Assembly (NCBI GenBank): GCA_023667845.1
Contig: JAMPIU010000018.1
Location: 1-55,738 of the forward strand
Source: Dehalobacter sp.
GTDB lineage: Bacteria > Bacillota > Desulfitobacteriia > Desulfitobacteriales > Syntrophobotulaceae
DNA length: 55,738 nucleotides
Reading direction: 5' to 3'
Positions 1 through 55,738 of the stretch are shown one piece after another; position 1 is the stretch's first letter; every line of letters begins with the position of its first letter. The notes under the pieces were generated by a model. That model saw only the letters and a list, made by a program, of their open reading frames with translations, was not told the DNA's origin and ran no database searches. Made by a program: the position numbers and the translations under genes.

Positions 1-1314
1 ATGTCTGAAGATAAAATAAAAGCCATGTGGGAAGAAGATGGTGATCTCATGCGTCTTAAGAAATTTTTTGGTTATGTCTATCAGGACGACGGTCTTAAGG
101 AGCGGATCAAAGATAAAACCCGGGGAAAAATTTTGGATTCTGTTAAAAATCAACCGCTGGAAAACATGACGTTCGTGGCTGCTGAAGCCAATACCAGCAT
201 TCCTTTCTTGCAAACACGGCAAAAGAAGAACAGAATATCTGCGCTTGCAGCACGGCTGAAAAACAAACTTTTATATGGAAATAAAAAAGCATTTGCATTG
301 ATCGGCTGTGCCGCTGTCGTAGTGCTGGCCGTTGGTCTTGGCGTGAATGGAATCCTGATGGGGGATGGTTTGCAGAAAGAGGTCAGTTCACTGCAAACGA
401 CAACAGATCGTACCACGGATGATATGGGGAATGAACTTGCAGCGAGCCCTGATGCCGGTGTTGCGGCTGAATCTGGAGGGGGAGTAGCTGACTCCGCTAA
501 TACGGTTTCTCCTTCGTTTACTGAATCTGCTGCTCAGAAAAAAAGTTCGGAGAATTCAGTTCCGGGTGGATCTGCAGCCTACGATTTTTCCCGGCAGAAA
601 ATCATCTATTCGCTCGATGTTTTCCTGAAGGCAGATGATGTCGCCGCTGCGGCAAAGGCTATCGAGGAGAAGACCAAGGCCCTTGGCGGATACATCGCCG
701 AATCGACCCGCAGTAATTATGACAGCAGCGTGACGGCTTTTCTCTCCTTAAGAATACCGGCCAAACAATTCCAAACGTTTCAAGACAGTATTCCCCAGTT
801 CGGCACCATCGTCAATCAACACCAGTATACCGAAGATGTATCGACGGCTTATTTTGATGCCGAAACTCGATTGAGATCTTGGGAGGTTCAGGAGCAACGG
901 TACTTGGAAATTCTCGAAAAGGCGAATTCCGTTGAGGACATTCTGAAAATTGAAAGTTCCCTGGTTACAGTCCGTCAAGAGATCGAAAGCCTGAAAGGGC
1001 AGCTCAAATACTATGACAACCGGGTAGAATACTCCCAGGTCACCATCAATATTGAGCAGGCCCGGAACGACCTGACGGTCAATAATCCCTGGCAGCCGAT
1101 ATCGCTGAAGAATACCTTCATTGCCGTAAAGAATGCTTTGATCAAGACTGTAAGCTTCCTCTGGAATGCGCTCAACTATGTGTTGGTCTTCATCGGCTAT
1201 GCGCTGCCGGTATTGATGATCCTGCTGCTGATCTGGCTGGTCTTCCGGATCATTAAAAAACACAGGATGCTTTCGGAGAAAAGTTTTAGACAAAATAAGG
1301 AAGATGAAGAATAA
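1..1314 (+). CDS. DUF4349-domain membrane protein
   Basis: The 437-residue protein begins exactly at the window edge, so its ribosome binding site and any upstream partner cannot be seen and a longer N-terminus is possible. Residues 1-95 are charged and cytosolic-looking, 97-116 form a membrane segment, and a low-complexity Ser/Ala/Gly linker follows. A DUF4349-like extracytoplasmic domain covers roughly 195-360, including a coiled-coil stretch rich in Glu, Lys and Leu near 285-340. A second membrane segment lies near 390-418, before a basic tail. DUF4349 proteins are often found beside ECF sigma factors as anti-sigma-like or envelope proteins, but no zinc-finger anti-sigma motif is seen here. 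The function is unknown. Confidence 0.75.
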   Translation: MSEDKIKAMWEEDGDLMRLKKFFGYVYQDDGLKERIKDKTRGKILDSVKNQPLENMTFVAAEANTSIPFLQTRQKKNRISALAARLKNKLLYGNKKAFALIGCAAVVVLAVGLGVNGILMGDGLQKEVSSLQTTTDRTTDDMGNELAASPDAGVAAESGGGVADSANTVSPSFTESAAQKKSSENSVPGGSAAYDFSRQKIIYSLDVFLKADDVAAAAKAIEEKTKALGGYIAESTRSNYDSSVTAFLSLRIPAKQFQTFQDSIPQFGTIVNQHQYTEDVSTAYFDAETRLRSWEVQEQRYLEILEKANSVEDILKIESSLVTVRQEIESLKGQLKYYDNRVEYSQVTINIEQARNDLTVNNPWQPISLKNTFIAVKNALIKTVSFLWNALNYVLVFIGYALPVLMILLLIWLVFRIIKKHRMLSEKSFRQNKEDEE

Positions 1315-1344
1315 AACCTTATATTTATAACAAAACGATCGATG

Positions 1345-1393
1345 ATAAGGCTAGGATGTCGTTGTACGACGCTACATCCTAGCCTTATTTTTT
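1345..1393 (+). terminator. Intrinsic terminator after DUF4349 gene
   Basis: A perfect 15-bp inverted repeat (1345-1359 with 1374-1388) and a 14-nt loop run straight into a T-rich tract. It lies 31 bp after the stop codon of the first gene and isolates it from the dehalogenase operon. Confidence 0.9.
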
Positions 1394-1453
1394 ATAAATT
1401 TATTTTAAATAAAAAAACAGAGAAATTCCTGAAATTAGAAAAATAATCACTAA

Positions 1454-1467
1454 TTAGTAGCTACTAA
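1454..1467 (+). promoter_or_regulatory. Dehalobox (CprK-family operator) for rdhBA
   Basis: The site TTAGTAGCTACTAA is a perfect 14-bp palindrome with the 5-4-5 layout of CprK dehaloboxes (TTAAT-N4-ATTAA type). Its centre at 1460.5 is 41.5 bp upstream of the transcription start expected from the -10 box at 1490-1495, the usual geometry of a class II CRP/FNR-type activator. No good -35 hexamer is present, which fits activator dependence. Binding by the regulator encoded at 3595 is inferred. Confidence 0.75.
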
Positions 1468-1489
1468 GAGATATTACGTATTACAGAGA

Positions 1490-1495
1490 TATAAT
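1490..1495 (+). promoter_or_regulatory. -10 box of the rdhBA promoter
   Basis: A consensus TATAAT predicts a start near 1502, leaving a leader of about 55 nt before rdhB. The position 17 bp upstream has no recognisable -35 box, and the palindrome at 1454-1467 occupies the activator position instead. Confidence 0.65.
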
Positions 1496-1556
1496 GCGAG
1501 TGACTTGAGTTTATTTTATAGACTCGATGTGAAAAGTATGGAAAGGGGGTGTTAAC

Positions 1557-1871
1557 GTGTTGAATGTAGTTCTCATTTTTGTTGTTGGAATGCTCTTTTT
1601 AGCAGGTATTTTAGCCCTGAGACCTTACGCAAACAAGGCGGACAAAAAGAAAACTGTGCTTAATTGGTTTCTGTATTTGGTCTGGTTTCTGATTACTTGT
1701 ATCGGGTTATCTTTCATTGTGCTTAATGCTCAGATTGGTCATGTCAAAGCTACGAGTACCGGAATCTTTCTTTTTTTTGGGCTATCCATCGTCATCGGAA
1801 TCGTATTAGCAAGATTAGTGGGATTGATAGGTCTAGGTAAGAAACAAAAAAGTTCTAATTTGACGAGTTAA
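1557..1871 (+). CDS. rdhB: Reductive dehalogenase membrane anchor (RdhB/CprB type)
   Basis: This is a 104-residue, very hydrophobic protein with three predicted membrane helices (about 1-20, 35-55 and 63-92), the standard size and topology of PceB/CprB anchors. Such anchors hold the Tat-exported dehalogenase on the outer face of the cytoplasmic membrane. The GTG start at 1557 is preceded by a strong GAAAGGGGG site at 1541-1549. The stop lies 13 bp before rdhA and the two genes are surely cotranscribed from the dehalobox promoter. The B-before-A order matches cprBA loci. The assignment rests on topology and context, since these anchors have few conserved residues. Confidence 0.88.
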   Translation: MLNVVLIFVVGMLFLAGILALRPYANKADKKKTVLNWFLYLVWFLITCIGLSFIVLNAQIGHVKATSTGIFLFFGLSIVIGIVLARLVGLIGLGKKQKSSNLTS

Positions 1872-1884
1872 GAGGTGAGAAGTA

Positions 1885-3225
1885 ATGTCAAAATTTCTAG
1901 AAGAAAAACAGCAGGAACAAGGATTCCAGATGAACCGACGTAAATTTTTGAAGGCAGGGGCTGCTTCTGCACTGGCAGTAGGGATTGTTGGCGCAATCGG
2001 AGTTTTGCCGTCAGAAGCTATGGCAAGCCAGACAGGTTCTCAAAACGGAGCCAAATCCAAGCTGCATCCCAATGTAGATTATGGTGGTGCCACTGTCCGA
2101 TTCGTTGAGAATAACGATCAATGGCTCGGAACTTCAAAGATCGTCGGTTCTATTAAAAACACCCATGCAGCAGACGCAGGATTCAATTATGCTATTCGTG
2201 GTAAACTAACCCCCGAAGCTCAAAAAGAATCCTTCCACTATCACTTTGTTGGCAAACATCCTCTTAATGCTGCTCTTATGGGATTCGTCGGTGTTATCGG
2301 TCCAGACGCACTGTGCGGCGGGAAACCGGCTCCTGAAAAGCTGCCGATTCCTGATCCTGCACAAATGTCCCAACACATTAAGGATTGCGCGTATTTTTTG
2401 CGGGCTGACGAAGTTGGAATCGGCAAGATGCCCGCTTATGCTTATTATAGTTACAGGTCCCCTTCGCAGGATAATTTGTTTAAGAATGGGGATGATTTGT
2501 CTAAGTCAATTCCGGTCACAGAGAGGATGCCTTATGTCATTACGTTTATGATTGACCAGCATTTGGAAACGATGTTGGGTTCGACCGGATATGATGGTAT
2601 CAGTGCTGGCCAATCCTTCCGTTCATATCATGCCTCCGGTGTTATTGCGGTCATCTTAGCGAGTTATATTCGTAACCTGGGTTATAATGCCAGGGCAAAT
2701 CATATTTCCAACTATGAAGCAGTCATGGGTCCCTGCCTGATAGCGTCGGGATTGGGCGAGCTATCCAGAACAGGAGACTGCGTAGCTCATCCCCGTCTGG
2801 GATTCCGCCATAAGTGTGCAGCTGTAACCACGGATCTGCCGCTCGCTCCTGATAATCCCATTGATTTTGGCTTGCAGGATTTTTGTCGAGTGTGTAAAAA
2901 ATGCGCTGATAACTGTCCAGGGGGCGCTATTACATTTGATGATGATCCAGTCGAGCACAATGGATACTTGAGATGGAACTCTGACGCTCAAAAATGCACC
3001 ATATTCCGGTCAACAAACAAAGAAGGCTCTTCCTGCGGCAGGTGTATGAAAGTATGCCCTTGGGATTCAAAAGAACAATCCTGGTTCCATGAAGCAGGTA
3101 CTTGGATCGGCAGTAAAGGCGAGACCTCATCCAGATTGCTTAAGACAATCGATGATATGTTTGGCTATGGTACGGAACAGATCGAAAAATATAAATGGTG
3201 GCTGGAATGGCCCGAGAGGTATTAG
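1885..3225 (+). CDS. rdhA: CprA-type reductive dehalogenase, catalytic subunit
   Basis: This 446-residue corrinoid and iron-sulfur enzyme removes halogen from an organohalide as the terminal step of respiration. A Tat signal with twin arginines R18-R19 (NRRKFLK) and a hydrophobic stretch to about residue 40 directs folded export. Two C-terminal cluster motifs are complete: C334-x2-C337-x2-C340-x3-C344-P and C371-x12-C384-x2-C387-x3-C391-P. From memory, long stretches match CprA ortho-chlorophenol dehalogenases of Desulfitobacterium (for example [10 protein letters not shown]-like, [16 protein letters not shown] and [10 protein letters not shown] segments), and the length matches CprA (447) rather than PceA (about 550). 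The substrate is therefore plausibly a chlorinated phenol or other aromatic, but sequence alone cannot fix it. No rdhC or rdhT gene accompanies it. Confidence 0.95.
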
Positions 3226-3260
3226 CCGCCAAACAATAATCGGTTCAGTTTTCTCATTAG

Positions 3261-3308
3261 GTATATCTTTAAGCGGCCGGGGCTTTATCTTGCCGCTTAA
3301 AGATATAC
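3261..3308 (+). terminator. Strong hairpin after rdhA
   Basis: A perfect 17-bp inverted repeat (3261-3277 with 3292-3308) with a 14-nt loop starts 36 bp after the rdhA stop. No T tract follows on either strand, so it may stabilise the 3' end of the rdhBA transcript or act as a non-canonical terminator. Confidence 0.6.
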
Positions 3309-3480
3309 GAAAACAAATATTTATTATTGCAATTGGTCTTCATCAAAAAATATTGCAGAGATTTAATCGTCATTTGAAAAGAATCCTCCTTCTTTTTTCT
3401 AATGACTTTTTTGGTTTCAGCAAATAGCCTTCGTTCAACTTATTGTAATGTACCTCAGCTTTCCTATCCCTTTTAAGGGA

Positions 3481-3494
3481 CTAATACCTATTAA
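3481..3494 (+). promoter_or_regulatory. Dehalobox-like site upstream of the CprK-like gene
   Basis: CTAAT-ACCT-ATTAA departs at one base from the palindromic 5-4-5 dehalobox. Its centre is about 66 bp upstream of the transcription start expected from the TATAAT at 3542-3547, a class I activator-like spacing. This suggests, but does not show, autoregulation of the regulator gene. Confidence 0.45.
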
Positions 3495-3541
3495 ATTTTT
3501 GAAGACTAAGCTTAAAACAACAAGAAAACCACCATAACGGG

Positions 3542-3547
3542 TATAAT
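3542..3547 (+). promoter_or_regulatory. -10 box for the CprK-like regulator
   Basis: A consensus TATAAT lies 48 bp upstream of the TTG start. The -35 region is poor, in keeping with weak or activator-assisted expression. Confidence 0.45.
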
Positions 3548-3594
3548 GAGAGTAACCACAGTATTATATTTTCTTTTAAAAGGTGGGGATAACT

Positions 3595-4302
3595 TTGGAA
3601 AACGGGAAACTATCGAATTGTATAATAAAGATGCCTATTATTCCAACATTTGATCCCATTGAAGAGCTAAACATGTATACTTCTCTTGGAAGCCTGCATA
3701 CATTTGCAAGAGGAAGCAAGATCGTTTCGCCCGGCATACCTTTTAGTAATGTTATTTTCTTGATTTCAGGACAACTTGACGTGAGTATGGTATCGCGGAA
3801 TGGTGAGGAGAAGTACCTGCTTGAAGTTTTTAAGAACGGCATAGCGGTGGCTTTAAACCAAAATGATGATCATGAATTTCAAATTACTGCAGTAAAAGAT
3901 TGCACTGTCTGTTTTTTTCCTTTGGACATGATGGTTGCAATATTATCGCAGAATACTCGTTTATTAAAAAATTTTATCTTGAATCTTATACAAAAAACGC
4001 AATACTTCATGTATCAATCAAGGGACTTCTATCAAAGCCGCCCTTCTGCTAGGGTATTCTCTTTTCTATATAACCTCTGTCTGACAAAAGGAAATCGGGT
4101 GAATGACTATTATGAGTTAGCGGTTGAGAATGTGTCACAAAAGACGATTGCCAAAATAACAGGAACCCATCCTGTCACCGTTTGTAAATTATTTACTTAT
4201 CTTAGTAAAGAAGGCATTATAAAAAAGAATAGAAAAGTCATAAAGGTTTACGATCTCAATAAATTATGTAACCTTATTGCAAATGAGGAATTAACATATT
4301 AA
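3595..4302 (+). CDS. cprK: CRP/FNR-family regulator, CprK/RdhK type
   Basis: This 235-residue transcription factor has an N-terminal cyclic-nucleotide-binding-like beta barrel (about 15-120), a dimerisation helix, and a C-terminal winged helix with the recognition segment THPVTVCKLFTYL. CprK proteins bind halogenated aromatics in the barrel and activate rdh operons at dehaloboxes. Remembered CprK1 aligns throughout, and the Cys at residue 9 and the Cys in the TVCFF segment fall where CprK1 has redox-sensitive cysteines 11 and 105. I chose TTG 3595 because AGGTGGGG at 3581-3588 is then correctly spaced; an in-frame GTG at 3583 would sit inside that site. The gene lies downstream of rdhA, the obvious target. 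Confidence 0.9.
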   Translation: MENGKLSNCIIKMPIIPTFDPIEELNMYTSLGSLHTFARGSKIVSPGIPFSNVIFLISGQLDVSMVSRNGEEKYLLEVFKNGIAVALNQNDDHEFQITAVKDCTVCFFPLDMMVAILSQNTRLLKNFILNLIQKTQYFMYQSRDFYQSRPSARVFSFLYNLCLTKGNRVNDYYELAVENVSQKTIAKITGTHPVTVCKLFTYLSKEGIIKKNRKVIKVYDLNKLCNLIANEELTY

Positions 4303-4340
4303 ATCAACCTGATAATTAAAAATGCGGTGGGGGTAATGTA

Positions 4341-4373
4341 AAATATCAAGGGATCTGTCCCTTGATATTTTAT
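4341..4373 (+). terminator. Terminator after cprK-like gene
   Basis: A 13-bp perfect stem (4341-4353 with 4358-4370) with a 4-nt loop ends in a short T/A-rich tail, 38 bp after the stop codon. Confidence 0.75.
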
Positions 4374-4431
4374 AATGATGATATGCTTTAAAAAAACGTT
4401 TTATATCTTTTGATTTGTTTTGTGTAAAATT

Positions 4432-4698
4432 TTATTTCTCTAACTCGCCTTTTCGGATATTGTACTCTTCCAGGTCGATTTCCCCTTTGGCATATCGTTC
4501 GCGTAAGATGATCATAGCATGGTCTTCCGGTTTACCGGAGGCGTTCTGTCTGTCCAGATAACTTCTAATAAGCCTGACTGCAAGAAAAATAATTCCCAGC
4601 CAGAAAAGCAATTGGATGATCATGATAGCAAATCCCATCCAGGAATAATTGCCTCCCATCATCCAGTCTCCACCTGGTCCATACCAGCCTCGCATCAT
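4432..4698 (-). CDS. Small SHOCT-domain membrane protein
   Basis: The 88-residue protein has a Gly/Trp/Met-rich N-terminus, one membrane helix (about 20-45) and a C-terminal SHOCT motif of about 28 residues, with the typical LRERYAKGEIDLEEY pattern. SHOCT modules are short oligomerisation or targeting tails on many small bacterial membrane proteins, and their roles are mostly unknown. An AAGGAGGT site at 4708-4715 supports the start at 4698; the next codon is also ATG. It faces the dehalogenase regulator convergently and need not be linked to it. Confidence 0.8.
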   Translation of the reverse strand: MMRGWYGPGGDWMMGGNYSWMGFAIMIIQLLFWLGIIFLAVRLIRSYLDRQNASGKPEDHAMIILRERYAKGEIDLEEYNIRKGELEK

Positions 4699-4715
4699 TT
4701 TTAGTTACCTCCTTT

Positions 4716-5104
4716 TATATTCTCTTGGATTTTCTAGGCCATTTAAAAAAGTAAATCCTAGTTTTGGAAACTATTTTTTTTGATTAAACCATTGTCATCA
4801 ATATTTTGTACTGTTTGTGCCTGATTTATGATGGCTGTAATCTGAGAAAAGGAAATGGAATTGGTAATGAATATGCTGCAGTTTTTTGGCAAGTATAGTG
4901 ACAGAATGAAAGCCTCACAGTTTGATCTTGAATATTTGTGAAGAAAGTACTGGATGAACGTTGGCAGGAAAAAATAATTTTTCGCGTGTAAAGGGGATTT
5001 CTAAAAGTTAGCGAAACAATATGTTTAAAAACTAAACCATGCCAGTAGATGAACAGAGAAAAATGATAGAGAAAATGACCGAGAAAAACTAAGATGATAG
5101 GAAG
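4716..5104. other. Intergenic stretch with no supported gene
   Basis: About 390 bp of AT-rich sequence lies between the divergent SHOCT gene and the lipid kinase gene. Only very short open frames occur, for example 28 codons near 4855, and none has a convincing ribosome binding site. It presumably holds two divergent promoters, but I see no clear hexamer pair. Confidence 0.5.
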
Positions 5105-5110
5105 ATGAGA

Positions 5111-6046
5111 ATGAGCCAGCAGAAATCATGGTTTGCTGTTGTGAATCCCCGGTCAGCAAATGGAAAAACGCAGGGACTTTGGCCAGGGTATTACCAGCAG
5201 CTTCAGCAGGCGGGAATACAGGTCGATTATGCGCTGACCTCCCGCTCCGGGGGAGGAACAGAAATAACACGTATGGCTCTGGACGAAGGGTATCGGAAGA
5301 TAATTGCTGTCGGAGGAGACGGAACTGTCAATGAGGTGCTTAATGGTCTGATTGAGAAGGACCGGCTTGTCGCGGACGATATCGAACTGGCTGTTTTTGA
5401 ACAGGGAACAGGCGGGGATTTTGTAAGGACAATAAAAACAGGCAAAGAAAAAGGTCTGAAAGCCTTGATCAGGATGCTGAAGGAGCCCAATATCATTCTT
5501 TCTGATCTTGGCCGAGTTGACTTTCTGAATTTTGAAGGGGAAGAACGGACACGTTATTTTCTGAATGCATCCAATGTCGGAGTCGGCGCGGAAGCGGTCC
5601 ACAGGACCAATTGCCGGAGTAAAGCGATGGGCAGCAAGCTCTCTTATCTGACCAGTACTTTAGAAGCTGTTCTATCGTACAAGAGCGTCTGCGTTTCTCT
5701 GAAAATGGACCAGGATACATTCTGGGAAGGGAATATCTGGGGGCTTATGGTCTGCAACGGTCAATATATTGGCGGCGGAATGCGTATTGCGCCTGATGCC
5801 CGCCTGGATGATGGTTTGTTCGATCTGGTTGTGATAAAAGAAATGAAGCTGTCCAGGCTCTTTTCACGCTTTCCGCTGCTTTATAAAGGTCAACATATCC
5901 ATCTTCCTGAAGTCCAAGTGTTCCGCTGTAAGGAAATTGCACTGCATATACCGGATTCCATACTTTTTGAAACCGACGGGGAGATCCCGGGGGTATGTCC
6001 GAAGGCATACCGGGTAATCCCTAAGTGCTTGAAACTATGGGTATAA
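5111..6046 (+). CDS. Diacylglycerol/lipid kinase family protein (YegS/DagK-like)
   Basis: This is an ATP-dependent lipid kinase of the DAGK catalytic-domain family, likely phosphorylating diacylglycerol or a related membrane lipid. The nucleotide-binding motif GGDGTVNEVLNG lies at residues 68-79, and FEQGTGGDFVRT and NASNVGVGAE segments are further family landmarks. A YegS-like beta-sandwich C-terminal half completes the fold. Length (311 residues) is normal. ATG 5111 is preferred because AGGAAG at 5099-5104 is then 6 nt away; ATG 5105 would abut it. The gene stands alone, so the exact substrate is not given by context. Confidence 0.85.
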   Translation: MSQQKSWFAVVNPRSANGKTQGLWPGYYQQLQQAGIQVDYALTSRSGGGTEITRMALDEGYRKIIAVGGDGTVNEVLNGLIEKDRLVADDIELAVFEQGTGGDFVRTIKTGKEKGLKALIRMLKEPNIILSDLGRVDFLNFEGEERTRYFLNASNVGVGAEAVHRTNCRSKAMGSKLSYLTSTLEAVLSYKSVCVSLKMDQDTFWEGNIWGLMVCNGQYIGGGMRIAPDARLDDGLFDLVVIKEMKLSRLFSRFPLLYKGQHIHLPEVQVFRCKEIALHIPDSILFETDGEIPGVCPKAYRVIPKCLKLWV

Positions 6047-6138
6047 GTTTCCGTTAACATTAAAACCATACGGATGAATACGCATATAGACGAAGATTCT
6101 GCAAGGTCAGCTAAAGACAAATATATGTCTGACCAATA

Positions 6139-6167
6139 TTGACCTTTAAAGGAATTTTGCATATAAT
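6139..6167 (+). promoter_or_regulatory. Sigma-A type promoter of cbpA
   Basis: TTGACC (6139-6144) and TATAAT (6162-6167) are separated by 17 bp, predicting a start near 6174. This rules out translation starts upstream of about 6175 and supports GTG 6211. No CIRCE or CtsR operator is seen beside it. Confidence 0.75.
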
Positions 6168-6210
6168 ACAATTAATGGGTAAGGAAAGCAGTTTTGAGGT
6201 GGTGAGGACA

Positions 6211-7200
6211 GTGGATTTTAAAGATTATTATCAAATCTTAGGCGTTTCTCCGGATGCAGACAATAAGGCCATCAAAAAAGCATACCAGGCACTGGCCAAA
6301 AAGTATCATCCTGATTTAAACCAGGGTGATAAAGCCTCAGAAGAGAAATTTAAGGAAATTAATGAAGCCTATCAGGCGATATCCGATCCTGCCAAAAGAC
6401 AAAAATATGATGATTTAAGGGCAAACTACCAGCAATGGCAGTCGCACGGCGGCAGAGGGAATTCTTTTGACTGGTCGGCCTGGCAGGAATCACAGGGGAG
6501 CAACCGCTATACCCGTACAATGACGCCGGAAGAGTTCGCGGAAACATTTGGGGACAGAGGTTTTGGCTCTGGTGCCGGCAGGGGCATGGGGGGATTTTCT
6601 GATTTCTTTTCCTCGATCTTTGGCATGGGAGCAGGCTATGCTGATGATTCCGATGATTATTATTCGGATAGGATCAGAAGACCGCAGGCCGGCAGGGACA
6701 TTGAAGGTGAAATCAGTATTACGCTTGAAGAAGCCTATCATGGAACCAAACGGATGATTGAAGTCGGCGGCCGGAGAATTGAAGCCACTGTTCCGAAAGG
6801 TATTAAGCATAACAATAAAATTAGGCTCAGCGGACAGGGACAAGCAGGAGCGAAAGACGGAAACAAAGGAGACCTTCTGTTAACGGTAAAAATTCTGCCA
6901 CATGCTATCTATACCCAGGACGGAGATGATTTGTCCGCTAATATCGAAATCGATTTCTTCAAGGCTGTACTTGGCGGAGAAGCGCGCGTTAAAACGTTAG
7001 GCGGAGAAATATCCATTAAGATTCCTCCGCGCACCCAAACCGGAAAAAGTTTCCGTCTGAGAGGGAAAGGCATGCCTATTCTCAACAAACCGGGCCATTT
7101 CGGCGATTTTTACGCAAAGATTACGCTTGTCCTGCCCGAAGAGATGTCTGAGAAAGAAATGAGTACGCTTCAGGAATTAAGCCAGGAAAGAAACAGCTGA
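6211..7200 (+). CDS. cbpA: DnaJ-family co-chaperone, CbpA type
   Basis: The 329-residue Hsp40 protein carries an N-terminal J domain (about 1-68) with the HPD motif that stimulates DnaK ATPase, a Gly/Phe-rich linker, and a DnaJ C-terminal substrate-binding region. The zinc-finger domain of true DnaJ is absent, which defines the CbpA type. GTG 6211 is preceded by GAGGTGGTGAGG at 6196-6207, and the promoter at 6139-6167 excludes longer versions. It lies just upstream of clpB, so a disaggregation function together with DnaK and ClpB is likely. A dispersed repeat copy separates the two genes. Confidence 0.9.
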
Positions 7201-7201
7201 T

Positions 7202-7310
7202 TACTCCAGAGTTAGGTCTGCATGCCGCAATTACCGGCGTCAAGGGAGCATAGAGGGCGCAATCTGCCGAAAGCGGTATTGTGGCATGCAGACCAGACCC
7301 AAATATGCTT
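7202..7310 (-). repeat. Dispersed palindromic element, copy A (shortest)
   Basis: Terminal inverted repeats 7215-7236 and 7274-7294 match apart from one substitution and one extra T. On the minus strand the copy shares its CCACAATACCGCTTTCGGC end, its GCTCCCTTGACGCC interior and its outer flank TCTGGAGTAAT with copies elsewhere in the window. The interior is much reduced (core 80 bp). It sits between cbpA and clpB and carries no coding sequence. An in-frame upstream extension of clpB would begin inside it, which argues against that longer start. Confidence 0.8.
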
Positions 7311-7375
7311 ACTTATTTATATATTCCGTTGACCTACCAAAAATACCGGTATGTTTACTCAAAGGAGTGATACGC

Positions 7376-9961
7376 ATGGCTTTTGATACCAACCGTTTTA
7401 CCCAGAAATCCCAGGAGGCAATCATTGCTGCGCAAAACAACGCAGAAAGTAACCATAACAGTCAGGTGGAACCCGAACATCTGCTACTGGCCTTATTGGA
7501 ACAAAATGAAGGCGTTGTGCCTCAGATTCTGAATAAATTAAATATTTCGCTAGCTAGCGTCAGCGAGAAGACCAAATCCAGCATCTCAAAACTGCCTAGA
7601 ATGATGGGAGCTGCTACCCAGTTGAGCATTTCCCCGAGAATGAGAACAGTACTGGTGAACGCCCATGACCAGATGGAACCGTTTGGGGATGATTATGTCA
7701 GTACGGAACATCTTTTGCTGGCCATTGTTGATCAAGCCGGCGGAGAGGCCGGAAAGACCCTGAAAGAAGCCGGAGTTACCCGGGAAGCCCTGTTGAAAGT
7801 CCTAAAGGAAATCCGCGGATCTCAGCGGGTTACCGGTCAAAATCCGGAAGGGACCTATGCTGCCTTGGAACAGTACGGCCGAAACCTCGTGACACTGGCC
7901 AGAAGAGGAAAACTTGATCCGGTTATCGGCAGGGATGAGGAAATCCGCAGAGTACTGCAGATTCTGTCCCGCCGGACAAAAAACAACCCGGTTCTGATTG
8001 GCGAACCAGGCGTAGGAAAGACGGCCATTGTCGAAGGGCTGGCCCAAAGAATCGTGCGCGGTGATGTTCCTGAAGCAATTAAGAATAAAGAAGTAATCTC
8101 CCTTGATATGGGCGCGCTGATTGCCGGGGCCAAATACCGCGGGGAGTTTGAAGAGCGGCTGAAGGCTGTTTTAAAGGAAGTTGAAAGCCGCGAAAATATT
8201 ATTTTATTTATTGATGAACTGCACACTGTCGTCGGGGCAGGAGCTGCCGAAGGCGCGATGGACGCCGGCAATATGCTGAAACCGATGCTGGCCCGCGGGG
8301 AGCTCAGGATGGTCGGAGCCACGACCTTGGACGAATACCGTAAGCACATCGAAAAGGATGCGGCGCTGGAAAGACGTTTTCAGACGGTGATCGTCGCACC
8401 GCCCACAGTCGAGGATACGATCTCGATCCTGAGGGGCTTGAAAGAACGTTATGAGACGCATCATGGCGTCAGGATTACCGACAGTGCGATCATCGCAGCG
8501 AGTATTCTTTCCGACCGCTATATCAGTGAACGGTTCCTGCCGGACAAGGCGATCGACCTGATAGATGAGGCAGCGGCCAGGCTGCGGATGGAAATCACCA
8601 GTGAGCCGCAGGAACTCGACGATATCAAACGCAGAATCATGCAGCTCGAGATTGAAAGGGAAGCGTTGAAAAAAGAAAAAGACAAAGCGAGTCAGGAAAG
8701 ACTGGCCAATATTGAAAAGGAACTTGGGGACCTGAAGGAAAAAAGAAGTGCCCTAGAGGCCAAGCTTCAGGAAGAACGCGAAAAATTGGGCAATATTCAC
8801 AAGCTGAAGGAAGATATTGACCGGACGAGGGTGGAGATTGAAAATGCCCAGCAAAAATACGACTATAATAAGGCTGCCGAACTTCAGTACGGCGTACTGC
8901 CAAAGCTTGAGAAAGAGCTGGCCGAACTTGAACAGCTCGTATCGGGCCGGGAGAATACGCTGCTGAAGCAGGAAGTCTCGGCAAGCGATATTGCTGAGAT
9001 CGTTGCCAAATGGACGCATATCCCAGTCTCCAAGCTTCTGGAAAGTGAAGCCGAGAAACTAATTACGATGGAGGAAAACCTGCATCAACGGGTCATCGGT
9101 CAGGATAAAGCTGTCCAAGCGGTAGCTGATGCGGTCCGGAGAGCCCGTACCGGTTTGCAGGACCCGAACCGTCCGCTGGGTTCATTCCTGTTCCTCGGCC
9201 CTACCGGAGTAGGGAAGACAGAGCTGGCCAAAGCCCTGGCAGAATTTCTGTTTGACAATGAACAAGCCTTGATCCGGATTGATATGTCGGAATATATGGA
9301 GAAGCATTCCGTAGCCCGGCTGATTGGGGCTCCTCCCGGCTATGTCGGCTATGATGAAGGCGGACAGCTGACGGAAGCAGTCCGCAGAAAACCGTACGCC
9401 GTCATTTTACTTGACGAGGTTGAAAAAGCGCATGGTGATGTCTTTAATGTTCTGCTGCAGCTGCTTGATGACGGCAGACTCACAGACGGCCAGGGCAGGA
9501 TTGTCAATTTCAAGAATACGGTTGTGATCCTAACCAGCAATATTGCCGGACAGGAGATCCGGGAAATGAATGAAAACCACAGCAGTCCGGAATTGATCCG
9601 CAAAACGATCGAAGCCGAGTTAAGCCGGTATTTCCGGCCGGAATTTATCAACAGACTTGATGAGATCATCATCTTTGATCCGTTAAAGAAAGAAGATCTT
9701 GTCCGGATCGTGGAAATTCAGCTTGACCTGCTTCGGAACCGCCTCAAAGAAAGAGGACTTACCCTGACTTTAGCCGACAAGGCTTTGCACATGCTTACAG
9801 AAGAAGGCTATGATCCCATATTCGGAGCCAGACCGCTGAAGAGAGTGATTCAGCAGCGGATCCAGAATCTGCTGGCTAAACAGATTCTGCAGGGTGAATT
9901 TCCAGAAGGCACCAAAATCCTCGTGGATTATGACCAGGACTATCAGTTTAAGAAGATTTAA
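7376..9961 (+). CDS. clpB: ATP-dependent protein disaggregase ClpB
   Basis: This 861-residue Hsp100 unfoldase rescues aggregated proteins with DnaK/DnaJ. It shows the double Clp-N repeat (about 1-145), AAA-1 with Walker A GEPGVGKT at 209-216, the long coiled-coil M domain (about 400-525) that separates ClpB from ClpA/ClpC, AAA-2 with Walker A GPTGVGKT at 608-615, and a C-terminal D2-small domain. Length and domain order are standard. ATG 7376 follows AAAGGAGTG at 7361-7369. No tandem CtsR heptads or CIRCE element were found upstream, so the mode of heat control is not visible. Confidence 0.97.
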
Positions 9962-10000
9962 CAAAAAAACGATCGAACGAGTCTGAAACATTAATATAAA

Positions 10001-10046
10001 AAAACAACATGGGTTTTAGCTGTTAAACCCATGTTGTTTTTATTAT
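10001..10046 (+). terminator. Terminator after clpB
   Basis: A perfect 16-bp stem (10001-10016 with 10025-10040) with an 8-nt loop has T-rich 3' and A-rich 5' arms, so it can end transcription in either direction. It lies 40 bp after the clpB stop. Confidence 0.9.
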
Positions 10047-10140
10047 TATGACAGGGAATAATGCATAAATTCAGCTCTTTTTGTATATCCTGAAAATACT
10101 TAATTCTAAAATACTTAAGAATTTTGGAAGGTGGGATATC

Positions 10141-10350
10141 ATGCAGCATAGTCAAAGTGAAATCAAGAAAATTCTCGATCAGGGAATGATAACAAGATCT
10201 CTAGTTGAAAGCGAAGTATCGATGAGGAAATGTGAAATGTTCAGTGAGATGGCTCACGACAGGGAAGTAAAAGCATTTTTTAAGGATCAGGCAAGCGCAC
10301 TCGAGGGATTAACCGGCTTCCTTAAAAGTAAACTTGCTCAAATCATGTAG
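10141..10350 (+). CDS. Small helical protein of unknown function
   Basis: I do not recognise this 69-residue protein with certainty. It is predicted to be almost entirely alpha-helical, with spaced acidic and basic residues and the segment SEMAHDREVKAFFKDQA, resembling half of a ferritin-like or CotF-like bundle. ATG 10141 follows GGAAGGTGGG near 10126-10135; upstream in-frame codons lack such a site. The next gene, 19 bp downstream, encodes a similarly small helical protein, so the two probably form an operon and perhaps a heteromeric bundle. Related clostridial proteins are often spore-coat or stress linked, but that is inference. Confidence 0.7.
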   Translation: MQHSQSEIKKILDQGMITRSLVESEVSMRKCEMFSEMAHDREVKAFFKDQASALEGLTGFLKSKLAQIM

Positions 10351-10369
10351 GAAGGGGATTATTAAGTTT

Positions 10370-10567
10370 ATGAGTAATTTTTCGGATCTAGATATGATGT
10401 ATGACTACGAAAAAGATGTCTCGGCAGCGGCTTCCGGGTATATGACATTTGCCACCAAAGCCTCGAATGATGAAATCCGGCACCGCTATCTTCAGCTGGC
10501 GAATGAAGCAAGTAAAGTCTATGAACGGCTTGGGAAACTTATTGAAAAATCCGGAGGATCGATCTAA
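10370..10567 (+). CDS. Small CotF-like helical protein
   Basis: The 65-residue protein has the pattern DYEKDVSAAASGYMTFATKASNDEIRHRYLQLANEA. It resembles the CotF/rubrerythrin-like helix pair (acidic plus Tyr/Phe, then SNxExRxxxLxxxxE) seen in spore coat F family proteins, although only one half of that family's length is present. GAAGGGG at 10351-10357 precedes ATG 10370 with a longish 12-nt spacer. It is cotranscribed with the gene at 10141, and a bidirectional terminator follows. The spore coat assignment is tentative. Confidence 0.65.
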   Translation: MSNFSDLDMMYDYEKDVSAAASGYMTFATKASNDEIRHRYLQLANEASKVYERLGKLIEKSGGSI

Positions 10568-10601
10568 GATTATTTGTTAGCAAGTGGAGATCCATGAGTA
10601 A

Positions 10602-10650
10602 AAAAGACGGGAAGGTTATACAGCGGTATAGCCTTCCCGTCTTTTATTTG
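10602..10650. terminator. Bidirectional terminator between convergent units
   Basis: A 20-bp stem (10602-10621 with 10626-10645) has one G-T type mismatch and a 4-nt loop, with A's on the left and T's on the right. It serves the small plus-strand genes and the minus-strand ribH. Confidence 0.9.
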
Positions 10651-10672
10651 CCTTGTTTTAAGAATCGATCTA

Positions 10673-11137
10673 CTACGCAAGCTGCTTAAACAGATTCGCG
10701 GTTTCAATCGCGGTTACGGCAGCATCAAAACCTTTATTGCCGGATTTCGTGCCTGCCCGTTCAATGGCCTGCTCAATCGTGTCGGTGGTCAGAACGCCGA
10801 AGATCACAGGAACGCCTGTTTCCAGACCGACATTGGCGACACCTTTGCTGACTTCGCTGCTGACATAGTCAAAATGCGGCGTAGCCCCTCTGATCACTGC
10901 ACCAAGGCAGATGACCGCATCAAACCGTTTTTGTTCAGCAATTTTTTTGGCGGCCAACGGAATTTCAAAAGCACCGGGGACCCAGACGAGTTCGATATTG
11001 TCCTCATCAGCGCCATGTCTTTTCAGCGCATCTAAAGCGCCGCCAATAAGCTTATTCGTAATAAACTCATTAAATCTTCCGGCAACAATCGCAAACTTTA
11101 AATTCTCAGCCAACAGTTTTCCTTCAATGGTTTTCAA
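10673..11137 (-). CDS. ribH: 6,7-dimethyl-8-ribityllumazine synthase
   Basis: The 154-residue enzyme condenses 5-amino-6-ribitylaminouracil with 3,4-dihydroxy-2-butanone 4-phosphate, the penultimate riboflavin step. Family landmarks are the early AGRFNEFI segment, [24 protein letters not shown] with its catalytic His, and the late [11 protein letters not shown] motif. Length is typical. The start is TTG at 11137, with AAGGATGG about 8 nt upstream. It is the last gene of the minus-strand rib operon, separated from ribBA by 138 bp with no clear independent promoter, and ends at the bidirectional terminator. Confidence 0.96.
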
Positions 11138-11275
11138 ATGATATCCATCCTTTCTTTTGCAGCCTGTTCGGTCATATTTCTTTTAGGCTATTTGGTTATG
11201 ATATTTGGTCTTTAGTTCTCTATACTCCTTAATGTCTTTGTCATTCGTCAATTAAGGATTGCCGGTTATTACCGA

Positions 11276-12493
11276 TCAGCGAATATTGGTCAAAAAATGG
11301 CCCATTTTTTCTTTTTTAGTTGACAGGTAGTATTCATTTTCAGGTTTCGCGGGCATTTCGATTGGGACGCGTTCGGTAACTTGAATGCCGTAGCCTTCCA
11401 GACCTACGATTTTCTTGGGATTATTCGTCATCAGACGGACTTTGGTGATACCGAGATCAGCTAATATTTGAGCGCCGACGCCATAATCACGCAGATCAGG
11501 CGGGAAACCCAGCGCCAGATTTGCTTCGACAGTGTCTTTGCCTTCTTCCTGAAGTTTATACGCCTTCAATTTATTCAGAAGTCCGATTCCGCGGCCTTCC
11601 TGGCGCATATAGAGAAGCAGTCCGCGCCCTTCGCGTTCGATTTGCTGAATGGCTGCCGTTAACTGGTCCCGGCAGTCGCATCTTCGCGAATAAAAAACAT
11701 CTCCGGTCAGACATTCGGAGTGGACTCTGACCAAAACGGGTTCCCCGTCGCCGACATTGCCTTTGATCAGGGCCAGATGTTCCTTGCCGTCAATTTTACT
11801 TTTAAAACCGACTGCCTTAAACGTCCCAAATTCTGTTGGGAAATCAATACTTTCGGCTCTTTCGATAAGTCTCTCGTTCAGGCGGCGGTAACTGATCAAA
11901 TCTTTGATCGTCACCATTTTCAGATTGTGTTTTTTCTTAAATTTCAGCAGGTCGTTCACTCTGGCCATTGTCCCGTCTTCATTCATGATTTCACAAAGGA
12001 CCCCGGCCGGTTCAAGACCGGCCAGCCGGGACAGATCGACCGATCCTTCGGTATGGCCGGCTCTGACAAGGACACCGCCTTCCCGGGCCTGCAGCGGGAA
12101 AATATGACCCGGTCTGCGCAAATCTTCCGCCTTACTATCTTTATTAATCAGCACCTGAATCGTAGCAGCCCGCTCAAACGCGGAAATTCCTGTGGTGCTG
12201 GTTGCGGCATCAACGCTGACCGTAAAAGCTGTGCCGTGGGGATCTGTGTTGTTCCGGACCATCAGATCCAAATCCAGTTCTTTAAGCCTTGCGGCAGTCA
12301 GGGAAGTACAGATCAACCCCCGGCCGTAGGTAGCCATAAAATTGATCGCGTCAGGAGTCACCTTGGAAGCAGCCATGATAATATCGCCTTCATTTTCCCT
12401 GTCTTCATCATCGACGACGATAATCATTTTGCCCTGACGGATATCTTCGATAGCCTCCGGAATGCTTGCAAAAATATTTTCTTGTTGTGTCAT
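11276..12493 (-). CDS. ribBA: Bifunctional DHBP synthase / GTP cyclohydrolase II
   Basis: This 405-residue fusion supplies both precursors of riboflavin. The N-terminal half (about 1-200) is 3,4-dihydroxy-2-butanone 4-phosphate synthase, with the [11 protein letters not shown] acidic metal-binding motif. The C-terminal half is GTP cyclohydrolase II, with the zinc-binding pattern [14 protein letters not shown] and the RQEGRGIGL motif. AAAGGAGC lies 8 nt before ATG 12493. The gene sits 41 bp downstream of ribE. The whole operon is under the FMN riboswitch at 14526-14638. Confidence 0.97.
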
Positions 12494-12534
12494 CTGTTTA
12501 AGCTCCTTTCGTTAGATAAAACGTTTGCTAAACG

Positions 12535-13188
12535 TTAGATAAAACCATTTTCAGTTAGAAATGCGAGGGAAATTTCCGTTTTGGTTTGGGGTGGGCTGTG
12601 GTCCTTTTGCAGGAATTTTGCTACATATTTTCCGATGAGATCGGTTTCAAGATTCACCGTAGAACCAACGCGTTTAAAGCCGAGTGTCGTATGCTGAAAG
12701 GTGTGGGGGATCAGGGAGACGGTAAAAAAGTCATCCCCGGCATCAATGACCGTTAACGAGATTCCATCAATGGCCACTGACCCTTTCGGCAGCAGGGAGG
12801 AGGTTATCTCCGGGGAGGTTTGAATTCGATAGATCTGAGCAATGCTGACCGGACTGATGGCAGTAATTTTTCCGGTGCCATCGACATGACCGCTCACCAG
12901 ATGGCCGCCCAAACGGCTTTGCAGCTGCAGCGCTCTTTCCAGGTTGACTTTTGTCTGCGGCTTTAATTCTTGAAGGTTTGTTCGCTGCAGGGTCTCGTAC
13001 ATAACATCGACAGAAAAACTTCCGGAACCAATGGCGGTCGCTGTAAGACAGACCCCGTTGACGGCAATGCTGTCTCCGATTTGGGATCCCTTCAGCACAA
13101 GTGAAGCATCAATGGTTAATCTGGCGGAGTCTTTCAGCAGGTCTATGTTTTTTATTGTGCCCAGTTCTTCAATGATTCCGGTAAACAT
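12535..13188 (-). CDS. ribE: Riboflavin synthase alpha subunit
   Basis: The 217-residue enzyme dismutates two lumazine molecules to riboflavin. It contains the two tandem lumazine-binding beta-barrel repeats, the first starting MFTGIIEELG and containing the VNGVCLT motif, the second containing GHVDGTG and VAIDGISLTV. Its start overlaps the ribD stop by one base (TAATG), so translation is probably coupled. The 20-residue tail after the second barrel is slightly extended and of no evident function. The gene is also called ribC in Bacillus nomenclature variants. Confidence 0.95.
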   Translation of the reverse strand: MFTGIIEELGTIKNIDLLKDSARLTIDASLVLKGSQIGDSIAVNGVCLTATAIGSGSFSVDVMYETLQRTNLQELKPQTKVNLERALQLQSRLGGHLVSGHVDGTGKITAISPVSIAQIYRIQTSPEITSSLLPKGSVAIDGISLTVIDAGDDFFTVSLIPHTFQHTTLGFKRVGSTVNLETDLIGKYVAKFLQKDHSPPQTKTEISLAFLTENGFI

Positions 13189-14333
13189 TATTTGTCACTT
13201 CCCATTTTATTGGTATGGTTATAGTCAACTGTTCCGGTAAAACTATAATTTCCTCCCAGCTCACAGACCGCTAGTTGACTGACATTTACTGCCTCAGACA
13301 TGCTGGTGAGGTGCAGGCCTGAGAGCGGGGAGAAGCCTGATCCGGCCAGTTTCGGGGCCATCATAAACATGATTTGATCAATCAGCCTGGATTCCAGCAT
13401 TTTACCGGCAAGCGTACCGCCGCCTTCCAATAAGATGCTGTTTAAGCCTCCGGCCGCGATATCTCTCAGCAGGTCCGGCAAGGGAACCTGTCTCGACGTA
13501 TCATACTGCCAGATATCAACCTTGTCGGCAGCAAATGTTTCGCGCAACCGCAGCAGCTTATTCTCGTCAGCAGCCTTTGTTGTCGCGATGATGCAGCGGC
13601 TGGCGGATTCGTTCCGGAGGACCTGAGCGTTTAACGGAACAGACAGGGAACCATCGACGACTAGCCGGACCGGGTCCCGGCCATTCTCAATATTGCGGCA
13701 GGTTAAGAGCGGGTTATCCTGAAGGACTGTTTGACTGCCGACCATAATGACATCAAAAGTATTTCTTAGGCCATGGACGAAATGTCTGGCCTCTTCCGAA
13801 GTGATCCATTTGGAGTCTCCTGATTCTACGGCAGTCCGGCCATCGAGCGTCATTGCAGCTTTATAAAGTACAAAGGGCATTTTTGTGGTAATCGCTTTCA
13901 GAAAAGGCTCATTAATTTTTCGGGCTTTTTCAGCCAGCAGACCTGTTTCGACAAGAATACCGGCATCCTGCAGCTTTTTCACACCCTGACCGCTGACCAG
14001 CGGATTCGGATCCGTCATCGCTACAATTACTTTCTTTACGCCTGCTGCAATCAGCGCATCGGTGCAGGGAGGTGTACGGCCGTAATGGGAGCAGGGTTCC
14101 AGTGTGACATAGACATCGGCACCTTCTGCGCTTGATCCTGCAGCATTTAAGGCATGGACTTCCGCATGCGGCGTACCGGCTTTCCTATGGTAGCCTTCCC
14201 CGACAATCTGACCGTCCCGGACAATGACACAGCCCACAAGTGGATTTGGACTGGTTCTGCCTGCTGCCAGTACGGCAAGATTCAGCGCGCGTTCCATGTA
14301 GTTTTTATCTTCTGCGGTAAAACGATCAGGCAA
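13188..14333 (-). CDS. ribD: Bifunctional riboflavin biosynthesis deaminase/reductase
   Basis: The 381-residue enzyme carries out the second and third steps from GTP. The N-terminal deaminase (about 1-145) has the zinc site HAE (TPHAEVHAL) and PCSHYGRTPPC; the C-terminal reductase (about 150-370) binds NADPH. The start is a TTG at 14333, preceded by GGAGGG with 8 nt spacing; no other in-frame start fits. It is the first gene of the operon, 66 bp after the riboswitch-controlled terminator. The stop codon shares a base with the ribE start. Confidence 0.96.
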   Translation of the reverse strand: MPDRFTAEDKNYMERALNLAVLAAGRTSPNPLVGCVIVRDGQIVGEGYHRKAGTPHAEVHALNAAGSSAEGADVYVTLEPCSHYGRTPPCTDALIAAGVKKVIVAMTDPNPLVSGQGVKKLQDAGILVETGLLAEKARKINEPFLKAITTKMPFVLYKAAMTLDGRTAVESGDSKWITSEEARHFVHGLRNTFDVIMVGSQTVLQDNPLLTCRNIENGRDPVRLVVDGSLSVPLNAQVLRNESASRCIIATTKAADENKLLRLRETFAADKVDIWQYDTSRQVPLPDLLRDIAAGGLNSILLEGGGTLAGKMLESRLIDQIMFMMAPKLAGSGFSPLSGLHLTSMSEAVNVSQLAVCELGGNYSFTGTVDYNHTNKMGSDK

Positions 14334-14399
14334 TGGATGTACCCTCCAGTCATTAGCGTGTCAACGACAAATGAAAATATAAATCATTGATAAATTATA

Positions 14400-14437
14400 G
14401 AAAAAATAATAAAAAATGCCCGGAAATACTCCGGGCG
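14400..14437 (-). terminator. Riboswitch-controlled terminator of the rib operon
   Basis: Read on the minus strand, a 7-bp GC-rich stem (14418-14424 with 14430-14436) is followed by a long U-rich tract. It lies between the FMN aptamer and ribD, the expected place for an expression platform that stops transcription when FMN is bound. Confidence 0.85.
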
Positions 14438-14525
14438 TCATCATTCAGATCAACAGTCATTCAAAACAAGCAGGTGAGAGGCTACGCGACAAACACGACA
14501 AGCACGTGCACGATCACACCATGTT

Positions 14526-14638
14526 TTGCTCTTTCCATCCAGACTTTAACTGTCGGCTTCGTAATTTCAACGAATCTGCCATAAGGCTCGCGGGCTGTAC
14601 CGCCGGTAAGGAATTACACCTATCCCCAGAGTAAAGAA
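14526..14638 (-). promoter_or_regulatory. FMN riboswitch (RFN element)
   Basis: On the minus strand the conserved RFN blocks appear in order: GGGGATAGGTGTAATTCC, TTACCGGCGGTA, AGCCCGCGAGC, GATTCG, TACGAAGCCGACAGT and AGTCTGGATGG. This is a full aptamer upstream of ribD and, with the terminator at 14400-14437, should switch off the operon at high FMN. The first block (GGATAGGTGTAATTCC) differs mildly from the commonest GGGCAGGGTGAAATTCC form. Confidence 0.97.
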
Positions 14639-14734
14639 CGTATTCAGTTTTGCTGCGTAGATCAATCGAACTTGCAATTATCATACTGCAATCCTGCCAA
14701 GAATGCAACCATTTTGCACAGAGATCAAGAGAGT

Positions 14735-15277
14735 CTAAAGGCGGACGACCTCGGCATAATCTTTTTTTAATAAACCTAAGATGATTGCGTCAAAATATTG
14801 CCCTTCCACATAATAGGCTTCACGCAGCCTGCCTTCGGCAATGAAGCCGAGCTTCTGATAGCAGGAGAGCGCCCTGGTGTTATTGACCCAGGTCTCAGCG
14901 GTCAGTCTCCGGAAATTCCACTGGCCAAACAGGTAGCGGATAAAAGCAGTCAGCGCATCGGTCCCGTAACCTTTTCCCCAGTAATCTTGGAGACCAATTC
15001 CGACATAGATGCGGGCCGATCTGGCCGGAATATTGACCTGATCGAAACCAATTGTACCGATAAGGCTGCCTTGTAAATCCGTAATCGCATAGCGGTTGGC
15101 ATCCTCTTCAAAAAGTTTGCTCTCCAGATCTTCCCGGCGCAGCAGGGTTGTCAGCGGCCAATTGCCGCTGACCCAGTAAGAGAAGTCGTGATCATTATAC
15201 CATTCATACAAGGTGTCCAGATCATCCATTGCGAGCGGACGGATTCGGGTTCGTTTGCCGTTTAATATGGCATTCAC
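14735..15277 (-). CDS. GNAT N-acetyltransferase, RimJ/RimL-like
   Basis: The 180-residue acetyl-CoA-dependent transferase has the family pattern IRPLAMDDLDTLYEWYND at the start, a GTIGFDQV strand, the acetyl-CoA pyrophosphate loop DYWGKGYGTDAL and the C-terminal NTRALSCYQKLGF motif. The acceptor is unknown; relatives acetylate ribosomal protein N-termini, small amines or antibiotics. The start is uncertain: GTG 15277 keeps the conserved N-terminus, but the GGAAG preceding it is unusually close. The gene stands alone on the minus strand, just upstream of the riboswitch-led rib operon. Confidence 0.85.
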   Translation of the reverse strand: MNAILNGKRTRIRPLAMDDLDTLYEWYNDHDFSYWVSGNWPLTTLLRREDLESKLFEEDANRYAITDLQGSLIGTIGFDQVNIPARSARIYVGIGLQDYWGKGYGTDALTAFIRYLFGQWNFRRLTAETWVNNTRALSCYQKLGFIAEGRLREAYYVEGQYFDAIILGLLKKDYAEVVRL

Positions 15278-15464
15278 CTTCCAAACAAAAATGCGTTTAA
15301 GTAATCATAGTTTAGCATGTAGAGAAATAAGATCAAGTAGAAGGAGAAGCAAATGCAAAATAAGGTAAAATATAGCAAAAATGCTTGAATTTTGTTGCTT
15401 CTTTCGTTAAGATGAAATTATTCATCTGGAGTCATCATTAATAATTTTGAAAGGGGACTAGAAA

Positions 15465-16076
15465 ATGCTTGAAAACAAAGAATTAAGGGCCATGGCCCGC
15501 ACCCAGTTAAAAGGGCAATGGCTGAGACCAATCCTGGCCTGTCTGATTTATGCTGTAATCGTATTCATCCTGTCTTGGATCCCGTGTGCTGGTCCGATTA
15601 TTACGCTCTTAATTGCGGGGCCGCTCATGATTGGCCTGGTGACCTTTACCTTAAAGTTCTGCCGCGGGGAAGATCCGAACGTTGAAGTGGTTCTGTCTGG
15701 ATTCAAAAACGCCGTTAACTGCGCCGGGCTATATCTCTGGTATGTGCTGTGGACACTTTTATGGTCACTGTTACTGATTATTCCGGGGATCGTTAAAGCG
15801 TACGGCTATATGATGAGCTTTTATATTTATGCTGATAATCCTGATATGGGTATCAGAAAGGCCTTTGATCTCAGCAAAAAAATCAGCTATGGCTATCGCG
15901 GCAAGCTATTCCTGCTTACGCTCAGCTTCATTGGCTGGGCGATCCTGGCCACGATCCCGTTCTGTCTTGGCTATATCTGGCTGATGCCTTACATGCAAAT
16001 TACGTTTACTAATTTCTATCAGGAACTGAAAAAAGAAAGCATCAAAAATGGTGTCTGTACTGCGGAAGAGTTTTAA
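15465..16076 (+). CDS. DUF975-family integral membrane protein
   Basis: The 203-residue protein has about four to five predicted membrane helices (near 22-60, 80-110 and 145-180) and the DUF975 pattern, with an N-terminal LRAMARTQLKGQW stretch and a central MSFYIYADNPDMGIRKAFDLSK motif. DUF975 proteins are widespread in Firmicutes and have no established function. AAGGGGAC precedes ATG 15465. The gene is monocistronic, ending at the terminator at 16087-16124. Confidence 0.85.
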   Translation: MLENKELRAMARTQLKGQWLRPILACLIYAVIVFILSWIPCAGPIITLLIAGPLMIGLVTFTLKFCRGEDPNVEVVLSGFKNAVNCAGLYLWYVLWTLLWSLLLIIPGIVKAYGYMMSFYIYADNPDMGIRKAFDLSKKISYGYRGKLFLLTLSFIGWAILATIPFCLGYIWLMPYMQITFTNFYQELKKESIKNGVCTAEEF

Positions 16077-16086
16077 GTTATAGATA

Positions 16087-16125
16087 AATTTACTCCGGGC
16101 AAAAAACCCGGAGTAAATTATTTTT
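16087..16125. terminator. Terminator between DUF975 gene and SASP gene
   Basis: A perfect 13-bp stem (16087-16099 with 16107-16119) with a 7-nt loop is followed by a T-rich run. It can serve the plus-strand DUF975 gene and probably the convergent SASP gene. Confidence 0.88.
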
Positions 16126-16139
16126 CATTAACTTAGTGA

Positions 16140-16289
16140 CTAGATTCTACTGTTAATATATTCAAAAGTTTTCTTAACCATGCTACCTCCAACAGAGCCG
16201 TTTTGTCTTGCGGAGGTGTCTGGACCTAGGTTAACATTAAGCTCGCTGGCAACACTTTGTTTGTTAACCGGCAGTTTATACTTAGCCAT
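16140..16289 (-). CDS. Short alpha/beta-type small acid-soluble spore protein
   Basis: This 49-residue protein has the hallmark of DNA-binding alpha/beta SASPs, ELNVNLGPDTSARQNGSVGG, followed by MVKKTFEY. These proteins coat and protect DNA in dormant spores and are cut by the GPR protease near an E-[F/L/I]-x-x sequence; here SELNVNLG is the likely site. It is shorter than the usual 60-90 residues because the N-terminal helix is cut down to about 14 residues and the C-terminal tail is brief. A perfect AAAGGAGGG at 16301-16309 stands before ATG 16289. Expression is presumably from a forespore sigma factor, but I could not pick out a promoter. Confidence 0.88.
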   Translation of the reverse strand: MAKYKLPVNKQSVASELNVNLGPDTSARQNGSVGGSMVKKTFEYINSRI

Positions 16290-16456
16290 TCAATATCCCT
16301 CCTTTTTATTTATTATTTATCTATCTGTAGTATCTGCATACAGGAATAAAATACACAGGTAGTTTATTTTAGTTCAGTAAGTTTTTAACATTTAGCTTAA
16401 ATATGACAATTAATAAAGAGGTTCAAAAGTGGATCAAATATATAAATATAAAAAAT

Positions 16457-16487
16457 AAGCTCCGGGTATAAACCCGGAGTTTCTTTT
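16457..16487. terminator. Terminator downstream of tRNA-Pro
   Basis: An 8-bp GC-rich stem (16460-16467 with 16472-16479), extended by A-T pairs, is flanked by A-rich and T-rich tails. On the minus strand it lies 18 bp after the tRNA 3' end. Confidence 0.8.
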
Positions 16488-16496
16488 GAGTTTCAA

Positions 16497-16573
16497 TGGT
16501 CGGGGCGACAGGATTCGAACCTGCGGCCTCTTGGTCCCGAACCAAGCACGCTACCAAACTGCGCCACGCCCCG
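16497..16573 (-). tRNA. tRNA-Pro (anticodon CGG)
   Basis: The minus strand folds into a complete cloverleaf of 77 nt. It has acceptor stem CGGGGCG/CGCCCCG, a D-arm with GTTTGGTAGCG, an anticodon loop TTCGGGA giving anticodon CGG, a T-arm with GGTTCGAATCC, and an encoded CCA end at 16499-16497. The anticodon reads CCG proline codons. Confidence 0.97.
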
Positions 16574-16764
16574 ATGTCTCTTCTGAAGAACAAATAAAAT
16601 CATAACAAATGGCATAACGCATGTCAAGGATAATATCCGGTCAATAAATGTTTTACATTACAAAATACGACAAAATAGGATATATAAGGAATGGCATGAT
16701 GTATCACATATAAAGATATTTGACTAAACTTGCTACTGAATTATTCTGTGGAGGGAAAAATAGA
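16574..16764. other. AT-rich spacer upstream of the gene remnant
   Basis: About 190 bp between the tRNA 5' end and the remnant at 16765 contain no supported open frame. It should hold the tRNA promoter, which I cannot pinpoint. Confidence 0.4.
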
Positions 16765-17042
16765 ATGGAAAATGGAAAAGTAAGAAAAATATCAGTATTT
16801 TATTAGCTTGTAATTATACTGAACCATATAATAAAGTATTATATGATGCGGGTGTAGAAGCCTCAGAACATAAGGGAGATTTATATTGTTTTAAATCAAA
16901 GGTAAATCACGGAAAAGACTGGGATATTAAAAGAGAAGATCCTTGGAAGAAAACTATTGGAACGACATACCCTGAAAGTCTTGACACTACAATACTCCTG
17001 AAATATTTTGATTCAGGTTACTTTAAACGCTGCCAAGATTAA
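16765..17042 (+). pseudogene. Frameshifted small gene, possible toxin-domain remnant
   Basis: ATG 16765 has a good ribosome site (GAGGGA at 16751-16756) but its frame stops after 13 codons. The next frame is open from 16764 to the stop at 17040-17042, and one extra A in the 5-A run near 16785-16789 would join the two into about 92 codons. The joined product would contain LLACNYTEPYNKVLYDAG and HGKDWDIKREDPWKKTIG segments. The SKVNHGKDWDIKR part faintly recalls the WDxK core of polymorphic-toxin type 44 domains, but the match is from memory and weak. It could be a decayed gene, a real frameshift site or a homopolymer sequencing error. Confidence 0.45.
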
Positions 17043-17050
17043 AGACACCT

Positions 17051-17147
17051 TATAGTATTGGCTTACCGCTTTGCTTGGGGTGGTTTAAAAAAGATGACTG
17101 CTTATATATCCTACCTTTTCAAACCACCAACTATAGCGGTAAGCCAA
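17051..17147. repeat. Long inverted repeat, two-step hairpin
   Basis: Arms 17058-17070 and 17135-17147 pair perfectly over 13 bp. Inside them, 17079-17086 and 17121-17128 pair over 8 bp around a 34-nt loop. It begins right after the remnant gene's stop. There is no T tract, so it is not a simple terminator; it could be a mobile-element end or a structured RNA. Confidence 0.7.
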
Positions 17148-17198
17148 CGCTTTGAACGAATCTATTTTTCTTTTGCCTTCTCGACGGAGACGGTATCC

Positions 17199-17224
17199 CA
17201 AATTCGCAACCGGTTGCGAATTTG
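17199..17224. repeat. 26-bp perfect palindrome
   Basis: Thirteen bases on each side of 17211/17212 are exact reverse complements with no loop, centred on AACCGGTT. It lies five bases before the larger palindrome. The role is unknown: an operator dimer site or part of a palindrome cluster. Confidence 0.75.
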
Positions 17225-17229
17225 AGTTA

Positions 17230-17283
17230 TTAATGCTTCAGCAAGTTCAAAACGTATACGTTTTGAACTTGCTGAAGCATTAA
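17230..17283. repeat. 54-bp perfect palindrome
   Basis: Twenty-seven bases on each side of 17256/17257 are exact reverse complements with no spacer, centred on AACGTATACGTT. Perfect spacerless palindromes of this length can extrude as cruciforms and are usually unstable. It sits 14 bp upstream of the arsR -35 box. Confidence 0.85.
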
Positions 17284-17290
17284 AGCAGGC

Positions 17291-17351
17291 AAGACATTGA
17301 CAAGTATCAATGTCTTGGATAATATATAAGCATATTGATGTTTATCAATAT
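17291..17351 (+). promoter_or_regulatory. arsR promoter with two overlapping operators
   Basis: TTGACA (17297-17302) and TAATAT (17320-17325) with a 17-bp spacer form a near-consensus promoter. A 10-bp inverted repeat, 17291-17300 with 17307-17316, covers the -35 box. A second, ATATTGAT-N4-ATCAATAT at 17332-17351, covers the expected start site. The ATTGAT/ATCAAT half-sites match the style of ArsR/SmtB operators, so autorepression relieved by metalloid is expected. Confidence 0.75.
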
Positions 17352-17377
17352 ATAAACATACAAATGAGGCGGTTGAA

Positions 17378-17671
17378 TTGGAAAAAAATTATCAAGATTA
17401 TGCTTTAGCGATGAAAGCGTTATCTGATGAAACAAGATTGAAAATATTTGACATGTTGGGCAATGGGGAACTATGTGCTTGTAAGATTCTCGAAGCGTTC
17501 AACATAACCCAATCCACGCTTTCTTATCACATGAAGATCTTATGTGAAAGCAGTCTGGTGAATGCCAGGCGGGACGGCATTTGGATGAGGTATTCTATCA
17601 ATGAAAGTAACCTTGAAGTCATTGCCCGCTTTTTTAATAAGGTCACAAAAATTAAAAGTAACAAAAAGTAA
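17378..17671 (+). CDS. arsR: ArsR-family metalloregulatory repressor
   Basis: The 97-residue winged-helix repressor follows the SmtB/ArsR pattern LSDETRLKIFDMLGNGELCAC...TQSTLSYHMKIL. C33 and C35 in the ELCAC segment sit at the start of the helix that carries the As(III)/Sb(III)-binding cysteines in classical ArsR, so arsenite or antimonite sensing is plausible. The start is TTG 17378 with GAGGCGG at 17366-17372. The operators at 17291-17351 and the permease gene 41 bp downstream make this an autoregulated resistance operon. Confidence 0.92.
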   Translation: MEKNYQDYALAMKALSDETRLKIFDMLGNGELCACKILEAFNITQSTLSYHMKILCESSLVNARRDGIWMRYSINESNLEVIARFFNKVTKIKSNKK

Positions 17672-17712
17672 CAATTCGAATGAAACGAATAAACAGCAAG
17701 AAGGTGACTTAA

Positions 17713-18714
17713 ATGGTATTTGAATGGCTAAACAACCAATTGCTCAGGATGGAATGGCTTTCGAATTTGGTAAAGCTTTTGGTTGAGAATGTATTTGGGC
17801 TTAGCATCCAGGATCGCTGGGGAGGCGGCCTCCATTTTTTTATCTATGACGTTCTTAAAATATTTATTTTGCTAGCCGTTTTGATCTTTCTCATTTCTTA
17901 TATTCAAAGTTTTTTTCCGCCGGAAAGAACCAAAAAAATACTCGGCAGGTTTAACGGTATTTCAGGAAATATTTTAGGTGCTTTACTCGGCACGGTGACG
18001 CCTTTTTGCTCCTGTTCTTCCATTCCTCTTTTTATTGGCTTTACCAGCGCGGGGCTTCCCGTCGGTGTTACTTTCTCGTTCTTAATATCATCCCCCTTGG
18101 TGGATTTGGCTTCGGTGCTTTTGCTGGCAAGTATCTTTAATTGGACCATTGCCATTGCCTACGTTGTTGTTGGTTTGATTCTGGCAGTGATCGGCGGAAC
18201 TGTGATTAGCAAAGCAAAGCTGGAAAAGTATGTAGAACCGTTTGTATTCAGCAATAAAATACCGGAAATAGAACCGGAGCGGTTAACAACTCGGGAAAGG
18301 CTGGATTTGGCTAAAGATCAGGTTCGTGATATTGTGAGAAGAGTGTGGGTATATATTCTAATCGGTGTCGGTATAGGTGCTGCGATTCACAACTTTATTC
18401 CTGAAAATATCATTTCCTTACTTCTGGGTCAGGATAAATGGTATTCGGTATTGTTGGCTACTTTTGTAGGGGTCCCGATGTATGCAGATATTTTTGGGAC
18501 GCTGCCGATTGCGGAAGCGTTAGTGGCCAAGGGCGTTGGTCTGGGAACTGCTTTATCCTTCATGATGGCTGTAACTGCACTTTCTCTGCCGTCTTTGATC
18601 ATGCTCAAGAAAGTCGTAAAAATGAAACTACTCGTCATATTTGCAGGGATTGTAACCATTGGTATTCTTATCATCGGCTATACATTTAATGCCTTAGGAT
18701 ATTTGCTCATGTAA
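17713..18714 (+). CDS. arsP: ArsP/DUF318-family permease
   Basis: The 333-residue integral membrane protein belongs to the predicted permease family PF03773. It has about eight predicted helices in two blocks divided by a charged loop (about 175-215), and the signature GTVTPFCSCSSIPLFIGF with C99 and C101 in the first half. Some members (ArsP) export trivalent organoarsenicals; others have no known substrate. The gene follows arsR and precedes a thioredoxin-fold gene, which supports metalloid efflux. A substrate other than arsenic cannot be excluded. Confidence 0.88.
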   Translation: MVFEWLNNQLLRMEWLSNLVKLLVENVFGLSIQDRWGGGLHFFIYDVLKIFILLAVLIFLISYIQSFFPPERTKKILGRFNGISGNILGALLGTVTPFCSCSSIPLFIGFTSAGLPVGVTFSFLISSPLVDLASVLLLASIFNWTIAIAYVVVGLILAVIGGTVISKAKLEKYVEPFVFSNKIPEIEPERLTTRERLDLAKDQVRDIVRRVWVYILIGVGIGAAIHNFIPENIISLLLGQDKWYSVLLATFVGVPMYADIFGTLPIAEALVAKGVGLGTALSFMMAVTALSLPSLIMLKKVVKMKLLVIFAGIVTIGILIIGYTFNALGYLLM

Positions 18715-18759
18715 GGGGTTATAATATTTAAATTTTCAAGTAAAAGGAGCGTATTAAAT

Positions 18760-18999
18760 ATGATGATTAAAATTTTAGGATCTGGCTGCAAAAATTGCGT
18801 TACCCTTGCTGAAAATACCAGAATTGCTTTGGAAGAAGTGGGCCTTGCTGCCGAAGTAATCAAAGTTACCGATATTCAAGACATCATGGCCTATGGTGTG
18901 ATGTCCACACCAGCCCTGGTTATTGACGAAAAGGTGGTATCTTTTGGGAAAGTTCTAAAACCCAAGGAGATCGTAAAGATTTTAGAAACTGCGAGGTAG
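18760..18999 (+). CDS. Thioredoxin-fold protein (redox-active disulfide protein 2 type)
   Basis: The 79-residue minimal thioredoxin domain has the active site GCKNC (C10, C13) and the cis-Pro segment STPALVIDEKVV. Proteins of this family regularly accompany DUF318 permeases and ArsR repressors in anaerobes, where they may reduce or pass thiols to the transport substrate. An AAAAGGAGCG site precedes the double-ATG start at 18760. It is the last gene of the arsR operon before the terminator at 19045. Confidence 0.9.
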   Translation: MMIKILGSGCKNCVTLAENTRIALEEVGLAAEVIKVTDIQDIMAYGVMSTPALVIDEKVVSFGKVLKPKEIVKILETAR

Positions 19000-19044
19000 A
19001 AAAAAAGATGCTATCAATCTCATAAAATAGTTTCGTGTGATTAA

Positions 19045-19081
19045 AAGCGAGTACAACTCAAGAAGTACTCGCTTGTTTTTA
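19045..19081 (+). terminator. Terminator of the arsR operon
   Basis: A perfect 10-bp stem (19045-19054 with 19065-19074) with a 10-nt loop is followed by GTTTTTA. Confidence 0.85.
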
Positions 19082-19191
19082 GCGGAATAGCGTGGATAGT
19101 TTTATTTTTAGTCCGCCTTAGTAGGAAATATCAAGAAAATGTCGAATGAGATATTAATTGACTCATTAAATGATTATTGGGGAGTCACGCT

Positions 19192-20313
19192 ATGGATAAA
19201 TTAACAGTTGTTTTTGAATCAACGCTCAACGCAATCGAGAACGGTAAAGAAGAAATATTCAACATCTATGAGATGACCCGCAACGAAATACAGCGGTTAA
19301 AAAAAGAGCTGGAATTTATGCGCAGGGAAATCGAAGACACGATCAAAATGGTGGATACCCAGTTTATGAAAGAAAAACGCTTCCGTCGGAAGCTGATGGA
19401 AGTCAACAAGAACTTCGATAAGTTCAATGAGAAGCAGATGCTCGAAGCGTATTCGGAAACGAAGGATGCACAGGTAGAGCTGCAACTGCTCCAGGCGAAA
19501 GAGCTTCAGCTGCGTTCCCGCAGGGATGAAATCGAAAGAACGTTAAAAAATTTGGATATCACAGTGATTAAGGCTGAGGATCTGATGAGCCAGGTCAGTC
19601 TTGCCCTGCGGCTTTTAAAAGAAGGAATCAGTGAGATCAGTCAGTTCTATAGCAGTGACCAGAGAAAAGAAACCGCTTTTCAGATCATCAAGGCCCAGGA
19701 AGAAGAACGCCTGAGGGTCGCCCGTGAAGTCCACGACGGTCCCGCCCAGAGTCTGGCCAACATTGTTCTGCGTCTGGAAATAGCCGAGAAGCTTCTGGAA
19801 CTTGATCACCGCCAGGTGAAAAAAGAATTAAAAGAACTGAATATGCTGGTCAGGGATAATCTGAAGGATATCCGCAGAATCATTTTCGGACTCAGGCCAA
19901 TTCCTTTAAATGGGGCGGGAATTGTTGATACCATCAATCATTATATGAAAAATTTTGAAAAAACGTATGGGCTGACCTGTGAACTTATCGTGGAAGGACA
20001 AGAAAGGGAGCTTGATTCTTCCGTAGAAGTGGCCCTTTTCCGACTGGTTCAGGAAGGGATGACCAATGTGGCCAAACATGCGGAATCTCCGAAGTGCAGG
20101 GTTCATTTGAATTTTCAGGATGACAGGATTGTCGGTCAGATTATCGATGATGGTAAAGGATTTGATATCAGCAATGGCTTGGATAATTCCGGTGCCCATT
20201 TCGGCTTGATTGGAATTAATGAGCGAATTCAGGCTTACTCCGGACAATTATCGATTCAATCAGAACCGGGCAAGGGTACTGTTGTTATGTTTAACATTCC
20301 ATATTCTGAATAA
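19192..20313 (+). CDS. degS: DegS-like sensor histidine kinase
   Basis: The 373-residue cytoplasmic kinase has no membrane segment. Residues 1-165 form a long coiled-coil DegS sensor region. The HisKA_3 box follows, with the phospho-acceptor H181 in REVHDGPAQS, and a GHKL ATPase domain ends the protein, with NVAKHAES (N box) and DGKGFD (G1 box). ATG 19192 is preferred because GGGGAG at 19179-19184 then has 7 nt spacing; an in-frame TTG at 19177 overlaps that site. The partner degU follows 17 bp later. In Bacillus this pair governs exoenzymes, motility and competence. Confidence 0.93.
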   Translation: MDKLTVVFESTLNAIENGKEEIFNIYEMTRNEIQRLKKELEFMRREIEDTIKMVDTQFMKEKRFRRKLMEVNKNFDKFNEKQMLEAYSETKDAQVELQLLQAKELQLRSRRDEIERTLKNLDITVIKAEDLMSQVSLALRLLKEGISEISQFYSSDQRKETAFQIIKAQEEERLRVAREVHDGPAQSLANIVLRLEIAEKLLELDHRQVKKELKELNMLVRDNLKDIRRIIFGLRPIPLNGAGIVDTINHYMKNFEKTYGLTCELIVEGQERELDSSVEVALFRLVQEGMTNVAKHAESPKCRVHLNFQDDRIVGQIIDDGKGFDISNGLDNSGAHFGLIGINERIQAYSGQLSIQSEPGKGTVVMFNIPYSE

Positions 20314-20330
20314 AGGAGGAAAGGATCAAA

Positions 20331-20969
20331 ATGATAAGGGTTGTAATTGCCGATGATCACCCGCTTCTCAGGGAAGGATTACGAAGAATTCTGGAATTTG
20401 AAGAAGGCATTCAGGTTGTATCCGAAGTCGGAGATGGTCAAGGGGCAATTAATATGGCGAGGAAGACGCCGTTTGATGTTCTGCTGATGGATTTGAATAT
20501 GCCTGGGGTAAATGGTCTTGAAGCCTGTAAAGTCATCAGAAGGGAATTCCCGAACATTGGGATTTTAATTCTTACTGTCGATGACTCGGATGAAAAGGTG
20601 TTCCAGGTATTACAGCTCGGGGTAGCTGGATACCTGCTGAAAGACGTCATTCCGAAAGCCCTGGTTGATTCCATCCGCAAAGTATATGCTGGAGAACCCA
20701 TTTTGTCCCCGTCGGTAACCGGAAAACTGCTTGGCCAGCTTTCCAATCCGAACAGTCCAAAAGATCATTTCGGATTAAGCAACAGGGAAATGGAGATACT
20801 TACCTATGTGGTCAAAGGCTCGTCAAACAAAGATATTGGCTTAACGCTGTTTATAAGTGAAAAAACAGTCAAAAATCATCTTTCCAGTATTTTTAGAAAA
20901 CTAGAGGTCGAAGATCGCACCCAGGCTGCTTTGAAAGCAGTGAAGACGAAACTTATTACACTGGAATAA
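20331..20969 (+). CDS. degU: DegU-like response regulator (NarL/LuxR family)
   Basis: The 212-residue regulator has a receiver domain with the acidic pair D9-D10 and phospho-acceptor D54 (LLMDLNMPG), and a C-terminal LuxR-type helix-turn-helix (about 147-205) with the KDIGLTLFISEKTVKNHLS recognition region. AAGGAGG precedes the ATG. It forms a two-gene unit with degS and no dehalogenase-specific role is indicated. Confidence 0.95.
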   Translation: MIRVVIADDHPLLREGLRRILEFEEGIQVVSEVGDGQGAINMARKTPFDVLLMDLNMPGVNGLEACKVIRREFPNIGILILTVDDSDEKVFQVLQLGVAGYLLKDVIPKALVDSIRKVYAGEPILSPSVTGKLLGQLSNPNSPKDHFGLSNREMEILTYVVKGSSNKDIGLTLFISEKTVKNHLSSIFRKLEVEDRTQAALKAVKTKLITLE

Positions 20970-21008
20970 ATTTTTTGTGGCTTCACAAGGCTGCAGAAGG
21001 GAATACGA

Positions 21009-22757
21009 ATGAAGCTTTGTTTTTATGGTGCCAGTCAGACTGTGACGGGGTCCTGTTATTTGCTGGAAACGACAGATACCAGAATCCTGATTGACTGTGG
21101 AATGTTTCAGGGTTCCAAGATCATGAAAGAACTGAATTATGGCGCGTTTCCGTTTGATCCCAACCTTCTTGACGCTGTGATTTTAACGCACGCCCATATT
21201 GACCATTCCGGGCTTATTCCGAAGCTCATCAAAAAAGGTTTCAGCGGGCCGATCTATGCGACGACGGAAACCATAGAATTATGTTCTGTGATGCTGCCGG
21301 ACAGCGGGCACATCCAGGAAATGGAGGTCACCAGAAAAAACCGCAAGCACAGCAGGATGGATGTTTCATTAATCGAACCGATTTACACGGCTGAAGATGC
21401 GGTGAATGCTCAAAAGTACTTTGTCGAGGCGGCCTATAATCAAAAGACCCAGATCTCGCAATCGCTGTCCTTTCAGTTTGTCGATGCCGGGCATATCTTG
21501 GGCTCGGCCCATGTCATTTTCAGCGTCAAAGAAAACAACACGACGAAAACCATTGCATTTTCCGGAGATATCGGGACTTCCGGTCAGCCTTATGTCGAAG
21601 ATCCCGAAGGGATTAAAGAAGCGTGTATGCTTAAGGATCCTGATGGTATACGAGATGCCTGTATGATTGTGATGGAAACAACCTACGGCAACCGGATTCA
21701 TCCGGATAAAACCAATCGAATGGAGAACCTGGCCAGGGTCATTAATAATGCCCACCAAAAAGGCGGCAATATTATTATTCCGGCTTTTGCCATAAATCGG
21801 ACACAGGACCTTTTGTACTACCTGCGCAAACTTCAAGATGACAAAAAAATTCCGGTAATGCCGATTTACATCGATAGTCCGCTGGCTGTTGCAGCGACGA
21901 GAATATTTGGGCGGAATACCCGGAATTTTGATCAGGAAACCAAGCAGCTGCTGGAGGCGGGCCAAAGCCCGTTTGCCATGCCGAATCTTCATTTGAGTGA
22001 AACCGCGGAGGATTCGATCCGGCTGAATGCGATACAGGGCGGCGCGATTATCATTTCGGCTAGCGGGATGGCTGATGCCGGGAGAATCAAGCATCATTTG
22101 AAACATAATCTGTGGCGGTACGATGCCACAGTCATCTTTGTCGGTTATCAGGCCCAAGGGACACTTGGCCGGTTTTTAACTGACGGTGCCAAAGAAGTGA
22201 CTATCCATGGAGAGAAAGTCGCGGTCAACGCCGAAATCGTTGCGTTCCAAGGTTTTTCAGCGCATGCGGACCAGAATGAATTGCTGGCGTGGCTTAAAGC
22301 CGCCGGCGGCAACGCAGATCATCTCATCCTGGTCCATGGCGAAGATGATGCGATTCAGGCGTTTTCATCTCTGGTCCAGCAAAAATTCGGGATTGTGCCA
22401 ATCATTCCAGAACTGGGTGAATGCCTGGAGATAGCGGACGGCGAAATCAAGCGTCTGAAACCTTCCAAGCCCTGGCTAAAGGAAATTGAAGATAGGATGG
22501 GTTATCCTGCACCTCAGGAATGGCAGTCACACCCGTCCAAATCTGTTAAGCAAAGATCTTCAGAAGAAGGACCAGGGGGAAGAACCTTCAAACGCCGGAG
22601 AAAAGTTCTGCTTTCCGAAGCAAACAGGGCCTATACTAAACTCCGCAAAGACCTGAAATTATTCATTGATAGGAGCAATGAGCGCAAGGACTATGAAAAC
22701 CTGATTGATACCTTTGAGAGCATTTCCAATCTTTTAAAAACAAGAATGAAACGGTAA
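21009..22757 (+). CDS. Beta-CASP metallo-beta-lactamase ribonuclease
   Basis: The 582-residue protein is a CPSF73/YsaP-like RNA-processing enzyme. The metallo-beta-lactamase core carries HAHIDH at 61-66, which binds two zinc ions, with further ligands in DAGHILGSAH and FSGDIG. A beta-CASP insert follows METTYGNR, and the RMMBL module with GFSAHAD gives the last His. About 100 charged residues beyond the usual end form an extra C-terminal tail. Activity on RNA is a family inference; DNA is a less likely substrate. It starts 39 bp after degU and ends 6 bp from the convergent HD gene, with no terminator between. Confidence 0.9.
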   Translation: MKLCFYGASQTVTGSCYLLETTDTRILIDCGMFQGSKIMKELNYGAFPFDPNLLDAVILTHAHIDHSGLIPKLIKKGFSGPIYATTETIELCSVMLPDSGHIQEMEVTRKNRKHSRMDVSLIEPIYTAEDAVNAQKYFVEAAYNQKTQISQSLSFQFVDAGHILGSAHVIFSVKENNTTKTIAFSGDIGTSGQPYVEDPEGIKEACMLKDPDGIRDACMIVMETTYGNRIHPDKTNRMENLARVINNAHQKGGNIIIPAFAINRTQDLLYYLRKLQDDKKIPVMPIYIDSPLAVAATRIFGRNTRNFDQETKQLLEAGQSPFAMPNLHLSETAEDSIRLNAIQGGAIIISASGMADAGRIKHHLKHNLWRYDATVIFVGYQAQGTLGRFLTDGAKEVTIHGEKVAVNAEIVAFQGFSAHADQNELLAWLKAAGGNADHLILVHGEDDAIQAFSSLVQQKFGIVPIIPELGECLEIADGEIKRLKPSKPWLKEIEDRMGYPAPQEWQSHPSKSVKQRSSEEGPGGRTFKRRRKVLLSEANRAYTKLRKDLKLFIDRSNERKDYENLIDTFESISNLLKTRMKR

Positions 22758-22763
22758 AACGAA

Positions 22764-23354
22764 TCAGATCCAGGCATACTCCGAGGTCTGACGCTTAATC
22801 CCTGACAGAAAACGCATGATCTCTTCGCGCCGTTTTACAGCGATTCTCCTGCCGGTCTTGGAGTACACTTTTTTGGGCAGTGCTTCAGCAAAGGTCTGCG
22901 CTCGCATTAAAGCCTCATCGGGACTCGGGATCAGCTCGTCCTGTCCGACAAGGCTCAGCAGTTTCATTAATCCGATGTTTCCGAGATTATCAAGGATATT
23001 GGCGTCCCTTAAATAAATAGCCTCGTCACTGTTGCCCGGCTCGGAATAATACATGTGGCATTCAATGGCGTCCAGAATTTTTGCCAGTTTTTCCTGCTCA
23101 AAGTGATAGCTCTTCAACAGGTTCATCGCGACACCTTTTGATCTGAGGGTATGATCGACGTTGGGAAGCGCGTACATCGGGTACTTTCCGGTATCGTGAA
23201 GCATGGCAGAAATATAAAGTACTTCATCATTCAGGTTGAGATGCTGAGATAATTCTTTGGATAAATGATAGACCCGCTGACAGTGTTTCCAGCCAAGAGC
23301 CGGATGAGCACCGGATTGGTTGATAATTTGAAATAGTTCTTTGGAGATATCCAT
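22764..23354 (-). CDS. HD-domain phosphohydrolase
   Basis: The 196-residue protein has the HD metal-binding signature: an early H in WKHCQRVYHLS, MLHDTGKYPM giving the HD pair, and HTLRSKGV further on. HD proteins hydrolyse nucleotides or (p)ppGpp-like compounds; the substrate here is unknown. The start at ATG 23354 is supported by AAAGGTGG upstream, whereas a longer in-frame version has no ribosome site. It faces the beta-CASP gene tail to tail and diverges from the dnaD-like gene. Confidence 0.85.
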   Translation of the reverse strand: MDISKELFQIINQSGAHPALGWKHCQRVYHLSKELSQHLNLNDEVLYISAMLHDTGKYPMYALPNVDHTLRSKGVAMNLLKSYHFEQEKLAKILDAIECHMYYSEPGNSDEAIYLRDANILDNLGNIGLMKLLSLVGQDELIPSPDEALMRAQTFAEALPKKVYSKTGRRIAVKRREEIMRFLSGIKRQTSEYAWI

Positions 23355-23449
23355 ATCCTGCACCACCTTTCTGTTAAGTATTACGGCAAAAAAACGCAAA
23401 AGTCCTTCCAATACATAGAAAAAATGTCGTCATAAAAATTGTTTTTCCT

Positions 23450-23472
23450 CCTAAAATCTTTAGGATTTTAGG
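23450..23472. promoter_or_regulatory. Inverted repeat between divergent HD and dnaD-like genes
   Basis: CCTAAAATC and GATTTTAGG flank a 5-nt spacer. There is no T tract, so an operator for one of the divergent promoters is more likely than a terminator. No known regulator motif is recognised. Confidence 0.4.
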
Positions 23473-23558
23473 ACAGTAATAGTGTAATATATAGAATAGT
23501 AGCAATAATGCCAATAATTTTTTTTTCTAACATCAATGAATGGTATGAGGTGGTAGCA

Positions 23559-24302
23559 ATGTCAAAAAACAAGGTATACGGGGGCTTTTGTCAAGCTCTT
23601 TTATTTTCCGGTTCCGTTTCGATTCCCAATCTTATTCTTGATCATTATACGGAACTTGGAATCGGTCATAAGGAAATGATGCTGATGATTCATATGATGA
23701 CTGAGACAAGTACGAACAGTGATCGTATTGAGGAACAGATCACCAAGAAAATGGGACTCTCGGTTGAAGAATACAAAATCATGATCCAGAATCTCCAGAC
23801 CAGAGGACTGCTTTCTGTCAATAGCCGCAAAGCGAAAAACGGCACGAATCGTGAATATGATTTCAGTGGGCTGATCGATCAGTTATTGGAATTATGGGGA
23901 ATCAATGAGTTTAAGCAGATGTCCTCAGGCAGTGAACGTAATGGCAAAATGAATATAGAGAATATGCCGGACCTTTCTCAGGCTAAGCTGACTTCGCTGT
24001 TTGAACAGGAATTAGGCAGGCCGTTAACCGGTCTGGAGTGTGAACATATTGAAAAATGGCTGATGGCCTCGTATTCCGAAGAACTGATTATTGAGGCTTT
24101 ACGAAGAGGCGTTGGCGCCGGGATTCGGAGTTTCCGCTATCTCGATTCTATTTTAAGAGAGTGGGAGAAGAAGGGGATCAAAACGCGTCTGGAAGTTGAG
24201 GCTGAGGACCAAAATTTCCAGTCCAGACAAAATAAAAAAAATGACAAACCGTTGAAAGGCTCACCAAAAATCAAAAGCAAATATGATAATATTTATCTCT
24301 AA
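23559..24302 (+). CDS. dnaD: DnaD-like primosome protein
   Basis: The 247-residue protein has the two-part DnaD layout: an N-terminal winged-helix oligomerisation domain (about 10-115) and a C-terminal DDBH2/DnaB_2 domain (about 150-225) with YSEELIIEALRRGVG and FRYLDSILREWEKKG, the ssDNA-binding helix region. DnaD and DnaI load the replicative helicase in low-GC Firmicutes, and a DnaC/DnaI-like ATPase gene lies just downstream. GAGGTGG at 23547-23553 fixes ATG 23559. A dispersed repeat copy separates the two genes. Confidence 0.9.
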   Translation: MSKNKVYGGFCQALLFSGSVSIPNLILDHYTELGIGHKEMMLMIHMMTETSTNSDRIEEQITKKMGLSVEEYKIMIQNLQTRGLLSVNSRKAKNGTNREYDFSGLIDQLLELWGINEFKQMSSGSERNGKMNIENMPDLSQAKLTSLFEQELGRPLTGLECEHIEKWLMASYSEELIIEALRRGVGAGIRSFRYLDSILREWEKKGIKTRLEVEAEDQNFQSRQNKKNDKPLKGSPKIKSKYDNIYL

Positions 24303-24343
24303 TATCTTGTATTATAGATAAATAGGTATAATAACATTCAGAC

Positions 24344-24466
24344 ATTAGTATCTCGGGCTAGTCTGAGTGCCACAATACCGCTTTCGGCCGTTGCGTCCTC
24401 CGTGACGCAAAAGGCCGCGCTACGCACTCCATGCTCCGCTTGACGCTGGAACTGTGGCACGCAGAC
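24344..24466 (+). repeat. Dispersed palindromic element, copy B
   Basis: The core runs from 24361 to 24466 with 14-bp ends that match except one base (24361-24374 with 24453-24466). Its left flank, including TTAGTATCTCGGGC, is shared with copy D. The interior folds as CGGCC (24385-24389) with GGCCG (24413-24417), enclosing TTGCGTC (24391-24397) with GACGCAA (24404-24410) around the loop CTCCGT. It lies between the dnaD-like and dnaC-like genes. Confidence 0.85.
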
Positions 24467-24477
24467 TAATAACAGGC

Positions 24478-24618
24478 ATGTTAGGGCTTGGCTGCGATCC
24501 CCAGACTGATTATCGGGTTAGACAAGCAGGTCTGATCGTCGGAATGTATCTCATTATTTGTGGAGTTATTTTAAGAACATTTTCTCGCATGTTAAAATGG
24601 TATTTGAAATATAGGTAG
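24478..24618 (+). CDS. Possible 46-residue membrane protein
   Basis: An open frame starting ATG 24478 encodes a short protein with one clear hydrophobic helix (AGLIVGMYLIICGVILRTF) and a basic C-terminus. Only a weak ACAGG stands upstream, and the start lies 11 bp after the repeat element. Placement between two same-strand replication genes allows cotranslation in an operon. It could equally be a chance frame, and no family is recognised. Confidence 0.35.
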   Translation: MLGLGCDPQTDYRVRQAGLIVGMYLIICGVILRTFSRMLKWYLKYR

Positions 24619-24644
24619 ATAGACATCATTGAAGGGTAACGAAA

Positions 24645-25556
24645 TTGTTGTCAGAGGAGGGATTTCATCTGGAAAGAACAGATCGTATCATTGGAAGAGT
24701 GCTGCCGAATCAGGGAAACACGAACATGGAAGATCGGATTGCAACGGATTCGGATAAAACAAATCGGAATGAATCGGAGATAAAGATTCAGCCGACTGTT
24801 CAGCACGAAACAAATATTGAAGCCGGTGCTGTCTGCCCGCTCTGCGGAGACAGGGGAATCGTCCTGAATGGAGATACGGCGGTACCCTGTTCGTGTATGG
24901 AGAAAAAGAGGATTGTAAACAGCTTTAAATATGCACGTCTGTCCAGGGAACTAATGAACTGCCGTTTTGAAAAATTCAGCCTCGAATACTATCGGAACAC
25001 CCAGCAGGATCAGGAAGATTACCTGAATGCCCAAAAAGCACTGAAAGCCGCCAGGGAGTTTGTCAAAAATGTCCGGACAAATCCCCATGAAGTCGGGCTG
25101 CTCTTCACGGGCTCCGTCGGAAGCGGCAAAACGTTTCTGGCAGCTTCCATCGCGAATGAAATTCTGGAAAATAATCACAAGCTGCTCTTTTTGATTGTCC
25201 CGGACCTTTTGGATGAACTGCGCGCTACATTCAGTAATAAAAGTGAAAATACGGAATACGACTTGCTGGATATTGCCAGAACCGTACCGATTTTGATTCT
25301 CGATGACCTGGGTGCGCATAATTATACCGAATGGTCCCGCAACCGGATCTACTCCATCTTGAATTACCGGATGAACGAGCAGCTGCCGACTGTCATTACG
25401 ACCAATCTTGATTTTGATGAGATCGATCATTATCTGGGAGAACGAACCTGCTCCCGGCTTCTTCAGATGTGCAGGATTTTCCGCTTGTCTGCACCGCAGG
25501 ACATCCGGATGCAGAATTATTTAAAACGGGAAGGATTAAAAAAGGATAAAAAATAA
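24645..25556 (+). CDS. dnaC: DnaC/DnaI-type helicase-loader ATPase
   Basis: The 303-residue AAA+ ATPase has an acidic, variable N-terminus, a zinc-ribbon-like cysteine cluster (CPLCGDRG...PCSCMEKKR) near 64-85, Walker A GSVGSGKT at 156-163, Walker B ILILDDLGAH and sensor segment TVITTNLDFDE. Cys clusters before the AAA+ core are typical of DnaI, which loads DnaC helicase with DnaD and DnaB. TTG 24645 has GAAGGG at 24631-24636; a CTG at 24666 after GAGGAGGGA is an alternative. Context with the dnaD-like gene supports primosome assembly. Confidence 0.88.
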   Translation: MLSEEGFHLERTDRIIGRVLPNQGNTNMEDRIATDSDKTNRNESEIKIQPTVQHETNIEAGAVCPLCGDRGIVLNGDTAVPCSCMEKKRIVNSFKYARLSRELMNCRFEKFSLEYYRNTQQDQEDYLNAQKALKAAREFVKNVRTNPHEVGLLFTGSVGSGKTFLAASIANEILENNHKLLFLIVPDLLDELRATFSNKSENTEYDLLDIARTVPILILDDLGAHNYTEWSRNRIYSILNYRMNEQLPTVITTNLDFDEIDHYLGERTCSRLLQMCRIFRLSAPQDIRMQNYLKREGLKKDKK

Positions 25557-25643
25557 GCGTCCAATCAGAAAAAACGCTAAGATATTTTCCTAAGCTGTCT
25601 GCTTAAGGCGAATTTCCTCAAATCATAAGGATTTTTTGGGTAT

Positions 25644-25684
25644 AAACCTATGCATGTCCATGAAAAGCATGCATAGGTTTTCTA
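25644..25684 (+). terminator. Terminator after dnaC-like gene
   Basis: A perfect 13-bp stem (25644-25656 with 25668-25680) with an 11-nt loop runs into TTTCTATT. Confidence 0.85.
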
Positions 25685-25714
25685 TTAGAAATGGTTTTAT
25701 GGAGGTGCAGACAC

Positions 25715-26269
25715 TTGGCTAAATTCTTTATTATTAAGAGAAAGTATTTGTTTGTCGGAGGACTGGTCATATTGGTTGCTCTTATTGGCCTTATGGGCAG
25801 CTTGATCGGAAATACGGAGATCGTTTCCACTCCGGAACAAACAGAACCTGAGATTAAAATTGTAAGTATTGATTTTGATCCTCAAATTGTCATCCGGGAC
25901 ATCACTTACGGAGAGGAAATGTTTAAGGGAGTCCAGATACTACCGGCAAGTCATTTTAAAGTCTCTGCGATCATTCAAAACATGACCGAAAACACGATGA
26001 CCAATGTGCCGGTTGTCCTGACCATTCAGTCCCTGGAAGATAAAAATAAGCAGGTCAGCAAGGAAGGGATTATACCGACACTGGAACCCGGAGCAACAGC
26101 TAAAATTGCCTTTGAAAATATTGAAGCCTTAGGTGATGCAACCGGCAAGAGTGCGACGGCAGGCCAGCATGAGATGGTACTGGCAATCAAAGCCAATCTC
26201 GAAGGCGGTGCGTCTCAAAATACGGAAGCCAGGGTGGTCTTCAATGTTGATTCGTCGATAAAGTCCTGA
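25715..26269 (+). CDS. Membrane-anchored extracytoplasmic beta-domain protein
   Basis: The 184-residue protein has a basic start, one membrane helix (about 11-32) that acts as a signal anchor, and an exported region of about 145 residues. That region looks like an immunoglobulin/CARDB-like beta sandwich (FKVSAIIQNMTENTMTNVPVVL, ending in a VVFNVDSS strand). GGAGGTG at 25701-25707 fixes the TTG start at 25715. I do not recognise a specific family. It lies just upstream of the ANTAR operon but has a terminator after it. Confidence 0.7.
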   Translation: MAKFFIIKRKYLFVGGLVILVALIGLMGSLIGNTEIVSTPEQTEPEIKIVSIDFDPQIVIRDITYGEEMFKGVQILPASHFKVSAIIQNMTENTMTNVPVVLTIQSLEDKNKQVSKEGIIPTLEPGATAKIAFENIEALGDATGKSATAGQHEMVLAIKANLEGGASQNTEARVVFNVDSSIKS

Positions 26270-26349
26270 CTTTATCGAACCATGTAACCGTAGTAAAACG
26301 GAGTGTAAGGAAAAATCATTGCTTAGAACCTTATAAATATAGTATCATT

Positions 26350-26406
26350 AAGTGTCTGGTACCTTTTAATCAAAAAATTCTTGGTACGAAAGCACTTATT
26401 TTTTTG
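26350..26406 (+). terminator. Terminator before the ANTAR operon
   Basis: A two-part stem (AAGTG 26350-26354 with CACTT 26393-26397, and GTACC 26359-26363 with GGTAC 26383-26387) is followed by a run of seven T's. It lies only 60 bp before the ANTAR gene and could be the target of attenuation by that protein. Confidence 0.65.
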
Positions 26407-26465
26407 CTTGACCAAATAGTATAATAGAACTGTTGATCGATTTCTTGATGGAGTAAAGGGACTAA

Positions 26466-27032
26466 ATGAAAAGAGCCATACTGATTAGCCAGGAAAAACA
26501 AATCAATGAATTGAATGCCGTCCTGCCTTTGGCTAATTATCAGGCGATCGCGAGGACTGACAGTGGTATAGAGGCTCTGCGCATGGCGCAGCGGGTTGAG
26601 CCTGACCTGATCATCTGCGGAGGGGATATCCAGGGGATTTCCCCGCTTGATCTCGTTCAGAATCTCGTTCATGCCAATATTTGTCCGGTTATTTTCGTGC
26701 TTGATCAAAAGGATTATGTGAACCTGGATTTTGCGCTGAAAACCAATGTCCACCATATCATGACGGCTCCGCTCAGAGCGATAGATGTCGTCTCCGGGAT
26801 TGCCCAGGCTGAACACCGGTTTAACAGAGAAATAGAACAGCGCAAAGAAATGAATAAATTAAATGATGAGCTTAAAACAAGAAAACTGGTGTATCAGGCG
26901 ATTTTAATCCTGATTGCAGGCGGGATGGATGAAGAAACAGCCTATGCCTCGATTCGAACAGAAGCGATGACCTCAAGAAAAACAATTCGGGCAATCGCTG
27001 CCGATGTCGTAAAAGGAACGTGGAGACCTTGA
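26466..27032 (+). CDS. ANTAR-domain response regulator
   Basis: The 188-residue protein has a receiver-like N-terminal domain (1-120) that keeps the fold but has G-G-D where the phospho-acceptor loop should be (IICGGDIQG), so phosphorylation is doubtful. A coiled-coil linker and a C-terminal ANTAR RNA-binding domain follow (about 135-185; KLVYQAILILIAGGMDEETAYASIRTEAM pattern in part). ANTAR proteins bind paired hexaloop hairpins to prevent termination. GGAGTAAAGGG precedes the ATG. The next gene overlaps its stop, so the two are translationally coupled. Confidence 0.85.
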   Translation: MKRAILISQEKQINELNAVLPLANYQAIARTDSGIEALRMAQRVEPDLIICGGDIQGISPLDLVQNLVHANICPVIFVLDQKDYVNLDFALKTNVHHIMTAPLRAIDVVSGIAQAEHRFNREIEQRKEMNKLNDELKTRKLVYQAILILIAGGMDEETAYASIRTEAMTSRKTIRAIAADVVKGTWRP

Positions 27033-28033
27033 TAACAAAAAAACAATTTTTGATCCGGTTCATCGTTGGGAATATGCTGTTGTTCATCCTCTTAGGGCCT
27101 TTCATTGTCTTTTATGGTCCTTTTCATTCGTTGACGTATGTTACGGTCGGAACGATTCTGACGTCCCGCCATCCTCAGGTAGCGGATTTTTTTTTATCGG
27201 ATGAAAAAATTGCTGAAATTACCCAGAAATACGGAAATACGTCAGTTACCGTGGAACCTGTTATTCAGCATATTGACCATAAGATTGACGATGAAGAAAA
27301 CGGGATCAGGATAGAAAATATTGAAGGCAAATATTTTAAAGGCATCGTCATGCTCGTGCGTGACCCTCTTCAGATCGAAGTTGCCGTTACCAAAGAGATT
27401 GGCATAGCCGGACAGCGCTTATCAGAACTGGTCACTGCGGAGGGCGCAATAGCCGGTATGAATGCCGGCGGCTTTTATGATCCGAATTCGCAGGGGAACG
27501 GCGCTTATCCGGATGGGATCACCGTCAGGGACGGGCAGCTCATTCATGAAAATTTGAACGCGGCTAAAGGTGCGAATCTGATCGGTTTTAACAAGGAAGG
27601 AAAACTGATACTCCGGACAGTCTCTGCCCAGGAACTTTCCTCGGGGATTATCGGGGATCTTGGGATTCGGCATGCGGTCAGCTTCGAGCCAAACCTTATC
27701 CTGAACGGAGAACCACAGATTAAAGGCGACGGCGGCTGGGGACTCGCTCCCAGGACGGGAATCGGGCAAAAAGCCGACGGTACGGTTATTTTCGTTGTGA
27801 TAGACGGCAGACAGCCTGACTGGAGTATGGGAGCCACGCTGCGGGATCTGATGAATATATTTATTGAATATGGAGCCGAAAATGCAGCGAATCTTGACGG
27901 CGGTTCTTCAACGGAATTGTTCTATCAAGGTCAGATTGTCAATAAACTCTGGAACATCTACGGCGAACGCTATATGCCTACAGCTTTTGTGGTGATGCCG
28001 GGAAAGAAACCTAGAGGGGTGGGGCAAAATTGA
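27029..28033 (+). CDS. Phosphodiester glycosidase (NAGPA-like) domain protein
   Basis: The protein (334 residues from TTG 27029, or 337 from GTG 27020) has an N-terminal membrane anchor (about 8-30) and an exported NAGPA domain (PF09992) with the family segments GMNAGGFYDP, VVIDGRQPDWSMG and the terminal NLDGGSSTELFYQG. NAGPA-like proteins hydrolyse phosphodiester-linked sugars, and in Firmicutes are often cell-envelope or spore associated (YoaB/StyA-like roles are unproven). The TTG start overlaps the upstream TGA as TTGA, a typical coupling junction, and the next gene overlaps in the same way. Confidence 0.85.
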   Translation: MITKKQFLIRFIVGNMLLFILLGPFIVFYGPFHSLTYVTVGTILTSRHPQVADFFLSDEKIAEITQKYGNTSVTVEPVIQHIDHKIDDEENGIRIENIEGKYFKGIVMLVRDPLQIEVAVTKEIGIAGQRLSELVTAEGAIAGMNAGGFYDPNSQGNGAYPDGITVRDGQLIHENLNAAKGANLIGFNKEGKLILRTVSAQELSSGIIGDLGIRHAVSFEPNLILNGEPQIKGDGGWGLAPRTGIGQKADGTVIFVVIDGRQPDWSMGATLRDLMNIFIEYGAENAANLDGGSSTELFYQGQIVNKLWNIYGERYMPTAFVVMPGKKPRGVGQN

Positions 28034-29100
28034 AAAGACGATGGATCATCTGGCTGTTATTACCTTCCCTGGTATTACAGCTTGCTGTTTATGCGCTGCT
28101 GAACTGGCAAGCAAAACAGCTATTAAACCCTTCTTTGCATATTAATCAGGCGTATGTTCTGAAAACGGATCTTAGTCAGGCGTATGGCTTTGCGTTGTCT
28201 TACAATAAAAAGTTATTGGCCTATCAAGCGGGACGTTATCTTGAAGTCATTGATTTGACGACGAACACGAAGATCTTCTCAAAGTGCCCGGAAGAGGACG
28301 CAGCAAAGATCGCCGGCTTCGCTTGGCTTCCGGACCGGAACGGTATGGTCTATCTGATCAGGGAGCAGAACAAGAACGCCGTAACAAGCTTATATTCAGT
28401 GGATTTCAGCACAGGCTCTTCTAAATTGAACAGCTTTGAACCGATGCTGGACAGGGAATTAAGCCTTGCGGTCAATCAGGTGCTGCAAATTGAAATGTCG
28501 ACCTATACAAACAAGCTATTTATCTTGTTTAAGGATGACAATCAGACCCATCAGCTGATTACAATGGATATTATGAAGACCTTGAACAGGGTGAATCAGC
28601 AGGGAGAAGAAATCCTTAACATTGCGGTTTCCAATAAATTCGGCAGCATCTATGCAGAGAGCAGAATGGGGACGGACAAGGCAATTGATGTTTATCAGGC
28701 CGGCAGTAAGAACCCTATTTCTGTTGACCCTGAAGATACGCTGCTTGGCTGTCGTGACGACAAAATCTATGTTGGTAAAGTCAGCGGGAACATCCTTCAG
28801 GAGGTGACCGTTTATCAAGTACAGCCATCCGGCCCGGCGATGACGGAAGCCGTGGTCTGGCAAGGGGAGATTCCGTATGCGGAGACAGAAACAAAAATCA
28901 GCAATACGAATCAGGTTATAATCAAAAGCAAGGGACGCCTGGACGTCATTTCCGCTAACGGTAAACATCAATGGCTGAGATTACCGGATGTGTCCGCTAC
29001 AGAATCCAATGCGGTCATCATCTTAGCTCCAACGGGTGATTTGTACCTGGAGCTTTTGCCGGGAAACGAGAAGTCTGTTTATTACTGGAGGGAAGTATAG
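28030..29100 (+). CDS. Membrane-anchored beta-propeller-like protein
   Basis: The 356-residue protein starts with a signal-anchor helix (about 5-25) and continues with repeated short beta strands of the form D-L-T-T-N-T-K, FAWLPDRNGMVYL, YSVDFSTGS and DVYQAGSKN, as in WD40/TolB-like propellers. No catalytic motif is visible. The TTG start overlaps the stop of the NAGPA gene by the TTGA pattern, so the two products are made together and may act as a pair at the envelope. No specific family is recognised. Confidence 0.7.
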   Translation: MKRRWIIWLLLPSLVLQLAVYALLNWQAKQLLNPSLHINQAYVLKTDLSQAYGFALSYNKKLLAYQAGRYLEVIDLTTNTKIFSKCPEEDAAKIAGFAWLPDRNGMVYLIREQNKNAVTSLYSVDFSTGSSKLNSFEPMLDRELSLAVNQVLQIEMSTYTNKLFILFKDDNQTHQLITMDIMKTLNRVNQQGEEILNIAVSNKFGSIYAESRMGTDKAIDVYQAGSKNPISVDPEDTLLGCRDDKIYVGKVSGNILQEVTVYQVQPSGPAMTEAVVWQGEIPYAETETKISNTNQVIIKSKGRLDVISANGKHQWLRLPDVSATESNAVIILAPTGDLYLELLPGNEKSVYYWREV

Positions 29101-29138
29101 TCCATGCCGATTTTTAAAGTTAACGAGGTACTAGTCCA

Positions 29139-29837
29139 ATGATGGAGAATATGCCTGAAAAGGTCTTAAATGAATATAACCGGGCCCGCTTAAATGAAGA
29201 AGCCGTCAATATAGAAAAAGTATATTTTTATAAAACAGACAAACGCGTCAATCCACGGCAGGAAGAGCCGTTCCTGTTAACGCGCGGGGAACTTCCGGTG
29301 CTGGTGTCCGCGCCGCATGCGGTCAGGCATTACAGGCAGAAAAAGATCCTGATGTCGGATCAGTTCACCGGCTCGGTTGTCTTCCTGTTAAACAAATTGA
29401 CGGGATGCCATGCCATAGCAGCGACAAAGCTCTACGGCGGAGACCCGAATGCCGACGATCCCTGCATGTATAAAGACCGGATCGCCAGTTTCTGCCGTGA
29501 AAAGAAAGTAAAGGTCGTTCTGGACATTCATGGGGCTGCCCGGGAGAGAGATTTCGATGTGGACCTGGGCACAAATCAAAAGAAGAACCTGCTTGGCAAG
29601 GCGAACATTTTGGAAATCCTGGAACAAAACTTCCGGGATTTCGGCTTAGCCAGAGTTTCGACGGACTTTTTTGCCGCTTCCGGCGCGAATACCGTCTCCC
29701 ATTTTGTCTCACAAGAACTGGGAATTCCGGCAGTACAGATAGAGATCAACAAACATTACCGGGTTCCAGCTCAGAATGCCTCAGGGTTTCACCGTCTAAT
29801 GGGTGCCCTGGCGGAAAGTGTAAAACGACTGGCCTGA
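29139..29837 (+). CDS. N-formylglutamate amidohydrolase-like protein
   Basis: The 232-residue protein resembles the N-formylglutamate amidohydrolase (FGase, HutG-2) family, with SAPHAVRHYR near 62, LDIHGAARERDFDVDLGT in the centre and AVQIEINKHYR near the C-terminus. FGases release formate from N-formyl-glutamate in histidine breakdown, but no hut genes are nearby, so another N-formyl or amide substrate is likely. The start is ATG 29139; a second ATG follows at once. It begins 38 bp after the propeller gene and may share its operon. Confidence 0.78.
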   Translation: MMENMPEKVLNEYNRARLNEEAVNIEKVYFYKTDKRVNPRQEEPFLLTRGELPVLVSAPHAVRHYRQKKILMSDQFTGSVVFLLNKLTGCHAIAATKLYGGDPNADDPCMYKDRIASFCREKKVKVVLDIHGAARERDFDVDLGTNQKKNLLGKANILEILEQNFRDFGLARVSTDFFAASGANTVSHFVSQELGIPAVQIEINKHYRVPAQNASGFHRLMGALAESVKRLA

Positions 29838-29949
29838 ACGCGGCGAATGCGTACTTAAAATTTTCTGATCAGGAAATTAATAGCCAGGCACGATCCGTGA
29901 ATTAATGAGATAGAATAAACCAACAATTGATGTTGGGGAGGTATCTTAT

Positions 29950-30354
29950 ATGGTTCCGGGCACAAGCTCATTAACTCAGGATTTAGTCAGGGCTATCAAC
30001 GGAGAGTATAGCGCGATCGCCTGTTACGCCAAGCTGGCTGAAAAAGCGCCGAATCAGGAAATAAGAAAACAAATCCTGGAGATCCGCCAGGACGAGGTGC
30101 GGCATTATCACATATTTTCGCAGATATTTACTGAAATCACAGGGACAAAACCAAACCCTCAGATGACTGAAGAATGTCCTGCCGCTTACAGGGCGGCTCT
30201 AAAGTCTGCCTTTCAGGATGAGCAGCATACGGTTGATTTCTATCATAATGTGGCTGAAAAGACACAGGATCCTTTTATCAGGGAACAATTCAAAAGAGCA
30301 GCCGCCGATGAGCAAAACCATGCAGTCTGGTTCTTGTGGTTTTTAAAAGTCTAA
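29950..30354 (+). CDS. Ferritin-like/rubrerythrin-related protein
   Basis: The 134-residue four-helix protein has the di-iron pattern E-Y-x(11)...E-I-R-x-D-E-V-R-H-Y-H in its first half and DEQHTVDFYH and DEQNHAVWF in its second, i.e. two ExxH-type ligand pairs as in ferritin-like proteins. It lacks the rubredoxin domain of rubrerythrin. A role in peroxide or oxygen defence or metal handling is likely in an anaerobe. GGGGAGG precedes the ATG at 29950. The stop lies 7 bp from the convergent MscS gene. Confidence 0.85.
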   Translation: MVPGTSSLTQDLVRAINGEYSAIACYAKLAEKAPNQEIRKQILEIRQDEVRHYHIFSQIFTEITGTKPNPQMTEECPAAYRAALKSAFQDEQHTVDFYHNVAEKTQDPFIREQFKRAAADEQNHAVWFLWFLKV

Positions 30355-30361
30355 AGAAAGC

Positions 30362-31594
30362 TCACAGCCCCATATGCCGCAGATCGTAGCCGGTGGGGCT
30401 TTGATAAATCCGCAGCTCAAACTCCGGAACAATGGCCAGGATATGGTCAAAAATATCGGCCTGGACGGTTTCATAGCTTTCCCAGGATGTATCCTTGGTA
30501 AACGCATAGATTTCGATCGGAATCCCGTACTCGGTCACCGGAAGCTGACGTGCCATCCTGGTCATTTCCGGGTGGATCTCCGGGTGGTTTTCAAGATAGG
30601 TCTGAAGGTAGGCCCGAAACGTACCAATGTTCGTAAGTCTTCTGCCGTTTACGAGCTGAGCAGGATCAATGTTATGTTCCAGGTTGTATTTCTCAAGCTC
30701 CCGTTTTTTATTCTCGATATACTCAGAAAGATATCGGAATTCCTTGAACTTCGCCAGCATATCATCGGTGCAGAAACGGATGCTGGAACTGTCAATAAAA
30801 ATAGATCTCTTAATTCTTCTGCCGCCAGATTCCTGCATACCGCGCCAGTTTTTAAAGGAATCGGAGATCAGGGCATACGACGGAATTGTTGTAATCGTAT
30901 TATCAAAGTTTCTGACTTTGACGGTGTTCAGGGAAATGTCCGTAACGTCTCCGTCAGCGCCGTACTTGGGCATTTCTATCCAGTCACCGATCCTGAGCAT
31001 ATCATTGGAAGACAGCTGAATCCCCGCTACCAGACCTAGAAGAGAATCCTTGAAGATCAAGAGGATGATTGCCGTTACTGCTCCAATTCCGCTTAGCAGA
31101 AGGAGAGGGGAACGGTCAATCATCGTAGCAATCATCCAGATGCCGCCGATGAGCCAGACGACTATTTTCAGGGCCTGGACGATGCTGCGGATTGGTTTGA
31201 ACCGGGAAGCTTCAAAAGTCCGATAAATATCGTCAATCGCGTCAAGCAAAGCGAGCATGGCCAATGTGCCGGCCACAATGATGTAAATAATCGCTATTTT
31301 TTGAATGAAGCCGGAATATTCCGGGAACAGTCCGGCTACGGCGTAGATTACAATTGCCGGGATCATATGCGCCAGGCGTCTGAAGACTTTCCTGCCAAGA
31401 AGCTTATCATCCCAGAGGATTTTGTTGCGATGGATGTAGAAAGCAAGGATTCGCAGGAATACTTGCTTTGTAACGATGAAGGCCAAAATACTGACCAGCA
31501 GAACCATAACCACCGCTGCGGCATTCGCGATCAGGACTGCAGCCGTTTCTTCAATTCCTTTGTAAATCAGCCATTGGTCCAGATTGAATATCAT
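30362..31594 (-). CDS. MscS-family mechanosensitive channel (YbdG/MscM-like)
   Basis: The 410-residue protein has five predicted N-terminal helices (about 15-190), the pore-lining third helix region DSLLGLVAGIQLSSNDMLRIGDWI, the MscS beta domain with PKYGADGDVTDISLNTVKVRNFDNT, and a long cytoplasmic C-terminal cage. The layout is that of YbdG-type small channels that relieve osmotic downshock. ATG 31594 with AGAAGGTAG upstream is preferred over GTG 31600, which abuts that site. It lies 22 bp downstream of the UPF0182 gene on the same strand, so the two probably form an operon of envelope proteins. Confidence 0.9.
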   Translation of the reverse strand: MIFNLDQWLIYKGIEETAAVLIANAAAVVMVLLVSILAFIVTKQVFLRILAFYIHRNKILWDDKLLGRKVFRRLAHMIPAIVIYAVAGLFPEYSGFIQKIAIIYIIVAGTLAMLALLDAIDDIYRTFEASRFKPIRSIVQALKIVVWLIGGIWMIATMIDRSPLLLLSGIGAVTAIILLIFKDSLLGLVAGIQLSSNDMLRIGDWIEMPKYGADGDVTDISLNTVKVRNFDNTITTIPSYALISDSFKNWRGMQESGGRRIKRSIFIDSSSIRFCTDDMLAKFKEFRYLSEYIENKKRELEKYNLEHNIDPAQLVNGRRLTNIGTFRAYLQTYLENHPEIHPEMTRMARQLPVTEYGIPIEIYAFTKDTSWESYETVQADIFDHILAIVPEFELRIYQSPTGYDLRHMGL

Positions 31595-31616
31595 ACGCAC
31601 TACCTTCTGCTTAGAA

Positions 31617-34481
31617 TTATTGGACAGCGTTCACGGTAGCCTCAGCAGCAGTGCCTTTAACAGAACTGGCGGAGGCATTCTCAGCTTTATTATTCGTGGA
31701 AACGTCCTGACCGGTACCCAGCCCGCTGTCCGGAGTGAGGTCTTCGTTATTGATGGCTGTGACCTGATTTTCCAAGGCTTCGAGCATTTCACGGATTTGT
31801 TTGATTTGTTCCAGAACACTCTTCAGTTCTGTTTTCGTGGTATCAGTTCCGTCCACTGCGCCGGATTCCTCAAGCGGTTTCTCTTGCAGCGTATTCAAAG
31901 ACGGTACAGAACGACCGAAGATTCCTTTCAATCCTTCTTCCAACGTATCGGCCATGACAATTTTATCTTCATAGACGACCACAATGCGCTTCATTTCGGG
32001 AATACTGCCGCTGGTCGTAGACTGCAGATAAATGGGCTCCACAAACAAGATATTTCCGCCAATCGGCAATACCAGCAGATTTCCTCTGAGAACGCTCGAT
32101 CCTTTTTGGTCCCATAACGCAAACTGCTGGGAAATTTCGGGATCCTGATCGATTCTGGACTCAACTTGGAACGGACCGTCGATCTCTATATTTTTGGGCA
32201 TCTTATATAAGACAAGTTTTCCGTAATTCTCGCCATCCATTCTGGCTCCCAGCCAGGACACAAGATTATTTCTGCTGTTCGACGCGCTGGAGGCCGGGGT
32301 AAAAGGCTGCATCAGCACGAATTCTTCCTTTGTTTCCCCGGGAAGTTTCATGATCACGTAATACGGTTCCACATTTTGTTCTGCTGAACCGTAGATTTCC
32401 TTCGCTACATTCCAGGCATCTTCTTTATTATAGAAGACTTTGGTATTGGTCATATGAAACGTATTCAGCATGTCGCACTGGATTTTGAACATCGTTTCCG
32501 GATAGCGCAGGTGAGATTTTAAGGAATAGGGCATTTCCGAGTTACTTTTAAATACACCCGGGAAAATCTTTTGATAAGTCTTAAGAATAGGATCTTCTTC
32601 GTCAATCGCGTAGAAATCAACAGTACCGTCATAAGCATCGATAACGACTTTAACGGAATTGCGGATATAGTTAAAACCTTGGGTGGAGTTTTTACTGGAG
32701 TAAGGAATTTTATCCGTTGTCGTATAGGCGTCAATAATCCATTTAATCCTGCCGTTGTCAATCACAGTATAAGGGTCATCGTCATACGTCAGAAACGGCG
32801 CCAGTTTCTTGACCCGGTCCAAAATATTCCGGTTCAGAAGAAGCTTGCTTTCCGAAGTTACTTCTCCGGCCAGATAAAAACGCGGGGTCATCTGATGAAG
32901 AGACAGCATCAGTTTGTTAAAAGCAGTAAACGGGATACCCGTCTTGCCGGCATAGTTGTTCATCGCGTAATCATTGCCAAGGGGATAATCAAATTCTTTG
33001 GATTTGGTGTCGGCAACGACCCAGTCATTCGTCAGTTCGCCAAAGTAGATCCGTGGTTCGGTAATCTTCAGTTCCGCATAGTCTGTTTGTGGCGGCACAT
33101 TGCTTACCGCAAAAGCAGGAAGCCCTTTGGTAGTGACGGCATTGGCGAACGAAGCGGTTAAGCCGAAACCATGCGTGTATTTAAACCGGGTATTAATAAA
33201 GGTCAAAGCTTTCGGATCAAGGTCCTGAAGCGAGATTTCCCTCGCTGAGAGCATAACCTGGCGATACGTACCACCAATATTGTACCGGTCAACATCAATA
33301 TCATTAAATTTATAGTATTGGCGAATTCCCTGTTTTTGGTTGTAAATCTGCTGCATTGGACGGGGATCGTTCAGGCGGACGTTATTCAGGGTCTCAACCT
33401 CATCTTTTAAGTCTTGCGCAGTAACCGTCTCAACCCCGGTGTAGTCCTGTTCCGCGATTTTATCCAGACCGTAGGCATAGCGGGTCATTTGGATCTCGCT
33501 GGCAATATACGGCGTTTCTTTTTCCAGCTCGTTCGGAACGACAACCATGGACTGGAGCATTGTCGGGAAGATTCCCGAAGTGAAAAGTGAAAAGACAATC
33601 AGAAACATGATCGGCATGGTCAGCAAACGGGAATCTTTCAGAAAAAACGCGATAAGGGAAAACAGGAAACAGACCAGGCTCACAACGACCAGGATCTTAA
33701 AAACCGGAAGCGAGGCATAGACGTCACTGTATCCAGCACCGATGACGTGGCCTCTATGCGAGTAAACGAGTTCATAGGTGCTGATATAGTAGCCAAAGCC
33801 TTTCAGCGCAAAAAGAATGGTTAAAAGAACCCCAAGGTGTCTTCTGGCCGTAGGACTGATGACGACAGCATCTTTCTTCCAGATCCGGATGGAATGGAAG
33901 CGAACGACCCCCGTCATAATATAAAAAAGTGCGGTAAACAGGGTTAAAATAAGGATTGGAGAGAAAAATGCGTTATAAACGGTCTCAAAGAAAGGAAGCT
34001 TAAACACAAAGAAACCAAGATCCTGATTAAACAGCGGGTCGGAATAATTAAAGGAAGAGGCATTCACAAAGGACAGAAAATCAAGCCAGCCGGTAAAACC
34101 GACGATGAAGCTTACAATAATACTGATCACGGCAGATAAGACAAGCAAGGAAATGGTAACCCTGCGCGGACTGACAGCAGGCGGAAGGTTGACTTCTTCG
34201 ACCAGTCTGATCCTTTTGCGGAATCTTTCATTGTAAAACGTTGTAAACGCATGTCTTCCCGACATCAGTGTTGCGAAAATCACTAAAAACAACATTGTTC
34301 CGTTAATGGCCTGAATAAGTACTTTGCTGAAGAACGGTGTCCAGAAAAGACTTGCGTACCCTAAGTCGGTAAACCACAGCCAGTCTTCGTAGAATCCGCT
34401 CAAGGCCGAAAGCACAGCAATAATAATGATGAGTAAAACGAGTACCTTGAGACCAGGTTTTAAAATAGATTTCCCGCGCAT
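31617..34481 (-). CDS. UPF0182 large membrane protein
   Basis: This 954-residue UPF0182 protein has seven predicted membrane helices in the first 310 residues, a large extracytoplasmic region (about 320-870) with conserved RYAYGLD, TRFKYTHGFG and NYVRNSVKVVIDAYDG-type segments, and a disordered acidic C-terminus. Function is unknown across bacteria. ATG 34481 follows AGGAGGGA (34486-34493); an upstream in-frame ATG 87 bp earlier lacks a ribosome site. It is divergent from trxB and probably cotranscribed with the MscS gene. Confidence 0.9.
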   Translation of the reverse strand: MRGKSILKPGLKVLVLLIIIIAVLSALSGFYEDWLWFTDLGYASLFWTPFFSKVLIQAINGTMLFLVIFATLMSGRHAFTTFYNERFRKRIRLVEEVNLPPAVSPRRVTISLLVLSAVISIIVSFIVGFTGWLDFLSFVNASSFNYSDPLFNQDLGFFVFKLPFFETVYNAFFSPILILTLFTALFYIMTGVVRFHSIRIWKKDAVVISPTARRHLGVLLTILFALKGFGYYISTYELVYSHRGHVIGAGYSDVYASLPVFKILVVVSLVCFLFSLIAFFLKDSRLLTMPIMFLIVFSLFTSGIFPTMLQSMVVVPNELEKETPYIASEIQMTRYAYGLDKIAEQDYTGVETVTAQDLKDEVETLNNVRLNDPRPMQQIYNQKQGIRQYYKFNDIDVDRYNIGGTYRQVMLSAREISLQDLDPKALTFINTRFKYTHGFGLTASFANAVTTKGLPAFAVSNVPPQTDYAELKITEPRIYFGELTNDWVVADTKSKEFDYPLGNDYAMNNYAGKTGIPFTAFNKLMLSLHQMTPRFYLAGEVTSESKLLLNRNILDRVKKLAPFLTYDDDPYTVIDNGRIKWIIDAYTTTDKIPYSSKNSTQGFNYIRNSVKVVIDAYDGTVDFYAIDEEDPILKTYQKIFPGVFKSNSEMPYSLKSHLRYPETMFKIQCDMLNTFHMTNTKVFYNKEDAWNVAKEIYGSAEQNVEPYYVIMKLPGETKEEFVLMQPFTPASSASNSRNNLVSWLGARMDGENYGKLVLYKMPKNIEIDGPFQVESRIDQDPEISQQFALWDQKGSSVLRGNLLVLPIGGNILFVEPIYLQSTTSGSIPEMKRIVVVYEDKIVMADTLEEGLKGIFGRSVPSLNTLQEKPLEESGAVDGTDTTKTELKSVLEQIKQIREMLEALENQVTAINNEDLTPDSGLGTGQDVSTNNKAENASASSVKGTAAEATVNAVQ

Positions 34482-34677
34482 ATTTCCCTCCTGAGTTAAA
34501 TTGTTCAAATCACAGAAATGTATGTAAACATCTGTATATTTATTTTTTATTGTTGGCAATATATTCATAGTTTATCATAAAATTCACCTTATTGGCTTCC
34601 TGAAAATAAATTTCTGAGCTATACTTTTAATAAACATAAAAATTAAGCTGAGAATAAAACAAAAGGTTGGTGCAGCA

Positions 34678-35592
34678 ATGTATGATCTGATTATTATCGG
34701 AGGCGGCCCTGCAGGGCTTACAGCAGCCATTTATGCGGCAAGGGGCGGATTAAAAACAGCAGTTGTCGAATCCATGATGCCGGGCGGGCAGGCAGCGGCG
34801 ACGGAAAAAATTGAAAATTATCCGGGATTTCCGGAAGGGATTACCGGCTTCGATTTAATGAATGCTTTTTATAAACAAGCCATGAATCAGGGCGCCGAAT
34901 TCATTTTCGAACCGGTCCTGCATCTGGATCTTCAGAAAGAAATGAAGACGGTTGTGACCGGACAGCAAACCCTCGAAGCGAAAGCGATGATCATTGCTGC
35001 CGGATCCAAGCCGCGTTTTTTGGGCGTAGCGGGAGAAGATACCTTTCACGGACGCGGCGTATCGTATTGTGCCACTTGTGATGGGGCGTTTTATAAAGGA
35101 AAGAAAGTTGCTGTCATCGGCGGCGGAAACGCCGCGCTTGAGGAAGGTGTCTACCTGACGAAGTTTGCATCTGAAGTCTATATCGTTCACCGCCGAAAAG
35201 AATTCAGAGCTTCGCAGATAGCAGCCCAAAGGGCGAAAGAAAACCCGAAAGTTAAGTTTGTTCTGGACAGTGTTGTTCAGGAGATCGCCGGTAATGATAA
35301 AGTACAAAAAATAATTCTTAAGAATGCCGGTTCTGGGGCTGTGGAAGAAATCGAGGTTGACGGTGTCTTTATTTATATCGGCACCGAACCAAATACCAAG
35401 TTTACGTCAGAATACTTCGAAGTCGATCAATATGGGTATATTATCACAGATGCTTTGCTGAAAACAAATATTAATGGGGTCTATGCGGCCGGAGATATCC
35501 GTAATACCCCTTTGAGACAGGTTGCAACCGCAGTCGGGGATGGAGCGCTTGCGGCAGTTCAGGTTGAAAAGTATCTGACGAAAATGGAATAG
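34678..35592 (+). CDS. trxB: Thioredoxin reductase
   Basis: The 304-residue flavoprotein has the FAD-binding GGGPAGLTAAIYAARGG at the N-terminus, the redox-active pair C131-A-T-C134 followed by DG, an NAD(P)-binding GGGNAALEEG loop and the C-terminal FAD motif VYAAGDIRNTPLRQVATAVG. It reduces thioredoxin with NAD(P)H or, in some anaerobes, ferredoxin or F420. The HRRKEFRAS loop, with basic residues after the second GxGxxA motif, favours NADPH. The gene is monocistronic and divergent from UPF0182. Confidence 0.96.
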   Translation: MYDLIIIGGGPAGLTAAIYAARGGLKTAVVESMMPGGQAAATEKIENYPGFPEGITGFDLMNAFYKQAMNQGAEFIFEPVLHLDLQKEMKTVVTGQQTLEAKAMIIAAGSKPRFLGVAGEDTFHGRGVSYCATCDGAFYKGKKVAVIGGGNAALEEGVYLTKFASEVYIVHRRKEFRASQIAAQRAKENPKVKFVLDSVVQEIAGNDKVQKIILKNAGSGAVEEIEVDGVFIYIGTEPNTKFTSEYFEVDQYGYIITDALLKTNINGVYAAGDIRNTPLRQVATAVGDGALAAVQVEKYLTKME

Positions 35593-35682
35593 AAACACGT
35601 AAAAATAATCAGACAATTATTACCATGTACAGACACTTTAGCAGTGTTTCTCCATATCCTATAACAAAAAGGAGGTATGGAG

Positions 35683-36108
35683 ATGTACTTCGGAAGAAAA
35701 TCCGGCTATATGAATCAGCCGCCGGCTGTAAATATGATGAATCAGCCTGATATGACCGGTATGATGAATCAGCCTGAGATGACTGGTATGATGAACCAGC
35801 AGGATATGATGGGCATGATGAACCCGGAAATGATGTCTCAGTATGAACAGATGGGTCCTGAAGGCATGTATGCGGAGCAGACGCAGTCAGGGTATACCTG
35901 CGATCCATGCGGCTGTACACCTTATTATGAACACATGGAGGTTCATAAGCCGCTGCCGGAAGTTTATGTCGTTCAAAAAGGGGATACCGTTTACAAAATT
36001 GCGCAGAGATATGGACTGGATTGGCGTGAACTTGCTGGGTATAACCATCTAGGCAATCCCGATCTTATCTATCCCGGTGAAAGACTTTTTATTCCTCCCA
36101 GATATTAA
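35683..36108 (+). CDS. LysM protein with Met/Asn/Gln-rich repeats, spore-coat-like
   Basis: The 141-residue protein has an N-terminal low-complexity region with four near-identical blocks built on MMNQPxMTG (about 17-55), a Cys-containing segment (CDPCGCTPYY) and a C-terminal LysM domain (about 94-140, VVQKGDTVYKIAQRYGLDW) that binds peptidoglycan. Similar Met/Tyr/Cys-rich LysM proteins belong to the spore coat (SafA-like). GGAGGT at 35671-35676 is 6 nt from ATG 35683, so the ATG at 35677 is less likely. No secretion signal is present, as expected for a mother-cell coat protein. The spore role is inferred. Confidence 0.75.
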   Translation: MYFGRKSGYMNQPPAVNMMNQPDMTGMMNQPEMTGMMNQQDMMGMMNPEMMSQYEQMGPEGMYAEQTQSGYTCDPCGCTPYYEHMEVHKPLPEVYVVQKGDTVYKIAQRYGLDWRELAGYNHLGNPDLIYPGERLFIPPRY

Positions 36109-36146
36109 GTGAATCATGTTCCCGCGTCAGGTGCGGAGGACAAAAC

Positions 36147-36205
36147 CGGCAGCCGGATACACATTCAGGGTTCTTAAGGTGCACACATTCCGGCTGCCGT
36201 CTTTC
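36147..36205 (+). terminator. Terminator after LysM gene
   Basis: An 11-bp GC-rich stem (36147-36157 with 36189-36199) around a 31-nt loop is followed by TCTTTCT. Confidence 0.75.
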
Positions 36206-36274
36206 TCATAAATTTTCAAGCGAATGCCGATAAATATGGGCATTTTTAATCATTATGATGAATTGGTGGATGGA

Positions 36275-36874
36275 ATGAATACGACATATAAGGAAGAATT
36301 CAAAGTTTTTTATGTAACCTATTTGCTTGTCCTGATCAATGTGGTTGTTTTTCTTGTCATGGAGCTGGCTGGGGGGACGCAAAACCCATATGTCCTGATC
36401 TTTTTCGGGGCTAAAATGAATACATTGATCGATGCAGGGCAATACTGGCGTCTTTTGACCAGTATGTTCATACATATCGGTTTTACCCACCTTCTGTTCA
36501 ACGTGTACGCACTGATTGTTTTGGGAAAATTAGCCGAGAGATTGTTTGGCCATGGCCGCTTTTTGCTGATTTACCTGTTCAGCGGTCTGGCCGGGTCACT
36601 TATCAGTTATCTCTGGGGACCCGAATTGTCGGCAGGTGCCTCCGGAGCGATATTCGGCCTGCTGGGGGCAATTATTATTTATGGCTGCAGAAAACCAGCA
36701 TTTTGGAGAACAGGTCTGATTACCAATCTTGCAATCGTGCTCGGTATTAACTTGGTCTTTGGTGTTGTTTTTTCAGGTATTGATAATTTCGCTCATTTAG
36801 GCGGACTTTTTGGCGGCGCTGTCAGCAGTGCGCTTCTCCTTTTCTTGCAGCGTCAAAGACAAAATTTACATTGA
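36275..36874 (+). CDS. Rhomboid-family intramembrane serine protease
   Basis: The 199-residue protease has six predicted helices. The catalytic Ser is in GASGAIFGLLGA (S123 from this start) and the catalytic His in FAHLGGLFGG (H174), with the HIGFTHLLFNVYAL oxyanion region before them. It cuts transmembrane segments of unknown substrates. ATG 36275 is chosen because GGTGGATGG precedes it; in-frame ATGs at 36224 and 36236 lack a ribosome site but would add 17 or 13 residues. The gene is monocistronic between two hairpins. Confidence 0.88.
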   Translation: MNTTYKEEFKVFYVTYLLVLINVVVFLVMELAGGTQNPYVLIFFGAKMNTLIDAGQYWRLLTSMFIHIGFTHLLFNVYALIVLGKLAERLFGHGRFLLIYLFSGLAGSLISYLWGPELSAGASGAIFGLLGAIIIYGCRKPAFWRTGLITNLAIVLGINLVFGVVFSGIDNFAHLGGLFGGAVSSALLLFLQRQRQNLH

Positions 36875-36906
36875 ATGCTTTCGTTTAATTGGGGGAGAAT
36901 AGATTC

Positions 36907-36985
36907 AAGCTCACAGATCTTAGCAAGGTGGTTTTTATTTAATTGCCATCGATAGTTAAGATTATGTGAGCTTTTGATGTTTTGG
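36907..36985 (+). terminator. Weak hairpin after rhomboid gene
   Basis: Nine-bp arms 36907-36915 and 36965-36973 enclose a 49-nt loop, followed by TTGATGTTTT. It may be a weak terminator or part of the regulatory region of the downstream PBP gene. Confidence 0.35.
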
Positions 36986-37052
36986 ATCTTATCAACTTGA
37001 AAACATATGGTAAAATAGAAGCAGAGCATCATGACAGGAAAGGAACAACACC

Positions 37053-39080
37053 GTGAAAAAAACGAAGCAGTATTTTTACCGGGAGTGGGTTATCTATGGC
37101 CTGCTCATCGGTTTGAGCGTCTTAATATTAGGAAGACTGTTTTACCTCCAGGTTATCAATTCCGCAGAGTTAAAGGCCAGAGGTGCAGATTTCCAGGCGA
37201 TAAGACAGACCATGCTTTATGAGCGGGGAACCATTATGGATGCACAGGGCAATGTGCTGGCGAAAAGTGTACCGGTGAAGGATGTCTATGCCGATCCGAG
37301 AATGCTGGATACATCCATTGCCAAGGATAAAACGCTGACAAGCGAGCAAATATTACAAAAAAAAGAGAAAATTGCTGAAAATATTGCGGCCATTTTGGGG
37401 GAAGATAAAAATGATATTCTTACCCTGCTGCGAAAAGACTTGGCATGGGTCAGCCTGAAACGGCAGGTAGATATCAGTACGGTGGAAAAAATTAAAGAAC
37501 TTGATATTCAAGGGATCGGCTTCAGTGATAATTATAAAAGAAGCTATCCGGCAGGGGAGATGGGAGCGGCTATACTTGGTATCGTCAATATGGCTGGAGA
37601 CGGGGTTGAAGGTCTGGAGTATTCCTACAACGCCGAGCTTAAAGGGGAAGCAAATTTAGAGAATCCGGTAGAAACGGATCAAAACAATGAGATTCAGGAT
37701 AATGTACAGTCAGGGGACAATTTAACCCTGACCCTCGATTCCACCATTCAGCATCTCATTGAACACGAACTGGATGATATTGTCGCAGAAACCAAGCCAC
37801 AGAGAGCCGTTATCCTGGCCATGGATCCCAAGACCGGCAAAATACTCGGTATGGGCTCCAGACCGTCCTATGATCCGAGCAACTATGCCTCCACCAAACC
37901 GGATCAAAGGAAAAACCTGGCCATCAGCATGATTTATGAACCCGGGTCTACGTTTAAAATCATCACCGGATCGGCAGCACTCGAAGAAAATGCCATTAAT
38001 ACGATCCAGCTCTTCAAAGATCCGGGCTATTGGGTTGTCGGGGGCCGCAGGATCACAAACTGGGATTCCGACAGAAAGGCGCATGGCAACATTACTTTCG
38101 TCGATGGCATGAAGCTGTCTTCCAACGTTGTACTTGCCCAGGTCGGACAAAAACTAGGCAGAGACCTATTCTATACATACTTAAAGTCTTTTGGCTTCGG
38201 AAGTCTGACAGATATTGATATTTCCGGTGAAGAAAGGGGCCTATTGATTGACAAGAGCAGGGTCAAAAGCCTTGAACTGGCGACCATGTCGTTCGGTCAG
38301 GCCAACCTTGTCACCCCGATCCAGCTCTTAACGGCGATCTGTGCGGTGGCCAACGGAGGCCAGCTCATGCAGCCGTATATTGTAGAAAACATTAAGAATA
38401 AGGATGGGGAGATCGTCAGTAAAACCCAGCCGAAGGTTGTCCGTCAGGTTATTTCCGAGACAACCAGCAAGACCATGAGCGATATCCTCGTGAGTGTCGT
38501 CGACAGCGGTACAGGAAGCCGGGCAAAAATTCCCGGAATTAAAGTTGCCGGCAAAACCGGAACCGCCCAGAAAATTGATCCGAAAACCGGAAAGTACTCG
38601 GATACCGATTATATCGTCTCTTTTGTCGGCTATGCGCCGGCTGACGATCCGAAGATTGCAGTATTGGTCGTTATTGATACGCCGCATGCTCCGGTCGTCC
38701 AGGGGGGAACACTCGGTGGACCGCGCGTTAAAAATATTATCGAGGGCACTTTGCAATACTATGGTGTGCCGGTTTCCGCTGAGACCCCGAGTGATCTTAC
38801 CAAGGTTGACCCTGACGCTCTGGTGGAGGAAGCGGCTGCGAAAAATGGTAATACAGCAGCAGACAAGAACAGTACCCCTGCCAGGCAGGCCGGGGAAGGC
38901 GAAGTGCTTGTACCTGATCTGAAAGGACTGACCATCAGACAAGCCGGCGAATTACTAGGAAAACTGGATTTGCGCTATGAATTCGGCGGCAGCGGACTCG
39001 CCTATAAACAGTCACCGGAGGCCGGCAAAGTTGTCAATCGGGGAGATACGATCGAAGTTCTGTTTGGGACAGGTAAGTAG
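37053..39080 (+). CDS. Class B penicillin-binding protein with PASTA domain, SpoVD-like
   Basis: The 675-residue transpeptidase has a short cytoplasmic tail and one membrane helix (about 13-33), a PBP dimerisation domain (about 55-210), and a transpeptidase domain with S299-T-F-K, SSN (LSSNVVLAQ) and KTG (VAGKTGTAQ). A single C-terminal PASTA domain follows from about residue 610. The SpoVD group of sporulation-specific cortex enzymes and FtsI/PBP2b share this layout. The gene is outside any division cluster in this window. The start is GTG 37053 after GGAAAGGAAC. Confidence 0.9.
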   Translation: MKKTKQYFYREWVIYGLLIGLSVLILGRLFYLQVINSAELKARGADFQAIRQTMLYERGTIMDAQGNVLAKSVPVKDVYADPRMLDTSIAKDKTLTSEQILQKKEKIAENIAAILGEDKNDILTLLRKDLAWVSLKRQVDISTVEKIKELDIQGIGFSDNYKRSYPAGEMGAAILGIVNMAGDGVEGLEYSYNAELKGEANLENPVETDQNNEIQDNVQSGDNLTLTLDSTIQHLIEHELDDIVAETKPQRAVILAMDPKTGKILGMGSRPSYDPSNYASTKPDQRKNLAISMIYEPGSTFKIITGSAALEENAINTIQLFKDPGYWVVGGRRITNWDSDRKAHGNITFVDGMKLSSNVVLAQVGQKLGRDLFYTYLKSFGFGSLTDIDISGEERGLLIDKSRVKSLELATMSFGQANLVTPIQLLTAICAVANGGQLMQPYIVENIKNKDGEIVSKTQPKVVRQVISETTSKTMSDILVSVVDSGTGSRAKIPGIKVAGKTGTAQKIDPKTGKYSDTDYIVSFVGYAPADDPKIAVLVVIDTPHAPVVQGGTLGGPRVKNIIEGTLQYYGVPVSAETPSDLTKVDPDALVEEAAAKNGNTAADKNSTPARQAGEGEVLVPDLKGLTIRQAGELLGKLDLRYEFGGSGLAYKQSPEAGKVVNRGDTIEVLFGTGK

Positions 39081-39118
39081 CTTCGATTGAGGGATAACAG
39101 GGTACTAAGGAAAGGAAG

Positions 39119-40177
39119 ATGCACGTGTTAAGGAATTCCTTCGAGCTTGCGCGGGAACTTACCTGTTCGTTGACGGAAATGACAGGTGTTTCCGGATATG
39201 AACAGGGCTTAAAAACAACACTTCAGGATATTTTTGCGCCACTCTCAGCAGAGACTTTCTCTGATTTTATCGGCAACTTCTATGCGGTTAAAAAAGGAGA
39301 GCACAGCGGGAAACATTCCGTAATGCTTGCTGCGCATATCGACGAGATCGGGTTGATGATCACCCATATTGATGAAAGAGGATTTTTACACTTTGCCACG
39401 CTCGGCGGAATTGACCAGAGAACCTTGCTTTACCAGGAAATCCTGGTACACGGAAAGGAAGATCTGCGTGGCGTAGTTTGCCTGGGATCTTCCCACAAGG
39501 ACAGCAAAAAGCGGCAGACTCTCGATATAGAGGATCTGGTGATCGATATCGGTTTTAATGATGCAGCGGCAGTTCAAATGGTCAAACCGGGAGATATCGC
39601 CAGCATCAAAAGGTGCCCGCTGCGTCTGCTCAACGACAGAATATCCGGCAAAGCACTTGACGACAGAGCTGGAGTCGCCGTACTGGCGGTATGCCTGAAC
39701 GAACTGATGGGTATGAAACATCAGCATGATGTGGTAGCAGTCGCTACGGTTCAGGAAGAAGTGGGTTTAAGAGGAGGACTTACCAGCTCGGAGCGACTTC
39801 TGCCGTCGCTGGCAGTTGCCGTTGATGTGACGCATGCCCAAACGCTGGATACCAAAAGTCAGGTTTCCGCTGAACTGGCGAAAGGACCGGTGATTAGTCT
39901 CGGCCCGAATATTCATCCCTGGGTCTACGCCAGGCTCTCCGACAGTGCGCAGCAGAACAGGATTGCCTGTCAGCGGCAGGCGATTCCAGGGGCGACAGGC
40001 ACCGATGCCAGAGTGATTCAGTTGACCGGTTATGGCATACCGACCGGGTTGGTGTCCATACCTCTCCGGTATATGCATACATCCGTCGAGACGGCCTCGC
40101 TGCAGGATATTGTTGAATGCGGCAAGCTGCTGGCGTATTTCATTGCGTCGTTGCCGGAAGAATTGGAGGAAATCTAA
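39119..40177 (+). CDS. M42 family aminopeptidase, paralogue 1
   Basis: The 352-residue dinuclear metallopeptidase of the FrvX/PepA(glutamyl) family has the metal-binding AHIDEIGLMITH, the catalytic EEVGLRGG and the late DVTHAQTLD...TGTDARVIQLTGYGIPT segments. M42 enzymes trim short peptides as self-compartmentalised dodecamers. A GTG at 39125 with better spacing to AAGGAAAGG is a possible start instead of ATG 39119. It is the first of three same-strand M42 genes and follows the PBP gene by 38 bp. Confidence 0.92.
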   Translation: MHVLRNSFELARELTCSLTEMTGVSGYEQGLKTTLQDIFAPLSAETFSDFIGNFYAVKKGEHSGKHSVMLAAHIDEIGLMITHIDERGFLHFATLGGIDQRTLLYQEILVHGKEDLRGVVCLGSSHKDSKKRQTLDIEDLVIDIGFNDAAAVQMVKPGDIASIKRCPLRLLNDRISGKALDDRAGVAVLAVCLNELMGMKHQHDVVAVATVQEEVGLRGGLTSSERLLPSLAVAVDVTHAQTLDTKSQVSAELAKGPVISLGPNIHPWVYARLSDSAQQNRIACQRQAIPGATGTDARVIQLTGYGIPTGLVSIPLRYMHTSVETASLQDIVECGKLLAYFIASLPEELEEI

Positions 40178-40178
40178 C

Positions 40179-41234
40179 ATGCTGTTAAAAGAATTATCTG
40201 AGCTTAACGGCGTATCCGGAAATGAGAAACCGGTCAGGGACTTTATTCTGGCGCATCTTAAAGACCGACTCCAAGACAATTTGAATTCGTGCAGGACGGA
40301 TCAGATCGGAAATCTACTGATAGAGAGAAAAGGGGTCGGCAAAGGATCCGGTGAAAATCTGCCAAAAGTCCTGGTCTGTGCCCATATGGATGAAATCGGC
40401 CTAATGGTTACGGAAATTACTGCGGATGGCTATCTGAAATTTCAGACCGTCGGCGGTATTGAACCGGGGATTTTGATTGCCAAGACCGTCGTATTCGACA
40501 GCGGTCTGCAGGGCGTCATCGGTTTGAAAGCCGTTCATTTGCAGAAAACGGAGGAAAGAAAAAAAATCCCGGATATCGAGGATCTCTATATTGATATCGG
40601 GGCATCTTCCAAGGCAGAAGCAGAAAACGTTGTGAAGCTGGGCGATTACGTCACATTCCCAACGGTATTTGAAGAGATTGGCTCAGGACTGTACAAAGGA
40701 AAGGCCCTTGATGACAGGGTGGGCTGTGCGGCGATCATGGAGCTCTTAGAACAGGATTATCCCTGTGATTTGACAGCTGTATTCACAGTACAGGAGGAAG
40801 TTGGCCTGCGCGGATCGAAAGTGGTAAGCAATTATCTTCAGGCTGATCTGGCCCTGGTTGTTGAGGCGACACGCGCTGCTGATTTTACTGAATCCGAACG
40901 GGAAAACTGGATTGTCACACTAGGAAACGGTCCGGCCTGTTCGCTGATGGATTCCGCAACGGTCTATAAACCTGGACTCGTCCAAAAAGTGATGGCTGCA
41001 GCTGCAAAAAATAATATTCCGCTCCAGTTCAGACAAGGAGCTGCCGCGGCCAATGATGCAGGGAACATCCATCAGGCCGGTATCGGCATACCCACGATGA
41101 CACTCAGTGTACCCTGCCGGAATATCCATACGATGAGCTCCATTATTTCAAAGAATGATTATCAGCACTGCGTGCGGCTTCTTCAATGCATTTTAAATGA
41201 CATTCACTATTTCTTAAATCTTAATATTTCTTAA
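40179..41234 (+). CDS. M42 family aminopeptidase, paralogue 2
   Basis: The 351-residue second M42 peptidase has AHMDEIGLMVTEI, EEVGLRGSKV and VEATRAADFTE. In place of the TGTDAR of its neighbour it has GAAAANDAGNIHQAG, suggesting a different substrate pocket. ATG 40179 has GGAGGA 8 nt upstream and lies one base after the previous stop, so cotranslation is close. Longer in-frame versions reach into paralogue 1 and are not credible. Confidence 0.92.
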   Translation: MLLKELSELNGVSGNEKPVRDFILAHLKDRLQDNLNSCRTDQIGNLLIERKGVGKGSGENLPKVLVCAHMDEIGLMVTEITADGYLKFQTVGGIEPGILIAKTVVFDSGLQGVIGLKAVHLQKTEERKKIPDIEDLYIDIGASSKAEAENVVKLGDYVTFPTVFEEIGSGLYKGKALDDRVGCAAIMELLEQDYPCDLTAVFTVQEEVGLRGSKVVSNYLQADLALVVEATRAADFTESERENWIVTLGNGPACSLMDSATVYKPGLVQKVMAAAAKNNIPLQFRQGAAAANDAGNIHQAGIGIPTMTLSVPCRNIHTMSSIISKNDYQHCVRLLQCILNDIHYFLNLNIS

Positions 41235-41238
41235 CATA

Positions 41239-41360
41239 GTCTGAGGGCCACAGTTCCGCGAAAAGCGAAGCTGAATGCGGAGTGCGGCTCTTTGCGCCAA
41301 GGATGGCACAAGAGCCGAAAAGCGGTATTGTGGACCTCAGACTTACCCGAGAAAATACGT
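41239..41360 (-). repeat. Dispersed palindromic element, copy C
   Basis: The core spans 41239-41342. On the minus strand it reads as copy B with changes, including the flank TCTCGGGTAAGTCTGAG. The interior stem is CGGCTC...GAGCCG enclosing TTGTGCC (complement of 41305-41311) with GGCGCAA (complement of 41292-41298) around the loop ATCCTT, homologous to the stem of copy B with compensatory changes. It lies between M42 paralogues 2 and 3. Confidence 0.85.
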
Positions 41361-41396
41361 CTAACGGAATCCCTGATAAGAAGTAGGAGGCTCTTT

Positions 41397-42401
41397 ATGA
41401 CAGATACAAAACCATTAGATTCTTTAGATTTCACCTTACTTCAACAGCTCACCCAGACTTTTGGTCCTTCGGGCCAAGAACACAACGTTGCGGCGCTGAT
41501 TTTAGACCAGACAAAAAATGATGCTGATACCGCTTATACGGATACGCTGGGTAATCTGATTGTCAGAAAAAAAGGTCCTGGGAAGAAGATTATGATTGCC
41601 TGCCATATGGATGAAGTCGGCATCATGGTGACCCATATCAATAAGCAGGGCTATCTGTACTTTGCACCGGTTGGCAGTTTGCGAGATCATGTTCTGCTCG
41701 CACAGCGCTTCGTTTTTGCCAACGGGGCAGTAGGTGTCGTCAGCCGTGAAGAGAAAAAGAAGCCGGATGAGAATTCACCGGAACGGCTGTTCCTCGATCT
41801 TGGAGTAACCAGTGAGCAAGAGGCCAGAACGATGGTTCGGGAAGGCGATATGGCCGTATTTTCCGGAACCTATCAGGAGACCAAAGACTGTGTAATCTCC
41901 AAAGCGCTGGATAACCGGGTAGGCTGTTTTATTGCCTTGGAAGTATTGAAAAGAGTCAGCAGCCAAGATGACTTGTACTTTGTGTTTACTGCCCAGGAAG
42001 AAGTGGGCGCGCGCGGAGCAAAAACAGCCGCCTACGCGCTGGAACCGGATCTCGCTTTGAATATCGATACGACGTTCAGTTTTGATATGCCCAGGGAATA
42101 CGGGGTGCCGCGGACTTCTCTGAATAAAGGTATCGCGATTAAAGTGATGGACAGATCAATCGTCGTATCTCCCCAAATTAAAAACTGGATGGCTGAAATC
42201 GCCGAACAGCACGAGATACTCTATCAATGGGAAATCATTACGAACGGAGGCACCGATTCCGGCCCGGTTCACCTGACCAAAGGCGGGATTCCTACCGGGG
42301 GCCTGGCTGTTCCAGTCCGGCATCTGCATACGCCAGGTGAAATTGCGTCTAAAAACGATATGAGATCCGGTATATCGCTGTTGCTTGCCTTACTTGCATA
42401 A
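41397..42401 (+). CDS. M42 family aminopeptidase, paralogue 3
   Basis: The 334-residue third M42 peptidase has CHMDEVGIMVTHI, EEVGARGAKTA and NIDTTFSFDMPRE in place of the VDVTHA/VEATRA segment of its sisters, and NGGTDSGPVHLTKGGIPT near the end. TAGGAGG at 41384-41390 fixes ATG 41397; an upstream frame extension runs into the repeat and is discounted. All three paralogues probably originated by tandem duplication followed by divergence. Confidence 0.92.
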   Translation: MTDTKPLDSLDFTLLQQLTQTFGPSGQEHNVAALILDQTKNDADTAYTDTLGNLIVRKKGPGKKIMIACHMDEVGIMVTHINKQGYLYFAPVGSLRDHVLLAQRFVFANGAVGVVSREEKKKPDENSPERLFLDLGVTSEQEARTMVREGDMAVFSGTYQETKDCVISKALDNRVGCFIALEVLKRVSSQDDLYFVFTAQEEVGARGAKTAAYALEPDLALNIDTTFSFDMPREYGVPRTSLNKGIAIKVMDRSIVVSPQIKNWMAEIAEQHEILYQWEIITNGGTDSGPVHLTKGGIPTGGLAVPVRHLHTPGEIASKNDMRSGISLLLALLA

Positions 42402-42418
42402 GAGAGAGTAGGAATAAC

Positions 42419-43168
42419 ATGAAAGATAAAATCAAACAAATCCTGAATCAGGTTCAGGACAGCCAGATTTCAATCGATGAAGGCTTGCAGCAGCTTGAGC
42501 AGATGTACAGCTGTGACATGGGCTATGCGCGTTTGGATACTCACCGTCAGTATCGTAAGGGTTTTCCGGAAGCAATCTTTTGTCCGGGCAAAACGACAAA
42601 CCAAATTGTTCAGATTGCCAAAAAACTGCACGAGGTTTCCGATCAGAACATACTCGCGACAAGGGCCGGCAGGGAAGTCTATGAGGCCGTCTGCCGGGAG
42701 ATCCCGTCAGCTGAGTTCAATGAAACCTCCCGCACGATTGTGATCAGAAAAGGGGTTCAAAGGTCTGTTGGCAATATCCTGGTTGTGAGTGCAGGTACTT
42801 CAGATCTGCCGGTTGCCGAAGAAGCAGCTGTAACCGCGGAAGCTATGGGCAATAAGGTCGAACGCATGTATGATACAGGCGTAGCAGGTCTTCACCGACT
42901 ATTGTCCCAGTCGGAGCGGCTGCAGCAGGCCAAGGTGCTGATTGTTGTCGCAGGAATGGACGGCGTGCTGCCAAGTGTTGTCGGTGGACTGGCCGCCAGT
43001 CCGGTCGTCGCGGTCCCAACAAGTGTCGGTTATGGCGCGAATTTTGGCGGACTCGCCCCTTTGCTTACCATGCTGAACAGCTGCTCGGAAGGAATCGGCG
43101 TTGTTAATATTGACAACGGGTTTGGAGCCGGGTATCTGGCTTCGCTGATTAATCAGGCGGGAATATAA
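42419..43168 (+). CDS. larB: Nickel-pincer cofactor biosynthesis protein LarB
   Basis: The 249-residue protein is the pyridinium-3-biscarboxylate synthase of the LarA cofactor pathway, which carboxylates and hydrolyses nicotinic acid adenine dinucleotide. The C-terminal half is AIR-carboxylase-like, with VSAGTSDLPVAEEAAVTAE and a GMDGVLPSVVGGLAASPVVAVPTSVGYG stretch (given in part). LarC and LarE, needed to finish the cofactor, and the LarA racemase are not in this window. The gene starts 17 bp after M42 paralogue 3. Confidence 0.93.
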   Translation: MKDKIKQILNQVQDSQISIDEGLQQLEQMYSCDMGYARLDTHRQYRKGFPEAIFCPGKTTNQIVQIAKKLHEVSDQNILATRAGREVYEAVCREIPSAEFNETSRTIVIRKGVQRSVGNILVVSAGTSDLPVAEEAAVTAEAMGNKVERMYDTGVAGLHRLLSQSERLQQAKVLIVVAGMDGVLPSVVGGLAASPVVAVPTSVGYGANFGGLAPLLTMLNSCSEGIGVVNIDNGFGAGYLASLINQAGI

Positions 43169-43245
43169 CGAGGCCTAAAAATTAAAAGAATTTATTAATA
43201 ATTGTGATTAATCTTAGTTTTAAATGGAGGAAAGGAGGGGGAATC

Positions 43246-43971
43246 ATGGGAAGCAGCGAAATGGATATTCTGTTATTCTTTACAATCTATTCTTTTTTAG
43301 GCTGGATGCTGGAATCGGGGTTTGCCTGCATCGTCCATAGAAGATTTGTCAATAGGGGCTTTTTAGCCGGATTCTTTTGCCCGCTTTATGGTTTCAGCGC
43401 TGTTTTAGTGCTTCTTTCTTCTGAATGGGCGAGTTCCGTCTTTGAAAACTCACCGGCCGTAGTACTGATCAGTATTTTGGTGGCTGTCCTGGTTGTTACC
43501 GGATTGGAATATCTGACAGGGTTTCTTCTGGAAAAAATATTTCGCTACAAATGGTGGGACTACAGCAACAAAATCGCCAATCTAAAGGGGTATATCTGTC
43601 TGGAATATTCTGTACTTTGGGGTTTACTGGCCTTTGTGCTGCTCCAGTATGTTCATCCGGTCATTTCTGCAAGGGTATTCTTGATACCTGCAGAAGTCAA
43701 GGCGTATCTGGTCATTGCGTTTGTTGTCTACTTCTTTGCAGATACGGTGAAATCTGTCGGCGATGCGCTGAATCTCAGGGAAGTCATTTTGAATTATGCC
43801 AATATCCCCGTAAACAAATATCGAGAAAATGTATTGAAATACAAACGGTTTTTCCTGGCTTTTCCACGCCTGATGGTTTTGAATGCAGGTATCATTAACC
43901 GTGATGTAAGGAGCATCCTGAATGAAAGGCTTAACAAAATTAAGGTCGAACTTAAAAACAGATTCCTGTGA
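43246..43971 (+). CDS. CmpB-like (PF06541) membrane protein
   Basis: The 241-residue protein of the 'putative ABC-transporter type IV' family has five predicted helices (about 8-30, 42-60, 70-95, 115-140 and 150-175) and the family start FTIYSFLGWMLESG. No ABC ATPase accompanies it, so the transporter name is probably misleading. Function is unknown. AAAGGAGGGGG at 43231-43241 is followed by ATG 43246. Its 3' end overlaps the next gene by 50 nt. Confidence 0.85.
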   Translation: MGSSEMDILLFFTIYSFLGWMLESGFACIVHRRFVNRGFLAGFFCPLYGFSAVLVLLSSEWASSVFENSPAVVLISILVAVLVVTGLEYLTGFLLEKIFRYKWWDYSNKIANLKGYICLEYSVLWGLLAFVLLQYVHPVISARVFLIPAEVKAYLVIAFVVYFFADTVKSVGDALNLREVILNYANIPVNKYRENVLKYKRFFLAFPRLMVLNAGIINRDVRSILNERLNKIKVELKNRFL

Positions 43972-44455
43972 TTTTGAAGAATACCGGGACTGTATTCAGG
44001 AATTGATTAATAACGAAAAACTGTATGTCATGGAGAAGTATATTCATCATAAGCATGTCACCTGTCTGGAACACAGCTTTTCCGTTTCCTACACCAGTTT
44101 TATTCTTTGCCATAGACTGGGGCTCGACTTCCGGTCTGCGGCGCGAGGCGGACTTCTGCATGACTTTTTTCTGTATGACTGGCATACGACGAAACCGAAG
44201 AAGGGGTTGCATGGATTTACGCATCCGTCAGCTGCCCTGGAAAATGCCGGCAAGTATTTTATTTTGAATGAGGTGGAAAAGGACATTATTGTCAAGCATA
44301 TGTGGCCCTTAACTGTGAAACCGCCGCGCTATACGGAATCGTTTGTTGTCGCCTTCGCAGATAAATACTGCGCACTGTTTGAAATCGTTATTCCAAAATC
44401 GGCGATAGCAAGGAAGGATCATTTAAAAACGCTGATGATCAGCAACCATAATTAG
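43922..44455 (+). CDS. HD-domain protein overlapping the CmpB-like gene
   Basis: The 177-residue protein has an HD fold with H...HSFSVSYTSF, LLHDFFLYDWH giving the HD pair, and GFTHPSAALENA. Similar clostridial proteins regularly follow PF06541 genes. It starts at ATG 43922, 50 nt inside the previous gene, with GTAAGGAGC correctly spaced upstream. Such overlap suggests tight translational coupling. Substrate unknown. Confidence 0.85.
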   Translation: MKGLTKLRSNLKTDSCDFEEYRDCIQELINNEKLYVMEKYIHHKHVTCLEHSFSVSYTSFILCHRLGLDFRSAARGGLLHDFFLYDWHTTKPKKGLHGFTHPSAALENAGKYFILNEVEKDIIVKHMWPLTVKPPRYTESFVVAFADKYCALFEIVIPKSAIARKDHLKTLMISNHN

Positions 44456-44467
44456 AAAGAAAATGAT

Positions 44468-44507
44468 AAACCAGGATAGTATCTCATTAGGCTATCCTGG
44501 TTTTTTT
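44468..44507 (+). terminator. Terminator after HD gene
   Basis: A perfect 12-bp stem (44468-44479 with 44492-44503) with a 12-nt loop is followed by a run of T's. Confidence 0.92.
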
Positions 44508-44673
44508 ATGCAGTAATCCTTGAAATTTCCTGAAAGATTTGTTTTTTTCTGGGGACGCTATGTTCATATGCAAATTTTCAAAACAAAAATGTGCGAATTA
44601 ACATTTTGAAGCAGGAATATGTTCATTTACACGGAATATATATGTTTAAATAAACATTTGGAGGATGATATTT

Positions 44674-45684
44674 ATGTCCATTAAAGTAGCAATCAATGGT
44701 TTTGGCAGAATCGGAAGGCTTTGTATGAGAGCTTTCCTTGAATCTTCAGGGGATTTGGAAGTCGTTGCAGTGAATGATCTTGGCAAAGCAGATATGCTGG
44801 CGCATTTGCTGAAATACGATTCTACCCACGGTACACTGCCTTACGATGTTATCGTCGAAGCTGGTGTGATGAAGGTCAAAGGAAGCACCATCAAACTTCT
44901 GGCCGAAAAAAACCCGGAAGAGCTGCCCTGGAAAGAAATGGGCATCGATGTCGTGATTGAATCGACCGGAAGATTCGTGGACAGGGAAGGCGCAGGTAAA
45001 CACCTGAAAGCAGGGGCTAAAAAGGTTGTTATTTCGGCACCCGGTAAAGATGAAGATATCACGATTGTGATGGGTGTCAATGACGATAAATATGATCCGG
45101 CCAAACATCATATCATTTCCAATGCTTCCTGTACCACCAACTGCCTGGCTCCTGTTGCGAAAGTGATTATGAAAGAATTTGGCATCGAGCAGGGAATGAT
45201 GACAACAACGCACTCCGTAACCAATGACCAGAGAATTTTAGACTTTGAGCATTCCGACTGGCGCAGAGCCAGAGCTGCATTCCAATCAATGATCCCGACA
45301 ACCACGGGAGCGGCAAAAGCCGTGGCCCTTGTTTTGCCAGAACTCAAAGGAAAGCTGAATGGTCTGGCAGTAAGAGTCCCGACACCGAATGTGTCTTTGG
45401 TCGATTTTGTTGTGAATGTCAGCAAAGTTACGACGAAGGAAGAAGTCAATGCCAAGCTTAAACAGGCTGCAGAAGGTGAGCTTAAAGGAATCCTTTCCTA
45501 TAACGAACTGCCCCTTGTTTCGAGCGATTATAACGGCAATAACGCCAGTTCCATCGTTGACGGACTGTCCACAATGGTTATTGGGGATAAGATGGTCAAA
45601 GTCCTGGCCTGGTATGACAATGAATCAGGCTATTCGAACAGGGTTATTGATGTGATCAAAATGATGGCTGCTCGCGGGTTTTAA
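44674..45684 (+). CDS. gap: Glyceraldehyde-3-phosphate dehydrogenase, type I
   Basis: The 336-residue NAD-dependent glycolytic enzyme has the dinucleotide-binding [10 protein letters not shown], the catalytic C153 in [23 protein letters not shown] and the C-terminal [15 protein letters not shown] 44674 is placed by GGAGG at 44660-44664 with 9 nt spacing; the ATG at 44665 would abut that site. A 7-2-7 inverted repeat at 44642-44657 precedes the ribosome site and might be an operator. Pyruvate kinase follows, so lower glycolysis genes are grouped here. Confidence 0.97.
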
Positions 45685-45717
45685 TTAATATCTTGGGTAA
45701 ATAACATTTAGTCTTTT
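45685..45717. other. Spacer and left flank of copy D
   Basis: AATATCTTG and AATAACATT in this stretch also occur in the left flank of copy B, so homology begins before the core of the repeat. Confidence 0.5.
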
Positions 45718-45900
45718 AGTATCTCGGGCCTGTCTGCATGCCACAATTCCGCTTCCAGCCGTTGTGCCCTCCTTGACACGTCGCTCCTTGCCATCCTTGG
45801 CATCGCGACATTAGGCCATCCGTGGCCGTCAAAAGGCTGCGCTACGCGTCCTGCTTCGCTTGACGCTGGAATTGTGGCACGCAGACAAAATCTGGAGTAA
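45718..45900 (+). repeat. Dispersed palindromic element, copy D (longest)
   Basis: The core is 45732-45886, with the left flank TTAGTATCTCGGGC shared with copy B and the right flank TCTGGAGTAA shared with copy A. The interior can form CAGCC (45756-45760) with GGCTG (45835-45839), then TTGAC (45773-45777) with GTCAA (45828-45832). These enclose two hairpins: GTCGC/GCGAC over TGCCA-TCCT-TGGCA, and GGCCA-TCCG-TGGCC (45814-45827). No open frame is present. It lies between gap and pyk. Confidence 0.88.
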
Positions 45901-45985
45901 TGTAGATGAATCTTTGCACGCTAGTTTATTTTTCGTAGGTTAATTAAGTATGTCGTGCTAGCTGAATTCTTCGAGAGAGGGCGAT

Positions 45986-47716
45986 ATGATGCGAAGAACC
46001 AAGATTGTTTGTACGATCGGTCCCGCCAGTGAGCATCCGGATAAGATCAGACAGCTGATTCAGGCCGGCATGAATGTGGCCAGACTTAATTTTTCTCATG
46101 GCAGTCATGAGGCGCATGGAAAAACAATTGTGAACCTCAGGGCTGCTGCAGAACAAACCGGTGTTAATCTGGGGATCCTGCTGGATACCAAAGGTCCGGA
46201 GATTCGTACAGGCTTGGTTCCTGAGCAAGGGGTTCATCTGGAAAACGGAAGCAGCTTTATGCTTGATCAGGATGAAAGCCTCGGTTCTGCGGAGCGGGTC
46301 TTTGTGACCTATCCGGATCTCTGGACCGAGGTTGTGCCCGGAAATCATATTCTGCTGAGTGACGGGCTGCTTGACCTGGAAGTCACCTCAGCTGCAAATG
46401 GACAAATCACGACGATCGTCAGGAACGGGGGCCTGCTAAAATCCCAAAAAGGGGTCAATGTTCCCGGCGTCAGCATTCAGCTGCCGGCCCTCACGCTGAA
46501 AGATATCGAAGATATTCAGTTCGGGCTGCGAAACGGGATTGATTTTATCGCGGCTTCCTTTACCCGCAAGGCTTCAGATATTCTGGAAGTGCGGAAAGTC
46601 GTCGAGGAAGCGAACGCTGCGGTAAAGATTATCGCCAAGATCGAAAGTCATGAAGGTATACGTAATATCGACAGTATTTTGGAAGTTGCCGACGGTATTA
46701 TGGTAGCCCGGGGAGACCTTGGCGTAGAAATCCCGGTGGAAGAAGTCCCAATTTATCAAAAAGAGATTATTTGCAAATGCAATGCGTTAGGCAAAACAGT
46801 CATCGTAGCGACGCAGATGCTGGAATCGATGACGCATCAGCCGCGTCCGACCAGAGCAGAAGCAAGTGATGTCGCCAATGCCATTTTAGACGGCACGGAC
46901 GCGATCATGCTCTCTGGTGAGACTGCAGCCGGTGAATTTCCGGTCGAAGCGGTACAGACAATGGATAAAATAGCGCACAAGGCTGAAGGGATATTTTTTA
47001 AGACCAGTGCCCCGTTGGAAAAAGGACGCAATATTGCCGACGCGATCGGTCATGCCAGTTATACCATAGCAGCGGATCTGAACGCGGCCGCAATCATTAC
47101 GCCGACCCAATCCGGCAAAACAGCCAGAATGATTTCCCGTTACCGGCCGAAGTCTCTGATCATCGCAACAACGCCTTATCCCGAAGTAGCGAGAAGCCTG
47201 ACCCTCAGCTGGGGTGTTCATACCATCATTGTCTCGGAAAGTACAGGAACGGACCAACTGCTTTCCGTTGCCGTGACAAGATCTTTGGATCAGAAATTGA
47301 TTCAAACCGGCGATGTTGTGGTGCTGACTGCGGGTGTCCCAGTCGGCAAAGTTGGCACGACCAATCTGATCAAAGTCCAGGTGGTCGGGAATGTGCTGGC
47401 AAGAGGTACCGGGATCGGACGAAGAGCTTATTCGGGGAAAGCAAGCAAAGTTAGCGATCCGGAGAAATTCAGCCAAGGAGATATTCTTATAGCCCCTTTC
47501 ACGGATGCCGAGCAGCTTCCGGTTATGGCGAAAGCCGGTGCAGTTGTGATTGAACGCGGAGGACTGACTTCACATGCGGCTATTGTCGCTTTGGAATATG
47601 GGATTCCGGCAATCGTCGGAGCGGATGACGCTGTACAGAAGATTCAGGAAGGTGTTTTAATTACTGTAGACGCATTGTCCGGTGTTGTCTATGAGGGTTC
47701 TGTTGCAATACTATAA
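45986..47716 (+). CDS. pyk: Pyruvate kinase with C-terminal PEP-utiliser domain
   Basis: The 576-residue enzyme has the pyruvate kinase barrel and B domain with MNVARLNFSHG, LDTKGPEIRTG and ATQMLESMTHQPRPTRAE, and the C-terminal allosteric domain. An extra 100-residue PEP-utiliser swivelling-like module (FSQGDILIAPFT...AKAGAVVIERGGLTSHA) carries a His in the position phosphorylated in PPDK. This extension is usual in Firmicute PykA. GAGAGGG precedes the two adjacent ATGs at 45986 and 45989. Confidence 0.96.
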   Translation: MMRRTKIVCTIGPASEHPDKIRQLIQAGMNVARLNFSHGSHEAHGKTIVNLRAAAEQTGVNLGILLDTKGPEIRTGLVPEQGVHLENGSSFMLDQDESLGSAERVFVTYPDLWTEVVPGNHILLSDGLLDLEVTSAANGQITTIVRNGGLLKSQKGVNVPGVSIQLPALTLKDIEDIQFGLRNGIDFIAASFTRKASDILEVRKVVEEANAAVKIIAKIESHEGIRNIDSILEVADGIMVARGDLGVEIPVEEVPIYQKEIICKCNALGKTVIVATQMLESMTHQPRPTRAEASDVANAILDGTDAIMLSGETAAGEFPVEAVQTMDKIAHKAEGIFFKTSAPLEKGRNIADAIGHASYTIAADLNAAAIITPTQSGKTARMISRYRPKSLIIATTPYPEVARSLTLSWGVHTIIVSESTGTDQLLSVAVTRSLDQKLIQTGDVVVLTAGVPVGKVGTTNLIKVQVVGNVLARGTGIGRRAYSGKASKVSDPEKFSQGDILIAPFTDAEQLPVMAKAGAVVIERGGLTSHAAIVALEYGIPAIVGADDAVQKIQEGVLITVDALSGVVYEGSVAIL

Positions 47717-47814
47717 ATAAAGAACTGACCTGACAGATCTAGTATCTGTTAAACTTAAATTAACTTCAACGTGACAATAGCATAAAATGCAGATGTAAAG
47801 CTGGAGGTGGGTAG

Positions 47815-48591
47815 TTGACAGCAGGCAGACAGGAAAAAATCAGATATTTGCTCCAAAAACACGGGCATTTGACGGTAGCAGAACTGGCTGCTGAGTTTAA
47901 TGTTTCCGAAATGACCATACGCCGTGATCTTAAACAACTTGCTTTGATGGGCTTGATTCAGCGGGAACACGGCAAAGCCGTTTATCCTCAAAACCCTCAA
48001 ATTAAGAATACCGTCTTTACTACCCGGATCGGCGAAGCCCAAAGTGAAAAGCTTAGCATTGGCCGAGCAGCTGCTGGTCTGATTAATGAAGGAGAATCCG
48101 TGATTCTGGATTCCGGAACGACGACGCTGGCGATTGCGCTCGCCCTTGACATAAAATGCACGGTTGTAACGAATTCCCTTGCCGTTGCCGAAATTCTCAG
48201 TATGCGTGAAGATATCACGACTGTCCTAACAGGCGGAGAAGTGCAAAGCACGACCTATTCGCTGCTGGGTCCGATGACCAGGGAAAATCTGGATGGTTTC
48301 TACGCGGACAAACTGTTTCTGTCGGCGACAGGCATCAGCACGGAAAAAGGTCTTTCGACATCGAGCATGATCGAATCCGAAGTCAAACAGGCCATGATTA
48401 CTTCGGCCAGGGAAGTTATTCTTGTCGCTCACAGCGCGAAACTCGGTCATATTCTCTACCATACGTTTGCCAAATGGGAAAAGGTGAATAAGTTTATCAC
48501 CGATGCCGGGGCCTCTCCGGAACAAATTGATAAAATTAAGCAATACGGTGTAGAAGTCATTATTGTTTCTCCTAAAGTATTGCTTCCATAA
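47815..48591 (+). CDS. DeoR-family transcriptional regulator
   Basis: The 258-residue repressor has an N-terminal winged helix (about 5-58; LTVAELAAEFNVSEMTIRRDL) and a DeoR sugar-phosphate sensor domain with DSGTTTLAIA, TNSLAVAEIL and the KLGHILYHTF Lys-containing segment. Regulators of this type respond to phosphorylated sugars; given gap and pyk upstream, a role in central carbon control is plausible. The start is TTG 47815 with GGAGGTGG at 47803-47810. Confidence 0.9.
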   Translation: MTAGRQEKIRYLLQKHGHLTVAELAAEFNVSEMTIRRDLKQLALMGLIQREHGKAVYPQNPQIKNTVFTTRIGEAQSEKLSIGRAAAGLINEGESVILDSGTTTLAIALALDIKCTVVTNSLAVAEILSMREDITTVLTGGEVQSTTYSLLGPMTRENLDGFYADKLFLSATGISTEKGLSTSSMIESEVKQAMITSAREVILVAHSAKLGHILYHTFAKWEKVNKFITDAGASPEQIDKIKQYGVEVIIVSPKVLLP

Positions 48592-48645
48592 TTCAGCCTT
48601 ACCGTTCTTTACACGTTGGCACCGGAAATTGCTTACGGTAATATA

Positions 48646-48676
48646 AAATGATTGCCCATTGCAGTCATTTTTTTTT
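48646..48676 (+). terminator. Terminator after DeoR gene
   Basis: A 10-bp stem (48646-48655 with 48661-48670) with one T-G pair and a 5-nt loop is followed by a T run. Confidence 0.8.
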
Positions 48677-48746
48677 ATAAGCCAGAAGGGAACTTGTCCT
48701 TCGTTGTAGAAAATTATATAGCAGTTCAGAATTCGGGAGGAAATTA

Positions 48747-49832
48747 ATGAATCAGCCACAATTCTTTGCAGGACAAAAACTTAATTTTACGACAAACTCC
48801 GAATTATTTCACGACATCTATACTGCAGAAATAAAGAATGTATTCCCTGACCGCTTGGAATTGGCAATCACTTTACATAAAGGTTATCTGCTGCTGATCC
48901 CGATTGGTACCGTGATACGCTGGCTGGTCTCCGATTCGAAAATCGTCCTTACATCCGAAGTGATTTCCCGGCAGCCCGCTCAGCAGAGTTGGTGCGTTAC
49001 GATTCCAACTGTCCAGAGACAGCAAAAAAAATCCAGAGTCATTGCGATCGGCAGCGGTAAGGGCGGAGTTGGTAAAACTTCACTCACCATCAATTTGAGT
49101 ATGGCTTTAAGCCAGCTTGGTAAAAGAGTTATCATCCTTGATGCCGATATTGGGATGGCCAATGTCGAATTATTGTTGAAATTGAATAATCCGCTGAACC
49201 TTACCCATGTCCTGAAAGGAGAGTGCACCTTAAAGGACATTCTGACTCCCGGCCCGGGAGGAATTAAGCTTCTGCCGGGTTCAAGCGGCATTTCATCGTT
49301 AACAAATCTCAGTCCTCTTCAGTTTAACCGTATCATATCCGGATTTGCGGATCTGGAAGGTGAATGTGATATCTTTCTGATCGATACCGGAGCGGGTATT
49401 TCGGAAGTCGTACTTAAATTTTTGGAGGCGGCGGATGACCTGCTGCTGATTACCACCACAGAACCGCACGCGATGATGGATACATACGGACTGACCAAAG
49501 CGCTGGCGTACCGCAATTCGAATATCCGTCCTTACCTGGTGATCAATCGCTGTGAAGATGAAGCTGAAGCGATAAAGTGCTGTGAAACATTTAAGAAAGC
49601 TTCGTCCAAGTATCTCAAGTTGCAGCCGGAACTGCTTGGCTGGATTTATGATGACAAAAAAGTCACAAAATCCTTAAAGAGTCAAAACCCCTTATTTTTA
49701 TCCCAGCCTAATTCTGAATATGCAGTTAAGGTCCTCAGCATCGCCAAAACGCTTCTTGGGAAAAGAGTCACCCATGAAAGGTCCACGGGAATCTTGTCTT
49801 TTATCAATAAAATTAAAAGAAATTTTGCCTAG
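48747..49832 (+). CDS. FlhG/MinD-like ATPase with N-terminal PilZN-like domain
   Basis: The 361-residue protein has a C-terminal ParA/MinD ATPase (about 93-345) with deviant Walker A GKGGVGKTS at 104-112, DADIGMANVELLL, and IDTGAGIS, close to FlhG/YlxH, which counts or places flagella. The first 85 residues (GQKLNF..., LLLIPIGTVIRWLV) look like the PilZN/YcgR N-terminal beta domain, a fusion I do not recall as common. No flagellar genes are nearby. GGGAGG precedes ATG 48747. The ATPase call is firm; the N-terminal domain call is tentative. Confidence 0.82.
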   Translation: MNQPQFFAGQKLNFTTNSELFHDIYTAEIKNVFPDRLELAITLHKGYLLLIPIGTVIRWLVSDSKIVLTSEVISRQPAQQSWCVTIPTVQRQQKKSRVIAIGSGKGGVGKTSLTINLSMALSQLGKRVIILDADIGMANVELLLKLNNPLNLTHVLKGECTLKDILTPGPGGIKLLPGSSGISSLTNLSPLQFNRIISGFADLEGECDIFLIDTGAGISEVVLKFLEAADDLLLITTTEPHAMMDTYGLTKALAYRNSNIRPYLVINRCEDEAEAIKCCETFKKASSKYLKLQPELLGWIYDDKKVTKSLKSQNPLFLSQPNSEYAVKVLSIAKTLLGKRVTHERSTGILSFINKIKRNFA

Positions 49833-49957
49833 AATATAAGGAATTTCTCAAGGAATAAACGTGTGCGTCAATGAATTGGAAAATTCCTGTATTTTCTTAA
49901 GGCTTAATTAATGGTATCATATAGCAGTGTACGAATGACAAGCCAAGGGGGGCGAGA

Positions 49958-51493
49958 ATGATTAGTAGAAAGATAAACAAAAATTATCTGGACAAAATCA
50001 TACAAAAATTTAAAAAAGTGAATACTGCAGAGGCTTTGGCTAAGCAAGCGAAAAGAATAAAATTTGGCGTCGTGAACTTAGCAAATAAAATCGAATATAA
50101 AGAAATTTTTTCGAAGACAGCAGCAAAGATTAAAAATATTTCCTGGAAATCTCCAAAAACGATCGGGATCACCGTGCTGGCTTTGGCAGTGATTTTCAGT
50201 GGTTGTTTTTATTTTAGCTCGACAACTCCGGCAGTAGGTATTGTTGTAAACGGCAAGAACATTGGTTATGCAGCAAGTAAATCTGAGGCTAAACAACTGG
50301 TTCAAGAGGTTCTTACCCAACAGGGGAACACAGCCGGAACCGTTGCTCAGACCAGCGATACGATAGAATATAAAAGTGTAAGATTAAAGAATAAAGATTA
50401 TACCGGGCCGGTGTCTCATGATGTTTTGGCAAAGGCCATTACACCGTATGTCAATGGATATGGGTTACAGGTGAATGGCAAAGTCGTGGTTGTTTTAGCC
50501 AGTGAACAAGACATCAATACTTTGTTGAAAAAGTATGAGGATTATCAGACCAAGCCTTCGAAAAATAATACTGTTTCTTCAGTCAAAATTGTCGAACCGG
50601 TCTCCAAAATTGCATCAAAAGTTCACCCGGGTGAAGTCAAGACAGTTGATGCTGCTTTGGAAATCTTGGTTAAAGGCGATGTAGCAGAAACCACTTATAC
50701 CATTCAAGAAGATGATTCTTTATGGCTGATTGCCCGTAAGAACAATATGCTGACGGATGAAGTGATTGCTGCTAACCCGGGATTTACTGAAGACTCAATC
50801 ATTCAGCCAGGACAGAAAATCAAGCTTGTTCAAACAAAGCCTTACCTTACAGTACGAAGTGAAGGTACGAAAGTAGTCAGTGAGGTTGTTCCGTTTGATG
50901 TGGTTTCCAAGACGGACAGAAGTCTCGGCTACGGCAAGAGTATCATCAAGCAGGCGGGTAAAGATGGTGAAAAGGCTGTTACATATTCGTATGTTGAGGA
51001 AAATGGTAAAATGATCGAAAAGCAGGTTGTTAAGGAAGAAGTCGTCAGTAAACCTGTAAATCAGATTGTTGCCAAAGGACCTGGCCGCTCAATTGTCTAT
51101 GTTGGGACATCCCGCGGATCGGGCAGTATCTCCGGTTTAAGCTGGCCCATCAGCGGAGGCATTACCTCCTATTATGGTTCTCGTCATGGAAGCTTCCATA
51201 CTGGAATCGACATTGATGGAGTTACCGGCCAGCCCTATTATGCGGCAGCTTCCGGCACCGTTGTGGAAGCAGGATGGGATGGCGGATATGGATACTGCAT
51301 CATGATCGATCATGGTAATGGCGTATCTACCCGGTATGGTCACTCATCCAAACTGCTTGTCAGTGTCGGACAAACTGTATCGAAAGGCCAAAACATCGGC
51401 AATGTAGGCTCAACCGGCAATTCAACAGGATCACACCTGCATTTTGAAGTAATCATTAACGGCAGTACTGTAAATCCTTTGAACTATCTCTAA
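49958..51493 (+). CDS. M23 peptidase with LysM and G5 domains
   Basis: The 511-residue cell-wall hydrolase is anchored by one membrane helix (about 70-88) after a basic cytoplasmic tail. Outside, a region of about 170 residues is followed by LysM (about 247-292, TIQEDDSLWLIARKNN), a G5 domain (about 295-375), and a C-terminal LytM/M23 domain with HTGIDIDG and HLHFE metal ligands. Such enzymes cut peptidoglycan cross-bridges during growth or sporulation. GGGGGGCGAG precedes ATG 49958. The gene is monocistronic and ends at a terminator. Confidence 0.92.
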   Translation: MISRKINKNYLDKIIQKFKKVNTAEALAKQAKRIKFGVVNLANKIEYKEIFSKTAAKIKNISWKSPKTIGITVLALAVIFSGCFYFSSTTPAVGIVVNGKNIGYAASKSEAKQLVQEVLTQQGNTAGTVAQTSDTIEYKSVRLKNKDYTGPVSHDVLAKAITPYVNGYGLQVNGKVVVVLASEQDINTLLKKYEDYQTKPSKNNTVSSVKIVEPVSKIASKVHPGEVKTVDAALEILVKGDVAETTYTIQEDDSLWLIARKNNMLTDEVIAANPGFTEDSIIQPGQKIKLVQTKPYLTVRSEGTKVVSEVVPFDVVSKTDRSLGYGKSIIKQAGKDGEKAVTYSYVEENGKMIEKQVVKEEVVSKPVNQIVAKGPGRSIVYVGTSRGSGSISGLSWPISGGITSYYGSRHGSFHTGIDIDGVTGQPYYAAASGTVVEAGWDGGYGYCIMIDHGNGVSTRYGHSSKLLVSVGQTVSKGQNIGNVGSTGNSTGSHLHFEVIINGSTVNPLNYL

Positions 51494-51502
51494 AACAGGA
51501 AT

Positions 51503-51536
51503 AAAATAGCGCTTGGACAAGCGCTATTTTTTTTAA
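51503..51536 (+). terminator. Terminator after M23 gene
   Basis: A perfect 12-bp stem (51503-51514 with 51519-51530), loop GGAC, is followed by T's. Confidence 0.95.
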
Positions 51537-51560
51537 ACTGTCTAAGTCTATCAGAAAAAC

Positions 51561-51588
51561 TTGACAAACAGGATGTAATTGGTAGGAT
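51561..51588 (+). promoter_or_regulatory. Promoter of degV-miaB-mutS
   Basis: TTGACA (51561-51566) and TAGGAT (51583-51588) with a 16-bp spacer put the start near 51595, so the translation start must be downstream, supporting ATG 51624. Confidence 0.65.
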
Positions 51589-51623
51589 TATTTATAGTAT
51601 CATTTTTTGGATGGAGTGATAGC

Positions 51624-52481
51624 ATGCCATTTCAGATCGTAGTAGACAGCGCTTCAGATATTCCAAGAGATTTAGCTGAGAAACTTGGGATTATTGTTGT
51701 CCCGATGCCAGTAAATATTGATGGGGTTACCTATGCAGAAGGGATCGATATTTTCCCAGACAAATTCTATGCTGACTTCAAAGACTATAAAGAACTCCCG
51801 AAGACTTCGCAGCCTAATTTAAATCTCTTAAAGGACGCCTACGAAAAAGTATTGGCTGAAGGTAAAGAAGTCATTGCCATACACCTGTCTTCCGGCTTAA
51901 GTTCAACTTGTCAAACGGCAGTGATGGTGCGGGAAATGTGCAGCACTTCGGAGAAAATACATCTTATCGACAGCCTTGGTGCATCTTTGGGATTTGGGCT
52001 GCAGGCCATACTTGCGTCAGAAATACTGAAGCATACCGATACCTGGCAAGAGATTGAACCGCAAATCATGGAGATTAAAAATAGAATGCGGTACATTTTT
52101 ACCATTGATACGCTGGAGTACCTTGTGAAAGGCGGAAGATTAAGTAAAACCGCCGGATTCGTCGCCGGACTTTTGGATGTCAAACCGATCCTGCACATGA
52201 ATACGGAAGGAAAAATTGACGTATTCAACAAAGTCAGATCCAGAAAAGCTGCGATCCGCAAGCTCATCGAAATCATGAAAAATGAAATCGTCGAAGCAGA
52301 AAAGCAAGTGATCGGGATTTCTCATTCGGCGTGTCTGGAAGAAGCCGAAGCCCTGGCTGAAGAAATTAAAAATGTACTGCCGGTCAAAGATGTGATTATT
52401 AGTGATATTGGCTGTGTTGTAGGCAGTCATGTCGGACCGGGAACGCTGGCGCTGTACTACCAGTCCGTTTCGAAGATGTAA
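51624..52481 (+). CDS. DegV-family fatty-acid-binding protein
   Basis: The 285-residue protein of the DegV/FakB family binds a fatty acid for presentation to the FakA kinase. Landmarks are IVVDSASDIPRDLAEK, TSQPNLNLL with the Ser-type ligand loop, HLSSGLSST, and the late SHVGPGTLALYY. TGGAGTG precedes ATG 51624. No fakA gene is in the window. It is followed 19 bp later by miaB. Confidence 0.93.
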   Translation: MPFQIVVDSASDIPRDLAEKLGIIVVPMPVNIDGVTYAEGIDIFPDKFYADFKDYKELPKTSQPNLNLLKDAYEKVLAEGKEVIAIHLSSGLSSTCQTAVMVREMCSTSEKIHLIDSLGASLGFGLQAILASEILKHTDTWQEIEPQIMEIKNRMRYIFTIDTLEYLVKGGRLSKTAGFVAGLLDVKPILHMNTEGKIDVFNKVRSRKAAIRKLIEIMKNEIVEAEKQVIGISHSACLEEAEALAEEIKNVLPVKDVIISDIGCVVGSHVGPGTLALYYQSVSKM

Positions 52482-52500
52482 TAGAGGATTGATTGAATAC

Positions 52501-53835
52501 ATGTCGAACAAAATGAATAAGAAAGTGTGTACGATTTCGTATGGCTGTCAAATGTCCGAGCGGGATGCAGAGACCTTGACGGCCATTTCGGAAAAAAACG
52601 GGTACGAGCGTACCGACAACCCTGAACAGGCTGATTTGGTTATCATTAATACCTGTTGTGTCAGAGAAAGCGCCGAAAATAAAATTATTGGCAAAATCGG
52701 TCAATTGAAAAATCTAAAAGAAAAAAAACCGCAGCTTAAGATTGCGGTTGCCGGATGCATGATCCAGCAGCCCGGCCTGCTGGAAAAACTGCAAAAAAAG
52801 GCCCCTCATGTTGATATCTGGACAGGGACCTTTGATCATCATCAATTTGAATGTTTGCTGAAAACAGCGGATCAGGGCGGAAAAGCCTCGCTTGTTTCCG
52901 GGGCGGCCTGTGAAACCACCGAGGTTGTTCCTTTGGCTGAAAAAGGAAAGCTTCGGACCAATGTCAACATTATGTATGGCTGTGACAATTATTGTGCTTA
53001 TTGCATTGTTCCTTATGTCAGGGGAAGAGAACGCAGCCGTCCGATGGACGTCATTCTGGACGAAATCAGGACACTTGTCGAAAATGGCTGCCGTGACGTG
53101 ACTTTGCTTGGCCAGAATGTCAATTCCTACGGAAAAAAAGACGGTTTTGCGTATGATTTTTCCGATTTGCTGACTGAAATCGATAAAATTGAAGGGCTTT
53201 ACCGAATCCGGTTTATGACCTCTCATCCGAAAGATTTCAGTGATAAGCTGATCGAGACGGTAGCCCGCGGCGAGCATATCTGTGAACACTTCCATCTGCC
53301 ATTCCAGGCCGGAAGCAATCAAGTGCTGACGGCGATGAACAGAGGGTATACCAGGGAATATTACCTGGAAAGAATTGCGCGTATTCTGGAAATTGTACCC
53401 GAGGCCCGATTGACAACCGATATTATTGTTGGATTTCCCGGAGAAACGGAAGAAGATTTCGAACTGACGCTTGATCTTGTCAATACAGTGCCTTTCAATC
53501 AGGCCTTTACCTTCATGTTTTCCAAACGGTCCGGGACGGCGGGGGCGTTGCTTCCGGATCAGGTTCCGCTCGATATCAAGAAAAATCGTCTGCAGAGACT
53601 GATGGTACTTCAAAATTCTCAGAGTCTGAGCTGGCGCCAGAAAATGATTGGCAACCGCTATGAAATTCTTGTGGAAGGACCCAGCAAGTCGGATCCTAAA
53701 TATTTAACAGGTCGTACCAGAGGAAATGAGATCGTTGTATTTGAAGGCAGGGAGGACTTGGTCGGTTCGCTTGTTTCGGTTACAATCATATCTGCAAATT
53801 CCTGGACGCTTTTTGGGGAGCTAAGTGAGCCATGA
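52501..53835 (+). CDS. miaB: tRNA-2-methylthio-N6-isopentenyladenosine synthase
   Basis: The 444-residue radical-SAM methylthiotransferase modifies A37 of tRNAs reading U-starting codons. An N-terminal UPF0004 domain carries three auxiliary-cluster cysteines (in SYGCQMSE, NTCCVRE and AGCM), the radical-SAM cluster is C161-x3-C165-x2-C168, and a TRAM domain ends the protein. The start is taken as ATG 52501; AGAGGA is 12 nt upstream, slightly far. Its stop overlaps the mutS start as ATGA. Confidence 0.95.
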   Translation: MSNKMNKKVCTISYGCQMSERDAETLTAISEKNGYERTDNPEQADLVIINTCCVRESAENKIIGKIGQLKNLKEKKPQLKIAVAGCMIQQPGLLEKLQKKAPHVDIWTGTFDHHQFECLLKTADQGGKASLVSGAACETTEVVPLAEKGKLRTNVNIMYGCDNYCAYCIVPYVRGRERSRPMDVILDEIRTLVENGCRDVTLLGQNVNSYGKKDGFAYDFSDLLTEIDKIEGLYRIRFMTSHPKDFSDKLIETVARGEHICEHFHLPFQAGSNQVLTAMNRGYTREYYLERIARILEIVPEARLTTDIIVGFPGETEEDFELTLDLVNTVPFNQAFTFMFSKRSGTAGALLPDQVPLDIKKNRLQRLMVLQNSQSLSWRQKMIGNRYEILVEGPSKSDPKYLTGRTRGNEIVVFEGREDLVGSLVSVTIISANSWTLFGELSEP

Positions 53836-55738
53836 ATACACCTATGCTGCAGCAATATCAAGAGATAAAGAACAGGGTACCGGATACGATCCTGTTTTTC
53901 AGGCTTGGCGATTTTTATGAAATGTTTGGCCAGGATGCCGAGACCGCTGCTCCGGTTCTGGAAATCGTGCTAACGGCGCGGGACGCAGGCAAGGGCCAGA
54001 AAATACCCATGTGCGGAGTTCCGCATCATGCCGTGGACGGTTATCTTCTGAAATTGGTCGCTGCCGGATTTAAAGTTGCTATTTGTGAACAAATGGAAGA
54101 TCCTCAAGCCAGTAAAGGAATTGTCAAAAGAGACATTGTCCGGATTGTGACGCCGGGTACGCTGGACAGTATCAGCTCGGAAACAAAGAACAACTTTCTG
54201 GCGTGTGTATATAAGGAGAAAACGTGGGCGCTCGCTTATCTCGACATCACAACCGGTGATTTCCGGATCATGGAGACGCCTTCCATTCAGATACTACAGG
54301 CAGAATTAAACCGTATTGCACCTTCCGAACTTATCCTGTCCAAGGACATTGCGATGCTGCCCAAACTATTTACGGATTATTATCTGACAGCGATCGAAAA
54401 AAATTTGTTCCTGAGGACGGCTGAACTTCGTGAAAGATTTAAGAAGCAGGCAGAGCTTTTGCAGCAAATGCCGGTTGCCTGCAAAGCTGCCGCCGGACTT
54501 TGGCAGTATATCAGTCAGAATATCCCCAACTCGGGACAGGAACATATCCTGCGCATTTCGGTGAGCCAAAGCAGTACGGCAATGGTTCTCGATAAATGGA
54601 CCAGAAGGAATCTTGAACTTGTCGAATCACTGCGAACCAGCGATGAGAAGGGGACCTTATTTTCCACCCTGAATTTAACCAAAACGGCCTTTGGAGCCAG
54701 ACTGCTCAGAAACTGGGTGCAGCAACCCTTACGCGATCCTGAAAGCATTAATGAACGGTTGGCTTCCGTCGAAGAGTTAACGCTGAATACTTTTTTACGC
54801 CAAGATATACAAAAAGCTTTGACAACAGTGTATGACTTGGAAAGGCTGCTTGGAAAACTGTCCCTTGGCAAAGCAAGTCCCCGTGATCTGCTGGCGTTGG
54901 GCAGCACGTTATCCTGCCTGCCCAAGGTCAGGGATTGCATCACTGACAACGCTTCTCAAATATTGGCTAAATACCTGCCGTCCTTGGCAGGACTTGATGA
55001 CCTTGCGCAGGAACTGCTTGCGGCCATAAATCCTGAAGCACCGTACTCTCCGAAGGACGGGAATATTATTCAGAACGGCTATTCAGCAGAAATTGACAGT
55101 TTGCGGGCGATATCGTCCGGCGGCAAAGAATGGATTGCCCGCCTGGAAAATCAGGAAAGAGAACGCACCAAAATCCGTTCGTTGAAGATTGGCTTTAATA
55201 AGAACTTTGGGTACTTTATTGAAATCACCAATACGAATGCCCATTTGATTCCGGATGATTATCAGCGAAAACAGACGCTGGTTAATGCCGAGCGATTCAT
55301 CACCCCGGAATTAAAGGAATACGAGCAGCGCGTCCTGACTGCGCAGGACAAACTCAGTGATCTCGAATATCAGCTGTTTTCTGTGCTTCGGGACAAGGTT
55401 CTGGCTTGTTCGCTGCTGATCATTAACGCTGCCCAGTCGTTGGCTGAAATTGATGTTTTTGTCTCGTTGGCCGGAACCGCCATTCAGAACAATTATGTCA
55501 AACCGGAGATACGCTCCGATGGGATCATTCATATTGTTGAGGGACGGCATCCGGTTGTGGAAAGAATCTGTGATACGTTTGTTCCGAATGATACTTATCT
55601 TACCCGTAATAAGCACCTTGCTCTGATTACCGGCCCCAATATGGCTGGGAAATCGACCTATATGCGCCAGGTAGCCCTGATTGTTTTAATGGCCCAGATC
55701 GGCAGCTTTGTGCCTGCTCAGAAGGCCGCCATTTCGAT
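53832..55738 (+). CDS. mutS: DNA mismatch repair protein MutS (3' end cut by window)
   Basis: The open frame runs from ATG 53832 to the window end, giving 635 codons of an expected 850-870. It begins with the mismatch-recognition domain (FFRLGDFYEMFGQDA, with the conserved Phe and Glu of the FxE motif), continues through connector, core and clamp, and reaches the ATPase Walker A GPNMAGKS at 601-608 before being cut. MutS finds mismatches and recruits MutL. The ATG shares bases with the miaB stop, so the genes are translationally coupled; miaB-mutS-mutL is a common Firmicute order, and mutL is expected beyond the edge. Confidence 0.95.
   Translation, partial: MNTPMLQQYQEIKNRVPDTILFFRLGDFYEMFGQDAETAAPVLEIVLTARDAGKGQKIPMCGVPHHAVDGYLLKLVAAGFKVAICEQMEDPQASKGIVKRDIVRIVTPGTLDSISSETKNNFLACVYKEKTWALAYLDITTGDFRIMETPSIQILQAELNRIAPSELILSKDIAMLPKLFTDYYLTAIEKNLFLRTAELRERFKKQAELLQQMPVACKAAAGLWQYISQNIPNSGQEHILRISVSQSSTAMVLDKWTRRNLELVESLRTSDEKGTLFSTLNLTKTAFGARLLRNWVQQPLRDPESINERLASVEELTLNTFLRQDIQKALTTVYDLERLLGKLSLGKASPRDLLALGSTLSCLPKVRDCITDNASQILAKYLPSLAGLDDLAQELLAAINPEAPYSPKDGNIIQNGYSAEIDSLRAISSGGKEWIARLENQERERTKIRSLKIGFNKNFGYFIEITNTNAHLIPDDYQRKQTLVNAERFITPELKEYEQRVLTAQDKLSDLEYQLFSVLRDKVLACSLLIINAAQSLAEIDVFVSLAGTAIQNNYVKPEIRSDGIIHIVEGRHPVVERICDTFVPNDTYLTRNKHLALITGPNMAGKSTYMRQVALIVLMAQIGSFVPAQKAAIS

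Follow-up and report, generated by a model that had tools for sequence, protein, structure and literature searches.

A modular intergenic repeat of Dehalobacter with a probably mobile, structure-conserved two-hairpin module

The gap between the glyceraldehyde-3-phosphate dehydrogenase (gapA) and pyruvate kinase (pyk) genes of a Dehalobacter genome (G000; genes identified by Pfam) holds a 174-nt non-coding, intergenic sequence, copy D, which is one member of a dispersed repeat family. Three further copies, A, B and C, lie in the same window, the whole 55,738-nt stretch of DNA analysed here, and lack part of the interior of copy D. The locus raises the question of where this additional interior came from; the initial annotation saw in copy D a form expanded by internal duplication of a hairpin. 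We find that copy D owes its additional interior to a module that was inserted, or has yet to be lost, and not to a hairpin duplicated in place, and we regard it as fairly probable that this copy represents, at full length, a BOX-like modular repeat with a mobile, structure-conserved inner module of two hairpins.

Fold and conserved stems of copy D

Copy D, its stems and the other copies in the window are located as follows.

45716..45889, minus strand (R strand = minus strand): copy D, full-length composite repeat (full-length matches L002 and L003, 88-89%; fold z −6.6)
45731..45750, no strand: left arm of the outer stem (inverted repeat I12, 95% complementary to 45868-45887)
45868..45887, no strand: right arm of the outer stem (I12, pairs with 45731-45750)
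45756..45760, no strand: inner enclosing stem CAGCC, pairs with GGCTG at 45835-45839
45835..45839, no strand: inner enclosing stem GGCTG, pairs with CAGCC at 45756-45760
45764..45779, minus strand: hairpin C (R strand GTGTC-AAGGAG-GGCAC), with two-sided changes at three pairs, kept in the module-free orthologue L290
7215..7294, plus strand (R strand = plus): copy A, a shortened composite without module (fold)
41238..41344, plus strand (R strand = plus): copy B, a composite without module (fold)
24345..24469, minus strand: copy C, a composite without module and with one central hairpin (direct repeats D2 and D5; fold)

The fold of copy D is far more stable than that of shuffled sequence. Its plus strand reaches −79.5 kcal/mol, against −53.1 ± 4.0 for shuffles (z −6.54), its minus strand −84.8 (z −6.64), and none of 200 dinucleotide shuffles on either strand matched these energies, so that the multi-branched structure first proposed passes the thermodynamic check with z about −6.5 on both strands. 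Two hairpins with near-identical loops had been described inside the stems CAGCC/GGCTG and TTGAC/GTCAA, and both the sequence and the minimum-energy fold contain all of these elements: on the plus strand the enclosed hairpins are TGCCA-TCCT-TGGCA (45789-45802), itself nested in the stem GTCGC/GCGAC, and GGCCA-TCCG-TGGCC (45814-45827), and TTGAC (45773-45777) pairs with GTCAA (45828-45832).

Only one of the two enclosing stems is conserved. Among 39 distinct composite copies, 96.4% of the CAGCC/GGCTG cells are paired and two pairs show two-sided changes, whereas the TTGAC/GTCAA helix has zero two-sided changes and an A-U pair that is broken in 21 of the 39. The bases of the latter are shared, as an alternative pairing, with hairpin C, which covaries there (two-sided changes at three pairs, in 12, 13 and 1 cells), yet only 76.5% of its cells pair. 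Hairpin C is the sole hairpin remaining where the module is absent, and folding bears out the earlier statement that copies B and C carry a single central hairpin. When 80-nt extracts were folded alone, copy C was more stable than shuffles (z −3.7) but copies A and B were not (z −1.4 and −0.14), these extracts cutting off parts of the element.

A BLAST search of copy D against its own genome gave 61 matches. Two of them, L002 and L003, align end to end at 88-89% identity, and many others span only the central part. Beyond the stem the composites lose their similarity and reach to different points, so that the family has no constant outer ends. Between gapA and pyk in G001 (L291) and G004 (L292), the outer stem is wholly different in sequence from that in G000 and G002 and is again self-complementary, a subfamily replacement with gene conversion as its possible route. 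An Rfam search of the whole window at the gathering cut-off gave no hit on the repeat, nor did a search of L002, L003, L019 and L023 at E<=1, and within the open-access literature searched we found no prior description of the repeat or the module.

The window contains three further features of note: an unusual perfect 54-nt palindrome of two 27-nt arms without spacer (17230-17283), possibly an assembly or terminator feature; an FMN riboswitch on the minus strand (14523-14637, 106.9 bits); and three tandem 27-nt repeats (35733-35813) inside the open reading frame 35677-36108, encoding a repeated 9-residue unit.

The two-hairpin module and its sites

The part of copy D missing from its shorter relatives is a module of 51-53 nt with the following parts.

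45779..45831, minus strand: two-hairpin module (hairpins A and B), behaving as mobile (match to covariance model R1, 83.6 bits; 51 nt missing in the G002 orthologue)
45814..45827, minus strand: hairpin A, R strand GGCC-ACGGAT-GGCC, with an ANGGAX hexaloop (loop conservation, 165 distinct rows)
45789..45802, minus strand: tip of hairpin B, R strand TGCC-AAGGAT-GGCA (loop conservation, 169 distinct rows)
45780..45809, minus strand: hairpin B including outer stem GTCGC/GCGAC (paired in 100% of cells) and internal loop GA/AGGA

On the R strand the order is hairpin A, a TAAT linker and hairpin B, the latter consisting of outer stem, internal loop and a tip with the same loop. By the evidence of the alignments, compensatory change maintains this predicted structure. 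The outer stem of hairpin B, paired in 100% of cells, has two-sided changes at two pairs; the alignment behind R1 (A1, 23 of 30 hits and 15 pairs, with weak, truncated and repeated hits left out) has them at 4 pairs; and their number in the composite alignment exceeds that in all 500 shuffles. The composite alignment A4 is a hand-picked set of 40 of the 61 listed composites, from which long, odd-length and near-duplicate ones were left out. If the loop-closing pairs are left aside, the R strand has more G-U than A-C (48 vs 22, p 0.0025, an optimistic value since the rows are related), an excess that fits folding of the R strand; with the loop-closing pairs included the counts are 51 vs 47.

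R1 finds 42 places in G000 at E<0.01 and 54 at E<=1. Of 61 genomes searched among relatives, 40 have a match; in the class the figure is 49 of 82, confined to two families of one order, and in a sample of 398 genomes across the phylum it is 20, 11 of these outside the order. One genus includes both a module-rich genome (G029) and a module-free one (G025). Exact pattern matches occur on contigs labelled Syntrophomonas, Gracilibacter and Peptococcaceae; the genus numbered g12 in our set is presumably Desulfosporosinus. No module match was found in viral contigs (by pattern), phages or plasmids, and scans of viral sequences with the GapA protein and with the transposase part of L365 (see below) found no relative.

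The fetched loci contain 204 module matches, L080 and L082 having been dropped beforehand as duplicates of L064 and L063. Nearly all are intergenic, 4 of the 204 falling within predicted genes. Genes were called and sites sorted by rules of our own making, and the text rules assign 61 matches to composite I/II, 24 to composite III, 9 to half composites, 80 to solitary modules and 30 to distant genomes. Counting independent sites whose two neighbours share one direction, the R strand runs with rather than against them at 16 vs 16 composite I/II, 4 vs 10 composite III, 1 vs 4 half and 6 vs 9 distant-genome sites, and at 25 vs 11 solitary sites (p 0.029). The solitary bias may reflect target choice rather than a function of sense RNA, since many solitary modules adjoin T- or pyrimidine-rich tracts, in either orientation. 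Many come straight after terminator T-runs or start at a stop codon; L023 lies beside a cobalamin riboswitch, and L057 after what we take to be a T-box-like leader. Some reverse-oriented modules adjoin Shine-Dalgarno tracts, so that the R strand again has pyrimidines upstream, and pyrimidine content at −5 to −1 of solitary sites is 55-75%, moderately raised only.

Several further arrangements were observed. Three equal-scoring modules (L201-L203) form one array within ~720 nt of the Desulfosporosinus-like genome G054 (C9:59629-60351), among other hairpin types. At several loci of G003 (L110-L119) two inverted modules lie ~30 nt apart in a repeated dimer form (for example 1417-1471 minus and 1501-1553 plus). 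By eye, the list of matches in G001 reveals no replication-strand bias.

At orthologous sites the module is the unit of presence and absence. Five such sites have it in one Dehalobacter and lack it, as a block of 51-52 nt, in another. Between gapA and pyk, G002 has the composite of copy D minus exactly 51 nt, G001 and G004 have a module-free composite with the different outer stem, and G003, G015 and G010 have no element; at the four other sites the difference is 51 or 52 nt. The L174 module comes after the terminator tail TTTTG, and the sequence of G001 and G004 continues directly without it. Target duplication at the module junctions is at most about 1 nt. In one genome (G211) a module lies inside a decayed IS91-type transposase gene (L365). 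Downstream of this insertion the gene matches PF14319, starting at profile position 34, and in two homologs the corresponding motifs are separated by two residues, which puts the net insert at 52 nt. The gene has another stop upstream. The block-wise differences at five sites, the 80 solitary modules among 204 and the interruption at L365 together argue for mobility of the module.

Other processes also leave their mark. The L056 module has flanking direct repeats, and L051 in G001 is a deletion that left module sequence behind, so slippage and deletion act too. L002 has, in two genomes, an internal deletion that does not coincide with the module. L012 shows a joint change of hairpin C and module, for which gene conversion alone could account. 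The whole composite at L008 is present in G000 and absent in three relatives; here and at L026, where presence or absence likewise concerns the whole, the alignments are too ambiguous for mapping ends.

These observations do not agree with internal duplication as the origin of copy D. L002 and L003 match it over its whole length, the extra unit is the 51-nt module that also stands alone elsewhere and comes and goes as a block, and the junction of module-free composites, TTTTG-TGTC on the R strand, is not what slippage between neighbouring hairpins would leave. A wider form of the idea, in which slippage or recombination merely changes copy number in a tandem A-B-A array and the module has no mobility of its own, draws on the A-B-A and A-B-A-B arrays that exist (L023, L028, L084, L104, L193), on the direct repeats at L056 and on the likeness of hairpins A, B and C. 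We think it very unlikely: slippage between A and C should have produced TTTTGACGTGTC and not the junction found, and isolated modules in unrelated sequence and in a transposase gene count against it family-wide. Equally improbable is a classical decaying MITE, its terminal inverted repeats derived from a DNA transposon and its hairpin differences due to degradation only. Copy D does have long terminal inverted repeats (20-nt arms, 95% complementary), the copies are dispersed and intergenic, and the L008 composite is absent as a whole from three relatives; the family, however, lacks constant outer ends, its outer stem between gapA and pyk differs entirely in sequence between species and stays complementary, its interior hairpins bear compensatory changes, and an unsystematic look revealed no parent transposon.

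Y1 systems typically show no target duplication, hairpins and a T-rich target. The module shares all three traits, and REP/REPIN-like movement by a RAYT or IS200/IS605 (Y1) transposase would account for them, but PF01797 has matches in only three of seven module-bearing genomes (G001, G003 and G015) and none in G000, G002, G004 and G010. We therefore rejected a Y1 transposase as the general mobiliser; for current movement in the latter four genomes this reading, to which we give hardly any credence, is largely refuted, though an enzyme since lost may have moved the module in the past. We found no enzyme that would mobilise the module.

In the reading that we prefer, the outer composite, with its long imperfect stem and central hairpin C, would be the dispersed repeat, and the 51-52 nt module at its centre a non-autonomous unit whose moving form is a single strand, RNA or ssDNA, that is folded and always of one polarity. 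A putative enzyme would place it 3′ of T- or pyrimidine-rich tracts, namely terminator tails, the TTTT inside composites and the Shine-Dalgarno complement, duplicating ~1 nt of the target at most. Gene conversion between composites may then swap module-bearing and module-free versions, and the nearly invariant A-N-GGA loops may be what a mobilising or binding protein reads. The suggestion that length changes in hairpin units recall modular RNA elements more than decaying transposons holds insofar as length differs by whole hairpin units and structure is kept by compensatory changes, but its contrast is too sharp, as the unit behaves as a mobile element with a conserved structure.

The module loops and CsrA

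The loop letters A, G, G and A are kept in 161-165 of 165 distinct rows in hairpin A and in 165-169 of 169 in hairpin B; the N position is free and X drifts. The high-affinity site of Csr/Rsm proteins (CsrA/RsmE), as given in the available part of PMC4005645, is an A(N)GGAX hexaloop directly on a C-G-closed stem, and the SELEX consensus of CsrA in the part consulted of PMC7652899 is RUACARGGAUGU; the module loops match the former and come near the latter. Four ANGGA stand on the R strand of copy D and none on its complement; shuffles average 0.96, and 12 of 2000 reach four. A CsrA match is found in 50 of 61 genomes searched, G000 included, and each of these 50 also has a FliW match. Intergenic hairpins in a 400-kb sample of G001 show an excess of NGGA tetraloops (17 of 143); those of G054 and the control G076 show none. 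Hairpins before a TA[AG]TG[CT] linker have GGA loops in 17 of 40 cases, against 0-4 of 11-37 for six control linkers, a scan that samples the same repeat family and so adds little.

CsrA recognition of the module loops is a sharp, unproven hypothesis. A reading that we consider rather unlikely is that the R strand of copy D and of all modules is transcribed and that its ANGGAX hexaloops bind CsrA, either titrating it from dozens of scattered loci, otherwise in the manner of CsrB or RsmZ, or acting on the mRNA of which they form part. The conserved loops and their fit to the binding consensus, the four ANGGA on one strand of copy D, the frequency of CsrA among the genomes and the excess of solitary modules codirectional with both neighbours would agree with it. 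Against it, copy D is antisense to both neighbouring genes, the other orientation classes are balanced or reversed, the solitary bias may stem from target choice, and random DNA of G054 has no excess of NGGA loops. Modules and CsrA show no significant co-occurrence (p 0.49; 0.07 when restricted to the more complete genomes), and G051, 94% complete, has 8 modules and no CsrA match. A general sense-strand role is not supported by the orientation data or by modules in genomes without a CsrA match.

A bolder version, which we hold to be quite unlikely, would make the 51-nt mobile RNA-like unit with its paired candidate high-affinity sites a transposable CsrA decoy that conceivably reached tens of copies in the genomes of Dehalobacter and of Desulfosporosinus-like and Syntrophomonas-like bacteria. 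Two forms of it, no less speculative, may be imagined: CsrA might protect the RNA of the unit, or the modules might, once domesticated, act as a distributed CsrA sponge in Gram-positives with FliW. In one module-free locus (L326 in G004), in a gap that we take to be rplS-rbgA-like, the Shine-Dalgarno sequence of the downstream gene lies within a GTCC-ATGGA-GGAC hairpin with a CsrA-type loop. According to the accessible portion of PMC4682653, FliW and BarA-UvrY are anti-correlated, and at its writing B. subtilis was the only Gram-positive whose CsrA had been studied.

Comparison with known repeats and RNAs

Two properties make the module of wider interest: orthologous sites of different species show a 51-52 nt unit present or absent as a block, and its loops suggest a single, well-defined protein that can be tested at little cost. 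Were CsrA to bind, dechlorinating bacteria would offer a link between a mobile element and global post-transcriptional regulation, and the idea of a Gram-positive RNA antagonist of CsrA could be put to the test; were it not to bind, a clean BOX-like family would serve for asking how very small non-autonomous hairpins move.

For bcr1 of the Bacillus cereus group, neither an independently mobile inner module nor a conserved motif in the loops is known to us. As the consulted part of PMC2267715 describes it, bcr1 resembles the Dehalobacter repeat in being a foldable intergenic repeat of ~150-170 nt in a Gram-positive. The CsrA-sequestering sRNAs CsrB, CsrC and RsmZ likewise carry A(N)GGAX loops on several hairpins with C-G-closed stems (available parts of PMC7652899 and PMC4005645), and Dehalobacter has both such loops and, in the host genome, CsrA. 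Those sRNAs, however, are single dedicated genes of Gammaproteobacteria, whereas the Dehalobacter repeat has tens of copies in both orientations and no Rfam match. REP/BIME and the GTAG and CGTC families, in the sections consulted of PMC3733652, are likewise short intergenic palindromes that form mosaics, in many cases downstream of a gene; the module differs in its two hairpins, internal loop and fixed linker and in the lack of a resident Y1 transposase in 4 of 7 genomes. A term search of the accessible text of that source gave no mention of Firmicutes, Clostridia or Desulfito-/Dehalo-bacteria.

The closest known kind, by analogy of description, is the BOX element of Streptococcus pneumoniae. 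In the part of PMC3049150 consulted, BOX elements have end modules around an interior boxB that is absent or several times present, and are intergenic, structured, dispersed and thought to be mobile, no enzyme having been shown. The Dehalobacter repeat is likewise intergenic, structured and dispersed, with an optional interior module, the likeness being one of description and not of sequence. The hosts differ, and the Dehalobacter module is also found on its own and within an interrupted gene and has retained its ANGGA loop, whereas boxB, in the same portion of that source, is described only within BOX elements. Several modules within one composite were not seen among our loci; as in BOX, the interior module may be absent (copies A-C and L290) or single (copy D), and it stands in tandem at solitary sites.
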